Shown here one piece after another: positions 1-44,451 of a stretch of 44,451 bases of DNA. Positions within the stretch are counted from its first letter, which is position 1. Every line of letters begins with the position of its first letter. The notes beneath the pieces were generated by a model. It made no database searches and had not been told where the DNA came from. It saw only the letters and a list, made by a program, of their open reading frames with translations. The position numbers were made by a program, and so were the translations under genes. Source of the DNA: Methylomonas koyamae (GTDB taxonomy: Bacteria > Pseudomonadota > Gammaproteobacteria > Methylococcales > Methylomonadaceae). The DNA lies in NCBI RefSeq assembly GCF_001644025.1, contig NZ_LUUK01000233.1, forward strand, positions 1-44,451, given 5' to 3'.

Positions 1-13
1 GTCCGACAGGCTC

Positions 14-289
14 CTAGGCAGGCAAGAGGGCGAGGTCTGTTCGTTGACGAACATAGGGACGGAACAATGCGGGCCACACCAGCGCATGGCCTGGCGAAGA
101 CCGGACTGGCTTAACGGGAAACACCCCGGTGAACGCGGAATCCTGACGAGCTTGGAAAGGCGAAATCGGAACGGATTCGACCGCCCCGGCCGGTTTGAAA
201 TCGGTCGGAATCACACACAGGCGGTGCTTGAGAACGCCGGAATGACCATTCCAACGCCCCAAGTGCGGAGAGAAAACCAAACAACGCAA
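14..289 (-). CDS. Uncertain small ORF (91 aa) downstream of cyD
   Basis: This open frame follows cyD on the same strand and would encode 91 residues with no domain I recognise. It has no clear ribosome-binding site, no membrane segment and no signal peptide. It fills most of the 326 nt between the left edge of the window and the cyD stop. It may be a chance frame across a repeated intergenic sequence rather than a gene. Nothing else in these 326 nt can be identified: a tRNA-like GGTTCGAACC string near 314 is not flanked by matching stem arms. Confidence 0.2.
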   Translation of the reverse strand: MRCLVFSPHLGRWNGHSGVLKHRLCVIPTDFKPAGAVESVPISPFQARQDSAFTGVFPVKPVRSSPGHALVWPALFRPYVRQRTDLALLPA

Positions 290-326
290 ACGCCGGCCGG
301 AGCAGCCGGGTTTGCGGGTTCGAACC

Positions 327-1979
327 CTAAAAACTACGTTTGGCGCATTGCAGCTTCTTCAGGACGGCCGCCAAGCGGTCGATTTCTTCGTAGGTGTTGT
401 AAAACGCCAGCGACGGCCGTACCGTGGCTTCCAAGCCAAAGCGACGCAGGATGGGCTGCGCGCAATGGTGGCCGGAACGGACCGCGATGCCGGCTTCGTT
501 CAGTGCCTTACCGACATCCTGGGTGGAGTGCCCCGCCATCACGAAGGACAGCACACTGGTTTTGTCTGGCGCGGTGCCGATCAGACGCACACCGGGGATC
601 GCGCGCAAAATGTGCATGCCGTATTCCAGCAACTCGTGTTCGTAGCGGGCGACGTTTTCGATGCCGATCCGACTCAGATACTCCAACGCCGCCCCCAAGC
701 CCACCGCATCGGCGATATTGCCGGTGCCGGCTTCGAATTTGGCAGGCGCCGGTTGATACACGGTTTTCTCGAACGTAACGTCTTCGATCATGTTACCGCC
801 GCCTTGCCAAGGCTGGGTGATTGCCAGCAGTTCCGGCTTGCCGTACAACACGCCGATACCGGTCGGGCCGAAAATCTTGTGTCCGGAAAACACCAACCAA
901 TCGCAATCCAGGCTTTGCACATCCACCCGCAAATGCGACACCGATTGCGCGCCGTCCAACAACACCTTGGCGCCGGCCTGGTGAGCCAGCGCTATCATCT
1001 CCGCCGCCGGCGTCACGGTACCCAAGGCATTGGACACCTGGGTAAACGATACCAGCTTGGTTTTGGCATTCAGCAGTTTTTGGTACTCGGCCAGAATCAC
1101 CTGACCGTCGTCGTCGACCGGAATCACCCGCAAGAGCGCCCCGGTTTCCCGGCACAACTGCTGCCAAGGCACGATGTTGGCGTGATGCTCCAGCCAACTG
1201 ATGACGATTTCGTCGCCTTCGCCGATAAATTGCCGACCCCAACTTTGCGCGACCAAATTGATCGCCTCGGTAGCACCGCGCACGAACACGATATCGTCAG
1301 CCGACGACGCGTTAATGAACCCCGCCACGGTAGCGCGCGCGCCTTCGTAGGCGTCGGTGGCGCGCGCCGCCAGTTCGTGGGCGGCCCGGTGGATATTGGA
1401 GTTCTCATGACGATAAAACTCAGATATCCGATCGATGACGCACTGCGGTTTTTGGGTGGTCGCGGCGTTGTCCAACCAAGCCAACGGATAGCCGTTGACC
1501 CGCTCTTCCAGAATCGGAAAGTCGCGGCGCACCGCGTTCACGTCGAACGGCGGATGCGCCGAACCCAGGCCGGGAATTTGCGCGGCACGAGCTAGGCCGG
1601 ACAGTTCATTGAGAAAATAAAACGGCGCGCTACCGGCACCGGCACCTGGCCCGGCTGGCGGCCGACTACTGGTGTCCACCAACCGCTGCAACTCCGACAA
1701 GCCCGGCAAACCGGCACTCGGTCCGGCCAGACCGGCGACGGCACTGCTATCGATACCCGGCCGATTCGCGAAACCGTTAGGCACCGCGTGATACGGCACC
1801 GAACTCGCCGCCGAGGCCGGTACGTTGTCGATGGCTTGACCATCGCCGGTCGGCATATCGCTGTAGTACAGGTTGGCCAAGCGGCTTAATTCGGCGGTGT
1901 CCGGCAAACCAGCCGGCACCGTACCGCCGCTCAGCGCTTGTTGAGCGAGCCCGGCCAGATCCGGATTAGGCGTAGTCAT
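327..1979 (-). CDS. cyD: Encapsulin-associated cysteine desulfurase (CyD, SufS-type)
   Basis: This is a PLP-dependent cysteine desulfurase that removes sulfur from L-cysteine as an enzyme-bound persulfide. The catalytic part (about residues 145-550) is SufS-like: the PLP lysine is K368 in SGHKIFGP and the persulfide cysteine is C506 in RSGHHCAQP. About 145 extra residues precede it. They are Pro/Gly/Ala-rich and carry short repeated Leu motifs (PDLAGLAQQAL, AELSRLANLYY, GLSELQRLVDT, NELSGLARAAQ). Family 2A encapsulin cargo enzymes carry such disordered N-terminal loading domains. The ATG lies 14 bp inside the end of the shell gene, which suggests translational coupling. The enzyme probably acts inside the shell and supplies sulfur for storage. 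The fold is certain and cargo status is very likely from context. Confidence 0.93.
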   Translation of the reverse strand: MTTPNPDLAGLAQQALSGGTVPAGLPDTAELSRLANLYYSDMPTGDGQAIDNVPASAASSVPYHAVPNGFANRPGIDSSAVAGLAGPSAGLPGLSELQRLVDTSSRPPAGPGAGAGSAPFYFLNELSGLARAAQIPGLGSAHPPFDVNAVRRDFPILEERVNGYPLAWLDNAATTQKPQCVIDRISEFYRHENSNIHRAAHELAARATDAYEGARATVAGFINASSADDIVFVRGATEAINLVAQSWGRQFIGEGDEIVISWLEHHANIVPWQQLCRETGALLRVIPVDDDGQVILAEYQKLLNAKTKLVSFTQVSNALGTVTPAAEMIALAHQAGAKVLLDGAQSVSHLRVDVQSLDCDWLVFSGHKIFGPTGIGVLYGKPELLAITQPWQGGGNMIEDVTFEKTVYQPAPAKFEAGTGNIADAVGLGAALEYLSRIGIENVARYEHELLEYGMHILRAIPGVRLIGTAPDKTSVLSFVMAGHSTQDVGKALNEAGIAVRSGHHCAQPILRRFGLEATVRPSLAFYNTYEEIDRLAAVLKKLQCAKRSF

Positions 1980-2883
1980 AGTAATTGTCCACTTCGACGT
2001 TTTCGAGTACGCCGATCGCGTCGTCGGTCAGTATCGCCAGCGAGCAATACAACGAGACCAAATAGGAAGCGATAGCTTTGTGGTTAATGCCCATGAAACG
2101 CACCGACAGTCCCATGCTAAGTTCGTCGGTCAGGTTTGGTTGATACAAACCGACCACGCCTTGCCGGCTTTCACCGGTGCGTAGCAGTAGTATGTTGGTT
2201 TTGCCGTTGACGATTTTCAGCTTGTCGGTCGGGATCAAAGGCAATCCGCGCCAAGTGATGAATTGCGAACCGAACAAGGACAAGGTCGGCGGCGGCGTGC
2301 CGCGGCGGGTGGCTTCGCGGCCGAAGGCTGCAATCGCCCGCGGGTGGGCTAGGAAGAAGCCCGGCTCTTTCCAGACTCGGGCGATCAGTTCGTCCAAGTC
2401 GTCCGGCGTCGGCGAACCTTTGCGGGTCTTGACTTTTTGCGATTCGATGACGTTGTTCAGCAAACCGTATTCGGTATTGTTGATCAGCTCGCTTTCCTGA
2501 CGCTCTTTGACGGTTTCGATGGTCAGCCGCAATTGCTCATGAATTTGGTTGTGCGGGCTGCTGTATAAATCGGCGACGCGGGTATGTACGTCCAAGACGG
2601 TGTTGACCGCATTCAGGCGGTATTCGCGGCCCCATTCTTCGTAATCGACGAAGGTTTGCGGCAGCACTTTCTCGTCCAGACTTGAGCAATCGACGGCGAT
2701 GCTGGTCTCGCTTTTGACTTTGTTGACCCGGTAAATACCCGCTTCGACCGGGATCCAAGGCAGCAGATGAACCAGCCAACGCGGCGTGATCGTGCCCATC
2801 ATCGGCACGGTTTTGGTCGCATTGGATAAAGTGCGCGCGGCGACGTCGCCTAACGCGGTATGGGCTTGATGAATGTCCGACAT
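1966..2883 (-). CDS. srpI: Family 2A encapsulin shell protein (SrpI-like)
   Basis: This 305-aa protein of the HK97 fold assembles into a hollow protein nanocompartment; this subfamily packages cysteine desulfurase. Its length and the tract from MSDIHQAHTALGDVAARTL through PRWLVHLLPWIPVEAG to the C-terminal LVSLYCSLAILTDDAIGV match SrpI-type shells as I know them. The start chosen at 2883 has a good AAGGGA ribosome-binding site 5 nt upstream. A longer in-frame extension would run back through the leader hairpins and is unlikely to be translated. The gene has its own promoter and terminator-type leader and is followed, with overlap, by cyD. Together with cysK and cysE just upstream this forms a sulfur or cysteine storage cluster. 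Confidence 0.93.
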   Translation of the reverse strand: MSDIHQAHTALGDVAARTLSNATKTVPMMGTITPRWLVHLLPWIPVEAGIYRVNKVKSETSIAVDCSSLDEKVLPQTFVDYEEWGREYRLNAVNTVLDVHTRVADLYSSPHNQIHEQLRLTIETVKERQESELINNTEYGLLNNVIESQKVKTRKGSPTPDDLDELIARVWKEPGFFLAHPRAIAAFGREATRRGTPPPTLSLFGSQFITWRGLPLIPTDKLKIVNGKTNILLLRTGESRQGVVGLYQPNLTDELSMGLSVRFMGINHKAIASYLVSLYCSLAILTDDAIGVLENVEVDNYYDYA

Positions 2884-2954
2884 AAGTGTCCCTTGCAGTT
2901 CTGGTTGATGACTTGGAATGCGTCTATCGCTCGGGCCGTATTTCCATCGGGCAT

Positions 2955-3018
2955 AAAAAAAGCCAATGGCTCTGACGAGCGCATTGGCTTCCGGCGATCC
3001 GGTCAGCGATTGACTTAG
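2955..3018 (-). promoter_or_regulatory. Structured leader RNA with intrinsic terminator, copy A (srpI)
   Basis: The 5' leader of srpI starts with AAGTCA almost at the predicted +1. It can fold into GUCA-loop-UGAC, then CCGG-AUCG-CCGG, then a strong hairpin (AGCCAAUG paired with CAUUGGCU) followed by seven U. About 71 nt separate the U-run from the srpI start codon. The same arrangement, with block CGCTGACCGGAYCGCCGGA and compensating changes in the terminator stem, precedes cysK. I read it as a transcription attenuator or small riboswitch-like element; the ligand is unknown and I do not recognise the family. Confidence 0.7.
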
Positions 3019-3022
3019 ATTC

Positions 3023-3052
3023 AAGATACCGATAGCAGACTAAACCTGTCAA
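3023..3052 (-). promoter_or_regulatory. Sigma70 promoter of srpI-cyD
   Basis: On the minus strand there is a perfect -35 TTGACA (3047-3052), an 18-nt spacer and a -10 TATCTT (3023-3028). Transcription would start near 3016, at the first bases of the conserved leader. Confidence 0.75.
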
Positions 3053-3344
3053 TACCGGCATGTCGGCGGCGGAATTTGCTTATGTCTATTCGCGACATGA
3101 ATATCTAAAAATATCGTATACCTCGATTCCAACGGCAACTCGGCAACAAAAGATCCAATCTAAGCCATTGTTACTAATCACTTATTTTTTAGCCGCGCCT
3201 ACTCCGCGTTCTACGACATCGGGCTGTATGATATTTTTCGAAGAAAGTTTGGTTGGCGTATCGGCCGTTCTGACAACTCCCCGACCTAGACCGGGACAAG
3301 GTCAAAATATTTCACTGAAATTTCAAGGCGTTGAACGTATTCAT
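3053..3344. other. Intergenic stretch between cysE and the srpI promoter
   Basis: I see no convincing gene or RNA in this AT-richer interval. A short imperfect inverted repeat, CCCGGTCTAGGTCGGG on the minus strand (near 3281-3297), lies downstream of cysE but has no U-run, so it is a poor intrinsic terminator. Confidence 0.4.
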
Positions 3345-4283
3345 TCAAATCCCTGCGCCGGACTCGTACATTTCGCTACGGACTTGCGCCTGACTGACCT
3401 GACTGCCCGGCGGAACGCTGTGCGTCAACCAGACATTCCCGCCTATCGTCGAACCCCGGCCTATCGTGATTCGCCCCAAAATGGTCGCGCCGGCGTAAAT
3501 CACCACATCGTCCTCGACGATAGGATGGCGGGCGTTACCCTTGACCAATAGGCCGTTTTCGTCCTTGGCAAAGCGCTTGGCCCCCAACGTGACGGCCTGG
3601 TACAAGCGCACGCGCCGACCGATGATCGCGGTTTCGCCAATCACGACGCCGGTACCGTGATCGATAAAAAAACTGTCGGCGATTCGCGCGCCGGGATGAA
3701 TATCGATGCCGGTGGCCGAATGCGCGATTTCGCTGACGATGCGCGCCACCAACGGTAAGCCCAAACCGTATAACAGATGGGCCACCCGGTGGTGTATCAC
3801 GGCGGTGATGCCGGGATAACAGGCCAGCACTTCGTCGGGACAACGGGCCGCCGGATCGCCTTCGTAGGCGGCGCGGATGTCGCTGTCGATCAACAGTCGG
3901 ACGCCGGGCAGTTTGGCCGCAAACTCACGGGTCAGCTCGCTTGCCCGCCGCCAGACGTCGATGGTTTCGCCGTTTTGCTCGGCGACGAATTGCAGTTCCA
4001 ACGCAATCTGCCGGCTTAAATCCCGTAGCAGACTGTCCAGGGTCTGACCGACGAAATAATCGATGCCTTCGTCGGTCAGATCCGGGCGGCCGAGACGGTT
4101 GGGGAACAAGACCGCCCCCAATTGTTCGACGATCTGGGCCAACACCTTACGGGCCGGCAATTTCGGCGGATGTTCGCGGCGATGGCGTTCCTCGAGCGAA
4201 TGCAAGCGTATCGCCCGCAGTTCCGCGACCAGATCATCTATTCCCCAAAAGGGAGACGCAATCGCCAACGCCGCTTCGTTCAT
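3345..4283 (-). CDS. cysE: Serine O-acetyltransferase (EpsC/CysE type)
   Basis: This enzyme transfers acetyl from acetyl-CoA to L-serine, giving O-acetylserine, the substrate of the adjacent cysteine synthase. The protein is 312 aa. An N-terminal helical half (about 1-190) is followed by left-handed beta-helix hexapeptide repeats (about 190-305) with the active-site tract [20 protein letters not shown] and [11 protein letters not shown]. The long helical N-terminus resembles the EpsC-type subgroup more than short E. coli-like CysE. The start codon overlaps the cysK stop by 4 bp (ATGA), so the two are co-translated. The pair makes cysteine, which CyD can then desulfurate. Confidence 0.93.
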
Positions 4284-5257
4284 AGCGCCGAGCCTTGGGC
4301 GTCGAACAAACCTTCGAACAGCGCCGAACTCAGATAGCGTTCACCGGAATCCGGCAATACCACGACAATGGTCTTGCCGACGTTTTCCGGCTGCTTGGCG
4401 AGTCTGACCGCCGCCGCCACCGCCGCCCCGCAGGAAATGCCGGCCAAAATGCCCTCCTCCCTGGCCAAGCGGCGCGCGTAGTCGATGGCTTCGTCATTGC
4501 TGACTAGTTCAATCTGATCCACCAACGATAAGTCCAAAACGTCCGGCACGAATCCGGCGCCTATGCCCTGGATTTTGTGTGGTGCCGGTTGCAATTCCTG
4601 TCCGGCGCGGAATTGGGTCAGAATGGGACTGGCTTCCGGCTCGACGGCCACGGTATGGATGGGCTTGCCCTGCTTTAACTTAATGTAGCGCGACACGCCA
4701 GTAATCGTGCCGCCGGTACCGACGCCGGATACGAAAATGTCGATCGCGCCGTCGCTGTCGTTCCAGATTTCCGGACCGGTGGTCAGTTCGTGGATTTCGG
4801 GATTGGCGGGGTTTTTAAACTGTTGCAACAGCACATAACGTTCGGGTTCGGACGCGGCGATTTCTTCGGCCTTGGCGATCGCGCCTTTCATGCCTTTGGC
4901 GCCTTCGGTCAAAATCAGTTTGGCGCCGTAGGCCACCAGCAATTTGCGGCGTTCCAGACTCATGGTTTCCGGCATCGTCAACGTCAACGGAATGCCGCGC
5001 GCCGCCGCGACGAAGGCCAGCGCGATACCGGTGTTGCCGCTGGTCGGTTCGATGATTTCCTTACCTGGCCCCAAAACGCCGCGGCGCTGAGCGTCGTTAA
5101 TCATCGCCGCGCCGATCCGGCATTTCACCGAATAAGCCGGGTTGCGACCTTCGACCTTAGCCAGCAAGGTCACCGGCGCGCCGTCGGCGATGCGGTTCAA
5201 ACGCACCAACGGCGTGTTGCCGATGGACTGCGAGTTGTCGGGATACCAATGTGCCAT
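4280..5257 (-). CDS. cysK: Cysteine synthase (O-acetylserine sulfhydrylase)
   Basis: This PLP enzyme condenses O-acetylserine with sulfide to give L-cysteine. Of its 325 residues, K45 in [11 protein letters not shown] is the PLP lysine. [12 protein letters not shown] is the substrate-binding loop, [14 protein letters not shown] binds the PLP phosphate and [13 protein letters not shown] is the usual C-terminal motif. The start at 5257 has an AAGGA site 7 nt upstream, and the first residues [20 protein letters not shown] fit the family. It is the first gene after leader copy B, which it shares in kind with srpI, and it overlaps cysE. This implies common control of cysteine synthesis and the encapsulin. 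Confidence 0.95.
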
Positions 5258-5282
5258 GTTTAAATCCTTGAAATTTAGATAC

Positions 5283-5350
5283 AAAAAAGCCAGCGGCCCC
5301 GTGCGGGACGCACTGGCTTCCGGCGGTCCGGTCAGCGTAACGTGACTTGC
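5283..5350 (-). promoter_or_regulatory. Structured leader RNA with intrinsic terminator, copy B (cysK)
   Basis: This second copy of the srpI leader precedes cysK. It shows AAGTCA, a GUCA/UGAC hairpin with a different loop, CCGG-ACCG-CCGG, and a terminator stem AGCCAGUG with CGCUGGCU followed by six U. Relative to copy A, an A-U pair in the terminator stem is replaced by G-C, so pairing is kept while sequence changes. About 25 nt separate the U-run from the cysK start. An alternative short stem GUGCG/CGCAC inside the terminator arm could compete with the outer helix. Confidence 0.7.
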
Positions 5351-5355
5351 CGGTT

Positions 5356-5385
5356 AACTTAAGGCGGCGGGCAACAGGTTGTCAA
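5356..5385 (-). promoter_or_regulatory. Sigma70 promoter of cysK-cysE
   Basis: The minus strand has TTGACA (5380-5385), an 18-nt spacer and TAAGTT (5356-5361). The geometry matches the srpI promoter, and again the start point falls at the beginning of the conserved leader. Confidence 0.65.
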
Positions 5386-5469
5386 GAAAAATTGCTAATA
5401 AAAACCGCCGCTTATCGAATATTTCGATGATATGTTCTGATTTTGGCATGAAGCGGCGCCGCGATTATC

Positions 5470-6987
5470 CTATTTTCGGGTGTAGCGATGTTTGACGCCG
5501 GCCGGGAAATACTCGGGATCGGCGAAACGCTGCAAGGTCACCTTCGGGGTTTGCCGTTCCACCGGCGTGTAGTGGGCAAATTCGCTGTTGAGCCGCAATA
5601 GCTGGACTTTGATCGATTCGGCGACCCGCCCCGCATCAACGTGTTCGGGATCGACATCCGGCAAGACTTCCACCGCGACGTGCAACTCGCTATCGCCGGC
5701 GACGTTTTCCCTGACTTGCAACACAAATTTGCCGGTCAACCAGCCGGTCAACTCCGGTTGTTCCAATCCTACCGTGACATTCTCCGGATAAATATTGGCG
5801 CCGTAATAGGACACCGTGAAATCCGCCCGGCCGAACACGAACACGAACGGCAGCTCGCGCGGTTTAAAATCGCTAGGCAAGCCCAGATCGGTCACCGATT
5901 CGATACCGGCGGCACGCAAGCGCTCCCAGATTTGCCGATACGGGATGACGCCGCCTTTGTCGGCGATGTGGTAGCGCACCAGCGGCACGCTGTTCTCGCC
6001 CGATACCACCAAGGTATCGGCTTCGACTTCGAAGAAGCGGCTCGCCGGGTCGTATTGCACCAGCGTCGGCAAGCGCGACTCGCCGAACCATGCGCGGGCC
6101 TCGTCGGGATGACCGGCCAACCAGCGCCGAATCGCGATGCTCAGCGGTGTTTCGTTGCCCAACACCCCGCCGTCGGCGGTACCGTACAGCGACGCCGAAT
6201 CGAATTCCGCTCGCTCGGCACCGATGCGTTCGCCGACCAAGGCCCGCCATTCCTCGCTAAACACCTCGCCGGCAAACACCAATTTTGGGTTGAAGTCCGA
6301 CCAAACGATGCCCTCGGCGCTACCGGCATCGATAACATCCTTGATGAAAGGCGGATAACCCAATAACACGGTTTGCTCGAATTGCGGCGCCAGCTCGCGC
6401 ACCACCCGAAAGATTTCGGCCTTGTTGTTACCCGGCGTCGCGACCATTATCGGGTAGCCTTTGCGCGCCAAATGCCAGCAGCATGAGGTCGTGAATAAAC
6501 CGCCAACCCAGTTGCCCAGCGCAAAACACACCACGGCCAGGGTCGTACGGCGATCGGCGGCGAAGCTGTCCTTGAAGACCTGCTCGAAACGCAGGGCCAC
6601 ATCCAATTCGTCAGCGGCGGAGCGCGGCCAGAACGTCGGCTGGCCGGTCGAACCGGAAGATACCGCGACCCGGTCGGCTCCGACCAAACTGCCGCCGAAG
6701 CAACGTTGAGCCAGCGGGTAGGCCCGCATGTAATCTTGTTTGCTCATCAACGGTAAGCGGGAGTATTCGGCATAGTCGACCACTTGCTCGGGGCTGACGC
6801 CGCGCTCGGCCAGAAACTGGCGGTAGGCCGGCACTTCGGCGGCGCAACGCCGAAACAGCGCCAGCAATTTCTCCTCGGGCTTGACGTCTTGCCCGCCCAA
6901 CAAATCGTCCAGCGGCGTGGTCAGGAAACGCTGAAAAACGGCATTTAAGTCGGTCATCGTCGGATTGCTCAATTCGTGGGTGGTCAT
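5470..6987 (-). CDS. Phenylacetate-CoA ligase-like adenylate-forming enzyme
   Basis: This 505-aa protein belongs to the PaaK-like branch of the acyl-adenylate superfamily, which activates carboxylic acids with ATP, usually to CoA thioesters. Visible features are the P-loop-like VAVSSGSTGQPTFWPRS (about residues 108-124), a YGTADGG tract (about 269) and a C-terminal domain around FVFGRADFTVSYYGANIYPENV, where canonical PaaK has a similar FGRxDD-type turn. The substrate cannot be told from sequence. It lies upstream of cysK on the same strand but cysK has its own promoter, so a link to sulfur metabolism is only positional. The start is uncertain: Met1 (6987) or Met11 (6957), neither with a clear ribosome-binding site. 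Confidence 0.75.
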   Translation of the reverse strand: MTTHELSNPTMTDLNAVFQRFLTTPLDDLLGGQDVKPEEKLLALFRRCAAEVPAYRQFLAERGVSPEQVVDYAEYSRLPLMSKQDYMRAYPLAQRCFGGSLVGADRVAVSSGSTGQPTFWPRSAADELDVALRFEQVFKDSFAADRRTTLAVVCFALGNWVGGLFTTSCCWHLARKGYPIMVATPGNNKAEIFRVVRELAPQFEQTVLLGYPPFIKDVIDAGSAEGIVWSDFNPKLVFAGEVFSEEWRALVGERIGAERAEFDSASLYGTADGGVLGNETPLSIAIRRWLAGHPDEARAWFGESRLPTLVQYDPASRFFEVEADTLVVSGENSVPLVRYHIADKGGVIPYRQIWERLRAAGIESVTDLGLPSDFKPRELPFVFVFGRADFTVSYYGANIYPENVTVGLEQPELTGWLTGKFVLQVRENVAGDSELHVAVEVLPDVDPEHVDAGRVAESIKVQLLRLNSEFAHYTPVERQTPKVTLQRFADPEYFPAGVKHRYTRK

Positions 6988-7015
6988 GTCGGGTATCGGT
7001 TTACGACAGCACTGG

Positions 7016-7294
7016 TCACTTCCCGTGCTGCTCGTCGTAAGAGGAAGGAGTCACGCCGGCTCGCTCAAGCAGTTCCCGGACGTGTTTGACATCCTGCTTG
7101 GCGAAGACACCGCCGTGGTGCGGATGATGCAAAAAGCCTTCGAATTGGTTTAACACCACTCGAAACTTGGCGCCGTGACCGGACTCTATCGTGGCGCCCA
7201 AGTGATGCAGCAACGATTCGACTTCCCGCCAATGGATGTTGGCGCTGATGGGATCATGAAAGATAGCTCGTAATACATTGGCGTGATGACTCAT
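7016..7294 (-). CDS. HicA-family (YcfA-like) protein, orphan
   Basis: This is a 92-aa protein with a HicA-like double-stranded RNA-binding fold. The tract WREVESLLHHLGATIESGHGAKFRVVLN is typical, with the histidine of SGHGAKF at the usual catalytic position. HicA proteins normally cleave mRNA and are held by a HicB antitoxin. No HicB-like frame lies on either side, so this may be a solitary, domesticated copy. The start at 7294 has a GGGAG site about 9 nt upstream. It ends 28 nt before the PaaK-like gene, so the two may be cotranscribed. Confidence 0.7.
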   Translation of the reverse strand: MSHHANVLRAIFHDPISANIHWREVESLLHHLGATIESGHGAKFRVVLNQFEGFLHHPHHGGVFAKQDVKHVRELLERAGVTPSSYDEQHGK

Positions 7295-7494
7295 CGCGGC
7301 ATTCTCCCTACAAGTGAGCCGACAGCATACGCCGTAAATGCTCCAGGCTACAACACGGCCGCTAACGAGCCAGACCGCAATTGTTTCCCATATAAAAACA
7401 AATCATGCACTATCAGCATTATTGTAAATATTTTCACAATTGTTATCATAGAACCGTCTTCACGAATCAACCGATGCTGTCTTAGGAGTCCGAC

Positions 7495-7656
7495 ATGAAC
7501 AAACCCCTTTTATTTTATAGAGACGTATTAACCGGCCTGTTTTTTACCGCTGGCGTATTCGGTTTCGTTTCCGGCGAGTTCATTTTCTCCACACTGCTGT
7601 TCGGCGCGGCGTCGCTGTCCAGCAACCTGGACTTGCATCGGAACCTGCGTGCTTAG
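7495..7656 (+). CDS. Small membrane protein (53 aa), unknown
   Basis: This short frame has a ribosome-binding site (TTAGGAG, 6-7 nt before ATG) and its own downstream terminator. The product begins MNKPLLFYRDVLTGLFFTAG and is dominated by one or two hydrophobic stretches (about residues 11-43), ending in a short polar tail LDLHRNLRA. No family is recognised. The AT-rich region just upstream could hold its promoter. A complete small transcription unit argues that it is real. Confidence 0.55.
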   Translation: MNKPLLFYRDVLTGLFFTAGVFGFVSGEFIFSTLLFGAASLSSNLDLHRNLRA

Positions 7657-7719
7657 TTCCTCGTTGTACCTCCCTCGTTGTTAAGCTAGCAACCCCTCCG
7701 AAGCTAGCAATACTACATA

Positions 7720-7752
7720 GCCTCCGTCACTTGTGGACGGGGGCTTTTTTTT
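7720..7752 (+). terminator. Intrinsic terminator after the 53-aa gene
   Basis: A GCCTCCGTC stem pairs with GGACGGGGGC (one G-U) around a short loop and is followed by eight T (about 7745-7752). It lies 63 nt after the small membrane gene. Confidence 0.75.
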
Positions 7753-8067
7753 GCGCGGACAAAATACCGATCGTTGATTCGGCGGAAAAGCCGTGTAGCG
7801 AGAATACCCCGAGGCTATCGGCCAAGGCCGACCATGCCAGACACGAGCTCAGTCAAAATTAGAGGAGAAATCGTCGTCTATCGACCGATGAACGATAAAC
7901 AAAGCCGATGAGATTAAGTGGCTCCGAATGCACTACGAACGCAGAAGTGCAACGGGAACTCGGAAGGGGCGCCACTAAAACGTCCGCAACCGTGTTCACC
8001 GGCGACTCCCGGCCGACCAGAGGGACTGGGCCAAGCACGGTAAGCGCGAGGTATCAGACCAAATTCA
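7753..8067. other. Intergenic stretch upstream of the two-component genes
   Basis: I see no supported gene, RNA or repeat here. Frames are short and lack ribosome-binding sites. Confidence 0.4.
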
Positions 8068-8106
8068 GATAAACCGGTTCTGAATAGGCGATTAAAAACA
8101 GATTAA
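8068..8106 (+). promoter_or_regulatory. Possible OmpR/PhoP-type operator (11-bp phased repeats)
   Basis: GATAAA at 8068 and GATTAA at 8090 and 8101 are spaced 22 and 11 bp apart, that is, on one helical face. OmpR-family regulators bind direct repeats with this period. The site ends about 107 bp before the response regulator start. A -10-like TACAAT at 8178-8183 lacks a good -35, as expected for an activator-dependent promoter. Autoregulation is an inference. Confidence 0.4.
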
Positions 8107-8212
8107 ATCATCGCCAGGCACGGCGCTTAGAAACGCTTCGTCATGCGTGTGTTAATCCCTTGCCTACGTCGCTGCACTACAATATCCCTATTTTACCGTT
8201 TGCCCATTTGCG

Positions 8213-8878
8213 ATGAGACTGCTGCTGATAGAAGACGACACCGACCTGGCCCGCTCGATCCAGGTCGAACTTGAAATTGCCGGATTCGCGGTCGACTTGG
8301 CCTACGACGGCGAACAAGGCGAATTCCTGGGCGCCACGGAGAATTACGACATCGCGGTCTTGGATTTGGGGCTGCCCAAGCTGTCGGGTCTGGCAGTCCT
8401 TAAGAAATGGCGGGACGCCGGTAACGCCATGCCGGTCATCGTGCTGACCGCGCGCGACGCCTGGCACGAAAAAGTCGACGGTTTTAAAGCCGGCGCGGAC
8501 GATTACCTGGGCAAGCCCTTTCACATCGAAGAATTGCAGGCGCGCATCCGGGCGTTGTTAAAACGCTGCCATGGAATCACCAATACCGGTCTGACCTGCG
8601 CCGGCGTTACTTTGGATGAAGAATTGCAAACCGTTACGATGGAAGGTCAGCCATCCGCTCAGTTAACCTCGCTGGAGTTTCGTCTGTTACGCTATTTCAT
8701 GCTGCACTCCGGCCAAATTTTGACGAAAACCGATTTGATGGAGCATGTCTATGAAATGGACGGCGATCCGGACAGCAATGTCATCGAAGTCTACGTCAAC
8801 CGTTTACGCCGCAAACTCGGCAAGGATTTGATCGCTACTCGGCGCGGCCAAGGTTACGTATTTGGGCAAACCGCGTGA
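8213..8878 (+). CDS. OmpR-family response regulator (PhoP/QseB-like)
   Basis: This 221-aa regulator has a receiver domain (1-115) with acidic residues E7, D8 and D9, phospho-acceptor D51 in VLDLGLP, switch T82 in VLTARD and K104 in LGKPF. A winged-helix DNA-binding domain (about 130-218) contains LTSLEFRLLRYFMLHSG and VEVYVNRLRRKLG-like tracts. It is paired with the kinase that follows (4-bp GTGA overlap). The pair is closest in style to PhoPQ, but the signal cannot be read from sequence. Confidence 0.93.
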   Translation: MRLLLIEDDTDLARSIQVELEIAGFAVDLAYDGEQGEFLGATENYDIAVLDLGLPKLSGLAVLKKWRDAGNAMPVIVLTARDAWHEKVDGFKAGADDYLGKPFHIEELQARIRALLKRCHGITNTGLTCAGVTLDEELQTVTMEGQPSAQLTSLEFRLLRYFMLHSGQILTKTDLMEHVYEMDGDPDSNVIEVYVNRLRRKLGKDLIATRRGQGYVFGQTA

Positions 8879-10200
8879 TTTCATTGCGCTTACGCTTGAA
8901 TCGCGGGCTAGCGGCTATCTTATGCGTGATATTTGCATTGCATTGGCTGGCGGCCGACTGGGTGATACGCTCGGTCGCCGAAAAACAGATGTTGACCCGC
9001 CTGACTCACGACAGCGACTCGATACTGGACACCCTCGACTTCGACGCCGACGGCCAGCCCAGCTTCGATACCAGCCACGCCGGCTCGGTTTACGGCCAAG
9101 CCTATTCGGGCCACTATTTCGTGCTACACATCGACGGCAAGCCGATTTATTCGCGCTCACTCGCCGGCACGACGCTACCTTTCGAGGCCATGGCCGTCGA
9201 TACTACCAGACAATTCCATTTCAAGTCCGGTCCCCACGACCAACTGTTATTAGTCTTAAGCCGCGGATTCGCCAAAGCCGGCCACACCATCAGCATCAGT
9301 ACCGCCGAGGACTTGACCGACATCGGTCGAGACATCACCGCGATCCGAATCGGCTATCTGGCATTGAGTCTGACTGTGCTGGTCGCGGCGATCGCGCTGC
9401 AAACCGCCGACGTTAAACGATCGTTACGACCGCTACGCGCGGTTACCGGCGAACTGGCGGCCATCGCCCACGGTCAGCAGCGTCAGATCGAAGCCGAGGT
9501 TCCGTTCGAAATCCGACCGCTGGTCAAGGAAGTCAACCGGCTATTGATGTTGGTTGAACGCCGCCTTCACCAATCGCGGACCGCGATCGGCAATCTGGCG
9601 CACGCCTTGAAAACGCCGTTGGCGATGCTGTTTCGGCTGGCCGAAAATCCGGCGCTACGCGACTTGCCGGAATTGAAACGACAGTTGGAACAACAGAACC
9701 AAACGATCTTGAAACGGATAGACCGTGAATTGAAACGAGCGCGGATTTCCGGAAACGCCCAACCCGGCGCGACCTTCAATCCCCATGTGGAATTAACGGC
9801 GCTGTGCGAGCTGATGCAGGTCATTTACGCGGAAAAGGCCTTGTCTTTCGAGATACGAGCGCCCGATCAGTTATTGCATCTGGACCGCGAGGACATGCTG
9901 GAAATGATAGGCAACCTGCTCGATAACGCCTGCAAGTGGGCCAAATCGCGAATTGTCATCGACGTCGCGGAACGGGAAGGTTTGACGTTACGAATCGCGG
10001 ACGACGGCCCCGGTTGCGACAAGCAGCAACTGCGGCAAATGGTGCAGCGAGGGTTGCGTCTGGACGAAGCCACACCCGGCCACGGGCTGGGACTAGCCAT
10101 CGTCCACGACATTGCCGGCTACTACGGCGGCAGCCTGGCCTTGAGCCGATCCGCCGAACTGGGTGGTTTGGCGGCCACGGTTAGGCTGCCACCCACTTGA
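8875..10200 (+). CDS. Sensor histidine kinase (PhoQ-like)
   Basis: This 441-aa inner-membrane kinase has TM1 (about 11-30), a periplasmic sensor (about 31-155), TM2 (about 157-176), HAMP (about 177-230), and an H-box with phospho-acceptor H243 in GNLAHALKTPLA. The ATPase domain shows the N-box EMIGNLLDNACKWA, G1 ADDGPG and G2 GHGLGLAI. The GTG start overlaps the regulator stop (GTGA), which points to translational coupling. The periplasmic domain lacks an obvious acidic patch like that of enterobacterial PhoQ, so Mg2+ sensing should not be assumed. Confidence 0.92.
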   Translation: MISLRLRLNRGLAAILCVIFALHWLAADWVIRSVAEKQMLTRLTHDSDSILDTLDFDADGQPSFDTSHAGSVYGQAYSGHYFVLHIDGKPIYSRSLAGTTLPFEAMAVDTTRQFHFKSGPHDQLLLVLSRGFAKAGHTISISTAEDLTDIGRDITAIRIGYLALSLTVLVAAIALQTADVKRSLRPLRAVTGELAAIAHGQQRQIEAEVPFEIRPLVKEVNRLLMLVERRLHQSRTAIGNLAHALKTPLAMLFRLAENPALRDLPELKRQLEQQNQTILKRIDRELKRARISGNAQPGATFNPHVELTALCELMQVIYAEKALSFEIRAPDQLLHLDREDMLEMIGNLLDNACKWAKSRIVIDVAEREGLTLRIADDGPGCDKQQLRQMVQRGLRLDEATPGHGLGLAIVHDIAGYYGGSLALSRSAELGGLAATVRLPPT

Positions 10201-10256
10201 ATCTTTAACCGCTGCCGTGTGGGCGGCACCGGTTCGCGGCTACCGGTAATCAGACC

Positions 10257-10991
10257 TCAGCCCACCTCGGCAACCGCGAGATTGCTCAGATATCCGTGCT
10301 TGCGCGCCAGATACTCTTCGACGAAGGCTTGCATCGGCTCGACTTCGTAATCCCGCAAGCCGCTGACGGCCAGCTTCTTGAAGCCGGAACCGACCACCGC
10401 GTCACCGCAGCAAATCTGAAAGTGCAGATAAGCCGTCGCACGTTTGCCGTTGACCTCCATCTTGGGTTCCAACATTTCCAGACGCGGCTCGCTGAATTGC
10501 ATGCAATCCAGATGTAGCGTCATGCTTTCGTAGATGACCAACGGCCGGTCGATGTTGAACATCACATTTTCCTTGGCTAGCAGCGGCACCAGCACGTACG
10601 GAAAATTCTGCCCGGAAAACGCCACGTAATCGCGGATCAGGGCCTCGATCAGGCTGGGATCGCGGATCACATCGCCGGAGCGCTCGATTTGTAGATAGGT
10701 CTTATCTTGTTGACTGTCGGTCACATCGAAACGCTCGGCATCGGTCTCCGGGAAATTCAACAGGACGTTGTGACCCACCATGCCGGAAAAGATAAAGTGC
10801 ATGTTCTGGCTGAGCCCGTACTTTTCCAATACAAGCGAAAACAATAAATCGCCGGGTACGCAAAAGCGCTTGGCATCGGCATCGTGCAAAGGATTAAAGT
10901 CGTGCGCCACTTCCTTGGCAAACATGCTGGCCTGCTCGGCGCTGATGGCGATACCACCGTCGCGAACTTCATAAAACTCTTTCAAAAACAT
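10257..10991 (-). CDS. DUF3581-like protein
   Basis: This 244-aa soluble protein matches my recollection of the gammaproteobacterial DUF3581 family, whose function is unknown. The tract DFNPLHDADAKRFCVPGDLLFSLVL resembles the substrate-binding helix of hotdog-fold MaoC-type hydratases (D-x-N-P-x-H). The second half would be another hotdog-like repeat. A role in acyl-thioester binding is therefore possible but unproven. It is convergent with the kinase gene and seems to be a single-gene unit. Confidence 0.65.
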   Translation of the reverse strand: MFLKEFYEVRDGGIAISAEQASMFAKEVAHDFNPLHDADAKRFCVPGDLLFSLVLEKYGLSQNMHFIFSGMVGHNVLLNFPETDAERFDVTDSQQDKTYLQIERSGDVIRDPSLIEALIRDYVAFSGQNFPYVLVPLLAKENVMFNIDRPLVIYESMTLHLDCMQFSEPRLEMLEPKMEVNGKRATAYLHFQICCGDAVVGSGFKKLAVSGLRDYEVEPMQAFVEEYLARKHGYLSNLAVAEVG

Positions 10992-11140
10992 GGCGATTTT
11001 TTATTTTTAATATTGCGGATCAAAATCTTGCGAGTCCGGACGCCGCGGCGTCCGGATACAGCCCCCCATCGCGGAGAGCTTAGCAACGCCGCGATCGTAG
11101 CCATTCGCAAACAACAGCGGCCGATAACGCTCTGTGTCTA

Positions 11141-11464
11141 TTAGTATCGCGGAACGCCGGAATCGCATGCCAGCGACCAAGCGTCTATACCGCCCTGCAA
11201 GTTGTATAGGCGACTATAGCCATGGTGTTGTAAAAAGAAACAGGCTTGCTGGCTACGCATGCCGTGATGGCAAATCACGACAATATCGCGCTCGGTATCC
11301 AGCTCGTCCAGTCGTTGCGAAATCTGTTGCAACGGAATCAACTGACTGCCTTCGATACGGGCATAGGCGAACTCTTGGGGTTCGCGAACATCCAGCAGTA
11401 GTGGCGCCGGCTCGGCTTCCAGGCGTTGCTTAAGTTGTTGTGGGGTATATTGGGTTATCGGCAT
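11141..11464 (-). CDS. Rhodanese-domain sulfurtransferase (GlpE-like)
   Basis: This single rhodanese domain of 107 aa has the active-site cysteine C65 in the loop CHHGMRS, matching the CxxGxR pattern of GlpE-type enzymes that accept sulfane sulfur. The conserved LLLDVREPQEFAYARIEGS start and the YNLQGGIDAW end are present, so the domain is complete. Its start overlaps the end of the aminotransferase gene by 10 bp and the two are probably cotranscribed. Confidence 0.9.
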   Translation of the reverse strand: MPITQYTPQQLKQRLEAEPAPLLLDVREPQEFAYARIEGSQLIPLQQISQRLDELDTERDIVVICHHGMRSQQACFFLQHHGYSRLYNLQGGIDAWSLACDSGVPRY

Positions 11465-12615
11465 AAAAAGGTTTCCAATCGGGTCAGCGCGGCGGCCATT
11501 CTATCGACAGAAGCGGTATATGCAAAACGAATGTGCCGATCGGCGCGATAAACGCCAAAATCCCTGCCAGGCGTCACGGCCACGGCCTGGGTTTCCAACA
11601 ACTCTTTGGCGAATTCGAAACTATCGTCCGCCAAATCGCTGCTGTCTGCGTAGACGTAAAAAGCGCCTTGCGGTTTGCGGGCAATGCGAAACCCCAGTTT
11701 CGGCAAATTTTCGCACAGAAAGTCGCGGCGCCGCTGAAACTCCAGCCGCCGCGCTTCGAGTTCCGCCAAGTTTTCCGGGGTAAAGCTCGCCAGCGCGGCA
11801 TACTGCGATTGGGTCGAGGTGGCTATAAAGATGTTTTGCGCCAAGCGCTCCGCGGCATCGATAAATTCTTCGGGCACCACCAACCAGCCGACCCGCCAAC
11901 CGGTCATGCCGAAAAACTTGGAGAAACTGTTGATAACGAAGACTTTGTCGCTAAAGGCCAATGCGCTGGACACCGCATCGTCGTAGACTAGGCCGTGATA
12001 GATTTCGTCCGAATAAAAGCAACCGCCCAACTCGGTAACCTTGGCGATGGCTTGACGTAGCGCTTCCCGGCCTATCACGGTACCGGTCGGATTCGACGGC
12101 GACGCAATCAGCGCGCCTTTGCATTCCGCGCCCCAGTGTTCGGCGATCAGGTCGGCACTGAGCTGGTAATCGTCGTCCGCGCCAACCGGAATTAATTCGC
12201 TACGTCCGCCGAATAGCCGAACAAAATTATCGTTACAGGGATAGCAAGGATCGGCCATCAGAATCCGCTCGCCAGGATTGATGCTGATACCGAAAGCCAA
12301 CAAAAACGCACCGGAAGCACCTGGTGTCACGAAAATTCGCCGGGCATCGACGTTGATACCGGCCGCATGATAATAATCGGCGATAGCCTCGCGCAGCGCC
12401 AGTAATCCGGCTGCTGGGGTGTATTTAACTTCGCCTGTCCGCAGAAAGCGGTTCCCGGCAGCGATCACCGCCGGCGGCGTCGGAAAATCGGGCTCGCCGA
12501 TTTCCATGTGAATCACGTCGCGCCCCCGAGCTTCCAATTGCTTGGCGCGCTGCAAAAGTTCCATCACGTAAAACGCGCTGATCCCGTGCATCCGTTCCGC
12601 AATATGCTGCTTCAT
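11455..12615 (-). CDS. Class I PLP-dependent aminotransferase
   Basis: This fold-type I aminotransferase of about 386 aa has [32 protein letters not shown] and the PLP lysine in [20 protein letters not shown] near the C-terminus is typical of the aspartate/aromatic/alanine group. The substrate is not determined. I start it at Met 12615 ([20 protein letters not shown]). A longer frame to 12738 would run into dksA on the other strand and has an unrelated N-terminus. It is transcribed divergently from dksA and followed by the rhodanese gene. Confidence 0.88.
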
Positions 12616-12723
12616 TCCCGCCGACCCAGAAACCAAAAGAGCCGCATCATAACAAACTTCTTGCTTGCCCCTGGCTATTCTGATAAAAAGCCCCGATTTT
12701 TTCAGTCCGCCAGGAGTCATTGG

Positions 12724-13155
12724 ATGAACAATTCTCAACCTGCTACGTCAGAATATTCTTTTAAACCTTACGAGGAAAAAGATGGCGAAGAGTACATGAA
12801 CGAAGCGCAGCTCAAGCACTTTGCTGCGATTTTGAACAAATGGAAATCCGACCTGATGAAGGAAGTTGACCGCACGGTCACGCATATGCAGGACGAAGCC
12901 GCCAATTTCCCCGATCCCAACGATAGAGCGACCCAGGAATCCGAATTCAGCCTGGAATTGCGCACCCGCGACCGAGAGCGCAAATTAATCAAGAAGATTG
13001 ATGAAGCCTTGAAGGAAATCGAATCCGGCAATTACGGTTATTGCGAAACCTGCGGCATTGAGATCGGCATCCGCCGTCTGGAAGCCCGCCCGACCGCGAC
13101 CCTGTGCATCGATTGCAAAACCCTGGACGAAATCCGCGAGAAACAACTGGGTTGA
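12724..13155 (+). CDS. dksA: RNA polymerase-binding transcription factor DksA
   Basis: This 143-aa secondary-channel factor works with ppGpp to tune rRNA and biosynthetic promoters. The coiled coil runs from about residue 30 to 105. It includes the [25 protein letters not shown] region, with tip aspartates in PNDRATQE. A four-cysteine zinc site follows in CETCGIEIG...CIDCKTL. The ATG at 12724 has an AGGAG site about 9 nt upstream. The SpoT enzyme that makes and degrades its partner nucleotide is encoded at 24027. Confidence 0.96.
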
Positions 13156-14060
13156 TTGCGCAACCCGATTCGGTACGCTACAGCGGCCGGTTCGCGCCCT
13201 CGCCCACCGGCCCACTTCATCTCGGCTCGCTCTACACCGCGCTGGCCAGCTTTCTGGATGCCCGCAGCCACGGCGGTCGCTGGTTGCTGCGAATCGACGA
13301 TCTCGATACACCGCGTAACGTCGCCGGTGCCGCCGAACGTATCATCGACACATTATTCGGGTTCGGGCTGCAATGGGACGACGATATCGACTTCCAGAGC
13401 CAACATCTGGACGAATACGCCGCCGCGATCGAACGGCTCCGCGAGCGAGGCCTGATTTATCGCTGCATTTGCAGTCGCGCCAAATTGGCCGACTCGCCGG
13501 ATCGCTATCCAGGCTATTGTCGAAATCAGAATCCCGATCCCAGCCAAGCTCATGCGTTGAGGCTCGCCTGCCCGAACCAAGACATCCGCTTTATCGATCG
13601 CTTGCAAGGGCCGATGCGGCAAAATCTGGCCAAACAGGTCGGCGATTTCGTCGTCCTACGTAAGGACCGGATTTTCGCCTACCAATTGGCGGTGATCGTC
13701 GACGATTGCCGGCAAGGGGTCAACCATGTCGTGCGGGGTTACGATTTATTGGACTCCACGCCCAGGCAGTGTTATTTGTACCAGCTATTCGGGCAAGCGC
13801 CGCCAACATACGCGCACATCCCCGTCATCGTCGACGGTAAAGGCCAAAAACTCAGCAAGCAAAGCCGTGCCGCCGCCGTCAGCACCCACTCGGGCGCTCG
13901 CACCTTATATCGGTTGCTATGCTTGCTGAACCAAGCGCCACCCCCGTCGTTGCGTAATGCTTCGATCGCGGATTTACTCGACTGGGGAATCCGCCATTGG
14001 CAACCGGCGCAACTCAGCGGCGTCGCCCGAATTAGCCAACCTGTCGCCCACGATTATTAA
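13152..14060 (+). CDS. gluQ: Glutamyl-Q tRNA(Asp) synthetase
   Basis: This enzyme activates glutamate and attaches it to queuosine in tRNA(Asp), without an anticodon-binding domain. The 302-aa product has the HIGH-like [10 protein letters not shown], the KMSKS-like GQKLSKQ, and a zinc site from CICSRAK and YCRNQ. I choose the TTG at 13152, which overlaps the dksA stop (TTGA), because the family starts shortly before [12 protein letters not shown]. The dksA-gluQ pairing is the same as in enteric bacteria. Confidence 0.93.
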
Positions 14061-14074
14061 AAAAGGAGATGAAG

Positions 14075-16015
14075 ATGTCCGACCAGAAACTGTATCCGGT
14101 GATCCCGGCCATCGCCGCCAGCGCCCATATCGACACCGACCGCTACCATGAAATGTATCGTCGGTCGATAGACGATCCGGAAGCTTTCTGGTCCGAGCAG
14201 GCGGAACAATTTTTGGACTGGGAGCGCCGTTGGGATAGCGTACTGGCTCACGATTACCCGCGCGGCGAAATTCAGTGGTTCATCGGCGGCAAGCTAAATG
14301 TCACCGTCAATTGCCTGGATCGGCATCTGGCCACTCGCGGCGACCAAATCGCCATCATCTGGGAAGGTGACGATCCGAGCCACCACAGCACCCTAACTTA
14401 CCGGGAACTACACCGCCAGGTCTGCAAGTTTGCGAACGTGATGAAATCGCAAGGTGTCGGTAAAGGCGACCGGGTTTGTATTTACCTACCGATGATCGCC
14501 GAGGCCGCCGTCGTAATTTTGGCCTGCGCCCGGATCGGCGCGATTCATTCCATTGTGTTCGGAGGCTTCTCCGCCGACGCCCTGCGCGACCGTATACTCG
14601 ACGCCGACTGCCGGTTTTTGATCTGCGCCGACGAGAGCTACCGGGGCGGCAAAATCGTCCATTCCAAACTGAACGTGGACAAGGCCGCCAAGCAGTGCCC
14701 GAACCTGCGAACCGTCGTCGTCATCAAGCATACCGGTCACGATATTCCGTGGAGCAACGGCCGCGATGTCTGCTACCACGAAGCGATGCAGAGTGCCGAC
14801 GAGACCTGCGAGCCGGAGTTAATGGACGCCGAGGATCCGTTGTTTATTCTCTATACGTCCGGATCGACCGGCCTGCCCAAGGGCGTTTTGCACACGACCG
14901 GCGGTTATTTACTGTATGCCGCGATGACCCACAAGTATGTGTTCGACTATCGGGAAGGCGACGTTTATTGGTGTACGGCCGACATAGGCTGGATCACCGG
15001 GCATTCCTACGTACTGTACGGCCCACTTTGCAACGGCGCGACCACGTTGATGTTCGAGGGGGTCCCGACCTACCCCGAACCCGATCGCTTCTGGCAAGTC
15101 ATCGATAAGCACCGGGGCAACATTTTTTATACCGCGCCGACCGCGATACGCGCACTGATGGCGCAAGGCGATGCCTACGTTCAGCGTACTGGCCGCGACT
15201 CCTTGCGTGTACTGGGCAGCGTCGGCGAACCCATCAACCCCGAAGCCTGGGAATGGTATTACCGCGTAGTCGGCGATCAACGCTGCCCCGTCGTCGACAC
15301 TTGGTGGCAAACCGAGACGGGCGGCATTCTGATTACGCCTCTGCCCGGCGCGACCGCATTGAAACCCGGTTCGGCAACCCTCCCGTTCTTTGGTATTCAA
15401 CCAGCCATCTTGGATCCCGAAGGCCATCCGCTGGACGGCGAAGCGGAAGGCATACTGGTATTGACCTTTCCATGGCCGGGTCAAGCCCGTAGCGTCTACG
15501 GCGACCATCAACGCTTCGTCGATACCTATTTCAGCAAATTTCCCGGTTACTATTTCGCCGGCGACGGCGCCCGCCGCGACGCCGACGGCTATTACTGGAT
15601 TACCGGCCGTATCGACGACGTATTAAACGTTTCCGGCCACCGCCTGGGCACTGCCGAAATCGAAAGCGCGCTGGTCCTGCACGACCAGGTCGCCGAAGCG
15701 GCGGTCGTCGGTTTTCCGCATCCAATCAAGGGTCAAGGCATATACGCTTACGTGACGTTGAATGTCGGCGTCGAAGGCAACGAGACCCTGAAAGCGGAAC
15801 TGAAGAATTTGGTCCGCGAAGAAGTCAGCGCGATTGCACTACCCGATGCGATTCAATGGTCGCCGGGACTGCCCAAAACGCGCTCCGGAAAGATCATGCG
15901 GCGCATATTGCGCAAGATTGCCGCCAACGAGTTCAGCGATTTGGGCGACACCTCCACGCTAGCCGATCCGGCTGTCGTTGAGCAGCTGGTCGCCAACCGA
16001 CAGCATCCGAGTTGA
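14075..16015 (+). CDS. acs: Acetyl-CoA synthetase
   Basis: This AMP-forming enzyme converts acetate, ATP and CoA to acetyl-CoA. Its 646 aa match the usual length. Motifs are [15 protein letters not shown] (P-loop), WWQTETGG, the [11 protein letters not shown] hinge region and the regulatory lysine in [11 protein letters not shown] that is acetylated in this family. The ATG at 14075 is 6 nt from the GGAG site; the in-frame ATG at 14069 is too close to it. The gene starts 14 nt after gluQ and overlaps the following transporter by 4 bp, so a four-gene run with dksA is likely. Confidence 0.95.
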
Positions 16016-16944
16016 AGCCACAGCTCGCGCTAGCCTATTTCGGGGTCGTCCTGATCTGGACCACGACACCACTGGCGATAAAATGGAGCAGCATTGGTGT
16101 CAGCTACGTGTTTGGCGCGACCGGCCGGATGTCCATTGGTTTGGCCTGCCTGCTGGTTCTGTTATTACTGCGTCGGAAAGGCTTGCCTTGTCACCGGCTA
16201 GCGCTACGCACCTATTTAGCCGTTTCGATGCAGATTTATGCCAGTATGCTGATCACCTATTGGTCGGCGCGTTTCGTACCGTCAGGCTGGATCTCGGTCA
16301 TTTTCGGCCTCGGCCCATTCATGACGGCGTTCATGGCTGCCGCTTACCTAAAGGAGCGCAGCCTAGGTTGGCGAAAACTAGCGGCTTACAGCCTAGGCGC
16401 TTTTGGTTTGGCCGTGATGTTCAGCTCGGCCAGGGAATTGCATCCAATGGCCATTCAAGGCACGCTCGGCATATTGCTGGCAACCTTTATTCACGCGGCT
16501 AGCGCGGTCTGGGTTAAGCAAATCGACGCCAAACTACCGTCGGTGCAGCAGATCACCGGCGGATTGCTGATTTCGGTGCCTTTATACTGGTTGACCTGGC
16601 TAATATTGGACGACGGCGCCCTACCGACACAAATTCAGCTACAAACTCTATATGCGATCATCTATCTCGGTGTCGTGGCAACAACACTGGGATTTGCCTT
16701 GTATTACTACGTGCTTGGACAACTGCCGGCCACCGACGTGGCCATGATGAACCTGATGACACCGGTATTGTCGTTATTACTGGGGTATCTGGCCAACCGC
16801 GAACCGATCACGATGAAAACCGTCGTCGGCACCAGCCTGATCATGGCGGCATTAGCACTGCATCAAAGGGCTGACCGTGCCAGTCTACCCGTTCAAATTG
16901 CAAAATCCAAAAACCGACGCGCGAAAAAAAACCGGGGCCGCTAA
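16012..16944 (+). CDS. DMT-superfamily (EamA) transporter
   Basis: This 310-aa integral membrane protein has about ten hydrophobic segments arranged as two EamA repeats of five helices, with [18 protein letters not shown] at the N-terminus and a basic C-terminal tail. Such proteins export metabolites or amino acids; the substrate is unknown. The start is TTG overlapping the acs stop (TTGA), implying coupling. Its stop lies inside a terminator hairpin that works for the opposite strand. Confidence 0.85.
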
Positions 16945-16958
16945 CGCGGCCCCGGTTT
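16924..16958 (-). terminator. Intrinsic terminator of the PEP-CTERM gene
   Basis: A perfect 10-bp GC-rich stem (CCGGGGCCGC with GCGGCCCCGG, plus A-T pairs) surrounds a 4-nt loop. On the minus strand it is followed by at least seven T, 26 nt after the PEP-CTERM gene. On the plus strand the tail is only TTT, so it would be weak there. Confidence 0.85.
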
Positions 16959-16983
16959 CCAATCCTACCTAAAAATTAGCTAA

Positions 16984-17556
16984 TTAGGCATTCACGACCG
17001 ATTTACGGCGGCCAGTGTACAACAAGCCCAACAATGCGCTGGTTAGCATCCAAATGGAAGCCGGCAGCGGAACTTGAGAGACTGGATTGTCGTCAACGAC
17101 GGTTGACGGAGCGATGTCGGTAACCAATGCGATGTCGGTCAGCAGTTTGCTACCGAACGCCAGCAAGTAGGAATTGTCAACCAATTCCAAGCCTTTCTTA
17201 ACATTGGTCCAAGTACCACCGCTGGTTTTCATACCAAATTGAAAATGACTTGAGCCTTTCAATGTGCCGGTAACGCTAGGATCGCTGAGCAAGCTCACGG
17301 TCCAATCGGAACCGCTAGCAGCCGCAAAGCTAACAGTAGCGCCGCCAGTGAATGTCAAAACAGGCATTGCACTGCTTGATGTGGCGGAATCTTCGAAAAT
17401 GCCGAATTCTGCACCCGAAAAACCCAACACAGAAGCAAGGGTAATAAAATTGATGTCACCGTCGGTAGGTTCCCACACAACGCTTGCAGAAGCAGCGTTG
17501 GCAACCATCAACAGGCACACCGCCAAACATTTTTTGAAAGATAAAATCATCTTCAT
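16984..17556 (-). CDS. PEP-CTERM sorting-signal protein
   Basis: This 190-aa secreted protein begins with a signal peptide (MKMILSFKKCLAVCLLMVANAASA, cleavage near ASA/SVV). It ends with a C-terminal sorting signal: VPLPASIWM, a hydrophobic stretch and GRRKS. Exosortase cleaves such tails and the protein goes to the envelope or extracellular matrix. The middle is Ser/Thr/Gly-rich with no recognised domain. The start has a GGGGAAA site. Exosortase is not in this window. The gene stands alone with its own terminator. Confidence 0.85.
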   Translation of the reverse strand: MKMILSFKKCLAVCLLMVANAASASVVWEPTDGDINFITLASVLGFSGAEFGIFEDSATSSSAMPVLTFTGGATVSFAAASGSDWTVSLLSDPSVTGTLKGSSHFQFGMKTSGGTWTNVKKGLELVDNSYLLAFGSKLLTDIALVTDIAPSTVVDDNPVSQVPLPASIWMLTSALLGLLYTGRRKSVVNA

Positions 17557-17570
17557 TGATTTTCCCCATA

Positions 17571-17582
17571 GTTAACGTTAAC
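17571..17582. promoter_or_regulatory. Palindrome upstream of the PEP-CTERM gene
   Basis: GTTAACGTTAAC is a perfect 12-bp palindrome (also a tandem GTTAAC) 15 bp before the start codon, overlapping the likely leader. It could be an operator; there is no other support. Confidence 0.25.
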
Positions 17583-17812
17583 AAAAGGCCATCCTAATAG
17601 CCAACCTTTCCTAGAACCGATATTGATCCACAATGCCGATCATAAGAGAGACATGCGCAAGTGACTTCGTGCCAAATGCTCATGTCAATTTTATTACTGC
17701 AATATGCATACCATGTATTCAACATGTTAAAAATCAAAAACTTAAAAACATTAGGATTCGATTATGTAAAAAAAACCAACAGAATTTCGCACGTTAGTGT
17801 TCAACAGGCCGT

Positions 17813-18565
17813 TTATTCACCAATCCGGTGCGAACGGCAATCCGCATCAGTAACGGTAACGGCATCGTCTTGAAGCCTATCGACAACACCTTGCCGGATC
17901 AGAGCGTACCAAACCGGCCGAATGCGGTTGCGCTGACGTACGGCCGCCACAATACCCAGTTTGACAAGCTGGTCGCGGTAAAGAATCGCCCGCGATTTTT
18001 CGGTGAATACGCCCAGAGACAATGCGCTTTTCAAATCGCCGGATGGAATCGGCCAAAAATCCGTCAAGCCTTTAGCTCTAAGCATCATTTTGTTGATGCG
18101 TAATTGCTCGGCGTCCCTAGCAGGCGGAAAGTACACTTGAAAATCGCCGGGAACGGTGAATTCGTCACTGTAGGAATCGACCGCTGTCAAGGATTTCGCA
18201 GCCAGCCAACGCCTCATCTCCAGGCGATCGGCAAAGGGTCCGATTCGCAGACAGCCGGAACGGTCGCGGTTTTCTCGAGCCTTGCTGTCCTCCGCTTGGG
18301 GATCACGCTGCGTGATTTGCAAATCGTGCGGTTGGCTGAAAAACGCTGAAACCTCTTGGGTGGCGGAAGCAAGTGAGCGCTGCGAATAGCGGTCGACGAT
18401 TGCCGAAATCGCCGCTCCCCGCCGGGCATTCTCGCGTTCGGAAACCAGTAGTATCGGCGGCGCGGTCGAATCGCCGGACGTTGGCGCATTGAAAACACCG
18501 GAGTGCAGCTCCCAAAAAAACCACACAGCATTTGCTAAGCACAATAGCAGAAAAAAAAACCTCAT
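17813..18565 (-). CDS. SPOR-like domain membrane-anchored protein
   Basis: This 250-aa protein has an N-terminal hydrophobic anchor (RFFFLLLCLANAVWFFW) and two repeats that look like SPOR domains: CLRIGPFADRLEMRRWLAAK (about 105-125) and SLGVFTEKSRAILYRDQLVKLGI (about 185-207). SPOR domains bind denuded septal peptidoglycan. The ATG at 18565 overlaps the coaX stop (ATGA), which I prefer over an upstream TTG at 18583. A similar gene after coaX is common in gammaproteobacteria. Confidence 0.75.
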   Translation of the reverse strand: MRFFFLLLCLANAVWFFWELHSGVFNAPTSGDSTAPPILLVSERENARRGAAISAIVDRYSQRSLASATQEVSAFFSQPHDLQITQRDPQAEDSKARENRDRSGCLRIGPFADRLEMRRWLAAKSLTAVDSYSDEFTVPGDFQVYFPPARDAEQLRINKMMLRAKGLTDFWPIPSGDLKSALSLGVFTEKSRAILYRDQLVKLGIVAAVRQRNRIRPVWYALIRQGVVDRLQDDAVTVTDADCRSHRIGE

Positions 18566-19296
18566 CTCCGGCCCGCCTCGCAACAGATCAGCAAACCCTT
18601 TAATACTAATTTGACATCGACGACGGCCTCCACCGTCAACAGCCCCTGTAACAGCTCAGCATCGCCGCCGCACATTAGCAACCGGTAATGCGGATGCCTG
18701 ATCAAAGTCGCCTCTATCAACCCGATTGCAGCGGACAACACACCACTATCGATGGCCGCTTCGGTAGTCATTCCAAGCCCAAAGTCCGCTTGCCGTTCGA
18801 CCAGCGGCAGTACCTCCGTACCAAACGCCAATACCCCCTTCATCAGGCTAACGCCAGGAGCTATCAGACCACCCTGATGCCGGCCATCTTCGGAAAGCAA
18901 GTCCAACGTGATTGCGGTCCCGCAGTCAACGATACACCATTGCCCCGGATAATCGCGGCGAGCCGCCAGCAAAGCCAGCCATCGATCAATTCCAAGCTTA
19001 TCGGGAAAGCGGTAAGCATTAACGACTCCCGCTGAGCTCGCCGTCGATAACGGCTTCACAATCGCCACCCCCGGCCACAACGATTGCGCCACCCTCAGGA
19101 CATCGTCGAGGACTGCCGGCGCACCGACCGCGGCGACGCCGATACACTCGGGTGTGGCATATGTTTGCCATTGCCGCCGTAACCAAGCTGCGAATCCGGC
19201 TTGTCGATAATCGACCGCGTGGAGGTCGCCGACTTTACCGTCGACCGCCAATGCCCATTTCAAACGGCTGTTACCCAGGTCGACCAATAAAGTCAC
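18562..19296 (-). CDS. coaX: Type III pantothenate kinase
   Basis: This enzyme phosphorylates pantothenate in the first step of CoA synthesis. The 244-aa protein has the phosphate-binding LLVDLGNSRLKWAL, the central KLGIDRWLALLAA and IVDCGTAITLD motifs, and GGLIAPGVSLM. These are typical of CoaX, which needs a monovalent cation and is not inhibited by CoA. It overlaps birA by 4 bp upstream and the SPOR gene by 4 bp downstream. Confidence 0.94.
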   Translation of the reverse strand: MTLLVDLGNSRLKWALAVDGKVGDLHAVDYRQAGFAAWLRRQWQTYATPECIGVAAVGAPAVLDDVLRVAQSLWPGVAIVKPLSTASSAGVVNAYRFPDKLGIDRWLALLAARRDYPGQWCIVDCGTAITLDLLSEDGRHQGGLIAPGVSLMKGVLAFGTEVLPLVERQADFGLGMTTEAAIDSGVLSAAIGLIEATLIRHPHYRLLMCGGDAELLQGLLTVEAVVDVKLVLKGLLICCEAGRR

Positions 19297-20297
19297 GATT
19301 TGCTAAAACTCACCTCGCCGGACGCGAAGCGGCGTAGCTCACCGTTCGCATCCGTTAGCAACAGAAAACCTTGGTCGTCGATGCCGGCCACAGTTCCGCG
19401 ATGCGCAAGGCTCCCTATTGAAATATCCACCGTTTTTCCCACCATGCAATCGACCTCACGCCAGTCTTCGATGTAATCGACCAGGGTACGCTGCTCGAAC
19501 TCCGCCAACACCGGAAGCCAATGATTTAGTAACACGCCGCTGACCCGATTGCGATCGGGACGAGCGGAGCCGCCCAAGACTGCCACCAAATCCGCCCAGT
19601 CCTGATCGATAGCCTCACCTTGCTTGGTCGACATATCGACATTCAATCCTAGTCCGGCCACCGCATGGCAGGGTCCGTCGCTTTCACCGGAAACTTCAAT
19701 CAAAATACCGCCCAATTTCCGCTGTCGCCAATAGATGTCGTTAGGCCATTTCAATCCGACGTCGTGAGCTCCCAACTGACGCAATGCTTGGATTGTCGCT
19801 ACGCCCAGCGCCAGACTCAGTCCGGCGATGGCGGCGGGACCGCCTTGAAAACGCCATAGTATCGACAAATAAATATTCCGCCCAAACGGCGAAACCCATT
19901 GCCGACCACGCCGCCCCTTGCCGGCTGTTTGGCGTTCGGCGAGGCAAACCAGGCCGCCAGGCACACCTTGTTCGGCAAGTTCGTGTAAGTAGGTATTGGT
20001 GGAAGCAATAAGGCCGTGGACCTCCAATCCAGTCAAGAGACCGGAAGCGCGATGGTGCAAATAAGCGAAAATTCGCTCACTGTCCAACAGATCCATAGGT
20101 GTAGCCAAACGGTAACCCTTACCCGACACGGCCAATATTTCAATACCCAGCTCGCTCAACCCTTGCAAATGCTTCCAGACCGCCGAGCGACTGACGCCGA
20201 GCGCTCCCGCCAATTCGGTACCTGAATGAAATCGCCCGTCGACCAAAAGGGCAATGAGTTGTCTATCGACCGGAGAAATCAATGAACCGTCCCGCAA
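19293..20297 (-). CDS. birA: Biotin-protein ligase / biotin operon repressor
   Basis: This bifunctional enzyme makes biotinyl-AMP and biotinylates acetyl-CoA carboxylase; with an HTH it also represses biotin genes. Of 334 aa, residues 1-65 form the winged helix (SGTELAGALGVSRSAVWKHL). The catalytic domain has the GKGRRGRQW adenylate loop and LKWPNDIYW. A C-terminal SH3-like domain follows. The annotated start is TTG at 20297 without a clear ribosome-binding site. The gene lies 18 nt after the PilZ gene and overlaps coaX. Confidence 0.93.
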   Translation of the reverse strand: MRDGSLISPVDRQLIALLVDGRFHSGTELAGALGVSRSAVWKHLQGLSELGIEILAVSGKGYRLATPMDLLDSERIFAYLHHRASGLLTGLEVHGLIASTNTYLHELAEQGVPGGLVCLAERQTAGKGRRGRQWVSPFGRNIYLSILWRFQGGPAAIAGLSLALGVATIQALRQLGAHDVGLKWPNDIYWRQRKLGGILIEVSGESDGPCHAVAGLGLNVDMSTKQGEAIDQDWADLVAVLGGSARPDRNRVSGVLLNHWLPVLAEFEQRTLVDYIEDWREVDCMVGKTVDISIGSLAHRGTVAGIDDQGFLLLTDANGELRRFASGEVSFSKS

Positions 20298-20315
20298 CTA
20301 AGGGCCCAGGCCGTT

Positions 20316-20900
20316 TCAAGTTTCGTTTTTATCGCGTAGTTGTTGCAGCTGTTTTTTAACCACATGCTTGATCAATAACTCCCTGTCGTCTTCTTTCATG
20401 TTGATGTATTCCACGCAAACCGCGTACGGCCGCTCGGGATTATCCGCCGAAATATCCTTGCAGTGCACGACTCTGGCGTAAGCGACAATGACCGCCATGC
20501 AGGACGTCAGCAACATTCTCAGTTCCAGAACTTCACCTTCCGACACCGGCGTTTCGTTGCTAAACGCCAAACCGGTGGCGCTCAGGCTGACTTCCCGGGT
20601 ATCGTGTTCCGAAAATTGCTCGGACTGGCTGGTCAACACCTGGGCGATCAAATTGATTTTGGTATCCAGCAACTTCAAATATTCGAACAGATCCGGATCG
20701 CGCCGTTCCAATCTCGGCGCCAATAATCTGGCCTCTTGATTAAGCACTTCCAACGCGGACGCGAGCGAACAGTTGCTGAGCACATCGTCGGACACATGGC
20801 TCAATACCTTGACGTGATTTTTGTCGATGACTTTGTGCAACAAGTTAATCGTGTCGTTGACCCGAAAATATCGCCTTTTTTCTGTAATTTCGTCCGCCAT
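20316..20900 (-). CDS. PilZ-domain-like protein
   Basis: This 194-aa cytoplasmic protein begins with EKRRYFRVND, the arginine-rich motif that in PilZ proteins wraps cyclic-di-GMP. It continues into a helical insert (about 30-95) and then a beta domain with DTREVSLSATGLAF, fitting the D/N-x-S-x-x-G part of the PilZ signature. The insert between the two halves is longer than in single-domain PilZ proteins. It probably acts as a c-di-GMP-responsive adaptor; the output is unknown. It sits between tusC and birA on the same strand. Confidence 0.65.
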   Translation of the reverse strand: MADEITEKRRYFRVNDTINLLHKVIDKNHVKVLSHVSDDVLSNCSLASALEVLNQEARLLAPRLERRDPDLFEYLKLLDTKINLIAQVLTSQSEQFSEHDTREVSLSATGLAFSNETPVSEGEVLELRMLLTSCMAVIVAYARVVHCKDISADNPERPYAVCVEYINMKEDDRELLIKHVVKKQLQQLRDKNET

Positions 20901-20983
20901 GGCCGCTCTGTCCTCAAATTTTTAGATAGGATTCAATCGATATTCCAGCAATTCTAGCGTATCCATGATCGGAAACGTGAACC

Positions 20984-21343
20984 TTAGCCGCCCACGACCA
21001 CATCGTAGCCGCTGAAAAGCGCGGGCAAATCGCAGCGCCCAAGCGGCTTCAGAGGTATTATCGGCACAAAGACCTCCACACCGCGTTCGATCAGGGACTC
21101 ATGTTCGACAAACACGTCGGAGACCCCATAAAAAGCCAGCGCTTCGAACATTCCCGCCGTATCTTTTAGCCCTAGCCCACTCGCTCGCTGCCCCTCGACC
21201 ACCTGCCAGACGCCATCATCGACGAACAACACATCAACGGTCTGATCGAATGCGGCGGTCGTTAAGATCAAGTCCAAGGCTTCCTGGACACCGTTACCGC
21301 AATGCGGGGCCTGGGACAACATAAACAAGTAACGTTTTTTCAT
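20984..21343 (-). CDS. tusC: DsrF/TusC-like sulfur relay protein
   Basis: This 119-aa member of the DsrE/F/H family starts MKKRYLFMLSQAPHCGN, with the ORF ending in the LFSGYDVVV type of tail. In E. coli, TusB, TusC and TusD form a complex that relays sulfur for 2-thiouridine in tRNA. I start it at 21343; a longer frame would overlap tusD. It follows tusD by 5 nt, but no tusB-like gene comes next. Confidence 0.85.
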   Translation of the reverse strand: MKKRYLFMLSQAPHCGNGVQEALDLILTTAAFDQTVDVLFVDDGVWQVVEGQRASGLGLKDTAGMFEALAFYGVSDVFVEHESLIERGVEVFVPIIPLKPLGRCDLPALFSGYDVVVGG

Positions 21344-21348
21344 CGCGA

Positions 21349-21735
21349 TTAGAACGTCAAATAACGGTCCGCGACCAAAGTCGCTTCCAGCCATTGCCCC
21401 AAGCCGGCAATCCGAAAACCGGGCGCCACATCATCGTCGTTTTTACCCTGGCGCCGCGCCTCGTCCGCGCACAACAGGCCGCGCCGTTGCGCCGCCGATA
21501 TGCAAACCACCAAATCGATGCCATTCAGTTCCGCCAATCGACTCCAGCCCGCGACCGGTGCTCGCTCATCATCGGGCGGACTGGCGTAGCGGAACGCATG
21601 GTAGACACCATCGCGATAGAAGAACACCCGAACGACCTCGTGACCTTGAGCCAATGCCGCTTCCACAAACCGAAATGCGTGCAAACCGGCATTGGTCAAA
21701 TAAGGACTACCATTAACCTGTACTGCAAATTTCAT
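21349..21735 (-). CDS. tusD: DsrE/TusD-like sulfur relay protein
   Basis: This 128-aa protein has the DsrE-like start MKFAVQVNGSPYLTNAGLHAFRFVEAALAQGH and a cysteine in DLVVCISAAQRRG. That is where TusD carries its persulfide residue. The start at 21735 gives the expected family length; the longer frame to 22029 runs across the divergent bepA start. It probably works with TusC in tRNA thiolation. Confidence 0.87.
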   Translation of the reverse strand: MKFAVQVNGSPYLTNAGLHAFRFVEAALAQGHEVVRVFFYRDGVYHAFRYASPPDDERAPVAGWSRLAELNGIDLVVCISAAQRRGLLCADEARRQGKNDDDVAPGFRIAGLGQWLEATLVADRYLTF

Positions 21736-21856
21736 CACGCTGTAAAATGTACCGGGCAAATTCAACCATACGCCGCATTTTAATACGGCTCTAACGACTT
21801 TGCCGCGAATCCTTACGCGATTGAACCCTTGACCGCCGTTTGCTGTCCCAGCCTTC

Positions 21857-23308
21857 ATGAAATTGACTGCCCTAATTCTCGGCTTAAGCCTGACTTTGTT
21901 CACCGCCTCTGGCGGAGCCATCGAAATCGAAAAAATGCAACTACCGGACATGGGTGATTCCGCGGGCGCGCTGATCTCGCCGGTCCAGGAACGGGAATTC
22001 GGCGAGGCATTTTTCCGCAATCTGCACACTCAGGCCGAAATCAGTCAAGACCTGGAAATCGAGCAGTACATTCAAAACATCGGCAGGCAATTGGCGGCGC
22101 ACAGCGACAATCCGGCAACGCCGTTCCATTTTTTCGTGGTCATGGAACCGGATATCAACGCCTTTGCCGGTCCCGGCGGCTACATCGGCGTCAATTCCGG
22201 CTTGATACTTTTGACCGAATCCGAAAGCGAATTGGCGTCGGTCATGGCTCACGAGATCGGTCACGTCACTCAACGTCATTTATACCGCTCGATCGAGAAA
22301 GCCAGCAAAATGTCGATACCGACCGTCGCCGCGACGTTAGCGGCCATTCTGGTCGCCACTCAATCGCCGAACATGGGCCAGGCAGCCCTGATGGCGGTCC
22401 AGGCCGGTAATATTCAGTTTCAGATCGATTTTACCCGCGAACACGAAAAAGAAGCCGATCGGGTCGGCATGCAGACGTTGGCCGATTCCAATTTCGATCC
22501 GCGCGCGATGCCGGTATTCTTCGAAAAACTAATGCAATCGACTCGCTATTACGGCAAGGGCGTACCTGAGTTTTTACGTACCCACCCGGTCTCCGAAAGC
22601 CGGATCGCCGACACCCGCGGCAGGGCTGAAACCTATGCCTATCGGCAAATTCCCGACTCGCTCGGCTACCTATTGACGAAAGCCAAGCTGATGGTCACCA
22701 CCGCGAGCGATAAAAAATCGGCGCTAAAGCACTTCGCGACCTTGGAACTGCAGGGCACGACGGAACAGCGGGCGGTAGCGCGCTATGGCATCGGCTTGAT
22801 CCACCAGGACGCTCAAGAATTCGCCCAGGCCTCAGAAATCTTTCAGCAATTGACCGACCAATATCCGAATCAACCGCAATACCCGTTCGCGCTGGCTAGA
22901 ACCGCAATGGACAGCCACGACTATCAAAAAGCCAGCAACCTATTAAGCAAAACCAGCGAGCGCTTTCCCAGCAACGACGCGATCAAAATCGAACTCACCC
23001 GGGCGTTGATCAAAAACAGCCAGCCCGAGAGAGCGCGACAAGTCTTGCAATCAATGTCGGATTATCAAAAACAGCAACCCTTCTATTACGAGCTACTGGC
23101 GCAAATCCATGCCGATTTAAAACAACCGGCCGAATCCCACCGCTACATGGCCGAATATTATTTCGCCAGCGGCGATACTGAAGCCGCGATGACCCAAATC
23201 AAACTCGCCAGACAAGAAACCGATCTCAGCTTTCAACTACAAGCCATCCTCAACGAACGCCTGAATTTCTTCATCAGCGAGGAGGAGTCTCGCAAAGCAG
23301 AACGCTAA
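21857..23308 (+). CDS. bepA: Periplasmic M48 metalloprotease with TPR (BepA-like)
   Basis: This 483-aa protein has a signal peptide (about 1-21) and an M48 peptidase domain with zinc motif HEIGH (132-136) and third ligand E199 in EKEADRVG. A TPR-type C-terminal half (about 270-470) follows. BepA (YfgC) assists or degrades outer-membrane proteins such as LptD at the BAM complex. Length and order match. It is divergent from tusD, with 121 bp between the starts. Confidence 0.92.
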   Translation: MKLTALILGLSLTLFTASGGAIEIEKMQLPDMGDSAGALISPVQEREFGEAFFRNLHTQAEISQDLEIEQYIQNIGRQLAAHSDNPATPFHFFVVMEPDINAFAGPGGYIGVNSGLILLTESESELASVMAHEIGHVTQRHLYRSIEKASKMSIPTVAATLAAILVATQSPNMGQAALMAVQAGNIQFQIDFTREHEKEADRVGMQTLADSNFDPRAMPVFFEKLMQSTRYYGKGVPEFLRTHPVSESRIADTRGRAETYAYRQIPDSLGYLLTKAKLMVTTASDKKSALKHFATLELQGTTEQRAVARYGIGLIHQDAQEFAQASEIFQQLTDQYPNQPQYPFALARTAMDSHDYQKASNLLSKTSERFPSNDAIKIELTRALIKNSQPERARQVLQSMSDYQKQQPFYYELLAQIHADLKQPAESHRYMAEYYFASGDTEAAMTQIKLARQETDLSFQLQAILNERLNFFISEEESRKAER

Positions 23309-23403
23309 ACAGCAATGTTAACAGGCACTTATCTATCGCAAACCCTTGTAATTCTCAAATAATTTCGAGGCAAAACAACCATCCCGAAATCGCGCATTTT
23401 TTG

Positions 23404-23433
23404 TTGGACAGTCGGAACTTTTTTCACTACACT
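23404..23433 (+). promoter_or_regulatory. Possible promoter of the candidate small RNA
   Basis: TTGGAC (23404-23409), an 18-nt spacer and TACACT (23428-23433) form a moderate sigma70 match. A second -10-like TATAAA at 23502-23507 has only a poor -35. Confidence 0.35.
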
Positions 23434-23439
23434 TCGCCC

Positions 23440-23626
23440 ACCTTTTACGGAGTGCATGCGACCCAAAGCGGTCGTAGCTTTAGGGGGAGGGAAGCGGCCT
23501 GTATAAAGGCTGAACAACAATAATAATTAGTGTAACTGCTTAACTAAACTGTCTTCGAGACAGGCGTCCACAACCATAACAACAATAATTACAACAACAG
23601 GACGGGCCCGCGTTAGCGGGCTTTTT
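23440..23626 (+). ncRNA. Candidate Hfq-binding small RNA with A-R-N repeats (CrcZ-like layout)
   Basis: This 187-nt stretch has no substantial coding frame. It contains two unstructured A-rich tracts made of A-R-N triplets: AAC AAC AAT AAT AAT at 23513-23527 and AAC AAC AAT AAT ... AAC AAC AGG at 23578-23601. They are separated by a hairpin (CTGTCT-TCG-AGACAG, 23549-23563) and followed by a terminator. Such triplets bind the distal face of Hfq, and Crc-sequestering RNAs of pseudomonads have several. A 16-codon frame MRPKAVVALGGGKRPV (23456-23506) has an ACGGAG site but may be chance. The rest of the 473-nt gap before rpoZ holds the rpoZ promoter. Confidence 0.45.
23606..23626 (+). terminator. 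Intrinsic terminator after the candidate small RNA
   Basis: GCCCGC-GTTA-GCGGGC forms a 6-bp GC stem followed by five T, then ATT. Confidence 0.8.
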
Positions 23627-23669
23627 ATTGCCTATCGAATTTCCCCGCCTACGCGACTCTGTTCGACAA

Positions 23670-23698
23670 TTGGCTAAGTCGGCCTTTTATCTTATAAT
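23670..23698 (+). promoter_or_regulatory. Sigma70 promoter of rpoZ-spoT
   Basis: TTGGCT (23670-23675), a 17-nt spacer and a perfect TATAAT (23693-23698) lie about 84 bp upstream of rpoZ. Confidence 0.75.
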
Positions 23699-23781
23699 CG
23701 AAGCCCCGCTTGGGCCGCGGCCCTAAGATCGAGCCGTCCTCAGTGCTCAGGCATCCTCACAAAACTCACCAAGGTTAAAAC

Positions 23782-24021
23782 ATGGCACGCGTTACCGTTG
23801 AAGATTGTTTAGAAAATGTCGAAAACCGTTTCAAACTGGTATTACTGGCCAGTAAACGGGCCAGACAATTGGAAAAAGGCGCGGACGAGTTCGTCCCGCG
23901 CGGTAAAGACAAGGATACCGTCGTGGCCCTGCGCGAGATCGCAGCCGGTTTTGTATCCGAAAGCAATGTCGACAGTCTGCATCGCGCCGGCTACGTTTCG
24001 GAAACCCATATCGAAATCTAA
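23782..24021 (+). CDS. rpoZ: RNA polymerase omega subunit
   Basis: This 79-aa subunit helps assemble the beta-prime subunit and forms part of a ppGpp site. The start [20 protein letters not shown] and the tract LASKRARQL are diagnostic. It lies 5 nt before spoT, as in enteric bacteria, but gmk does not precede it here. Confidence 0.96.
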
Positions 24022-24026
24022 AGTCC

Positions 24027-26210
24027 ATGCCCGAGACAGCCGCCAAACCCGCCCCGGCCCTACCCGCGATAGAGCATCCCGAAGAGAAACTGCTTCACCA
24101 GCTCTGCGAGGGCCTACGCGGCTATCTCGATGCCGACCAAGTCAACGACGTCGTCCGCGCCTACCATTACGGTGCGGCGGCACATTCCGGACAATTTCGC
24201 CGTAGCGGCGAAGCCTATATTTGTCATCCGGTTTCGGTGGCGATCACGCTGGCGAGCATGCACATGGATGTCCACGGCATCATGGCGGCGATCCTGCACG
24301 ATGTCATCGAAGACACGCCGATCAGCAAGGAACAACTCGGTCTGCAATTCGGCGTCGAAGTCGCCGAACTGGTGGACGGCGTCACCAAATTGTCCAAAAT
24401 CGATAGCCGCTCGCGTGCCGAAGCTCAAGCCGAAAACGTCCGCAAAATGTTTCTGGCAATGGCTCAGGATTTGCGCGTCATTGTCGTCAAGCTTGCCGAC
24501 CGGCTGCATAACATGCAGACCATGGGCAATATGCCCTCCGACAAGAAACGCCGGATCGCCAAGGAAACCCTGGAAATCTACGCCCCGATCGCCAACCGAC
24601 TCGGGATGAACGAGATCCGCCATCAGCTTGAATCGCTGGGGTTCAAGGCGCTCCACCCTTACCGTTATTCGGTGATTTCCAATGCCGTCAAAAAATCGCG
24701 CGGCAATCGTAAGGAAATCATCGACACGATCCAAAACGCGATCCAAAATCGCTTAAACGAAAGCAGTCTTAGCGCCACCGTGGCGGGCCGCGAAAAAAAT
24801 ATCGCCAGCATTTACCAAAAAATGCTGAACAAGCGCATCTCCTTCACCGATGTGTTCGATGTCTACGCCTTCCGGATTTATTGCGCCCAAGTCGACGACT
24901 GCTATCGGGCGTTGGGCTGCGTGCACAACCTTTACAAACCGGTGCCCGGCCGCTTCAAGGACTATATCGCCCTACCCAAGGCCAACGGCTACCAATCGTT
25001 GCACACGATTTTAATAGGACCCTACGGCGTGCCGATCGAGATTCAGATCCGCACCCACGACATGCATCGCATGTCCGAATCCGGGATCGCCGCGCATTGG
25101 CTGTACAAGTCGGATAAGGATAAAAGCGAGACGATACAGGCGCGCGCCAACGAATGGTTGCGCGATCTGCTGGAAATTCAAAAGTCCGCCGGCGATTCGC
25201 TGGAGTTCATCGACAACCTCAAGGTCGATCTGTTTCCGCAAGAAGTCTTCGTGTTTACGCCCAAGGGCAAGATCATCAAACTGCCGCGCGGCGCAACCAT
25301 CGTCGATTTCGCCTATATGGTGCATACCGACGTCGGCAACGCCTGCATCTCGGCCCGGATCGACAAAAAGCTGGTACCGCTGCAAACCAAGTTGGAAAAC
25401 GGCATGACCATCGAAGTCATCACCGCCGCCTGGGCCCGCCCCAACCCGTTGTGGCTGAACTACGTCACGACCGCCAAGGCCCGCAGTTGTATTCGCGCCT
25501 ATCTGAAGAACTTCAAACAACAGGAAGCGATCAACCTCGGTCGCCGCCTGCTGGAAAAAGAACTGCAAAGCATCGGCATCCAGCTTGAACAGGTCGATAA
25601 CAGCCGAATTCTGCAAGTGTTGCAAGTCTTGAAAAAGCACTCGTTGAACGACTTGCTGGAAGACATCGGTCTCGGCAACAAAATGCCGTTCCTGGTCGCG
25701 AAACACATCGCCCAAACCGACGTCAACGCCGCGGTCAAGCTGCACGACAACGTGCCCAAGGCCAGTACGCCGCTGATCATCAAAGGCACCGAAGGCATTG
25801 TCGTCAGCCTGGCCAAATGTTGCCGGCCAATCCCCGGCGATCCGATCATCGGCTTCTTCAATCCTGGCAAGGGCATCGTCGTTCATCACCACGAATGCCG
25901 CAACAGCAACGAAGTCAGAAAAAAACAAACCAGTTGGCTGGACGTGGAATGGAGCCCGGAAGCCAGCGGCGAATTCCCGGCCGAGATCCGCATCGAGTTA
26001 TTGAACCAACGCGGTTCGCTAGCGACGATCGCCTCGACGATATCAGGGATGGACTCGAACATCGAAAACATCACCGTCGTCAGCCAGGACGATCGAGTGT
26101 CGGTCGACCTGCTGATCCTGGCGGTGCGCGACCGGGTCCATCTGGCCAACATCATCCGCAAACTGAAAAAACTTTCCATCGTTTTAAAAATCACCCGCAT
26201 CAAGGCCTAA
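24027..26210 (+). CDS. spoT: Bifunctional (p)ppGpp synthetase/hydrolase SpoT
   Basis: This stringent-response enzyme has 727 aa. The N-terminal HD hydrolase (about 45-200) retains [12 protein letters not shown]. The synthetase domain (about 230-380) contains the substrate tract [24 protein letters not shown] domain with [19 protein letters not shown], a helical/zinc-like region [13 protein letters not shown] and an ACT domain (about 655-727) follow. An intact HD site argues for hydrolase activity, unlike RelA. It is cotranscribed with rpoZ and followed 1 nt later by ridA. Confidence 0.96.
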
Positions 26211-26211
26211 C

Positions 26212-26598
26212 ATGAGCAAGGAAATCATCTCCACCCCGAATGCCCCGCAAGCGATCGGCACCTATTCTCAAGCCGTCAAAGTCGGCGATACCGTTTACCT
26301 GTCCGGCCAGATCGCTCTCGACCCGGCCACGATGCAAGTGGTCGAAGGCGACGTCGCCGTCCAAATCCGCCGCGTGTTCGATAATCTGCAAGCCGTCGCC
26401 CAAGCCGCCGGCGGCGATCTCGGCGACATCGTCAAACTCAACATCTTTTTGACCGACCTCGGCAACTTCGCCACCGTCAACGAAATCATGGCCGAATATT
26501 TCAGCCAACCCTACCCCGCCCGCGCCGCTGTCGGCGTGGCTTCTCTACCCAGAGGCGTCGGTGTTGAAATGGATGGCGTGATGGTCTTGGCTAACTGA
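26212..26598 (+). CDS. ridA: RidA-family enamine/imine deaminase
   Basis: This 128-aa protein hydrolyses reactive enamines formed by PLP enzymes such as threonine dehydratase. Family tracts are [24 protein letters not shown], the [13 protein letters not shown] strand and [21 protein letters not shown], which carries the catalytic arginine. It begins 1 nt after the spoT stop. The 240 nt that follow, up to truC, hold nothing I recognise. Confidence 0.94.
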
Positions 26599-26838
26599 TC
26601 ATTCATCGCCGCGCTACCACATCCGGAGCGCGAACTCGGTGCCGACTTGCAGGCACGGACCTTCCCCTCGGTCAGTACGCTTTCCGCTTAGGCCAATCCA
26701 AGACCAGGCTTTATCAAAGGAATCCAGGCGAGGACTCCAGAAACAATTCGGTGCGAGAGACCTCGGTTTTACCGATCTCTTTCAAGGAATCGGATCGCCA
26801 CCGTCGATGCCTCCAGCAAAGGCCTGCCGATCCGTACC

Positions 26839-27564
26839 CTAAGTTTGAAACACCGACAGCACTTGCAAAAAGCTCGGTTCGGGCGAAGCCTGCAAATGCA
26901 GACGCTCGCCGGTAATCGGGTGCGGAAAATCCAACGCGGTGGCCGCGAGCATTAATCGCCCTTGACCGAAACGCTCGGCGAAATAACGGTTGTGGCGGCC
27001 TCGGCCGTGATTGGCGTCGCCGATGATAGGGTGACTGATATGTTTCATATGCCGGCGCAATTGATGCTTTCGACCGGTTTCCGGGCACAACTCGACCAGA
27101 CTGTAGCGACTCGTCGAATGGCCTTCAATCTCAACCGGGATTTCCGTCGTCGCCAGGCGCCGGTAACGGGTGCGGGCTTCACGCTCGGGCTGCGACTCGC
27201 CTTTCCGCCGCCGGTCTTCCGGCTCGTCGCGTAAAGGGTGATCGATCAAGCCGTGTTCCGGCAACCAGCCGCGTACCATCGCCAGATAGGTTTTGGAAAC
27301 CTGACCCGCCATCAGCGTTTTGCCTAAGACACTCGCGGTACTCGGGTCGCGAGCGAACACTAATAGACCGGAAGTGGGACGATCCAGCCGATGCACCGGG
27401 TAGACGTGCTCGCCGCCGTTCATCGCTCGTGCATATTGCAGAGCGAACTCGGTTTCGTGCTTATCGATGGGACTGCGATGCACCAGTAAGCCAGCCGGCT
27501 TGTGTACGGCCAACAGCCACGGGTCCCGGTAAAGCTCGGTTAGCGGATTACACTCTAACGACAT
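26839..27564 (-). CDS. truC: tRNA pseudouridine(65) synthase TruC-like (RluA family)
   Basis: This 241-aa RluA-family synthase has the catalytic aspartate in PVHRLDRPTSGLLVFA, the start YRDPWLLAVHKPAGLLVHRS and the RxHQLRRHM tract (GRKHQLRRHMKHI). It lacks an S4 domain, and its length and lysine-proline-alanine N-terminus match TruC, which modifies U65 in certain tRNAs. It is a single-gene unit convergent with ridA. Confidence 0.87.
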   Translation of the reverse strand: MSLECNPLTELYRDPWLLAVHKPAGLLVHRSPIDKHETEFALQYARAMNGGEHVYPVHRLDRPTSGLLVFARDPSTASVLGKTLMAGQVSKTYLAMVRGWLPEHGLIDHPLRDEPEDRRRKGESQPEREARTRYRRLATTEIPVEIEGHSTSRYSLVELCPETGRKHQLRRHMKHISHPIIGDANHGRGRHNRYFAERFGQGRLMLAATALDFPHPITGERLHLQASPEPSFLQVLSVFQT

Positions 27565-27639
27565 CGACGATTCGCTGGCCGATGTTGATATAGCCTAATT
27601 CGAGCGCGGCGAACTAAGAAGAACCTTGCGCGCCGACAC

Positions 27640-28815
27640 TCAACCCGGCTGGCCGTCCAGGCGCGGCGCGGTCAATATTGGCGCATAGTAAAACGCAAAC
27701 AGCGAAAACGCCGCCAGCCAACAATAGGCTGATGCCATCACCAGGCCGCCGTACCAGGTCGGCACCAGTGCAGGGACCAGCACCCGGAACAAGGCCGCCA
27801 GATTGACGGCGATAAAGGCGATCGCAATCACGTTGGAGGCTTTCAAGGCGCGTCCGGTGTGGCCGAGCGCGACCCTCGCCATCATGCCCAAGGTCAAAAT
27901 CCCGATCCCGCCAACCGTGAATGCATGCAAGGCCAAGGCGGGCGCCACCCATTCAAACGCCGACAGCGCCACCAGAACGAAACCGACAATCACCCAAGCG
28001 TAGCCGATATACAACACCCACAGCAGCGGCACATACCAGATTCGCGGGTTGTACCAACCGCCGACGCGCAACAGGCTCAAAACCGCTGCCGCAAACGCCG
28101 CCGCCGCCAGAAACAGACCGGAAACGCCGATCAACAATAATAGAAATACCGCCGCGCCGGCCAAGATTGCCGCGATGTCCAAGGCCGGGCTACGAATGCA
28201 GATGACCCCCGACAAACCCCGTTCGGTAAAAAACGGGAACACCCGGCCGGCGATCACTAAAATCATCACGACCACCAGTCCCGCCATCAAATTCAGCCCC
28301 CGCGCGGCTCCGGCGACAGACCAGCCCAGCACTTCGCCGTGTATCCAGGCATTCGCCAGTGCCATCAGCAGTAGCAACGCGACGAACACCCCGTGTTGAT
28401 ATTGCCGGGTTTGTAAGATCGGTCGAGCGACAAAGTAAGTCAACGCCGGCAGAAAACTCCAATCGACCGCCGCGATTAACACGTCCGGCAGCCATTCGGA
28501 ATAAAACGGCAGCACCCTGCCGTACAACCACAGAAAACTCAAGGATGCCAATTGATCCGGGCTGACCGTCTGCCGCGAGGTCCAGTTGGCGACGGCGGTC
28601 AACAAAAATCCGGCGATCACCGCCGAGGTGTAGCCCAGCAACATTTCGTGAGCATGCCAGAGCGTGCCTGGAAAATAGTGGTCGACATGCAGATTGCCGT
28701 TGGACATCGCGTTCCAAAGCCCAATCAAAGCCAGCGCCGATAAACCCGCCAACGCGAAAAACGCCCGAAAGCCCATCGCGAACAGCGGATAATCAAAAAC
28801 CGGTTTGTTATTCAT
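27640..28815 (-). CDS. nnrS: NnrS-family haem-copper membrane protein
   Basis: This 391-aa protein has about twelve hydrophobic helices. It opens with FDYPLFAMGFRAFFALAG, contains the WHAHEMLLGY histidine pair (about 53-62) and LALHAFTVGGIGILTLGMMARVALGHTGR. These match NnrS, a haem-containing protein linked to relief from nitrosative stress in denitrifiers. It overlaps the upstream DUF455-like gene by 8 bp, so the two are translated from one message. Confidence 0.9.
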   Translation of the reverse strand: MNNKPVFDYPLFAMGFRAFFALAGLSALALIGLWNAMSNGNLHVDHYFPGTLWHAHEMLLGYTSAVIAGFLLTAVANWTSRQTVSPDQLASLSFLWLYGRVLPFYSEWLPDVLIAAVDWSFLPALTYFVARPILQTRQYQHGVFVALLLLMALANAWIHGEVLGWSVAGAARGLNLMAGLVVVMILVIAGRVFPFFTERGLSGVICIRSPALDIAAILAGAAVFLLLLIGVSGLFLAAAAFAAAVLSLLRVGGWYNPRIWYVPLLWVLYIGYAWVIVGFVLVALSAFEWVAPALALHAFTVGGIGILTLGMMARVALGHTGRALKASNVIAIAFIAVNLAALFRVLVPALVPTWYGGLVMASAYCWLAAFSLFAFYYAPILTAPRLDGQPG

Positions 28816-29611
28816 GCAAGCGCTCCTCCAGCCAATCGATTTCGTGATCCGAGAATCCGGCGATTATACGCACTTCTCGGTTAAACGGGCCCTTGGGCTT
28901 GCCTTGGTAATGCGTCAATAACAAGGTTTGGTAGTGCTGTTCCGGATTTAGTCCGCGTTCGGCCGACAAGCGCTTGAACCAATAGGAACCCCGCTCGACG
29001 TGGCCGATTTCATCCTGGTAAATCTGCGTCAGAACGGCAACCCCCGGCACATCGCCCAATGCCTGAAGCTTCGCGATCATGCCCGGCGTCACATCCAGGC
29101 CGCGCGCCTCCATGCAACGCGGCACCACGGCCAGACGGGCCAGCACATCGCCGACGGTATCCTCCGCATGCGTCCACAAGCCCCGGTGCGCGGGCAAATC
29201 GCCGTAATCCACCGAATAGCGGCGCATGTGCTCGCGAATCATCTCGAAATGTTCGGCCTCCTCGGCGGCGACGGCCAGCCAATCCCGATAAAAATCGGCC
29301 GGCAGGCCGCGAAATCGGTAGACCATGTCCCAAGCCAGATAAATCGCGACGAATTCGATATGCGCCAACGCATGAAAGAATGCCGCCTTGCCAGCATCGG
29401 AATCCAAGCGCCGCCGCGGCATGTCGCGCGGCATCGCCAGGATAGGCCGAGCCGGAAATACGGTATCGGCCATCGCCAGAACTCGGCCGGTATCGTCAAA
29501 GGCCAGCGCCCCGGCATCGCAAAGCTGCTTCGCACGCCGTGTGTGGTTTAACTTGGCGGCGATATCGCCGTCGAATAAACAATGTTCGGCAATCTCGAAT
29601 AAATTTTCCAA
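28808..29611 (-). CDS. DUF455-like ferritin-fold protein
   Basis: This 267-aa mostly helical protein carries ferritin-like metal ligands spread over four helices: HALAHIEFVAIYLAWD, AEEAEHFEMIREHM and YQDEIGHVERGSYWF. DUF455 proteins are predicted diiron proteins of unknown role, sometimes compared with MiaE. I start it at a TTG (29611), which has a GGAGAG site 3-5 nt upstream and gives the expected N-terminus ENLFEIAEHCLFDG; an ATG at 29695 would add 28 atypical residues. It sits directly upstream of nnrS. Confidence 0.78.
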   Translation of the reverse strand: MENLFEIAEHCLFDGDIAAKLNHTRRAKQLCDAGALAFDDTGRVLAMADTVFPARPILAMPRDMPRRRLDSDAGKAAFFHALAHIEFVAIYLAWDMVYRFRGLPADFYRDWLAVAAEEAEHFEMIREHMRRYSVDYGDLPAHRGLWTHAEDTVGDVLARLAVVPRCMEARGLDVTPGMIAKLQALGDVPGVAVLTQIYQDEIGHVERGSYWFKRLSAERGLNPEQHYQTLLLTHYQGKPKGPFNREVRIIAGFSDHEIDWLEERLHE

Positions 29612-29728
29612 ATTCTCTCCGTTACCGCCGGTTATCAAAGGCCGGGAATCGGCCGAAACAGCGGTCAGAAGCGAGATTTTAACGGATAGCACCACGCTCG
29701 GCGCGCGCCGGCGGCAGACGATTCACGG

Positions 29729-31360
29729 TTAGAGGTGGAAATAGGCAATGGTTTTCTCGAGCGCGCCGGAAATACCCTCCAACTCCCGAGCGGCATCCGA
29801 GGTTTTGTGGACGGCTGTCGAGTTGTCTACCGTCATTTGCGCGATGCGCTCGACGTTACGGGCAATTTCGGAACAAGCGATGTTTTGCTCATGGATCGCG
29901 GCGGTGATTTGTTGAATGTGTAGCGCAACGTTCGCGGAGCTATTTTCGATCTCGTCGATCGACAAACCCGCCTGTCTGGCCAAGTCCGCGCCGGCATCGA
30001 CCTGTGCCACTCCCGCCGACATCGTCGTCACCGCGCTTTGGGTGCCGCTTTGGATTTTCGCGATGGTTTGGGCGATTTCCAAGGTCGAACGCGAGGTGCG
30101 TTCGGCCAACTTGCGCACTTCGTCGGCGACCACCGCGAACCCCCGCCCCTGCTCGCCGGCTCGAGCCGCTTCAATCGCGGCATTCAAGGCCAGCAAATTG
30201 GTTTGATCGGCAATGCCGCGAATCACGTTGACGATGGCAGTCACTTCATTGGACTGCTGTTCCAGGCTGGCGATAGCCGCGGCCGAATCGGCGACCGCGG
30301 CGGCGATGTTGGCCATTCCGGAGGCCGCCCGCAAAATCACCTCGCGGCCCGCGCTGGAAATTTGCTCGGTTTGGCGGCTGATTTCGCGGGCGGAACTGGC
30401 GCTGTTGGCGACTTCGCTGATACTGGCCGTCATCTGTTGCACGGCGGCGGCGGTCGTGTTGGCGGCTTCGCTTTGAACGTAAGAAGCCTTCGATACTTCA
30501 TCGGCGGTCTCCGCCAATCGATGCGCCGCCAGCGCGGCCCGATGCGAACCTTGCTCGATCGCACCGACAATATCGCGCAATTTATCGCGCATGCTGGCCA
30601 TCGACGCGACCACGCTAGCGGCATCTCCCGGCTTGACCGGAATCTTGACCTTTAAATTGCCGGCGGCGATTTGACTGGCGATGTCGCTGACCTCGAACGC
30701 TTCGCCGCCCAGCTTGCCGAGCACCCCGCGTACAATGAACACTGCGGTGGTCAGGGAGAACAACACCACCACCAAACCCAAGCCCAGGTTAGTCCATTTC
30801 AACCCGGCAAATTGCGCCAACATGTCCGCGATTTGCCTATCCATCTTATCGGTCTGGGCGTCGCCGAGTTTGCCGATCAATCGAACGTATTCGCTAATGT
30901 TGCCGCGTAGCGTGTTGACCAGATACCGCTTGGCCTCGTCCGCCATTCCGGACTTCACCAACTCGACGTACTGTTTGCGATTGTCGGTATAGGTTTTACG
31001 AGCGGCGAGGGTCTCGGCCAGCAATTGCTTGTCCGCCGGATCGGCGACGGCGGCGTTCAAAAACTCGAAGCTGGCGGTGATACTCGCGCTATTGGCGGTC
31101 ATCTCGTGGGTAATCGCTTCGATCTCGCCGGGATCGCTGGTTTCACCCAGTAACAGGGTATTGGCCCAGTTGCGCAACACGTTCATGCGAATGTTGTTGG
31201 CATGCGCCGTGGTCGGATACACCGTCTCCGAGATAAACTTGGCGCCGTCGCCCACTTCGCTGCTCTTGAAATGCGTCACGCCGACCATCGCGACGTTCAA
31301 AATCACGACTCCGCTGAGACTCCAGGCCAATAACGTGGCAATTTTCAAATTCGCCAACAT
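29729..31360 (-). CDS. Methyl-accepting chemotaxis protein
   Basis: This 543-aa transmembrane chemoreceptor has TM1 (about 9-29), a four-helix-bundle periplasmic sensor (about 35-190), TM2 (about 193-215), HAMP (about 216-270) and a cytoplasmic signalling hairpin. The invariant tip is [43 protein letters not shown]. There is no C-terminal CheR/CheB docking pentapeptide; the protein ends [10 protein letters not shown]. The ligand is unknown. The 246 nt upstream contain nothing else I can identify. Confidence 0.94.
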
Positions 31361-31606
31361 ATCTGCTTCTCCCTTATCAAGACGATGAGTGTCAGGGAAG
31401 TATAGACAACAAGCGAAAGCGTGGTTTCGTGAAGCGCGTTGACTGAATAGAGGGCCATCAAGCCGACCGGGAAAGATCGCCGACCGGCACTGTTACGGGA
31501 ACACGAGACTGGTAACTCGCCGTACCAAGTACCCCGGCCGACCGGCGGGATTCTGATACTGGCGCCAAGCCCGTGTTATCGCTCGGCGCCTATCTGGAAG
31601 ATGGAC

Positions 31607-32083
31607 TTAGTGACTGCAACCGGCACCGTGAACATGGCCGTGAGACATTTCGTCGGCGGTGGCCGGACGCACGTCGACCACTTCGACGTCAAAGGTCAAG
31701 GCTTCGCCCGCCAGAGGGTGGTTGCCGTCTATCGTGACGTCGTCGCCGTTAATTTCGGTCACAGTGATGACGCCGGAACCATAATTGACGTCGGCGTGAA
31801 ATTGCATGCCGACTTCGACCTCCATGTCGCCGAACATGGTTTTCGACACGACTTGCTTCATTTCTTCTTGAATTTCGCCGTAAGCCTGATCGGGCGCTAT
31901 CGTGACGTTGAATTTATCGCCGGTTTGCTTGCCGGCCAGCGCCGCTTCCAAGCCGGCGATGATGTTGCCGGCGCCGTGCAAATAAACCAACGGTGCTTCG
32001 CCGCGCGAACTGTCCAGCTGCTCGCCGTCCCGGTTGGTTAAGGTATAATGAAAGGAGACTGCGGTATTGTTGGTAATCTGCAT
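31607..32083 (-). CDS. slyD: SlyD-type FKBP peptidyl-prolyl isomerase
   Basis: This cytoplasmic prolyl isomerase and chaperone has 158 aa: an FKBP domain (VSFHYTLTNRDGEQLDSS, GNIIAGLEAALAGK) interrupted by the insert-in-flap domain (about 70-125), and a short His/Cys tail HGHVHGAGCSH that can bind nickel or zinc. The start at 32083 has an AAGG site; longer frames run into greB on the other strand. It is divergent from greB, with 61 bp between them. Confidence 0.92.
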   Translation of the reverse strand: MQITNNTAVSFHYTLTNRDGEQLDSSRGEAPLVYLHGAGNIIAGLEAALAGKQTGDKFNVTIAPDQAYGEIQEEMKQVVSKTMFGDMEVEVGMQFHADVNYGSGVITVTEINGDDVTIDGNHPLAGEALTFDVEVVDVRPATADEMSHGHVHGAGCSH

Positions 32084-32144
32084 AAAGCGCCTTGATAGGA
32101 AAAAATTTGAAGGCGCCATAATATAACCTTTTCTCCGAAAATAC

Positions 32145-32636
32145 ATGTCGCGCTGGAGACCTCCCCGCCCTAAATCGTCGCCGTATATCACCGCCGCCGG
32201 CTATCAAACCTTGGAGCTCGAGCTGAAACAACTTTGGGAACGGCGCAAGCACGTGACCGCCGCGCTGGCCGCCGCCGCCGCCGAAGGGGATCGCTCGGAG
32301 AACGCGGAGTACATCTACCGCAAGAAGGAACTGCGTGAAATCGATAGACGTATTCACTACCTGCAAAAACGCCTGCCCGGCCTGACCGTGGTCGCCGAAA
32401 AACCCGCCCGCCAAGACCAAGTGTTTTTCGGCGCCTGGGTCACCTTGGAAACAATGGAGGGGGAAGAAATGACTTATCGCATCGTCGGCGCCGACGAAAT
32501 CGACACGTCCGGCGGCTTGATCAGCCTGGATTCGCCACTGGCCCGCGCGCTGCTGAAAAAGCTGCTGGACGACGAGGTCGTGGTGCGTCATGCCGAGCAA
32601 GAAACTCGCTATTACATCACCGCAATCCGTTACTAA
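32145..32636 (+). CDS. greB: Transcription elongation factor GreB
   Basis: This 163-aa protein reactivates backtracked RNA polymerase by inserting its coiled coil in the secondary channel. The hairpin tip GDRSENAEYIYRKKELREIDRRI carries the catalytic acidic pair (D, E). VFFGAWVTLE and SLDSPLARALLKK in the C-terminal FKBP-like domain favour GreB over GreA. It heads a plus-strand run of four closely spaced genes. Confidence 0.93.
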   Translation: MSRWRPPRPKSSPYITAAGYQTLELELKQLWERRKHVTAALAAAAAEGDRSENAEYIYRKKELREIDRRIHYLQKRLPGLTVVAEKPARQDQVFFGAWVTLETMEGEEMTYRIVGADEIDTSGGLISLDSPLARALLKKLLDDEVVVRHAEQETRYYITAIRY

Positions 32637-32641
32637 GGCCC

Positions 32642-32809
32642 ATGAGCACCCATTCCTACTGGTTACGCATCAAGCTGCTATTCGCAGTGGCGGTATTGAC
32701 CGTGTTGGAAATTGGTCCGATTCCGTTGTTCGGCTTGCTACTGATTTGGGTCATCGTATTTCGACCGCGTTGGTTCAAGGCCTTGCTTGACAGGATTTAC
32801 GAGACCTGA
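32642..32809 (+). CDS. Small membrane protein (55 aa), unknown
   Basis: This short frame starts 5 nt after greB and ends 3 nt before the next gene, which supports its reality. The product has a central hydrophobic stretch (about residues 13-40, LLFAVAVLTVLEIGPIPLFG onward) and a basic C-terminus FRPRWFKALLDRIYET, suggesting one or two membrane passes. I do not recognise a family. Confidence 0.65.
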   Translation: MSTHSYWLRIKLLFAVAVLTVLEIGPIPLFGLLLIWVIVFRPRWFKALLDRIYET

Positions 32810-32812
32810 GCC

Positions 32813-33217
32813 ATGCCGGAAACTAATCTCCCTCTATTCGTCTACGGTAGCTTGCGTAGCGATTGCGGTCCCGCCCACCAGGATTTTTTAAGCGCCGCCA
32901 CGGCCTTGGGGCCGGCGAGCTTGACTGGAGCGCTTTACGATGTCGGCCGCTACCCGGCTGCTGTCATTGGCGACGCCATGTATCTGATCCACGGCGAACT
33001 TTACGATTTGCGCGGCGATACCGATCTGCTAGCCTGCCTGGATGCCTACGAGGAATGTTCCGCCGAATTTCCCGAACCGCGCGAGTACCGCCGCGAAATC
33101 GTCGAAGTCACCCAAAATCAGCGTATCCGCCCGGCCTGGGCCTATTTGTACAACCGGCCAACCCAAGGACTACCCCGCATCGAATCCGGCGATTACCGCC
33201 AGTATCTGACCTGTTAA
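32813..33217 (+). CDS. Gamma-glutamylcyclotransferase-like (AIG2/YtfP) protein
   Basis: This 134-aa protein begins [12 protein letters not shown], the YGSL nucleotide-like loop of the GGCT fold. It has the expected glutamate in LDAYEECS and ends with a tyrosine-rich strand AWAYLYN. Members form 5-oxoproline from gamma-glutamyl compounds; substrates vary widely. It lies in the greB run, 4 nt before dtd. Confidence 0.85.
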
Positions 33218-33221
33218 ATCC

Positions 33222-33677
33222 ATGATTACCGTGATCCAACGCGTCCGCCACGCCGAAGTGGTCGTGGACGGCATCGAAATCGGCCGGATCGGCCCAGGCA
33301 TCCTGGCCTTGGTCGGCGTCGAAAAGCCCGACACCCGGAAAAGCGCCGACCGGCTGCTGGAACGCATTTTAAGCTACCGGATCTTCGCCGACGCCCAGGG
33401 CAAGATGAACCTGAGCCTGCGCGACATCGGCGGCGGCCTGCTGTTGGTGCCGCAATTCACGCTGGCCGCCGACACCGATAGCGGCAACCGGCCCAGCTTT
33501 ACCGCCGCCGCGCCGCCGGCACTGGGCCGCGACTTGTTCGCCTATCTGCAAGGTCGCGCGCGCGACCTCCATCCCGGCGCGCAATTTGGCCGCTTCGGCG
33601 CCGACATGCAAGTCTCGCTGACCAACGACGGCCCGGTGACCTTTACATTACGCAGCGCGGATAAGTCCGACCGATAA
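33222..33677 (+). CDS. dtd: D-aminoacyl-tRNA deacylase
   Basis: This proofreading enzyme removes D-amino acids and glycine from mischarged tRNA. The 151-aa length and start [17 protein letters not shown] are typical. The Gly-cisPro motif is in NDGPVTF, and the first active-site motif is PQFTLAAD, where most members have SQFTL; the proline in place of serine is a minor variant. It is the last gene of the greB run and converges with the conflict operon. Confidence 0.94.
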
Positions 33678-33708
33678 CGATCACGCCCGCTCCAGCGTTA
33701 CCGCCACC

Positions 33709-33841
33709 CGGCCGGGCAGCGCCTTCAACCTAGGGCAAGCCGGAAACCAATACCGTGGTCACGATCGAAAGGCTGGTCCCCGCTACGGACTGCGGAACGC
33801 ACGTCCCCTCCGTCGTCGTACCAACCACCACCGCGCAACAC
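33709..33841 (-). repeat. Candidate variable region 1 with conserved 3' flank
   Basis: The last 38 codons of the 273-aa FGE gene plus 16 nt beyond its stop correspond without gaps to 34582-34714. Eighteen codon positions specify different residues, mostly in two clusters, while VLRGGG, RSAVR, GFRLALG and the 3' flank (CGGCCGGGCAGCGCCTTCAA on the plus strand) are kept. Many differing codons have the form NNC or NNT. Confidence 0.5.
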
Positions 33842-34546
33842 GCGGGCAACGTCCCGATCCGTCGGATCGAACAGCGGGTCGGTAACATCGTCGCAGCCCA
33901 AATCCTCCCGCCAGCCGTCCCGGCACCATTCCCAGACATTGCCATGCATTTCGTACAAGCCCCAGGCGTTGGCCGGCAGGCGTTTTACCGCCACGGTGGC
34001 TGCCCGATATTCGCCCTTTTCGCCGTTATTGAAGGGGTAATTGCCGTTGTAGTTGACTAGTCTTGGGCTGATAGCGTCGCCGAAACTGAACGGGGTTTCG
34101 GTGCCGGCACGGCACGCGTATTCCCATTCGGCTTCGCTGGGCAGCCGTGCTTGCAATCCGCCGATTTGCCGGTTTAACTGTTCTATGAAACTTTGCACCT
34201 CGTGCCAACTAACCATTTCGACCGGCTTGACGAGATCGTCGTTAAAAATGCTGGGATTCTCGCCCATCACCGCCTGCCAAAGGGCTTGGGTGCAGGCGGT
34301 GTCGGCCAACCAGTAGCCTTGGCTCAAGCCCACCCGGTGCCGGGTTTCTTTACGGTCACCCCAAGGCTCGCGCTCCGGCTCGTCCGGCGGCGATCCCATC
34401 CAAAAGCTGCCCGGCAACAGCCAGCGGAAACGCTGAATCACATTTTGATAGTACAACTTGGCAAACAAGCCGAACGCATCTTCGCCCCAGGCATAGGCCC
34501 AGGGCGGCGGAAAATTGGCAGGCAATAAGTGGTGATCGTTGCTCAT
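33725..34546 (-). CDS. FGE-sulfatase-fold (C-type lectin-like) protein, non-catalytic
   Basis: This 273-aa protein is mostly one formylglycine-generating-enzyme-like domain: FRWLLPGSFWMGSP, RLPSEAEWEYACRAGTETPF, NAWGLYEMHGNVWEWCRDGW, RVLRGGG and a C-terminal GFRLALG. The paired cysteines used by true formylglycine enzymes are absent from the RVLRGGGWYDDGGDVRSAV region, so it is unlikely to oxidise sulfatases. In conflict systems such domains probably act as recognition modules. It is the last gene of the operon, 51 nt after a gene whose C-terminal domain is roughly 80% identical outside the variable tail. Confidence 0.8.
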   Translation of the reverse strand: MSNDHHLLPANFPPPWAYAWGEDAFGLFAKLYYQNVIQRFRWLLPGSFWMGSPPDEPEREPWGDRKETRHRVGLSQGYWLADTACTQALWQAVMGENPSIFNDDLVKPVEMVSWHEVQSFIEQLNRQIGGLQARLPSEAEWEYACRAGTETPFSFGDAISPRLVNYNGNYPFNNGEKGEYRAATVAVKRLPANAWGLYEMHGNVWEWCRDGWREDLGCDDVTDPLFDPTDRDVARVLRGGGWYDDGGDVRSAVRSGDQPFDRDHGIGFRLALG

Positions 34547-34581
34547 ACGGTCTGTTCAAGTAACTGTGGTGGCTTACGCAG

Positions 34582-34714
34582 CGGCCGGGCAGCGCCTTCA
34601 ACCTAGGGCAAGACGGAAACCGAGGTTGCTGATACGCCCGCCAGACGCGTACCCGTAACGGACTGCGGAACGCAAGCCCTCAATGCCACTGTCATAGCCG
34701 CCTCCGCGCAACAC
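34582..34714 (-). repeat. Candidate variable region 2 with conserved 3' flank
   Basis: This is the partner of 33709-33841 at the 3' end of the 893-aa gene: same length and same framing sequence, but different residues at 18 of 38 positions. The 31 nt reading CGGCCGGGCAGCGCCTTCAA onward on the plus strand are identical in both copies and span the stop codon. Confidence 0.5.
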
Positions 34715-37279
34715 CCGGTCAACGTCTTGATCCGGTGCATCGAACAGCGGATCGATGACATCGTCGCCGCCCAAGTCCGCCCGCCAGGCGTCCCTGCACC
34801 ATTCCCAGACATTGCCGTGCATTTCGTACAAACCCCAGGCATTGGCCGGCAGGCTTTTTACCGCCACGGTGGTTGCCTGATATTCACCCTTTTCGCCGTT
34901 ATGGTAAGGGCGACTGCTGTCGTAGTTGACTTGCCGTGGACTGATGTTGTCGCCGAAATTGAACGGGGTTTCGCTGCCGGCCCGGCAGGCGTACTCCCAT
35001 TCCGCTTCGCTGGGCAGCCGCGCCTGTAGTTCTCCGATTCGCCAGTTTAAGTGCTCGATGAAGGTTTGCACGTCAAGCCAACTGACCGTATCGACCGGCT
35101 TGAAAGGATCGTATTTAGAATGGCTGGGCACCTCGCCTAGCACCCTTTGCCAAAACGCTTGAGTGCAAGCGGTGTCGGCCAACCAAAATCCTTTGGTCAA
35201 TGACACGGTATGTTGTGTTTCAAACGCAGTACGCCCTGATTCCGAAACCGGCGAACCCATCAAAAAACTACCCGGTTCTATCCAGCGGAAACGCTGCGTT
35301 ACCGTATTGAACTGTAAATCGGCGTACAAACCGTAGCCGTCCACGCCCCATTCGCTGGCCCAGGCCGGCGCGACGAACGGCTTAATCGCGATTTCCCGGC
35401 GGCCGGTATGCAGCCAAAGTTGTTGGTCACTTTGGTGGCTGAATGGTGCCGCGACCGCTAGCAACAGCAGGTCGTCCAATAAAGGCTGCTCAAACCAATA
35501 CCAAGGCCGATAATGCCGGGATTGGCCGGCCGATTGCAGCGACCACAGCACGACCGGTCTATCCAGTTTCAGGGTTAACAAGCGTTGCCGGCACGGTTCG
35601 GCCGGGACATCGGTCGGCCGGTCCAGCATCGCCAGCGTCCCGTCGTGGCGCCACAGCAGATCGACGGTTAGCGGGGCTATCGGCGGTTGACGTTGCAGCC
35701 AATCCGCGCCGTTCAAACCGGCCGGCAAGGGCCGACGATCCAAAGGCCGGTGGCGGCTGACCGCCACCGATAAGTGGTTCAGATAATCCTCGCCGGCCAG
35801 GCTGGCGGCGGCGTGCTGCAAATGATGGTCGGCGATGTTCAGCAGCAAATGCCGTTCGGCCGGCTGGTAGAGGCCACCATCCGGCGTTTGCAGGCTTTGG
35901 GTGAGTTTACGAAAAAACCGCCGGGCATTTTGGGCGTGCTCGGTTTCGGGTACCGCCGACTCCGCATTCACCAGGCCGCACCACAACAGAGTTTCTTCAT
36001 GATGAATCATTTGCGGCAAGCCGGCATGGTAAGCGCGCAGACTCGCCAGCAAGCGTTGTTGCAATGAAGGTTCGAGCCTGGAAAACAGCCGTTGCAGCTC
36101 GGCCGCCGCGATTTCGTTGACCGCGCAGGCGGTGGCGGCGGTATTCAAGCGAGCGTCCAGCCAGACCGCGCCTTCCAGGCCGGCGTTATCGGCCTGCGTC
36201 GGCAAACTGAGCCGCAATGCCCTGAGCAAGGCCGGTTCGGCGCGGGTCGCCATCGCGAGCCAGATCAGCAACAGCCGGTAAGCCGGATCGGCGTCGTCCG
36301 GCGCGCCGGCTTGATGCTGCGGCGACAATTTGGCGATAGGCCGCAGACTGTTATCGGGGCCGAGGCGAAGCAAGGGCATCAGATTGGCGGTTTCCGCGAC
36401 CAATTGGCCGTGCGCCAGCGGCGCGGCGATCAAACAGGCGATGTCTTGACGGCGCAAGCCTTGCAAGCGCCGCTGCCAGTGGTACCGGGCCGAGGGCCGG
36501 ATAGCGTCGAGCATGCCCAGATCGCTGGCGATCAACAGGGTTTCGCCGCTGTCGGCGCTCGGCCAGGGCCGGGTTTGCCTGCCGCCGCTCGCCGGCCAGG
36601 CGTGTAGCCGTTCCGCGTCCGCGCGGTATAGCAGCGACACGCTTAACCGCCCTCTCAACAATGGCTGCAGATGGCCGGCCAGCCAGCGCCAGTCGTCCCA
36701 GTAGGGCGTCAGCCGGTCGGAAAAATCCAGAATCAAATGCAGTTTGGCCGGCCAGCATTGGCGGATTTGCCTAGGCAAGCGGCTGACCGGTTTGGCTTGC
36801 GCCAGTTGCCGGGTCAGGCTGACCACGTCCAAGCCGGCCGAATGGCGCCGGCTGACGGTTTGATGCAGACGCGGCCACAGCCGGGTCCACGGCACCAAGG
36901 GCTGAAACGGCGGCGCGGTCGCGTCCGCGTTCCAGGGCGCTTGGTCGGCATCGCTCAATACGCCGTAGTCGGTGGCCGCCGCCGGCTTTTGCCAGTCTTC
37001 GGAACTGGCGACGAGTTCCAAGCGTTGCGCATGCATGGGCCGGAACAGGCCGCGCGGTAATCGGGCCGTCCCGCCGTCTGAGATTAAGTGACTCTCAAAG
37101 CCGGTTCCGGTCAGAGTCCCAACACCGGGATCTACATTGACGCTTTTCGGCGAAAACTCGAAACCCAGCACCTCCGCCAGCGCCAGCAAACGTTCGTTAT
37201 CCGCGTGCTTATGGTCCGCCAGCATTTGCAGCAAATCGGCGCGGCCGAGCGCGGATTGGTTGGCGATGTCTATCCGCAT
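34598..37279 (-). CDS. vWA-like / FGE-like fusion protein of a conflict system
   Basis: This 893-aa protein has three parts. Residues 1-175 are poorly conserved, with an effector-associated-like helical start. Residues about 178-330 resemble a von Willebrand A fold (KLHLILDFSDRL, with D185-x-S-D188 as a degenerate metal site, then LSVSLLYRAD and LLIASDLGMLD). A helical middle follows, and residues about 650-893 form an FGE-like domain (FRWIEPGSFLMGSP, RLPSEAEWEYACRAG, MHGNVWEWCRD). The FGE cysteine pair is missing. Together with MoxR this resembles vWA-MoxR-associated proteins. The start at 37279 has a weak ribosome-binding site. The fold of the first half is inferred from pattern only. Confidence 0.7.
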   Translation of the reverse strand: MRIDIANQSALGRADLLQMLADHKHADNERLLALAEVLGFEFSPKSVNVDPGVGTLTGTGFESHLISDGGTARLPRGLFRPMHAQRLELVASSEDWQKPAAATDYGVLSDADQAPWNADATAPPFQPLVPWTRLWPRLHQTVSRRHSAGLDVVSLTRQLAQAKPVSRLPRQIRQCWPAKLHLILDFSDRLTPYWDDWRWLAGHLQPLLRGRLSVSLLYRADAERLHAWPASGGRQTRPWPSADSGETLLIASDLGMLDAIRPSARYHWQRRLQGLRRQDIACLIAAPLAHGQLVAETANLMPLLRLGPDNSLRPIAKLSPQHQAGAPDDADPAYRLLLIWLAMATRAEPALLRALRLSLPTQADNAGLEGAVWLDARLNTAATACAVNEIAAAELQRLFSRLEPSLQQRLLASLRAYHAGLPQMIHHEETLLWCGLVNAESAVPETEHAQNARRFFRKLTQSLQTPDGGLYQPAERHLLLNIADHHLQHAAASLAGEDYLNHLSVAVSRHRPLDRRPLPAGLNGADWLQRQPPIAPLTVDLLWRHDGTLAMLDRPTDVPAEPCRQRLLTLKLDRPVVLWSLQSAGQSRHYRPWYWFEQPLLDDLLLLAVAAPFSHQSDQQLWLHTGRREIAIKPFVAPAWASEWGVDGYGLYADLQFNTVTQRFRWIEPGSFLMGSPVSESGRTAFETQHTVSLTKGFWLADTACTQAFWQRVLGEVPSHSKYDPFKPVDTVSWLDVQTFIEHLNWRIGELQARLPSEAEWEYACRAGSETPFNFGDNISPRQVNYDSSRPYHNGEKGEYQATTVAVKSLPANAWGLYEMHGNVWEWCRDAWRADLGGDDVIDPLFDAPDQDVDRVLRGGGYDSGIEGLRSAVRYGYASGGRISNLGFRLALG

Positions 37280-37325
37280 GGTGCTAAGGATTCCGCTAAA
37301 AATAACTTCCCGAAATGAATTTTTC

Positions 37326-37432
37326 CCGCCAAACCGTTCGTGCTGAGCCTAGTCGAAGCATGAACGGTTTGGCGCGGTGGATGCCCGGATTTTCCCGTCC
37401 ATCCTTCGACAAGCTCAGGACGAACGGGAAAA
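37326..37432. repeat. Inverted pair of palindromic intergenic (REP-like) repeats
   Basis: AACCGTTCGTGCTGAGCC...GTCGAAGCATGAACGGTT (37326-37363) and a second unit around CCTTCGACAAGCTCAGGACG (37399-37418) belong to the widespread TCGACAAGCTCAG repeat class. They face each other and can form large stem-loops. The spurious frame PVRPELVEG that they create is a familiar artefact. They lie between moxR and the vWA/FGE gene and may modulate read-through. Confidence 0.8.
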
Positions 37433-37473
37433 TCCTTGTAACCCGAAACAGGGGAGTTATTTATAACCACATC

Positions 37474-38478
37474 CTAAGCGCTTAGCGAGGCGCTCTTGCG
37501 GTAGGCAAAGTCGCAGACCCGATCCAACCACTGTTGTTGTTGCGCGGGATCATTGCGCGCCAGGCTATCCAGACCGCGCAACAAATCCAGGTACTCCGCC
37601 AATCCCGGCAAATGGGCTTCGCCGCGCAATTGCGCTCTGTCGTCCATCAGTCGTTGCGCGGCTTGCTCGAGGAGGGTTTGTGCCATCGCCGGCCGGCCGT
37701 CGCCGGCCTGGGACGTATCGTCGGGATCGCGGTAATGGCTGCGCGCCCTAGCGATGAGCCATTGCTTGAAATCGGCATCCGCCGCCAACGGCAACACCAG
37801 GCAACGGCGCACGAAGGCCGCCGGCAATTCCCGGTCTTCGTTGGTGGTGATGATGATCAATGGTTTGTGCTGACGGGCTTTGACCTCGTAACCGTCTGCA
37901 CACGGCAAGCGGAATCCGCTGTTGGCCAGCACTTCTAAAAGACTGTTGGGCAATTCGCTGTCGGCTTTATCAATTTCATCCAACAGCAACACGCAGCCCT
38001 TCGTTTGGGCGCGTTGAGCTTGCTGAGACACTTGGCCTGATTGATCGGTCAGTTCCGCATCCGGCCGCTGCGCGTGGACTTCGTGTTCGCGTAGCCATTG
38101 TTCAGCGCCCCGCCAATCGATAGACCACCATAACGGACCGGGGGCTATGTAATGACTGACGTCCTTGGCGCGGGGTTCTTGGGCCTGGGCATCGGCCAAG
38201 CGCGCGACCGCATCGAAGCGCCACAACAATTCCTGCGGCTCGCTACGGGCGGTAACGACTTCGTAGACGAAGGCGCGCTCGAACATTTGCGCCGCCGCCC
38301 GCGCCAGATCGCTTTTGCCGGTACCCGGCAAACCGCGCACCAGCAATGGCCGGCCGCTGGCCTCGGCCAGGCGGATGGCGTCCTGGCAGCGACCGTCCAG
38401 CAGATAATGGCTTTCGGGCCATGTCCCGACGGCCGGGAGATAATAGGTGACGGGGTCGGGGCGCTTGATGTCGGTCAT
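37474..38478 (-). CDS. MoxR-type AAA+ ATPase
   Basis: This 334-aa ATPase has Walker A GLPGTGKS (49-56), Walker B CVLLLDEIDKAD, sensor-1 IIITTNEDRELPAAF and an arginine finger in FVRRCLVLPL. Residues about 100-165 form a Gln/Ala-rich insert (QAQEPRAK ... QSGQVSQQAQRAQ), longer than in plain MoxR proteins. MoxR ATPases usually remodel a vWA partner, which fits the vWA-like protein downstream. It starts 6 nt after the SEFIR gene. Confidence 0.9.
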   Translation of the reverse strand: MTDIKRPDPVTYYLPAVGTWPESHYLLDGRCQDAIRLAEASGRPLLVRGLPGTGKSDLARAAAQMFERAFVYEVVTARSEPQELLWRFDAVARLADAQAQEPRAKDVSHYIAPGPLWWSIDWRGAEQWLREHEVHAQRPDAELTDQSGQVSQQAQRAQTKGCVLLLDEIDKADSELPNSLLEVLANSGFRLPCADGYEVKARQHKPLIIITTNEDRELPAAFVRRCLVLPLAADADFKQWLIARARSHYRDPDDTSQAGDGRPAMAQTLLEQAAQRLMDDRAQLRGEAHLPGLAEYLDLLRGLDSLARNDPAQQQQWLDRVCDFAYRKSASLSA

Positions 38479-38484
38479 GAGTTG

Positions 38485-40377
38485 TTAACTGAGCAGGGGA
38501 ATAAGGATTTGACTGATTTTTTCGATGCTGCCGGTAATGCTGGCGATATTTTTAAAGCCCTCCAAGGTTTTTGCGGCGGCGGCCAGTACTGTCTTATCGG
38601 CTTGCGGTTTGGCGATTTCGTTTGTCACCGTGTCGGCGGCGGCGGCAATTTCGGCATAGTGTTTTTTGCCGATACTATCGTCCTGGTCGGCTATCGTTTT
38701 GAGATTGGCTAGCTCATCCGTCAATACTTGCTTGATACTGTTATCGATCACTTGGCTGTTATGGTCGCCGACAATCGTTCCGGGGCTGTTGTTGACGACC
38801 GTGACGGTAATCGGATTCGCTGGATTGCTCATGTTGGTTTCCCGTGGCGGGGTTGGTGTGATTTTGGAGCCGGATTCTCGTCTGTAACGCTCGACTACAG
38901 CGCCAATTTTGTTTTCATCGGTGTGCAGATAATCCGAAGCATTGCCTTCGGTTTCAGCTCCATAAACATATATCGGTAAGCCAGGTCCAATTTTTTGTAG
39001 AAAGTATCTGGCGATGTCGCTATCGGATAAAGGATGCTGGTTAAAAGCATTTTGATGGATTCTTATCGCTTTGATAGGTTGGTAACGGCGTTCAGTGTCG
39101 TAAGCGCTCAGGAAATCACCCAACTCGCTCAAAGGGTCTTTACTGTCCGCTCGCAATCCGTTGATACTGGCTAGTATCTGTTTCGCGATTTCCCGGCTTA
39201 CCCGTTCTTCCTCCCAAACTCCGATCTGAGGCTGGTAATCGCTGTGAAAAATGCCATGTTTCTTCAGGCCATTGGTAAATTCCATCTCCGTGTAATCGGG
39301 TATTAGCGCTTGGTGATTTCGACTGGCCGTCAACAAATCTAAAGTCGCCGGGTATTCAAACGGCATATGGTTAATACGATGCCTGTCAATCTGGTCGTTA
39401 CGAATCAGGATATGCAGCAAGTAACCCAATAACATTTCAACATTCTGAACACCGTCATTTGCAAGTAAAGCATCAAGAAAATGCAACACTTGCAGCCGAC
39501 GCCCTTCGTCGTCGGCTTGGTTGACCAAATAGGCCGCGAAGTCTTTGCAGCCCTGTGATGTGTCGGCATCGGAAAAGGATGTGTCGAAACCCTGATTGAT
39601 GCGAGCCACGTAATCGGCAACCAACGATTGTAAATCGTGGCGCTGCAATTGCTCGGTCAGCAAGTCGATGAGCGCTTGCCGCTGATGCGGAGCGCTGTGA
39701 TTATTTGCTTGCGCGGCTTCGCGAATTCGATCGGCTTTCGGCGGCTGGCCGTTTTGACTTTGAGAGTCGTCGGCACTACCGGTAGCGGAGTTGTCCGAAT
39801 CGCGGCTTAAGCCGCTCCTACGCCGAGTTGTTTCGTTATCCGGGGCGATCATCCTTACATGATCGTTGGGAAGATCATTTTGAGGCGCTAATACAACGCG
39901 CGGGCCGAGAGGCGGCATCTCCACTTCCGGTTGATCGGTCAATACCCGATACAGATTTAGATAATCCGCCTGGATTCTATAAGTCGTGCCGCCTTTGAGC
40001 ATCAGCGGTACGTGATCGATGCTGCCGTTGTCCGGTATCAGCGGCAGAAACTTGATATTGTTTTGAAATTGATCGTACAGCGTTTGGCTGATCAGCAAAC
40101 CTTCGATATTCACGCCTCTGCCGCCTAATCTGTCGTCGCCTTTGAAACGTTTCAGATAAGTCTCGGTACAAATCACCAACACAAAATCCGCCCATGCGAT
40201 TTGCCGTTCCATCCAACGTATCCAGCCCTCGGCCGGCGCACCGTTGACGTAGCGATCGATTCTGCAATCTATGCTTTCATCGCGCAGCCGATTGGCCAAA
40301 GCCAGTACATCCGCGCGGTGCTCGGGCGAATCGTGGCTGTAACTGATGAATACCTTGGGCGCGGTTTGTTGATCCAA
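38485..40377 (-). CDS. SEFIR-domain protein with amyloid-motif-like linker
   Basis: This 630-aa protein begins with a SEFIR (TIR-related) domain (about 8-150: KVFISYSHDSPEHRADVLAL, ADFVLVICTETYLKRF, GVNIEGLLISQTLY), a domain that in bacterial defence proteins can degrade NAD. Residues 150-520 contain a linker and a helical region I do not recognise. Residues 528-548 read NNSPGTIVGDHNSQVIDNS, similar to bacterial amyloid signalling motifs, followed by a coiled coil to the end. The TTG start at 40377 is supported by an AAAGGA site 7 nt upstream. As the first gene of the operon with MoxR and two FGE proteins, it is probably the toxic effector. Confidence 0.82.
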   Translation of the reverse strand: MDQQTAPKVFISYSHDSPEHRADVLALANRLRDESIDCRIDRYVNGAPAEGWIRWMERQIAWADFVLVICTETYLKRFKGDDRLGGRGVNIEGLLISQTLYDQFQNNIKFLPLIPDNGSIDHVPLMLKGGTTYRIQADYLNLYRVLTDQPEVEMPPLGPRVVLAPQNDLPNDHVRMIAPDNETTRRRSGLSRDSDNSATGSADDSQSQNGQPPKADRIREAAQANNHSAPHQRQALIDLLTEQLQRHDLQSLVADYVARINQGFDTSFSDADTSQGCKDFAAYLVNQADDEGRRLQVLHFLDALLANDGVQNVEMLLGYLLHILIRNDQIDRHRINHMPFEYPATLDLLTASRNHQALIPDYTEMEFTNGLKKHGIFHSDYQPQIGVWEEERVSREIAKQILASINGLRADSKDPLSELGDFLSAYDTERRYQPIKAIRIHQNAFNQHPLSDSDIARYFLQKIGPGLPIYVYGAETEGNASDYLHTDENKIGAVVERYRRESGSKITPTPPRETNMSNPANPITVTVVNNSPGTIVGDHNSQVIDNSIKQVLTDELANLKTIADQDDSIGKKHYAEIAAAADTVTNEIAKPQADKTVLAAAAKTLEGFKNIASITGSIEKISQILIPLLS

Positions 40378-40828
40378 GTACCAATCCTTTGTCGGTTGTG
40401 TTTGCTTGGTCCGACGGCGATGCCGGATGAATTGACGGTTAATGCAGACTCGGATCGAATGCTAGCAAAATCGGTCCTGGTCCGCCAGATTCGCGGCCAC
40501 CCAAAGCCCGTCAAACAACCGTATCCTCAGACAATAGCGACAATTGGCAAGCTAATGCCAGAGACCACTTTTGCCCCGGCGAATATCGCCGATCGGCGTG
40601 TGAGCGGCTTTAGCCGCGTTGGACAACATGCAAAAGGATGAAAGTCGCATAGACCTATAACCTCAATACGAAACTGCCCCCACTCTCCCGCCCCGCACCG
40701 TGTAGCCGCAACCGGGAATTTCGCCGCCATAAATAAAACTGTGTTAAATAACATACTTTAATTTGCCAACTCTGCCTCCCCTGCCTACAATGTCGCCACT
40801 TTTAACACCACACCAAAGGGAAAAAATA
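40378..40828. other. Intergenic region between divergent SEFIR and lipoprotein genes
   Basis: The 451 nt should hold both promoters. On the plus strand an AT-rich run (TGTTAAATAACATACTTTAA, about 40742-40761) is the likely promoter area of the lipoprotein gene. Short GC hairpins occur near 40577-40620 (GCGGCTTTAGCCGC) without U-runs. I see no gene. Confidence 0.4.
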
Positions 40829-41401
40829 ATGAAAATAAGCCATGTCGTATTGCTGGTTAATTTGGCCGCGACCACGTTATTGACCGGTTGCGAAGCCAGC
40901 AAACCGGCCACCGAAGCCAACGCTCAACCCGTTGTCGCAGCGCCCGCCGCGGCCATCGAGGCGGCGGCGCCCGCGCCGGTCGCAACACCGACGCCCGCCG
41001 TCGAACCCAAACATTGCGACAAACACCACGCCGCAACCGACGAACACGACTGCATCGCTCATTGCGCCAAAAGCAAGGGCAAGAAAAACAAAGCCTGCAT
41101 CAAACATTGCAAAAGCCATGTAGCGCCTCATCACGATTGCGCCAAACATTGCGCCGATCATCCCGCTGAAAAAGACAAAGCCTGCGCCGAACACTGCGCC
41201 CAAGATGCAAACGCCCCGGCCCACCAATGCCATACCGAACATTGCGACCACCACGCTTCGGCCGCCGCGAAAACCTGCGATACCGGTCACTGCGCGCATC
41301 ACAAAGGCGGCGCGGCTCATCAATGCGGCACGGAGCATTGCGAAGCCCACGGCGGTAACATGGCCGATTGCTGCGGCGACGCCCATAAGTGCGACATGTA
41401 A
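40829..41401 (+). CDS. Cys/His-repeat lipoprotein, probable metal binder
   Basis: This 190-aa precursor has a lipobox LLTGC (Cys21 would be lipidated) and an Ala/Pro-rich linker (about 30-60). About 130 residues follow with 18 further cysteines and many histidines in repeating CxxHC units (CIAHC, CIKHC, CAKHC, CAEHC). Then come CxxxHC units (CHTEHC, CDTGHC, CGTEHC) and DCCGDAHKCDM. Haem sites would read CxxCH, so these are not cytochrome motifs. Binding of copper, zinc or another soft metal in the periplasm is likely, but the metal is unknown. The ATG at 40829 has an AAAGGG site; a terminator follows. Confidence 0.7.
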   Translation: MKISHVVLLVNLAATTLLTGCEASKPATEANAQPVVAAPAAAIEAAAPAPVATPTPAVEPKHCDKHHAATDEHDCIAHCAKSKGKKNKACIKHCKSHVAPHHDCAKHCADHPAEKDKACAEHCAQDANAPAHQCHTEHCDHHASAAAKTCDTGHCAHHKGGAAHQCGTEHCEAHGGNMADCCGDAHKCDM

Positions 41402-41446
41402 CGCCAGCCGTCGGGCCAGGCGACTCCCAACCAACCTGACGAATGC

Positions 41447-41474
41447 AAAAAGCCGGCGACAGCCGGCTTTTTTT
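41447..41474. terminator. Bidirectional intrinsic terminator
   Basis: AAAAAGCCGGC-GACA-GCCGGCTTTTT has a U-run on either strand and lies between the convergent lipoprotein and SDR genes, serving both. Confidence 0.85.
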
Positions 41475-41492
41475 ATTGCTCGCGCGTCTGGC

Positions 41493-42191
41493 TCACCAAG
41501 GCATGACCTTACCGTCGCCGTAGCGCAGAAAGCCGCCGGATTGGGCCGGCGTGTATCCGTCGATAACGTTGATCATGCCGGAAACGCTTTCGTCGGCATC
41601 GATCAATGCGTTTGGTCCGCCCATATCGGTTCTGACCCATCCCGGATGTAGAATCAACACACCGATACCTTGCGGCGCCAAGTCGATCGACAAGCTTTTC
41701 ATCGCCGCGTTGACGCCGGCCTTGCTGGAGCGGTACAAAATACTGCCGCCGCTGGTGTTGTCCGTCATGCTGCCCATCAGACTGCTGACCGTGACGATCA
41801 GTTTGCGCTGTCCCGCTTGCAGATTGGGCAACAGCGCCTCGGCCAATTTGACCGGCGCCAGCGTGTTGATCGTCAATGTATCGAGCCAGGTGGAATAATC
41901 CAGATTGCCGAATCCATGGCCGCTTCGGTCGCCGTAGACGCCGGCATTGTTCAACAATACATCGATCGGCGTGCCACGTAGTTCGGCGGCCAACGGGTCG
42001 ATTTGCCCAAAGTCCGCGATGTCCGCCGCCAGCACTTTCACTCGATCCGAATCGGCTGCCAGCGTCAATAATGCCTCGGCATCGTCAGGGCATCGGCAAA
42101 CCGCGAGCACCCGCCAACCGGCCGCCGAATACTGTTTACAAAACTCCAATCCCAAGCCGCGATTGGCGCCGGTAATCAACACGGTTTGCAT
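41493..42191 (-). CDS. Short-chain dehydrogenase/reductase
   Basis: This 232-aa classical SDR has the NAD(P)-binding TGANRGLGLE, LLNNAGVYG (NNAG motif), catalytic Ser in IVTVSSLMGS and Tyr/Lys in YRSSKAGVN, and HPGWVRTDMGG after the active site. The spacing resembles CsgA-type and sniffer-like reductases. The substrate is unknown. I start it at 42191, which has a GGAG site; a TTG 12 nt upstream is also in frame. It follows the amidohydrolase by 29 nt on the same strand. Confidence 0.88.
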   Translation of the reverse strand: MQTVLITGANRGLGLEFCKQYSAAGWRVLAVCRCPDDAEALLTLAADSDRVKVLAADIADFGQIDPLAAELRGTPIDVLLNNAGVYGDRSGHGFGNLDYSTWLDTLTINTLAPVKLAEALLPNLQAGQRKLIVTVSSLMGSMTDNTSGGSILYRSSKAGVNAAMKSLSIDLAPQGIGVLILHPGWVRTDMGGPNALIDADESVSGMINVIDGYTPAQSGGFLRYGDGKVMPW

Positions 42192-42220
42192 AAAATCTCC
42201 CAAGTTTAAAAGCGATAGAG

Positions 42221-43444
42221 TCAGCCTAATTGCGCCTGCGCCAGCCTAACCCAATAACTGGCGCCAAGCGCAAGTATGTCGTCGTTGAAATCATAACTGG
42301 CGTTGTGCAGCGAGCAAGGTCCCGCACCGTGACCGGCGCTGCGATGATCGCCGTCGCCGTTACCCAGAAAGCAATAGCAACCGGGCAAGACTTGCAACAT
42401 GAATGCGAAGTCTTCGGCGCCCATCGTCGGCACCTGCGGCAACACCCGCTGCTGGCCGACCATATCAGTCATGACTTGCCTGGCTTGCTCGACCGCGCCC
42501 GGCTCATTGACCGTGGCGGGATACAGCCGCTGAAATTCGAAGTCGCCGCGCATATCGTGGGCCAGACAAATATGCTCAGTCAGTTGCGCCATTCGTACTT
42601 GAATCATATCCAGCAAATCGGCGGAAAAAGTCCTGACCGTACCGGCCAGTTCACATCGATCGGCAATGATGTTGGTGGCCTCGCCGGCGTTCAACATCGT
42701 CACCGAGATCACGCCGCTGTCCAGCGGGTTGGCGTTGCGGGTCAGTATGGTCTGGAAGGCGGTAATCAACTGAGCAGCGACCGGAACCGGGTCCAGCCCC
42801 AAATGCGGCATCGCCGCGTGGCAGCCCTTGCCGTGCACCACGACTTTAAAGCGGCTCATCGACGCCATTACCGGACCCGCGCCGACCGCGAACTCGCCGA
42901 CCGCCAAGCCCGGCCAATTGTGCATGCCGAACACCGCCCGCATCGGAAAGCGCTCGAACAAACCGTCCTTGATCATCGCATCGGCACCGCCGCCGCCTTC
43001 TTCGGCGGGCTGAAAAATCAGATAGACGGTGCCGTCGAAATCGCGGTGCCGCGCCAGATATTCCGCAGCGGCCAGCAACATCGCAGTATGGCCGTCGTGG
43101 CCGCAGGCGTGCATCTTGCCTGGATATTGCGAGGCGTGGGCAAAGCCATTGAGCTCTTGCATCGGCAAAGCATCCATGTCGGCCCGCAGGCCGATCGCAC
43201 TATCGCCGCTGCCCGATTGGAGAACGCCGACCACGCCGGTCTTACCCAAGCCCCTATACACTGGAATGCCCCATTCACTCAACTTGGCCGCCACCAGCTC
43301 GGCGGTACGCCTCTCCTCGAAACACAATTCCGGGTGGGCGTGAATGTCGCGGCGCCAACTCTGAATCCGGTCCAACGCAGCGACGATCTCGGGAATCGCC
43401 CCTTCCGGAACGGTGCTGGCTAACGGCGGAAGATTTTCGCTCAT
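42221..43444 (-). CDS. M20-family amidohydrolase (hippurate hydrolase-like)
   Basis: This 407-aa metal-dependent amidase is of the M20D type, which cleaves N-acyl amino acids or related amides. Motifs are RRDIHAHPELCFEE, GLRADMDALPMQE, KMHACGHDGHTAMLL (metal-binding Cys and His), FQPAEEGGGGA (catalytic Glu pair) and MGAEDFAFM. The length is typical. It is divergent from the glycosyltransferase fragment and upstream of the SDR gene. Confidence 0.93.
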   Translation of the reverse strand: MSENLPPLASTVPEGAIPEIVAALDRIQSWRRDIHAHPELCFEERRTAELVAAKLSEWGIPVYRGLGKTGVVGVLQSGSGDSAIGLRADMDALPMQELNGFAHASQYPGKMHACGHDGHTAMLLAAAEYLARHRDFDGTVYLIFQPAEEGGGGADAMIKDGLFERFPMRAVFGMHNWPGLAVGEFAVGAGPVMASMSRFKVVVHGKGCHAAMPHLGLDPVPVAAQLITAFQTILTRNANPLDSGVISVTMLNAGEATNIIADRCELAGTVRTFSADLLDMIQVRMAQLTEHICLAHDMRGDFEFQRLYPATVNEPGAVEQARQVMTDMVGQQRVLPQVPTMGAEDFAFMLQVLPGCYCFLGNGDGDHRSAGHGAGPCSLHNASYDFNDDILALGASYWVRLAQAQLG

Positions 43445-43542
43445 ATTTTACGACTCTGTTGAACAGCACTATTATTGCGGTCGAATTGGTTCGACCGATC
43501 AGTTCGACGAACCCCATGCTTCTCCGCCACGGATTACCGATC

Positions 43543-43800
43543 ATGCCCGACTCGCACCGCTATCACGTGGTTATCGCCGTCCCGACCATGCCGCACTACC
43601 GGCTCAGGTTATTCGAACTGTTGGCGGAAAACCTGGCGCGGGAAGGCGTCAAGCTCGAAGTAGTTTACGGCAATCCCAACCCGGAGCAAGCCGCGAAACG
43701 TGACTTGGTGGAATTGGCGGCGCCGATCGGTGTAAAGATCCGAAATTATTGGCTGAACGAAACGGTGCTGCACCAGGCAATCTTCGGCAAAACAGTAAAT
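43543..43800 (+). pseudogene. Glycosyltransferase-like gene, 5' fragment
   Basis: About 86 residues of an N-terminal Rossmann half are present: YHVVIAVPTMPHYRLRLFELLAENL and VKLEVVYGNPNPEQAA, as in GT4-type transferases acting on surface polysaccharides. The reading frame then enters the terminal hairpin of an IS200/IS605-type element and stops at 43851. The 3' part is outside the window. The start is uncertain (43543 or 43516). Confidence 0.6.
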
Positions 43801-44446
43801 ATCCCCCGGCAAAGCCGGGGGCTTTATGTTGTGAACCGCTCAAAGCGGTAAATAGGGTCGCTGACGCGGCCCTTTAACTTTAGCCGCCAATAGGCGGCGA
43901 CTCATTGCCAAAGGTTCATTTGTTCGACTCGTTGGTCTTCCTGTTCTTGATGACGGATATACTCCCGTATCATCGTTTCATCCCGACCCACTGTCGAAAC
44001 AAAATACCCCCGCGCCCAGAAATGCTGACCTACAAAGTTCCGCTTTTTTCCACCATAAACACGGGCCAAGTGAATCGCACTCTTCCCTTTGACGTAGCCA
44101 ATCACCTGCGACACCGCATATTTCGGTGGAATCGATATCAACATCGGACATATGCACATGATCCGGCATCAAATGCCCTTCCAATATTCGGCTTTCTTTC
44201 TGGCTCGCTAACCTTCGAAACACCTCGCCCAAATGCTTGCGCAACGCCCTATACAGCGTTCGGCGACGGCACTTGGGAATAAACACAACGTGATATTTGC
44301 ACTCCCATTTCGAGTGGCTTAAGCTTTCGTTCTCGTCCATCAGGTTCTCCTCTTGCGTTTGCTTGGCGGCTCACGCTCTCGAGTTTCCTGATGGACTCCT
44401 CTAAATGTCAAACTCCTGCTGTCTCCCCGGCTAAGCCGGGGGATTT
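43800..44446 (-). mobile_element. IS200/IS605-family element
   Basis: A tnpA frame is enclosed by two subterminal hairpins, CCCCCGGC-AAA-GCCGGGGG (43803-43821) and CCCCGGC-TAA-GCCGGGG (44425-44441), as in this family, which has no terminal inverted repeats. Further hairpins (ACCGCTCAAAGCGGT, GCCGCCAATAGGCGGC) lie after tnpA. There is no TnpB. Exact tips are not determined because the family makes no target duplication and the far flank is missing. Confidence 0.8.
43902..44340 (-). pseudogene. tnpA: IS200-type transposase TnpA, frameshifted
   Basis: Y1 single-strand transposases of this family use an HUH motif and a tyrosine. The first frame (from MDENESLSHSKWECKYHVVF) reaches GHLMPDHVHM, then shifts. 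The remainder, LISIPPKYAVSQVIGYVKGK to YIRHQEQEDQRVEQMNLWQ, is in another frame. Removing the 7 nt TCCGATG at about 44145-44151 restores one continuous transposase. The HUH residues and the C-terminal tyrosine are both present, so the inactivating event looks recent. Confidence 0.85.
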
Positions 44447-44451
44447 CTCAT

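Follow-up and report, generated by a model that had tools for sequence, protein, structure and literature searches.

A conserved hairpin overlapping intrinsic terminators before the cysK-cysE and encapsulin operons of Methylomonas koyamae and its association with oscA

In the antitermination systems of the BglG/LicT/SacY type, a short protein-binding hairpin (RAT) overlaps the 5' arm of an intrinsic terminator, and binding of the protein excludes termination. Loss of the lowest base pairs of an intrinsic terminator, next to the U-tract, should permit readthrough. OscA is defined in NCBIfam as a sulfur starvation response protein (NF033785) within the family that bears the Pfam name DUF2292 (PF10055), and we take PA0284 of P. 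aeruginosa to be OscA. In the available extracts of the P. aeruginosa literature, PA0284 is located upstream of sbp. One report places oscA on a common transcript with cysP and within the sulphur starvation response of P. corrugata (PMC3596284), and another describes a strong drop of oscA and cysP when gacS is mutated in Pseudomonas protegens (PMC12892942). In Synechococcus elongatus, the encapsulin shell protein SrpI is found with a cysteine desulfurase cargo, and the system is induced by sulfur starvation (PMC8049743). The open-licence PMC texts, as far as their extracts go, yielded no described RNA role for OscA/YezD/DUF2292 and no described leader of cysK or encapsulin genes. This work adds an RNA element, which we name the oscA hairpin, and evidence for its link with OscA. 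We propose that the oscA hairpin is a conserved RNA element of the sulfur-starvation regulon that would act in protein-dependent antitermination leaders, with OscA as the likeliest binder, a reading that we hold with as much belief as doubt.

The window is the whole stretch of DNA that was analysed (44,451 nt of M. koyamae). Two leaders are present on its minus strand, at 5385-5283 before cysK-cysE (5257-3345) and at 3052-2955 before srpI-cyD (2883-327), and they have in common TTGACA, the string CGCTGACCGGAYCGCCGGAAGCCARTGCG and an intrinsic terminator (Table 1). The gene names are NCBIfam profile matches; the cysE-type protein also scored 163.5 bits against TIGR01172, under its cut-off of 210.65. 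A covariance model of terminator leaders (R1) matched the cysK copy at 5283-5338 with 73.1 bits and the srpI copy at 2956-3009 with 68.3 bits. The initial annotation had described the two leaders, with their CCGG-AYCG-CCGG hairpins and terminators, as we find them. It had also given them a common TTGACA-N18 promoter: TTGACA is indeed found in both, and the srpI copy carries a 10/12 match with the 18-nt spacer, but no -10 partner for the TTGACA of the cysK leader passed the promoter scan. Among 46 terminator-type leaders, 28 have TTGACA within 70 nt upstream. The compensating A-U to G-C change that had been noticed in the terminator stem recurs in relatives: at pair 26/62, the 28 alignment rows have GC in 21 cases and AU in 7. 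Two further supposed conserved parts, a transcript start at AAGUCA and a GUCA/UGAC hairpin, did not hold, since a GUCA that pairs with UGAC occurs in 3/46 terminator-type leaders, i.e., the two window copies and L013. The GUCA/UGAC hairpin is present in the minimum-energy fold of the srpI leader and absent from that of the cysK leader, and it was rejected as part of the element. The initial observation is otherwise sound, and is thus confirmed in part.

Table 1. Leader features and genes in the window (positions in the window; all on the minus strand)
Feature	Position	Strand	Basis
-35-like TTGACA, cysK leader	5380..5385	-	sequence
Hairpin GCU-GA-CCGG-ACCG-CCGG-A-AGC before cysK	5316..5336	-	sequence and covariation of relatives
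Intrinsic terminator, cysK leader; overlaps hairpin 3' arm	5283..5319	-	
cysK, cysteine synthase A	4280..5257	-	TIGR01139, 453.8 bits, above cut-off
cysE-type serine O-acetyltransferase	3345..4283	-	NF041874, 160.5 bits (cut-off 150)
Promoter-like TTGACA-N18-TATCTT, srpI leader	3023..3052	-	10/12 matches
Hairpin GCU-GA-CCGG-AUCG-CCGG-A-AGC before srpI	2987..3007	-	sequence
Intrinsic terminator, srpI leader; overlaps hairpin 3' arm	2955..2990	-	
srpI, family 2A encapsulin shell protein	1966..2883	-	NF041162, 527.7 bits, above cut-off
cyD, cysteine desulfurase, family 2A encapsulin cargo	327..1979	-	NF041166, 880.3 bits, above cut-off

The conserved unit is arranged in the order GCU-[GA]-CCGG-N4-CCGG-[A]-AGC and leads directly into the terminator GCCAGUG...CACUGGCUUUUUU; in the two window leaders N4 is AYCG, and the 3' arm of the hairpin doubles as the base of the intrinsic terminator. 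The core of about 21 nt has a 4-bp CYRG/CYRG stem with a variable four-base loop; below this stem lie an internal loop that is asymmetric (5' GA, 3' A) and a lower stem that covaries. In the terminator stem (apical stem included), 97.2% of cells are paired and six pairs have both partners changed, with a covariation score of 0.259 vs 0.152 (0/500 shuffles). In the hairpin alignment (A5, 70 of the 85 collected rows), 84.4% of cells are paired, 6/9 pairs are changed on both sides, and the score is 0.201 vs 0.123 (0/500 shuffles). The true hairpin register exceeds every slid register in cells paired and in score; one slid register ties it in changed cells (48) and has a higher number of pair types (17 vs 15). 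Further pair types are no more frequent than in shuffles (terminator 255/500, hairpin 177/500). When the lower stem was taken alone, 0/5000 shuffles paired as well over all 85 collected rows, and again 0/5000 over the 47 rows with a 3' arm other than AGCC/GGCC. The apical stem has changed in step in distant copies, to CCAG/CUGG in L122, L124, L127 and L129 and to CUGG/CCAG in L202 and L204. Because of this covariation and these in-step changes, we regard the element as an RNA hairpin and not a DNA site.

The collection omits five loci judged by eye to be chance matches (L007, L029, L033, L074, L081). Alignment A5 further omits nine near-duplicates (L010, L014, L016, L017, L027, L030, L035, L079, L113) and six presumed chance rows (L036 reverse strand, L068 3188, L070 6147, L093 2380, L143 2194, L200), the latter left out after their lower-stem pairing (0, 0, 0, 0, 0, 1) had been seen. 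Its constant bases A10, C11, C12, G14, C19, G21, G22 and A23 were demanded by the search pattern; the lower stem was unconstrained. In Rfam release 15, no match at gathering score was found in the window or in 12 loci, riboswitches and T-boxes included, and a lax search of 2900-5450 gave five weak matches, none on the leaders.

Each window leader folds better than 200/200 dinucleotide shuffles, largely through the terminator. The full hairpin is absent from the predicted minimum-energy fold of both and rests on comparison, so the hairpin state would need help to form. Since the lower stem shares its 3' arm with the terminator base, hairpin and terminator are mutually exclusive, and their competing folds use common nucleotides; in the six leaders compared, the terminator fold is favoured by 5.1 kcal/mol (five leaders) or 6.9 kcal/mol (one). 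If the two window leaders are copies of one sulfur-starvation-regulon element, the unbound leader RNA would adopt the terminator fold, and a protein keeping the hairpin closed would cost the terminator its four lowest pairs, beside the U-tract, upon which RNA polymerase would continue into cysK-cysE and srpI-cyD. In this way, a binder that acts positively and is linked to starvation would switch the genes on. From its gene's company with the hairpin, in cis (oscA-hairpin-porin/sulfate transporter) and in trans, OscA (DUF2292/YezD) is the candidate binder.

When the whole genome was searched with the 21-mer allowing up to three mismatches, three places were found, i.e., the two leaders and one on contig C183, and one with the reversed control. 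The 19-mer TGACCGGANCGCCGGAAGC (up to one mismatch) was found at 40 places in 25 of 61 genomes, the source genome and 60 relatives, vs one place for the reversed control; no fewer than three of these places lack a terminator and resemble chance sites. A contig-collection scan for YTGACCGGANCRCCGGAAGYYA yielded 43 stretches, chiefly from Methylococcales, the others being two Methylobacillus, one Methylophilaceae MAG and four Rheinheimera records. The strict pattern is present in 3/369 genomes drawn evenly from the class. The initial annotation had named a match to a known Rfam family and absence of the motif outside this genome as findings that would speak against it; the element has no Rfam match and recurs, mainly in Methylococcales.

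A gene 3' of the hairpin was predicted for 81 hits (some places counted twice, including among the sigma-54 cases); it is cysK in 23, a sigma-54 activator in 18, srpI in 11, a Porin_O_P-type porin in 8, an Alginate_exp-type porin in 4 and a cysE-like gene in 4. The cysE-like genes were named by eye, and the first 200 residues of one such protein gave no Pfam match. The remaining downstream genes are singles or small groups, including an OsmC-like gene and a porin and a TonB receptor in Rheinheimera; the window srpI copy is tallied among them, the wrong frame having been picked for its downstream gene. A structured, conserved terminator leader that ties cysteine synthesis to the encapsulin/cysteine desulfurase operon, as initially suggested, is supported. 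The copies of the porin type lack a terminator (no T6 run), and several of them are paired (L003, L036, L111-L114). Terminator-less hairpins, often in tandem, separate oscA (DUF2292/YezD) from genes for porins, sulfate transport or TonB. In several genomes GGAGG is present at the stem foot with a possible start codon within about 10 bases, an arrangement that would suit control of translation in the terminator-less copies.

A small DUF2292 protein is encoded upstream of 14 hits; the linked protein matched DUF2292 (PF10055) with 57.4 bits (cut-off 22). DUF2292 is encoded in 19/23 hairpin genomes, hand-picked from the 43 YTGACCGGANCRCCGGAAGYYA stretches, vs 12/369 genomes of the class sample; of the four without it, L074 and L081 are probably chance matches, and L066 and L079 are MAGs. 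In all 12 class-sample genomes with the gene, nine of which had no strict-pattern match, a hairpin follows DUF2292 within 200 nt (0.08 expected from shuffles). A 398-genome draw over the phylum contained 25 genomes with DUF2292, two of them counted already; in the other 23, a hairpin follows the gene within 200 nt in 13 (0.16 expected). Among these 13 are L210 and L219, from genomes of one family outside the class, both with tandem hairpins, and L222, where by eye the hairpin lies between DUF2292 and a TonB-receptor-like gene. In L220, L221, L222 and L223 the gene end was taken from automatic matches of poor quality (14-15 substitutions); L222 was inspected by eye, and L220 and L221 are counted in the 13 as uncertain cases. 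The hairpin is missing after DUF2292 in 10 of the 23, seven of them in family f167. On the reverse strand, a hairpin after DUF2292 was found in 0/35 genomes vs 25/35 on the forward strand. Twenty DUF2292 loci from relatives, chosen partly for lacking the strict motif, have the hairpin after the gene in 13 and lack it in 7, and in another set of 20 DUF2292 loci it is missing in 4. DUF2292 is also found in Bacillus subtilis. On plasmids, one Paenibacillus record with DUF2292 was found; the stretch has no annotated features, and no such hairpin stands beside the gene. A sigma-54 promoter before oscA (up to one mismatch) was present at 2 of 30 loci, which is no general feature.

The association extends to leaders located away from the gene. 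The terminator-leader covariance model gave hits with E < 1e-9 in 33/61 genomes, the 28 training sequences of the model matching by construction. Such strong leaders are present in 32/39 genomes with DUF2292 and in 1/22 without, at a threshold chosen after the hits had been seen; the sole exception (G030) is 78% complete. Among genomes at least 90% complete, the counts are 29/35 and 0/16 (Fisher 1e-8, kinship ignored), and within the genus 27/32 and 1/4 (Fisher p 0.03). At E <= 0.01 the figures become 38/39 and 8/22, the added hits being mostly weak. In the 369-genome sample, strong hits occur in two genomes only, both with DUF2292, and 42 genomes have some hit at E <= 0.01. One genome without DUF2292, G022 (99% complete), encodes a cysK ortholog of 84% identity, preceded by a leader whose apical stem is broken and which lacks a terminator stem, as expected, in this one case, if the leader decays after loss of its reader. 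G009, G018 and G046 have both DUF2292 and cysK, the latter without the leader.

OscA is a protein of about 60 residues with DUF2292 as its sole domain match. The DUF2292 protein of the source genome, whose gene adjoins a hairpin, scored 45.8 bits against NF033785, under the OscA cut-off of 85. At L126, a protein above that cut-off (124.8 bits) is encoded, followed by the hairpin and a sulfate-binding-protein gene. The predicted fold of OscA is a helix plus a beta-hairpin, of moderate confidence (pLDDT 78.8, pTM 0.51). Comparison of this model with solved structures gave no significant fold match (157 chains were aligned in a second comparison), and no solved structure was related to OscA by sequence at E up to 1. 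We hypothesize from the association that OscA may bind RNA.

The strongest competitor of this reading keeps the element and the leader logic and assigns the reader's part to another factor of the sulfur regulon, OscA being merely a co-regulated neighbour. Every link to OscA is an association, and in L063 DUF2292 has a gene for an Rrf2-type regulator upstream, so other sulfur regulators share the same company. The rarity of strong trans leaders in relatives lacking DUF2292, the one instance being the incomplete genome, argues against this account, as does Methylobacillus, which has no hairpin beside DUF2292 and yet has the leader in trans. We consider another reader a real though clearly less probable possibility.

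The hairpins might instead be passive, serving as terminators that set a low basal level, as intercistronic structures for stability or processing, or as short terminated decoy RNAs. Good terminators do end the leaders, and many terminator-less copies are located between oscA and the next gene, but GA/A and CYRG are kept beyond the needs of pairing (in part fixed by the search patterns), in copies with and without terminators and before unrelated sulfur operons, and we think a passive role improbable.

The leading idea of the initial annotation, a very small metabolite riboswitch for cysteine, O-acetylserine, sulfide or the like, fits a terminator-coupled leader before cysteine and sulfur genes. 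It is hard to reconcile with a core of about 21 nt that has a variable apical loop, is often duplicated and stands 3' of a protein gene, and with the lack of an Rfam riboswitch match, so that we regard it as distinctly unlikely. The terminator-less single and tandem copies, together with the tracking of the small protein gene oscA, indicate a protein ligand. The initial interpretation is thus partly supported: a sulfur-linked leader is upheld, and a protein is the likelier ligand than a metabolite. A protein signal had been one option only in that annotation.

Reading of the hairpin GGA by CsrA/RsmA is very improbable: GGA follows the stem in most copies and the gacS effect on oscA and cysP is in its favour, but the GG is in the stem rather than the loop, and several first-of-tandem copies are CCGGU or CCGGC. 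A DNA operator directly behind the promoter is the least credible reading of all. Although CCGG-N4-CCGG is palindromic and close behind TTGACA in the 28 leaders mentioned, the GA/A flanks face one way only, as the strand counts after DUF2292 reflect, covariation of the lower stem is that of an RNA, and terminators share nucleotides with the motif.

With OscA as the preferred binder, a wider proposal may be made, which we put forward tentatively and judge somewhat less likely to be right than wrong. OscA/DUF2292 would be the founding member of a new family of small regulators that bind RNA with sequence specificity, and under sulfur starvation it would bind CYRG-N4-CYRG hairpins. Acting after transcription start, it would activate the operon in which it is encoded (porins, sulfate and TonB transport); in methanotrophs and methylotrophs it would also be a trans antiterminator for cysK-cysE, the encapsulin operon and a sigma-54 activator, in an RNA-based sulfur regulon that extends beyond one class of Pseudomonadota. 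If true, this would give a molecular function to OscA, so far mainly a tiny protein of sulfur starvation and chromate resistance, would extend sulfur control in Proteobacteria by an RNA switch that a protein reads, and would explain how cysteine synthesis is coupled in one cell to an encapsulin carrying cysteine desulfurase. The pair, some 60 residues of protein and a hairpin of some 21 nt, would also make a compact, testable module.

Among known systems, the window srpI operon resembles that of S. elongatus in its encapsulin shell and cysteine desulfurase cargo. No RNA leader is mentioned for S. elongatus SrpI in the accessible part of that paper, which cites a title on transcriptional control by CysR (PMC8049743). 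The oscA hairpin resembles the guanidine-II (mini-ykkC) riboswitch in being small and often in tandem, and differs in its variable apical loop and in having no Rfam match. With RAT antitermination the oscA hairpin has in common that it overlaps and excludes a terminator; the RNA differs in that it has another sequence, stands before sulfur rather than sugar genes and occurs in many copies without a terminator, and the candidate reader OscA, with about 60 residues and a DUF2292 match alone, is unlike the CAT-PRD protein that reads RAT.

In the intergenic regions after DUF2292 (the oscA family) at five loci (L121, L122, L124, L129 and L130), inspection by eye showed CCGGAGG at the foot of the hairpin and a possible start codon about 10 bases or less 3' of it; the hairpin could therefore control ribosome binding at these loci. 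At another locus (L022), a short GTG reading frame was found by eye 3' of the hairpin, its TGA overlapping the ATG of the porin gene, and translational coupling of this frame to the porin gene is possible.

Other arrangements of DUF2292 and the hairpin were found in two genomes. At L132 (genome G039), another DUF2292-like gene, its C-terminal half damaged, is located close to the intact gene; one CYRG hairpin and one altered hairpin copy still lie 3' of this damaged gene. At L108 (genome G046), the hairpin is found upstream of DUF2292 on the opposite strand, and none was found 3' of the gene. DUF2292 is also present in Bacillota, i.e., in the Bacillus subtilis control genome and in Paenibacillus (L201), and no such hairpin was seen beside the one Bacillota gene checked.

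Just upstream of the cysK leader is a gene encoding a protein that weakly resembles phenylacetate-CoA ligases, with scores below the cut-offs. The DUF2292-hairpin-porin cluster of L063 is directly preceded by an Rrf2-type regulator gene (PF02082), whose product may be the transcription factor of this operon. In genome G002, DUF2292 is closely preceded by a gene in the same orientation for a relative of the sigma-54 activator; in some genomes the activator may thus belong to the oscA locus.

Coordinates of the genes, reading frame and hairpin described in the text
Feature	Location	Strand	Remark
Phenylacetate-CoA ligase-like protein	window 5470-6987	(-)	weak similarity, below cut-offs
Region of the short GTG reading frame	L022 208-300		
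Second DUF2292-like gene (L132)	G039:C1:2403265-2403330		
Hairpin upstream of DUF2292 (L108)	G046:C1:2326722-2326740		
Sigma-54 activator relative and DUF2292	G002:C1:2277444-2278478 and 2278803-2278907
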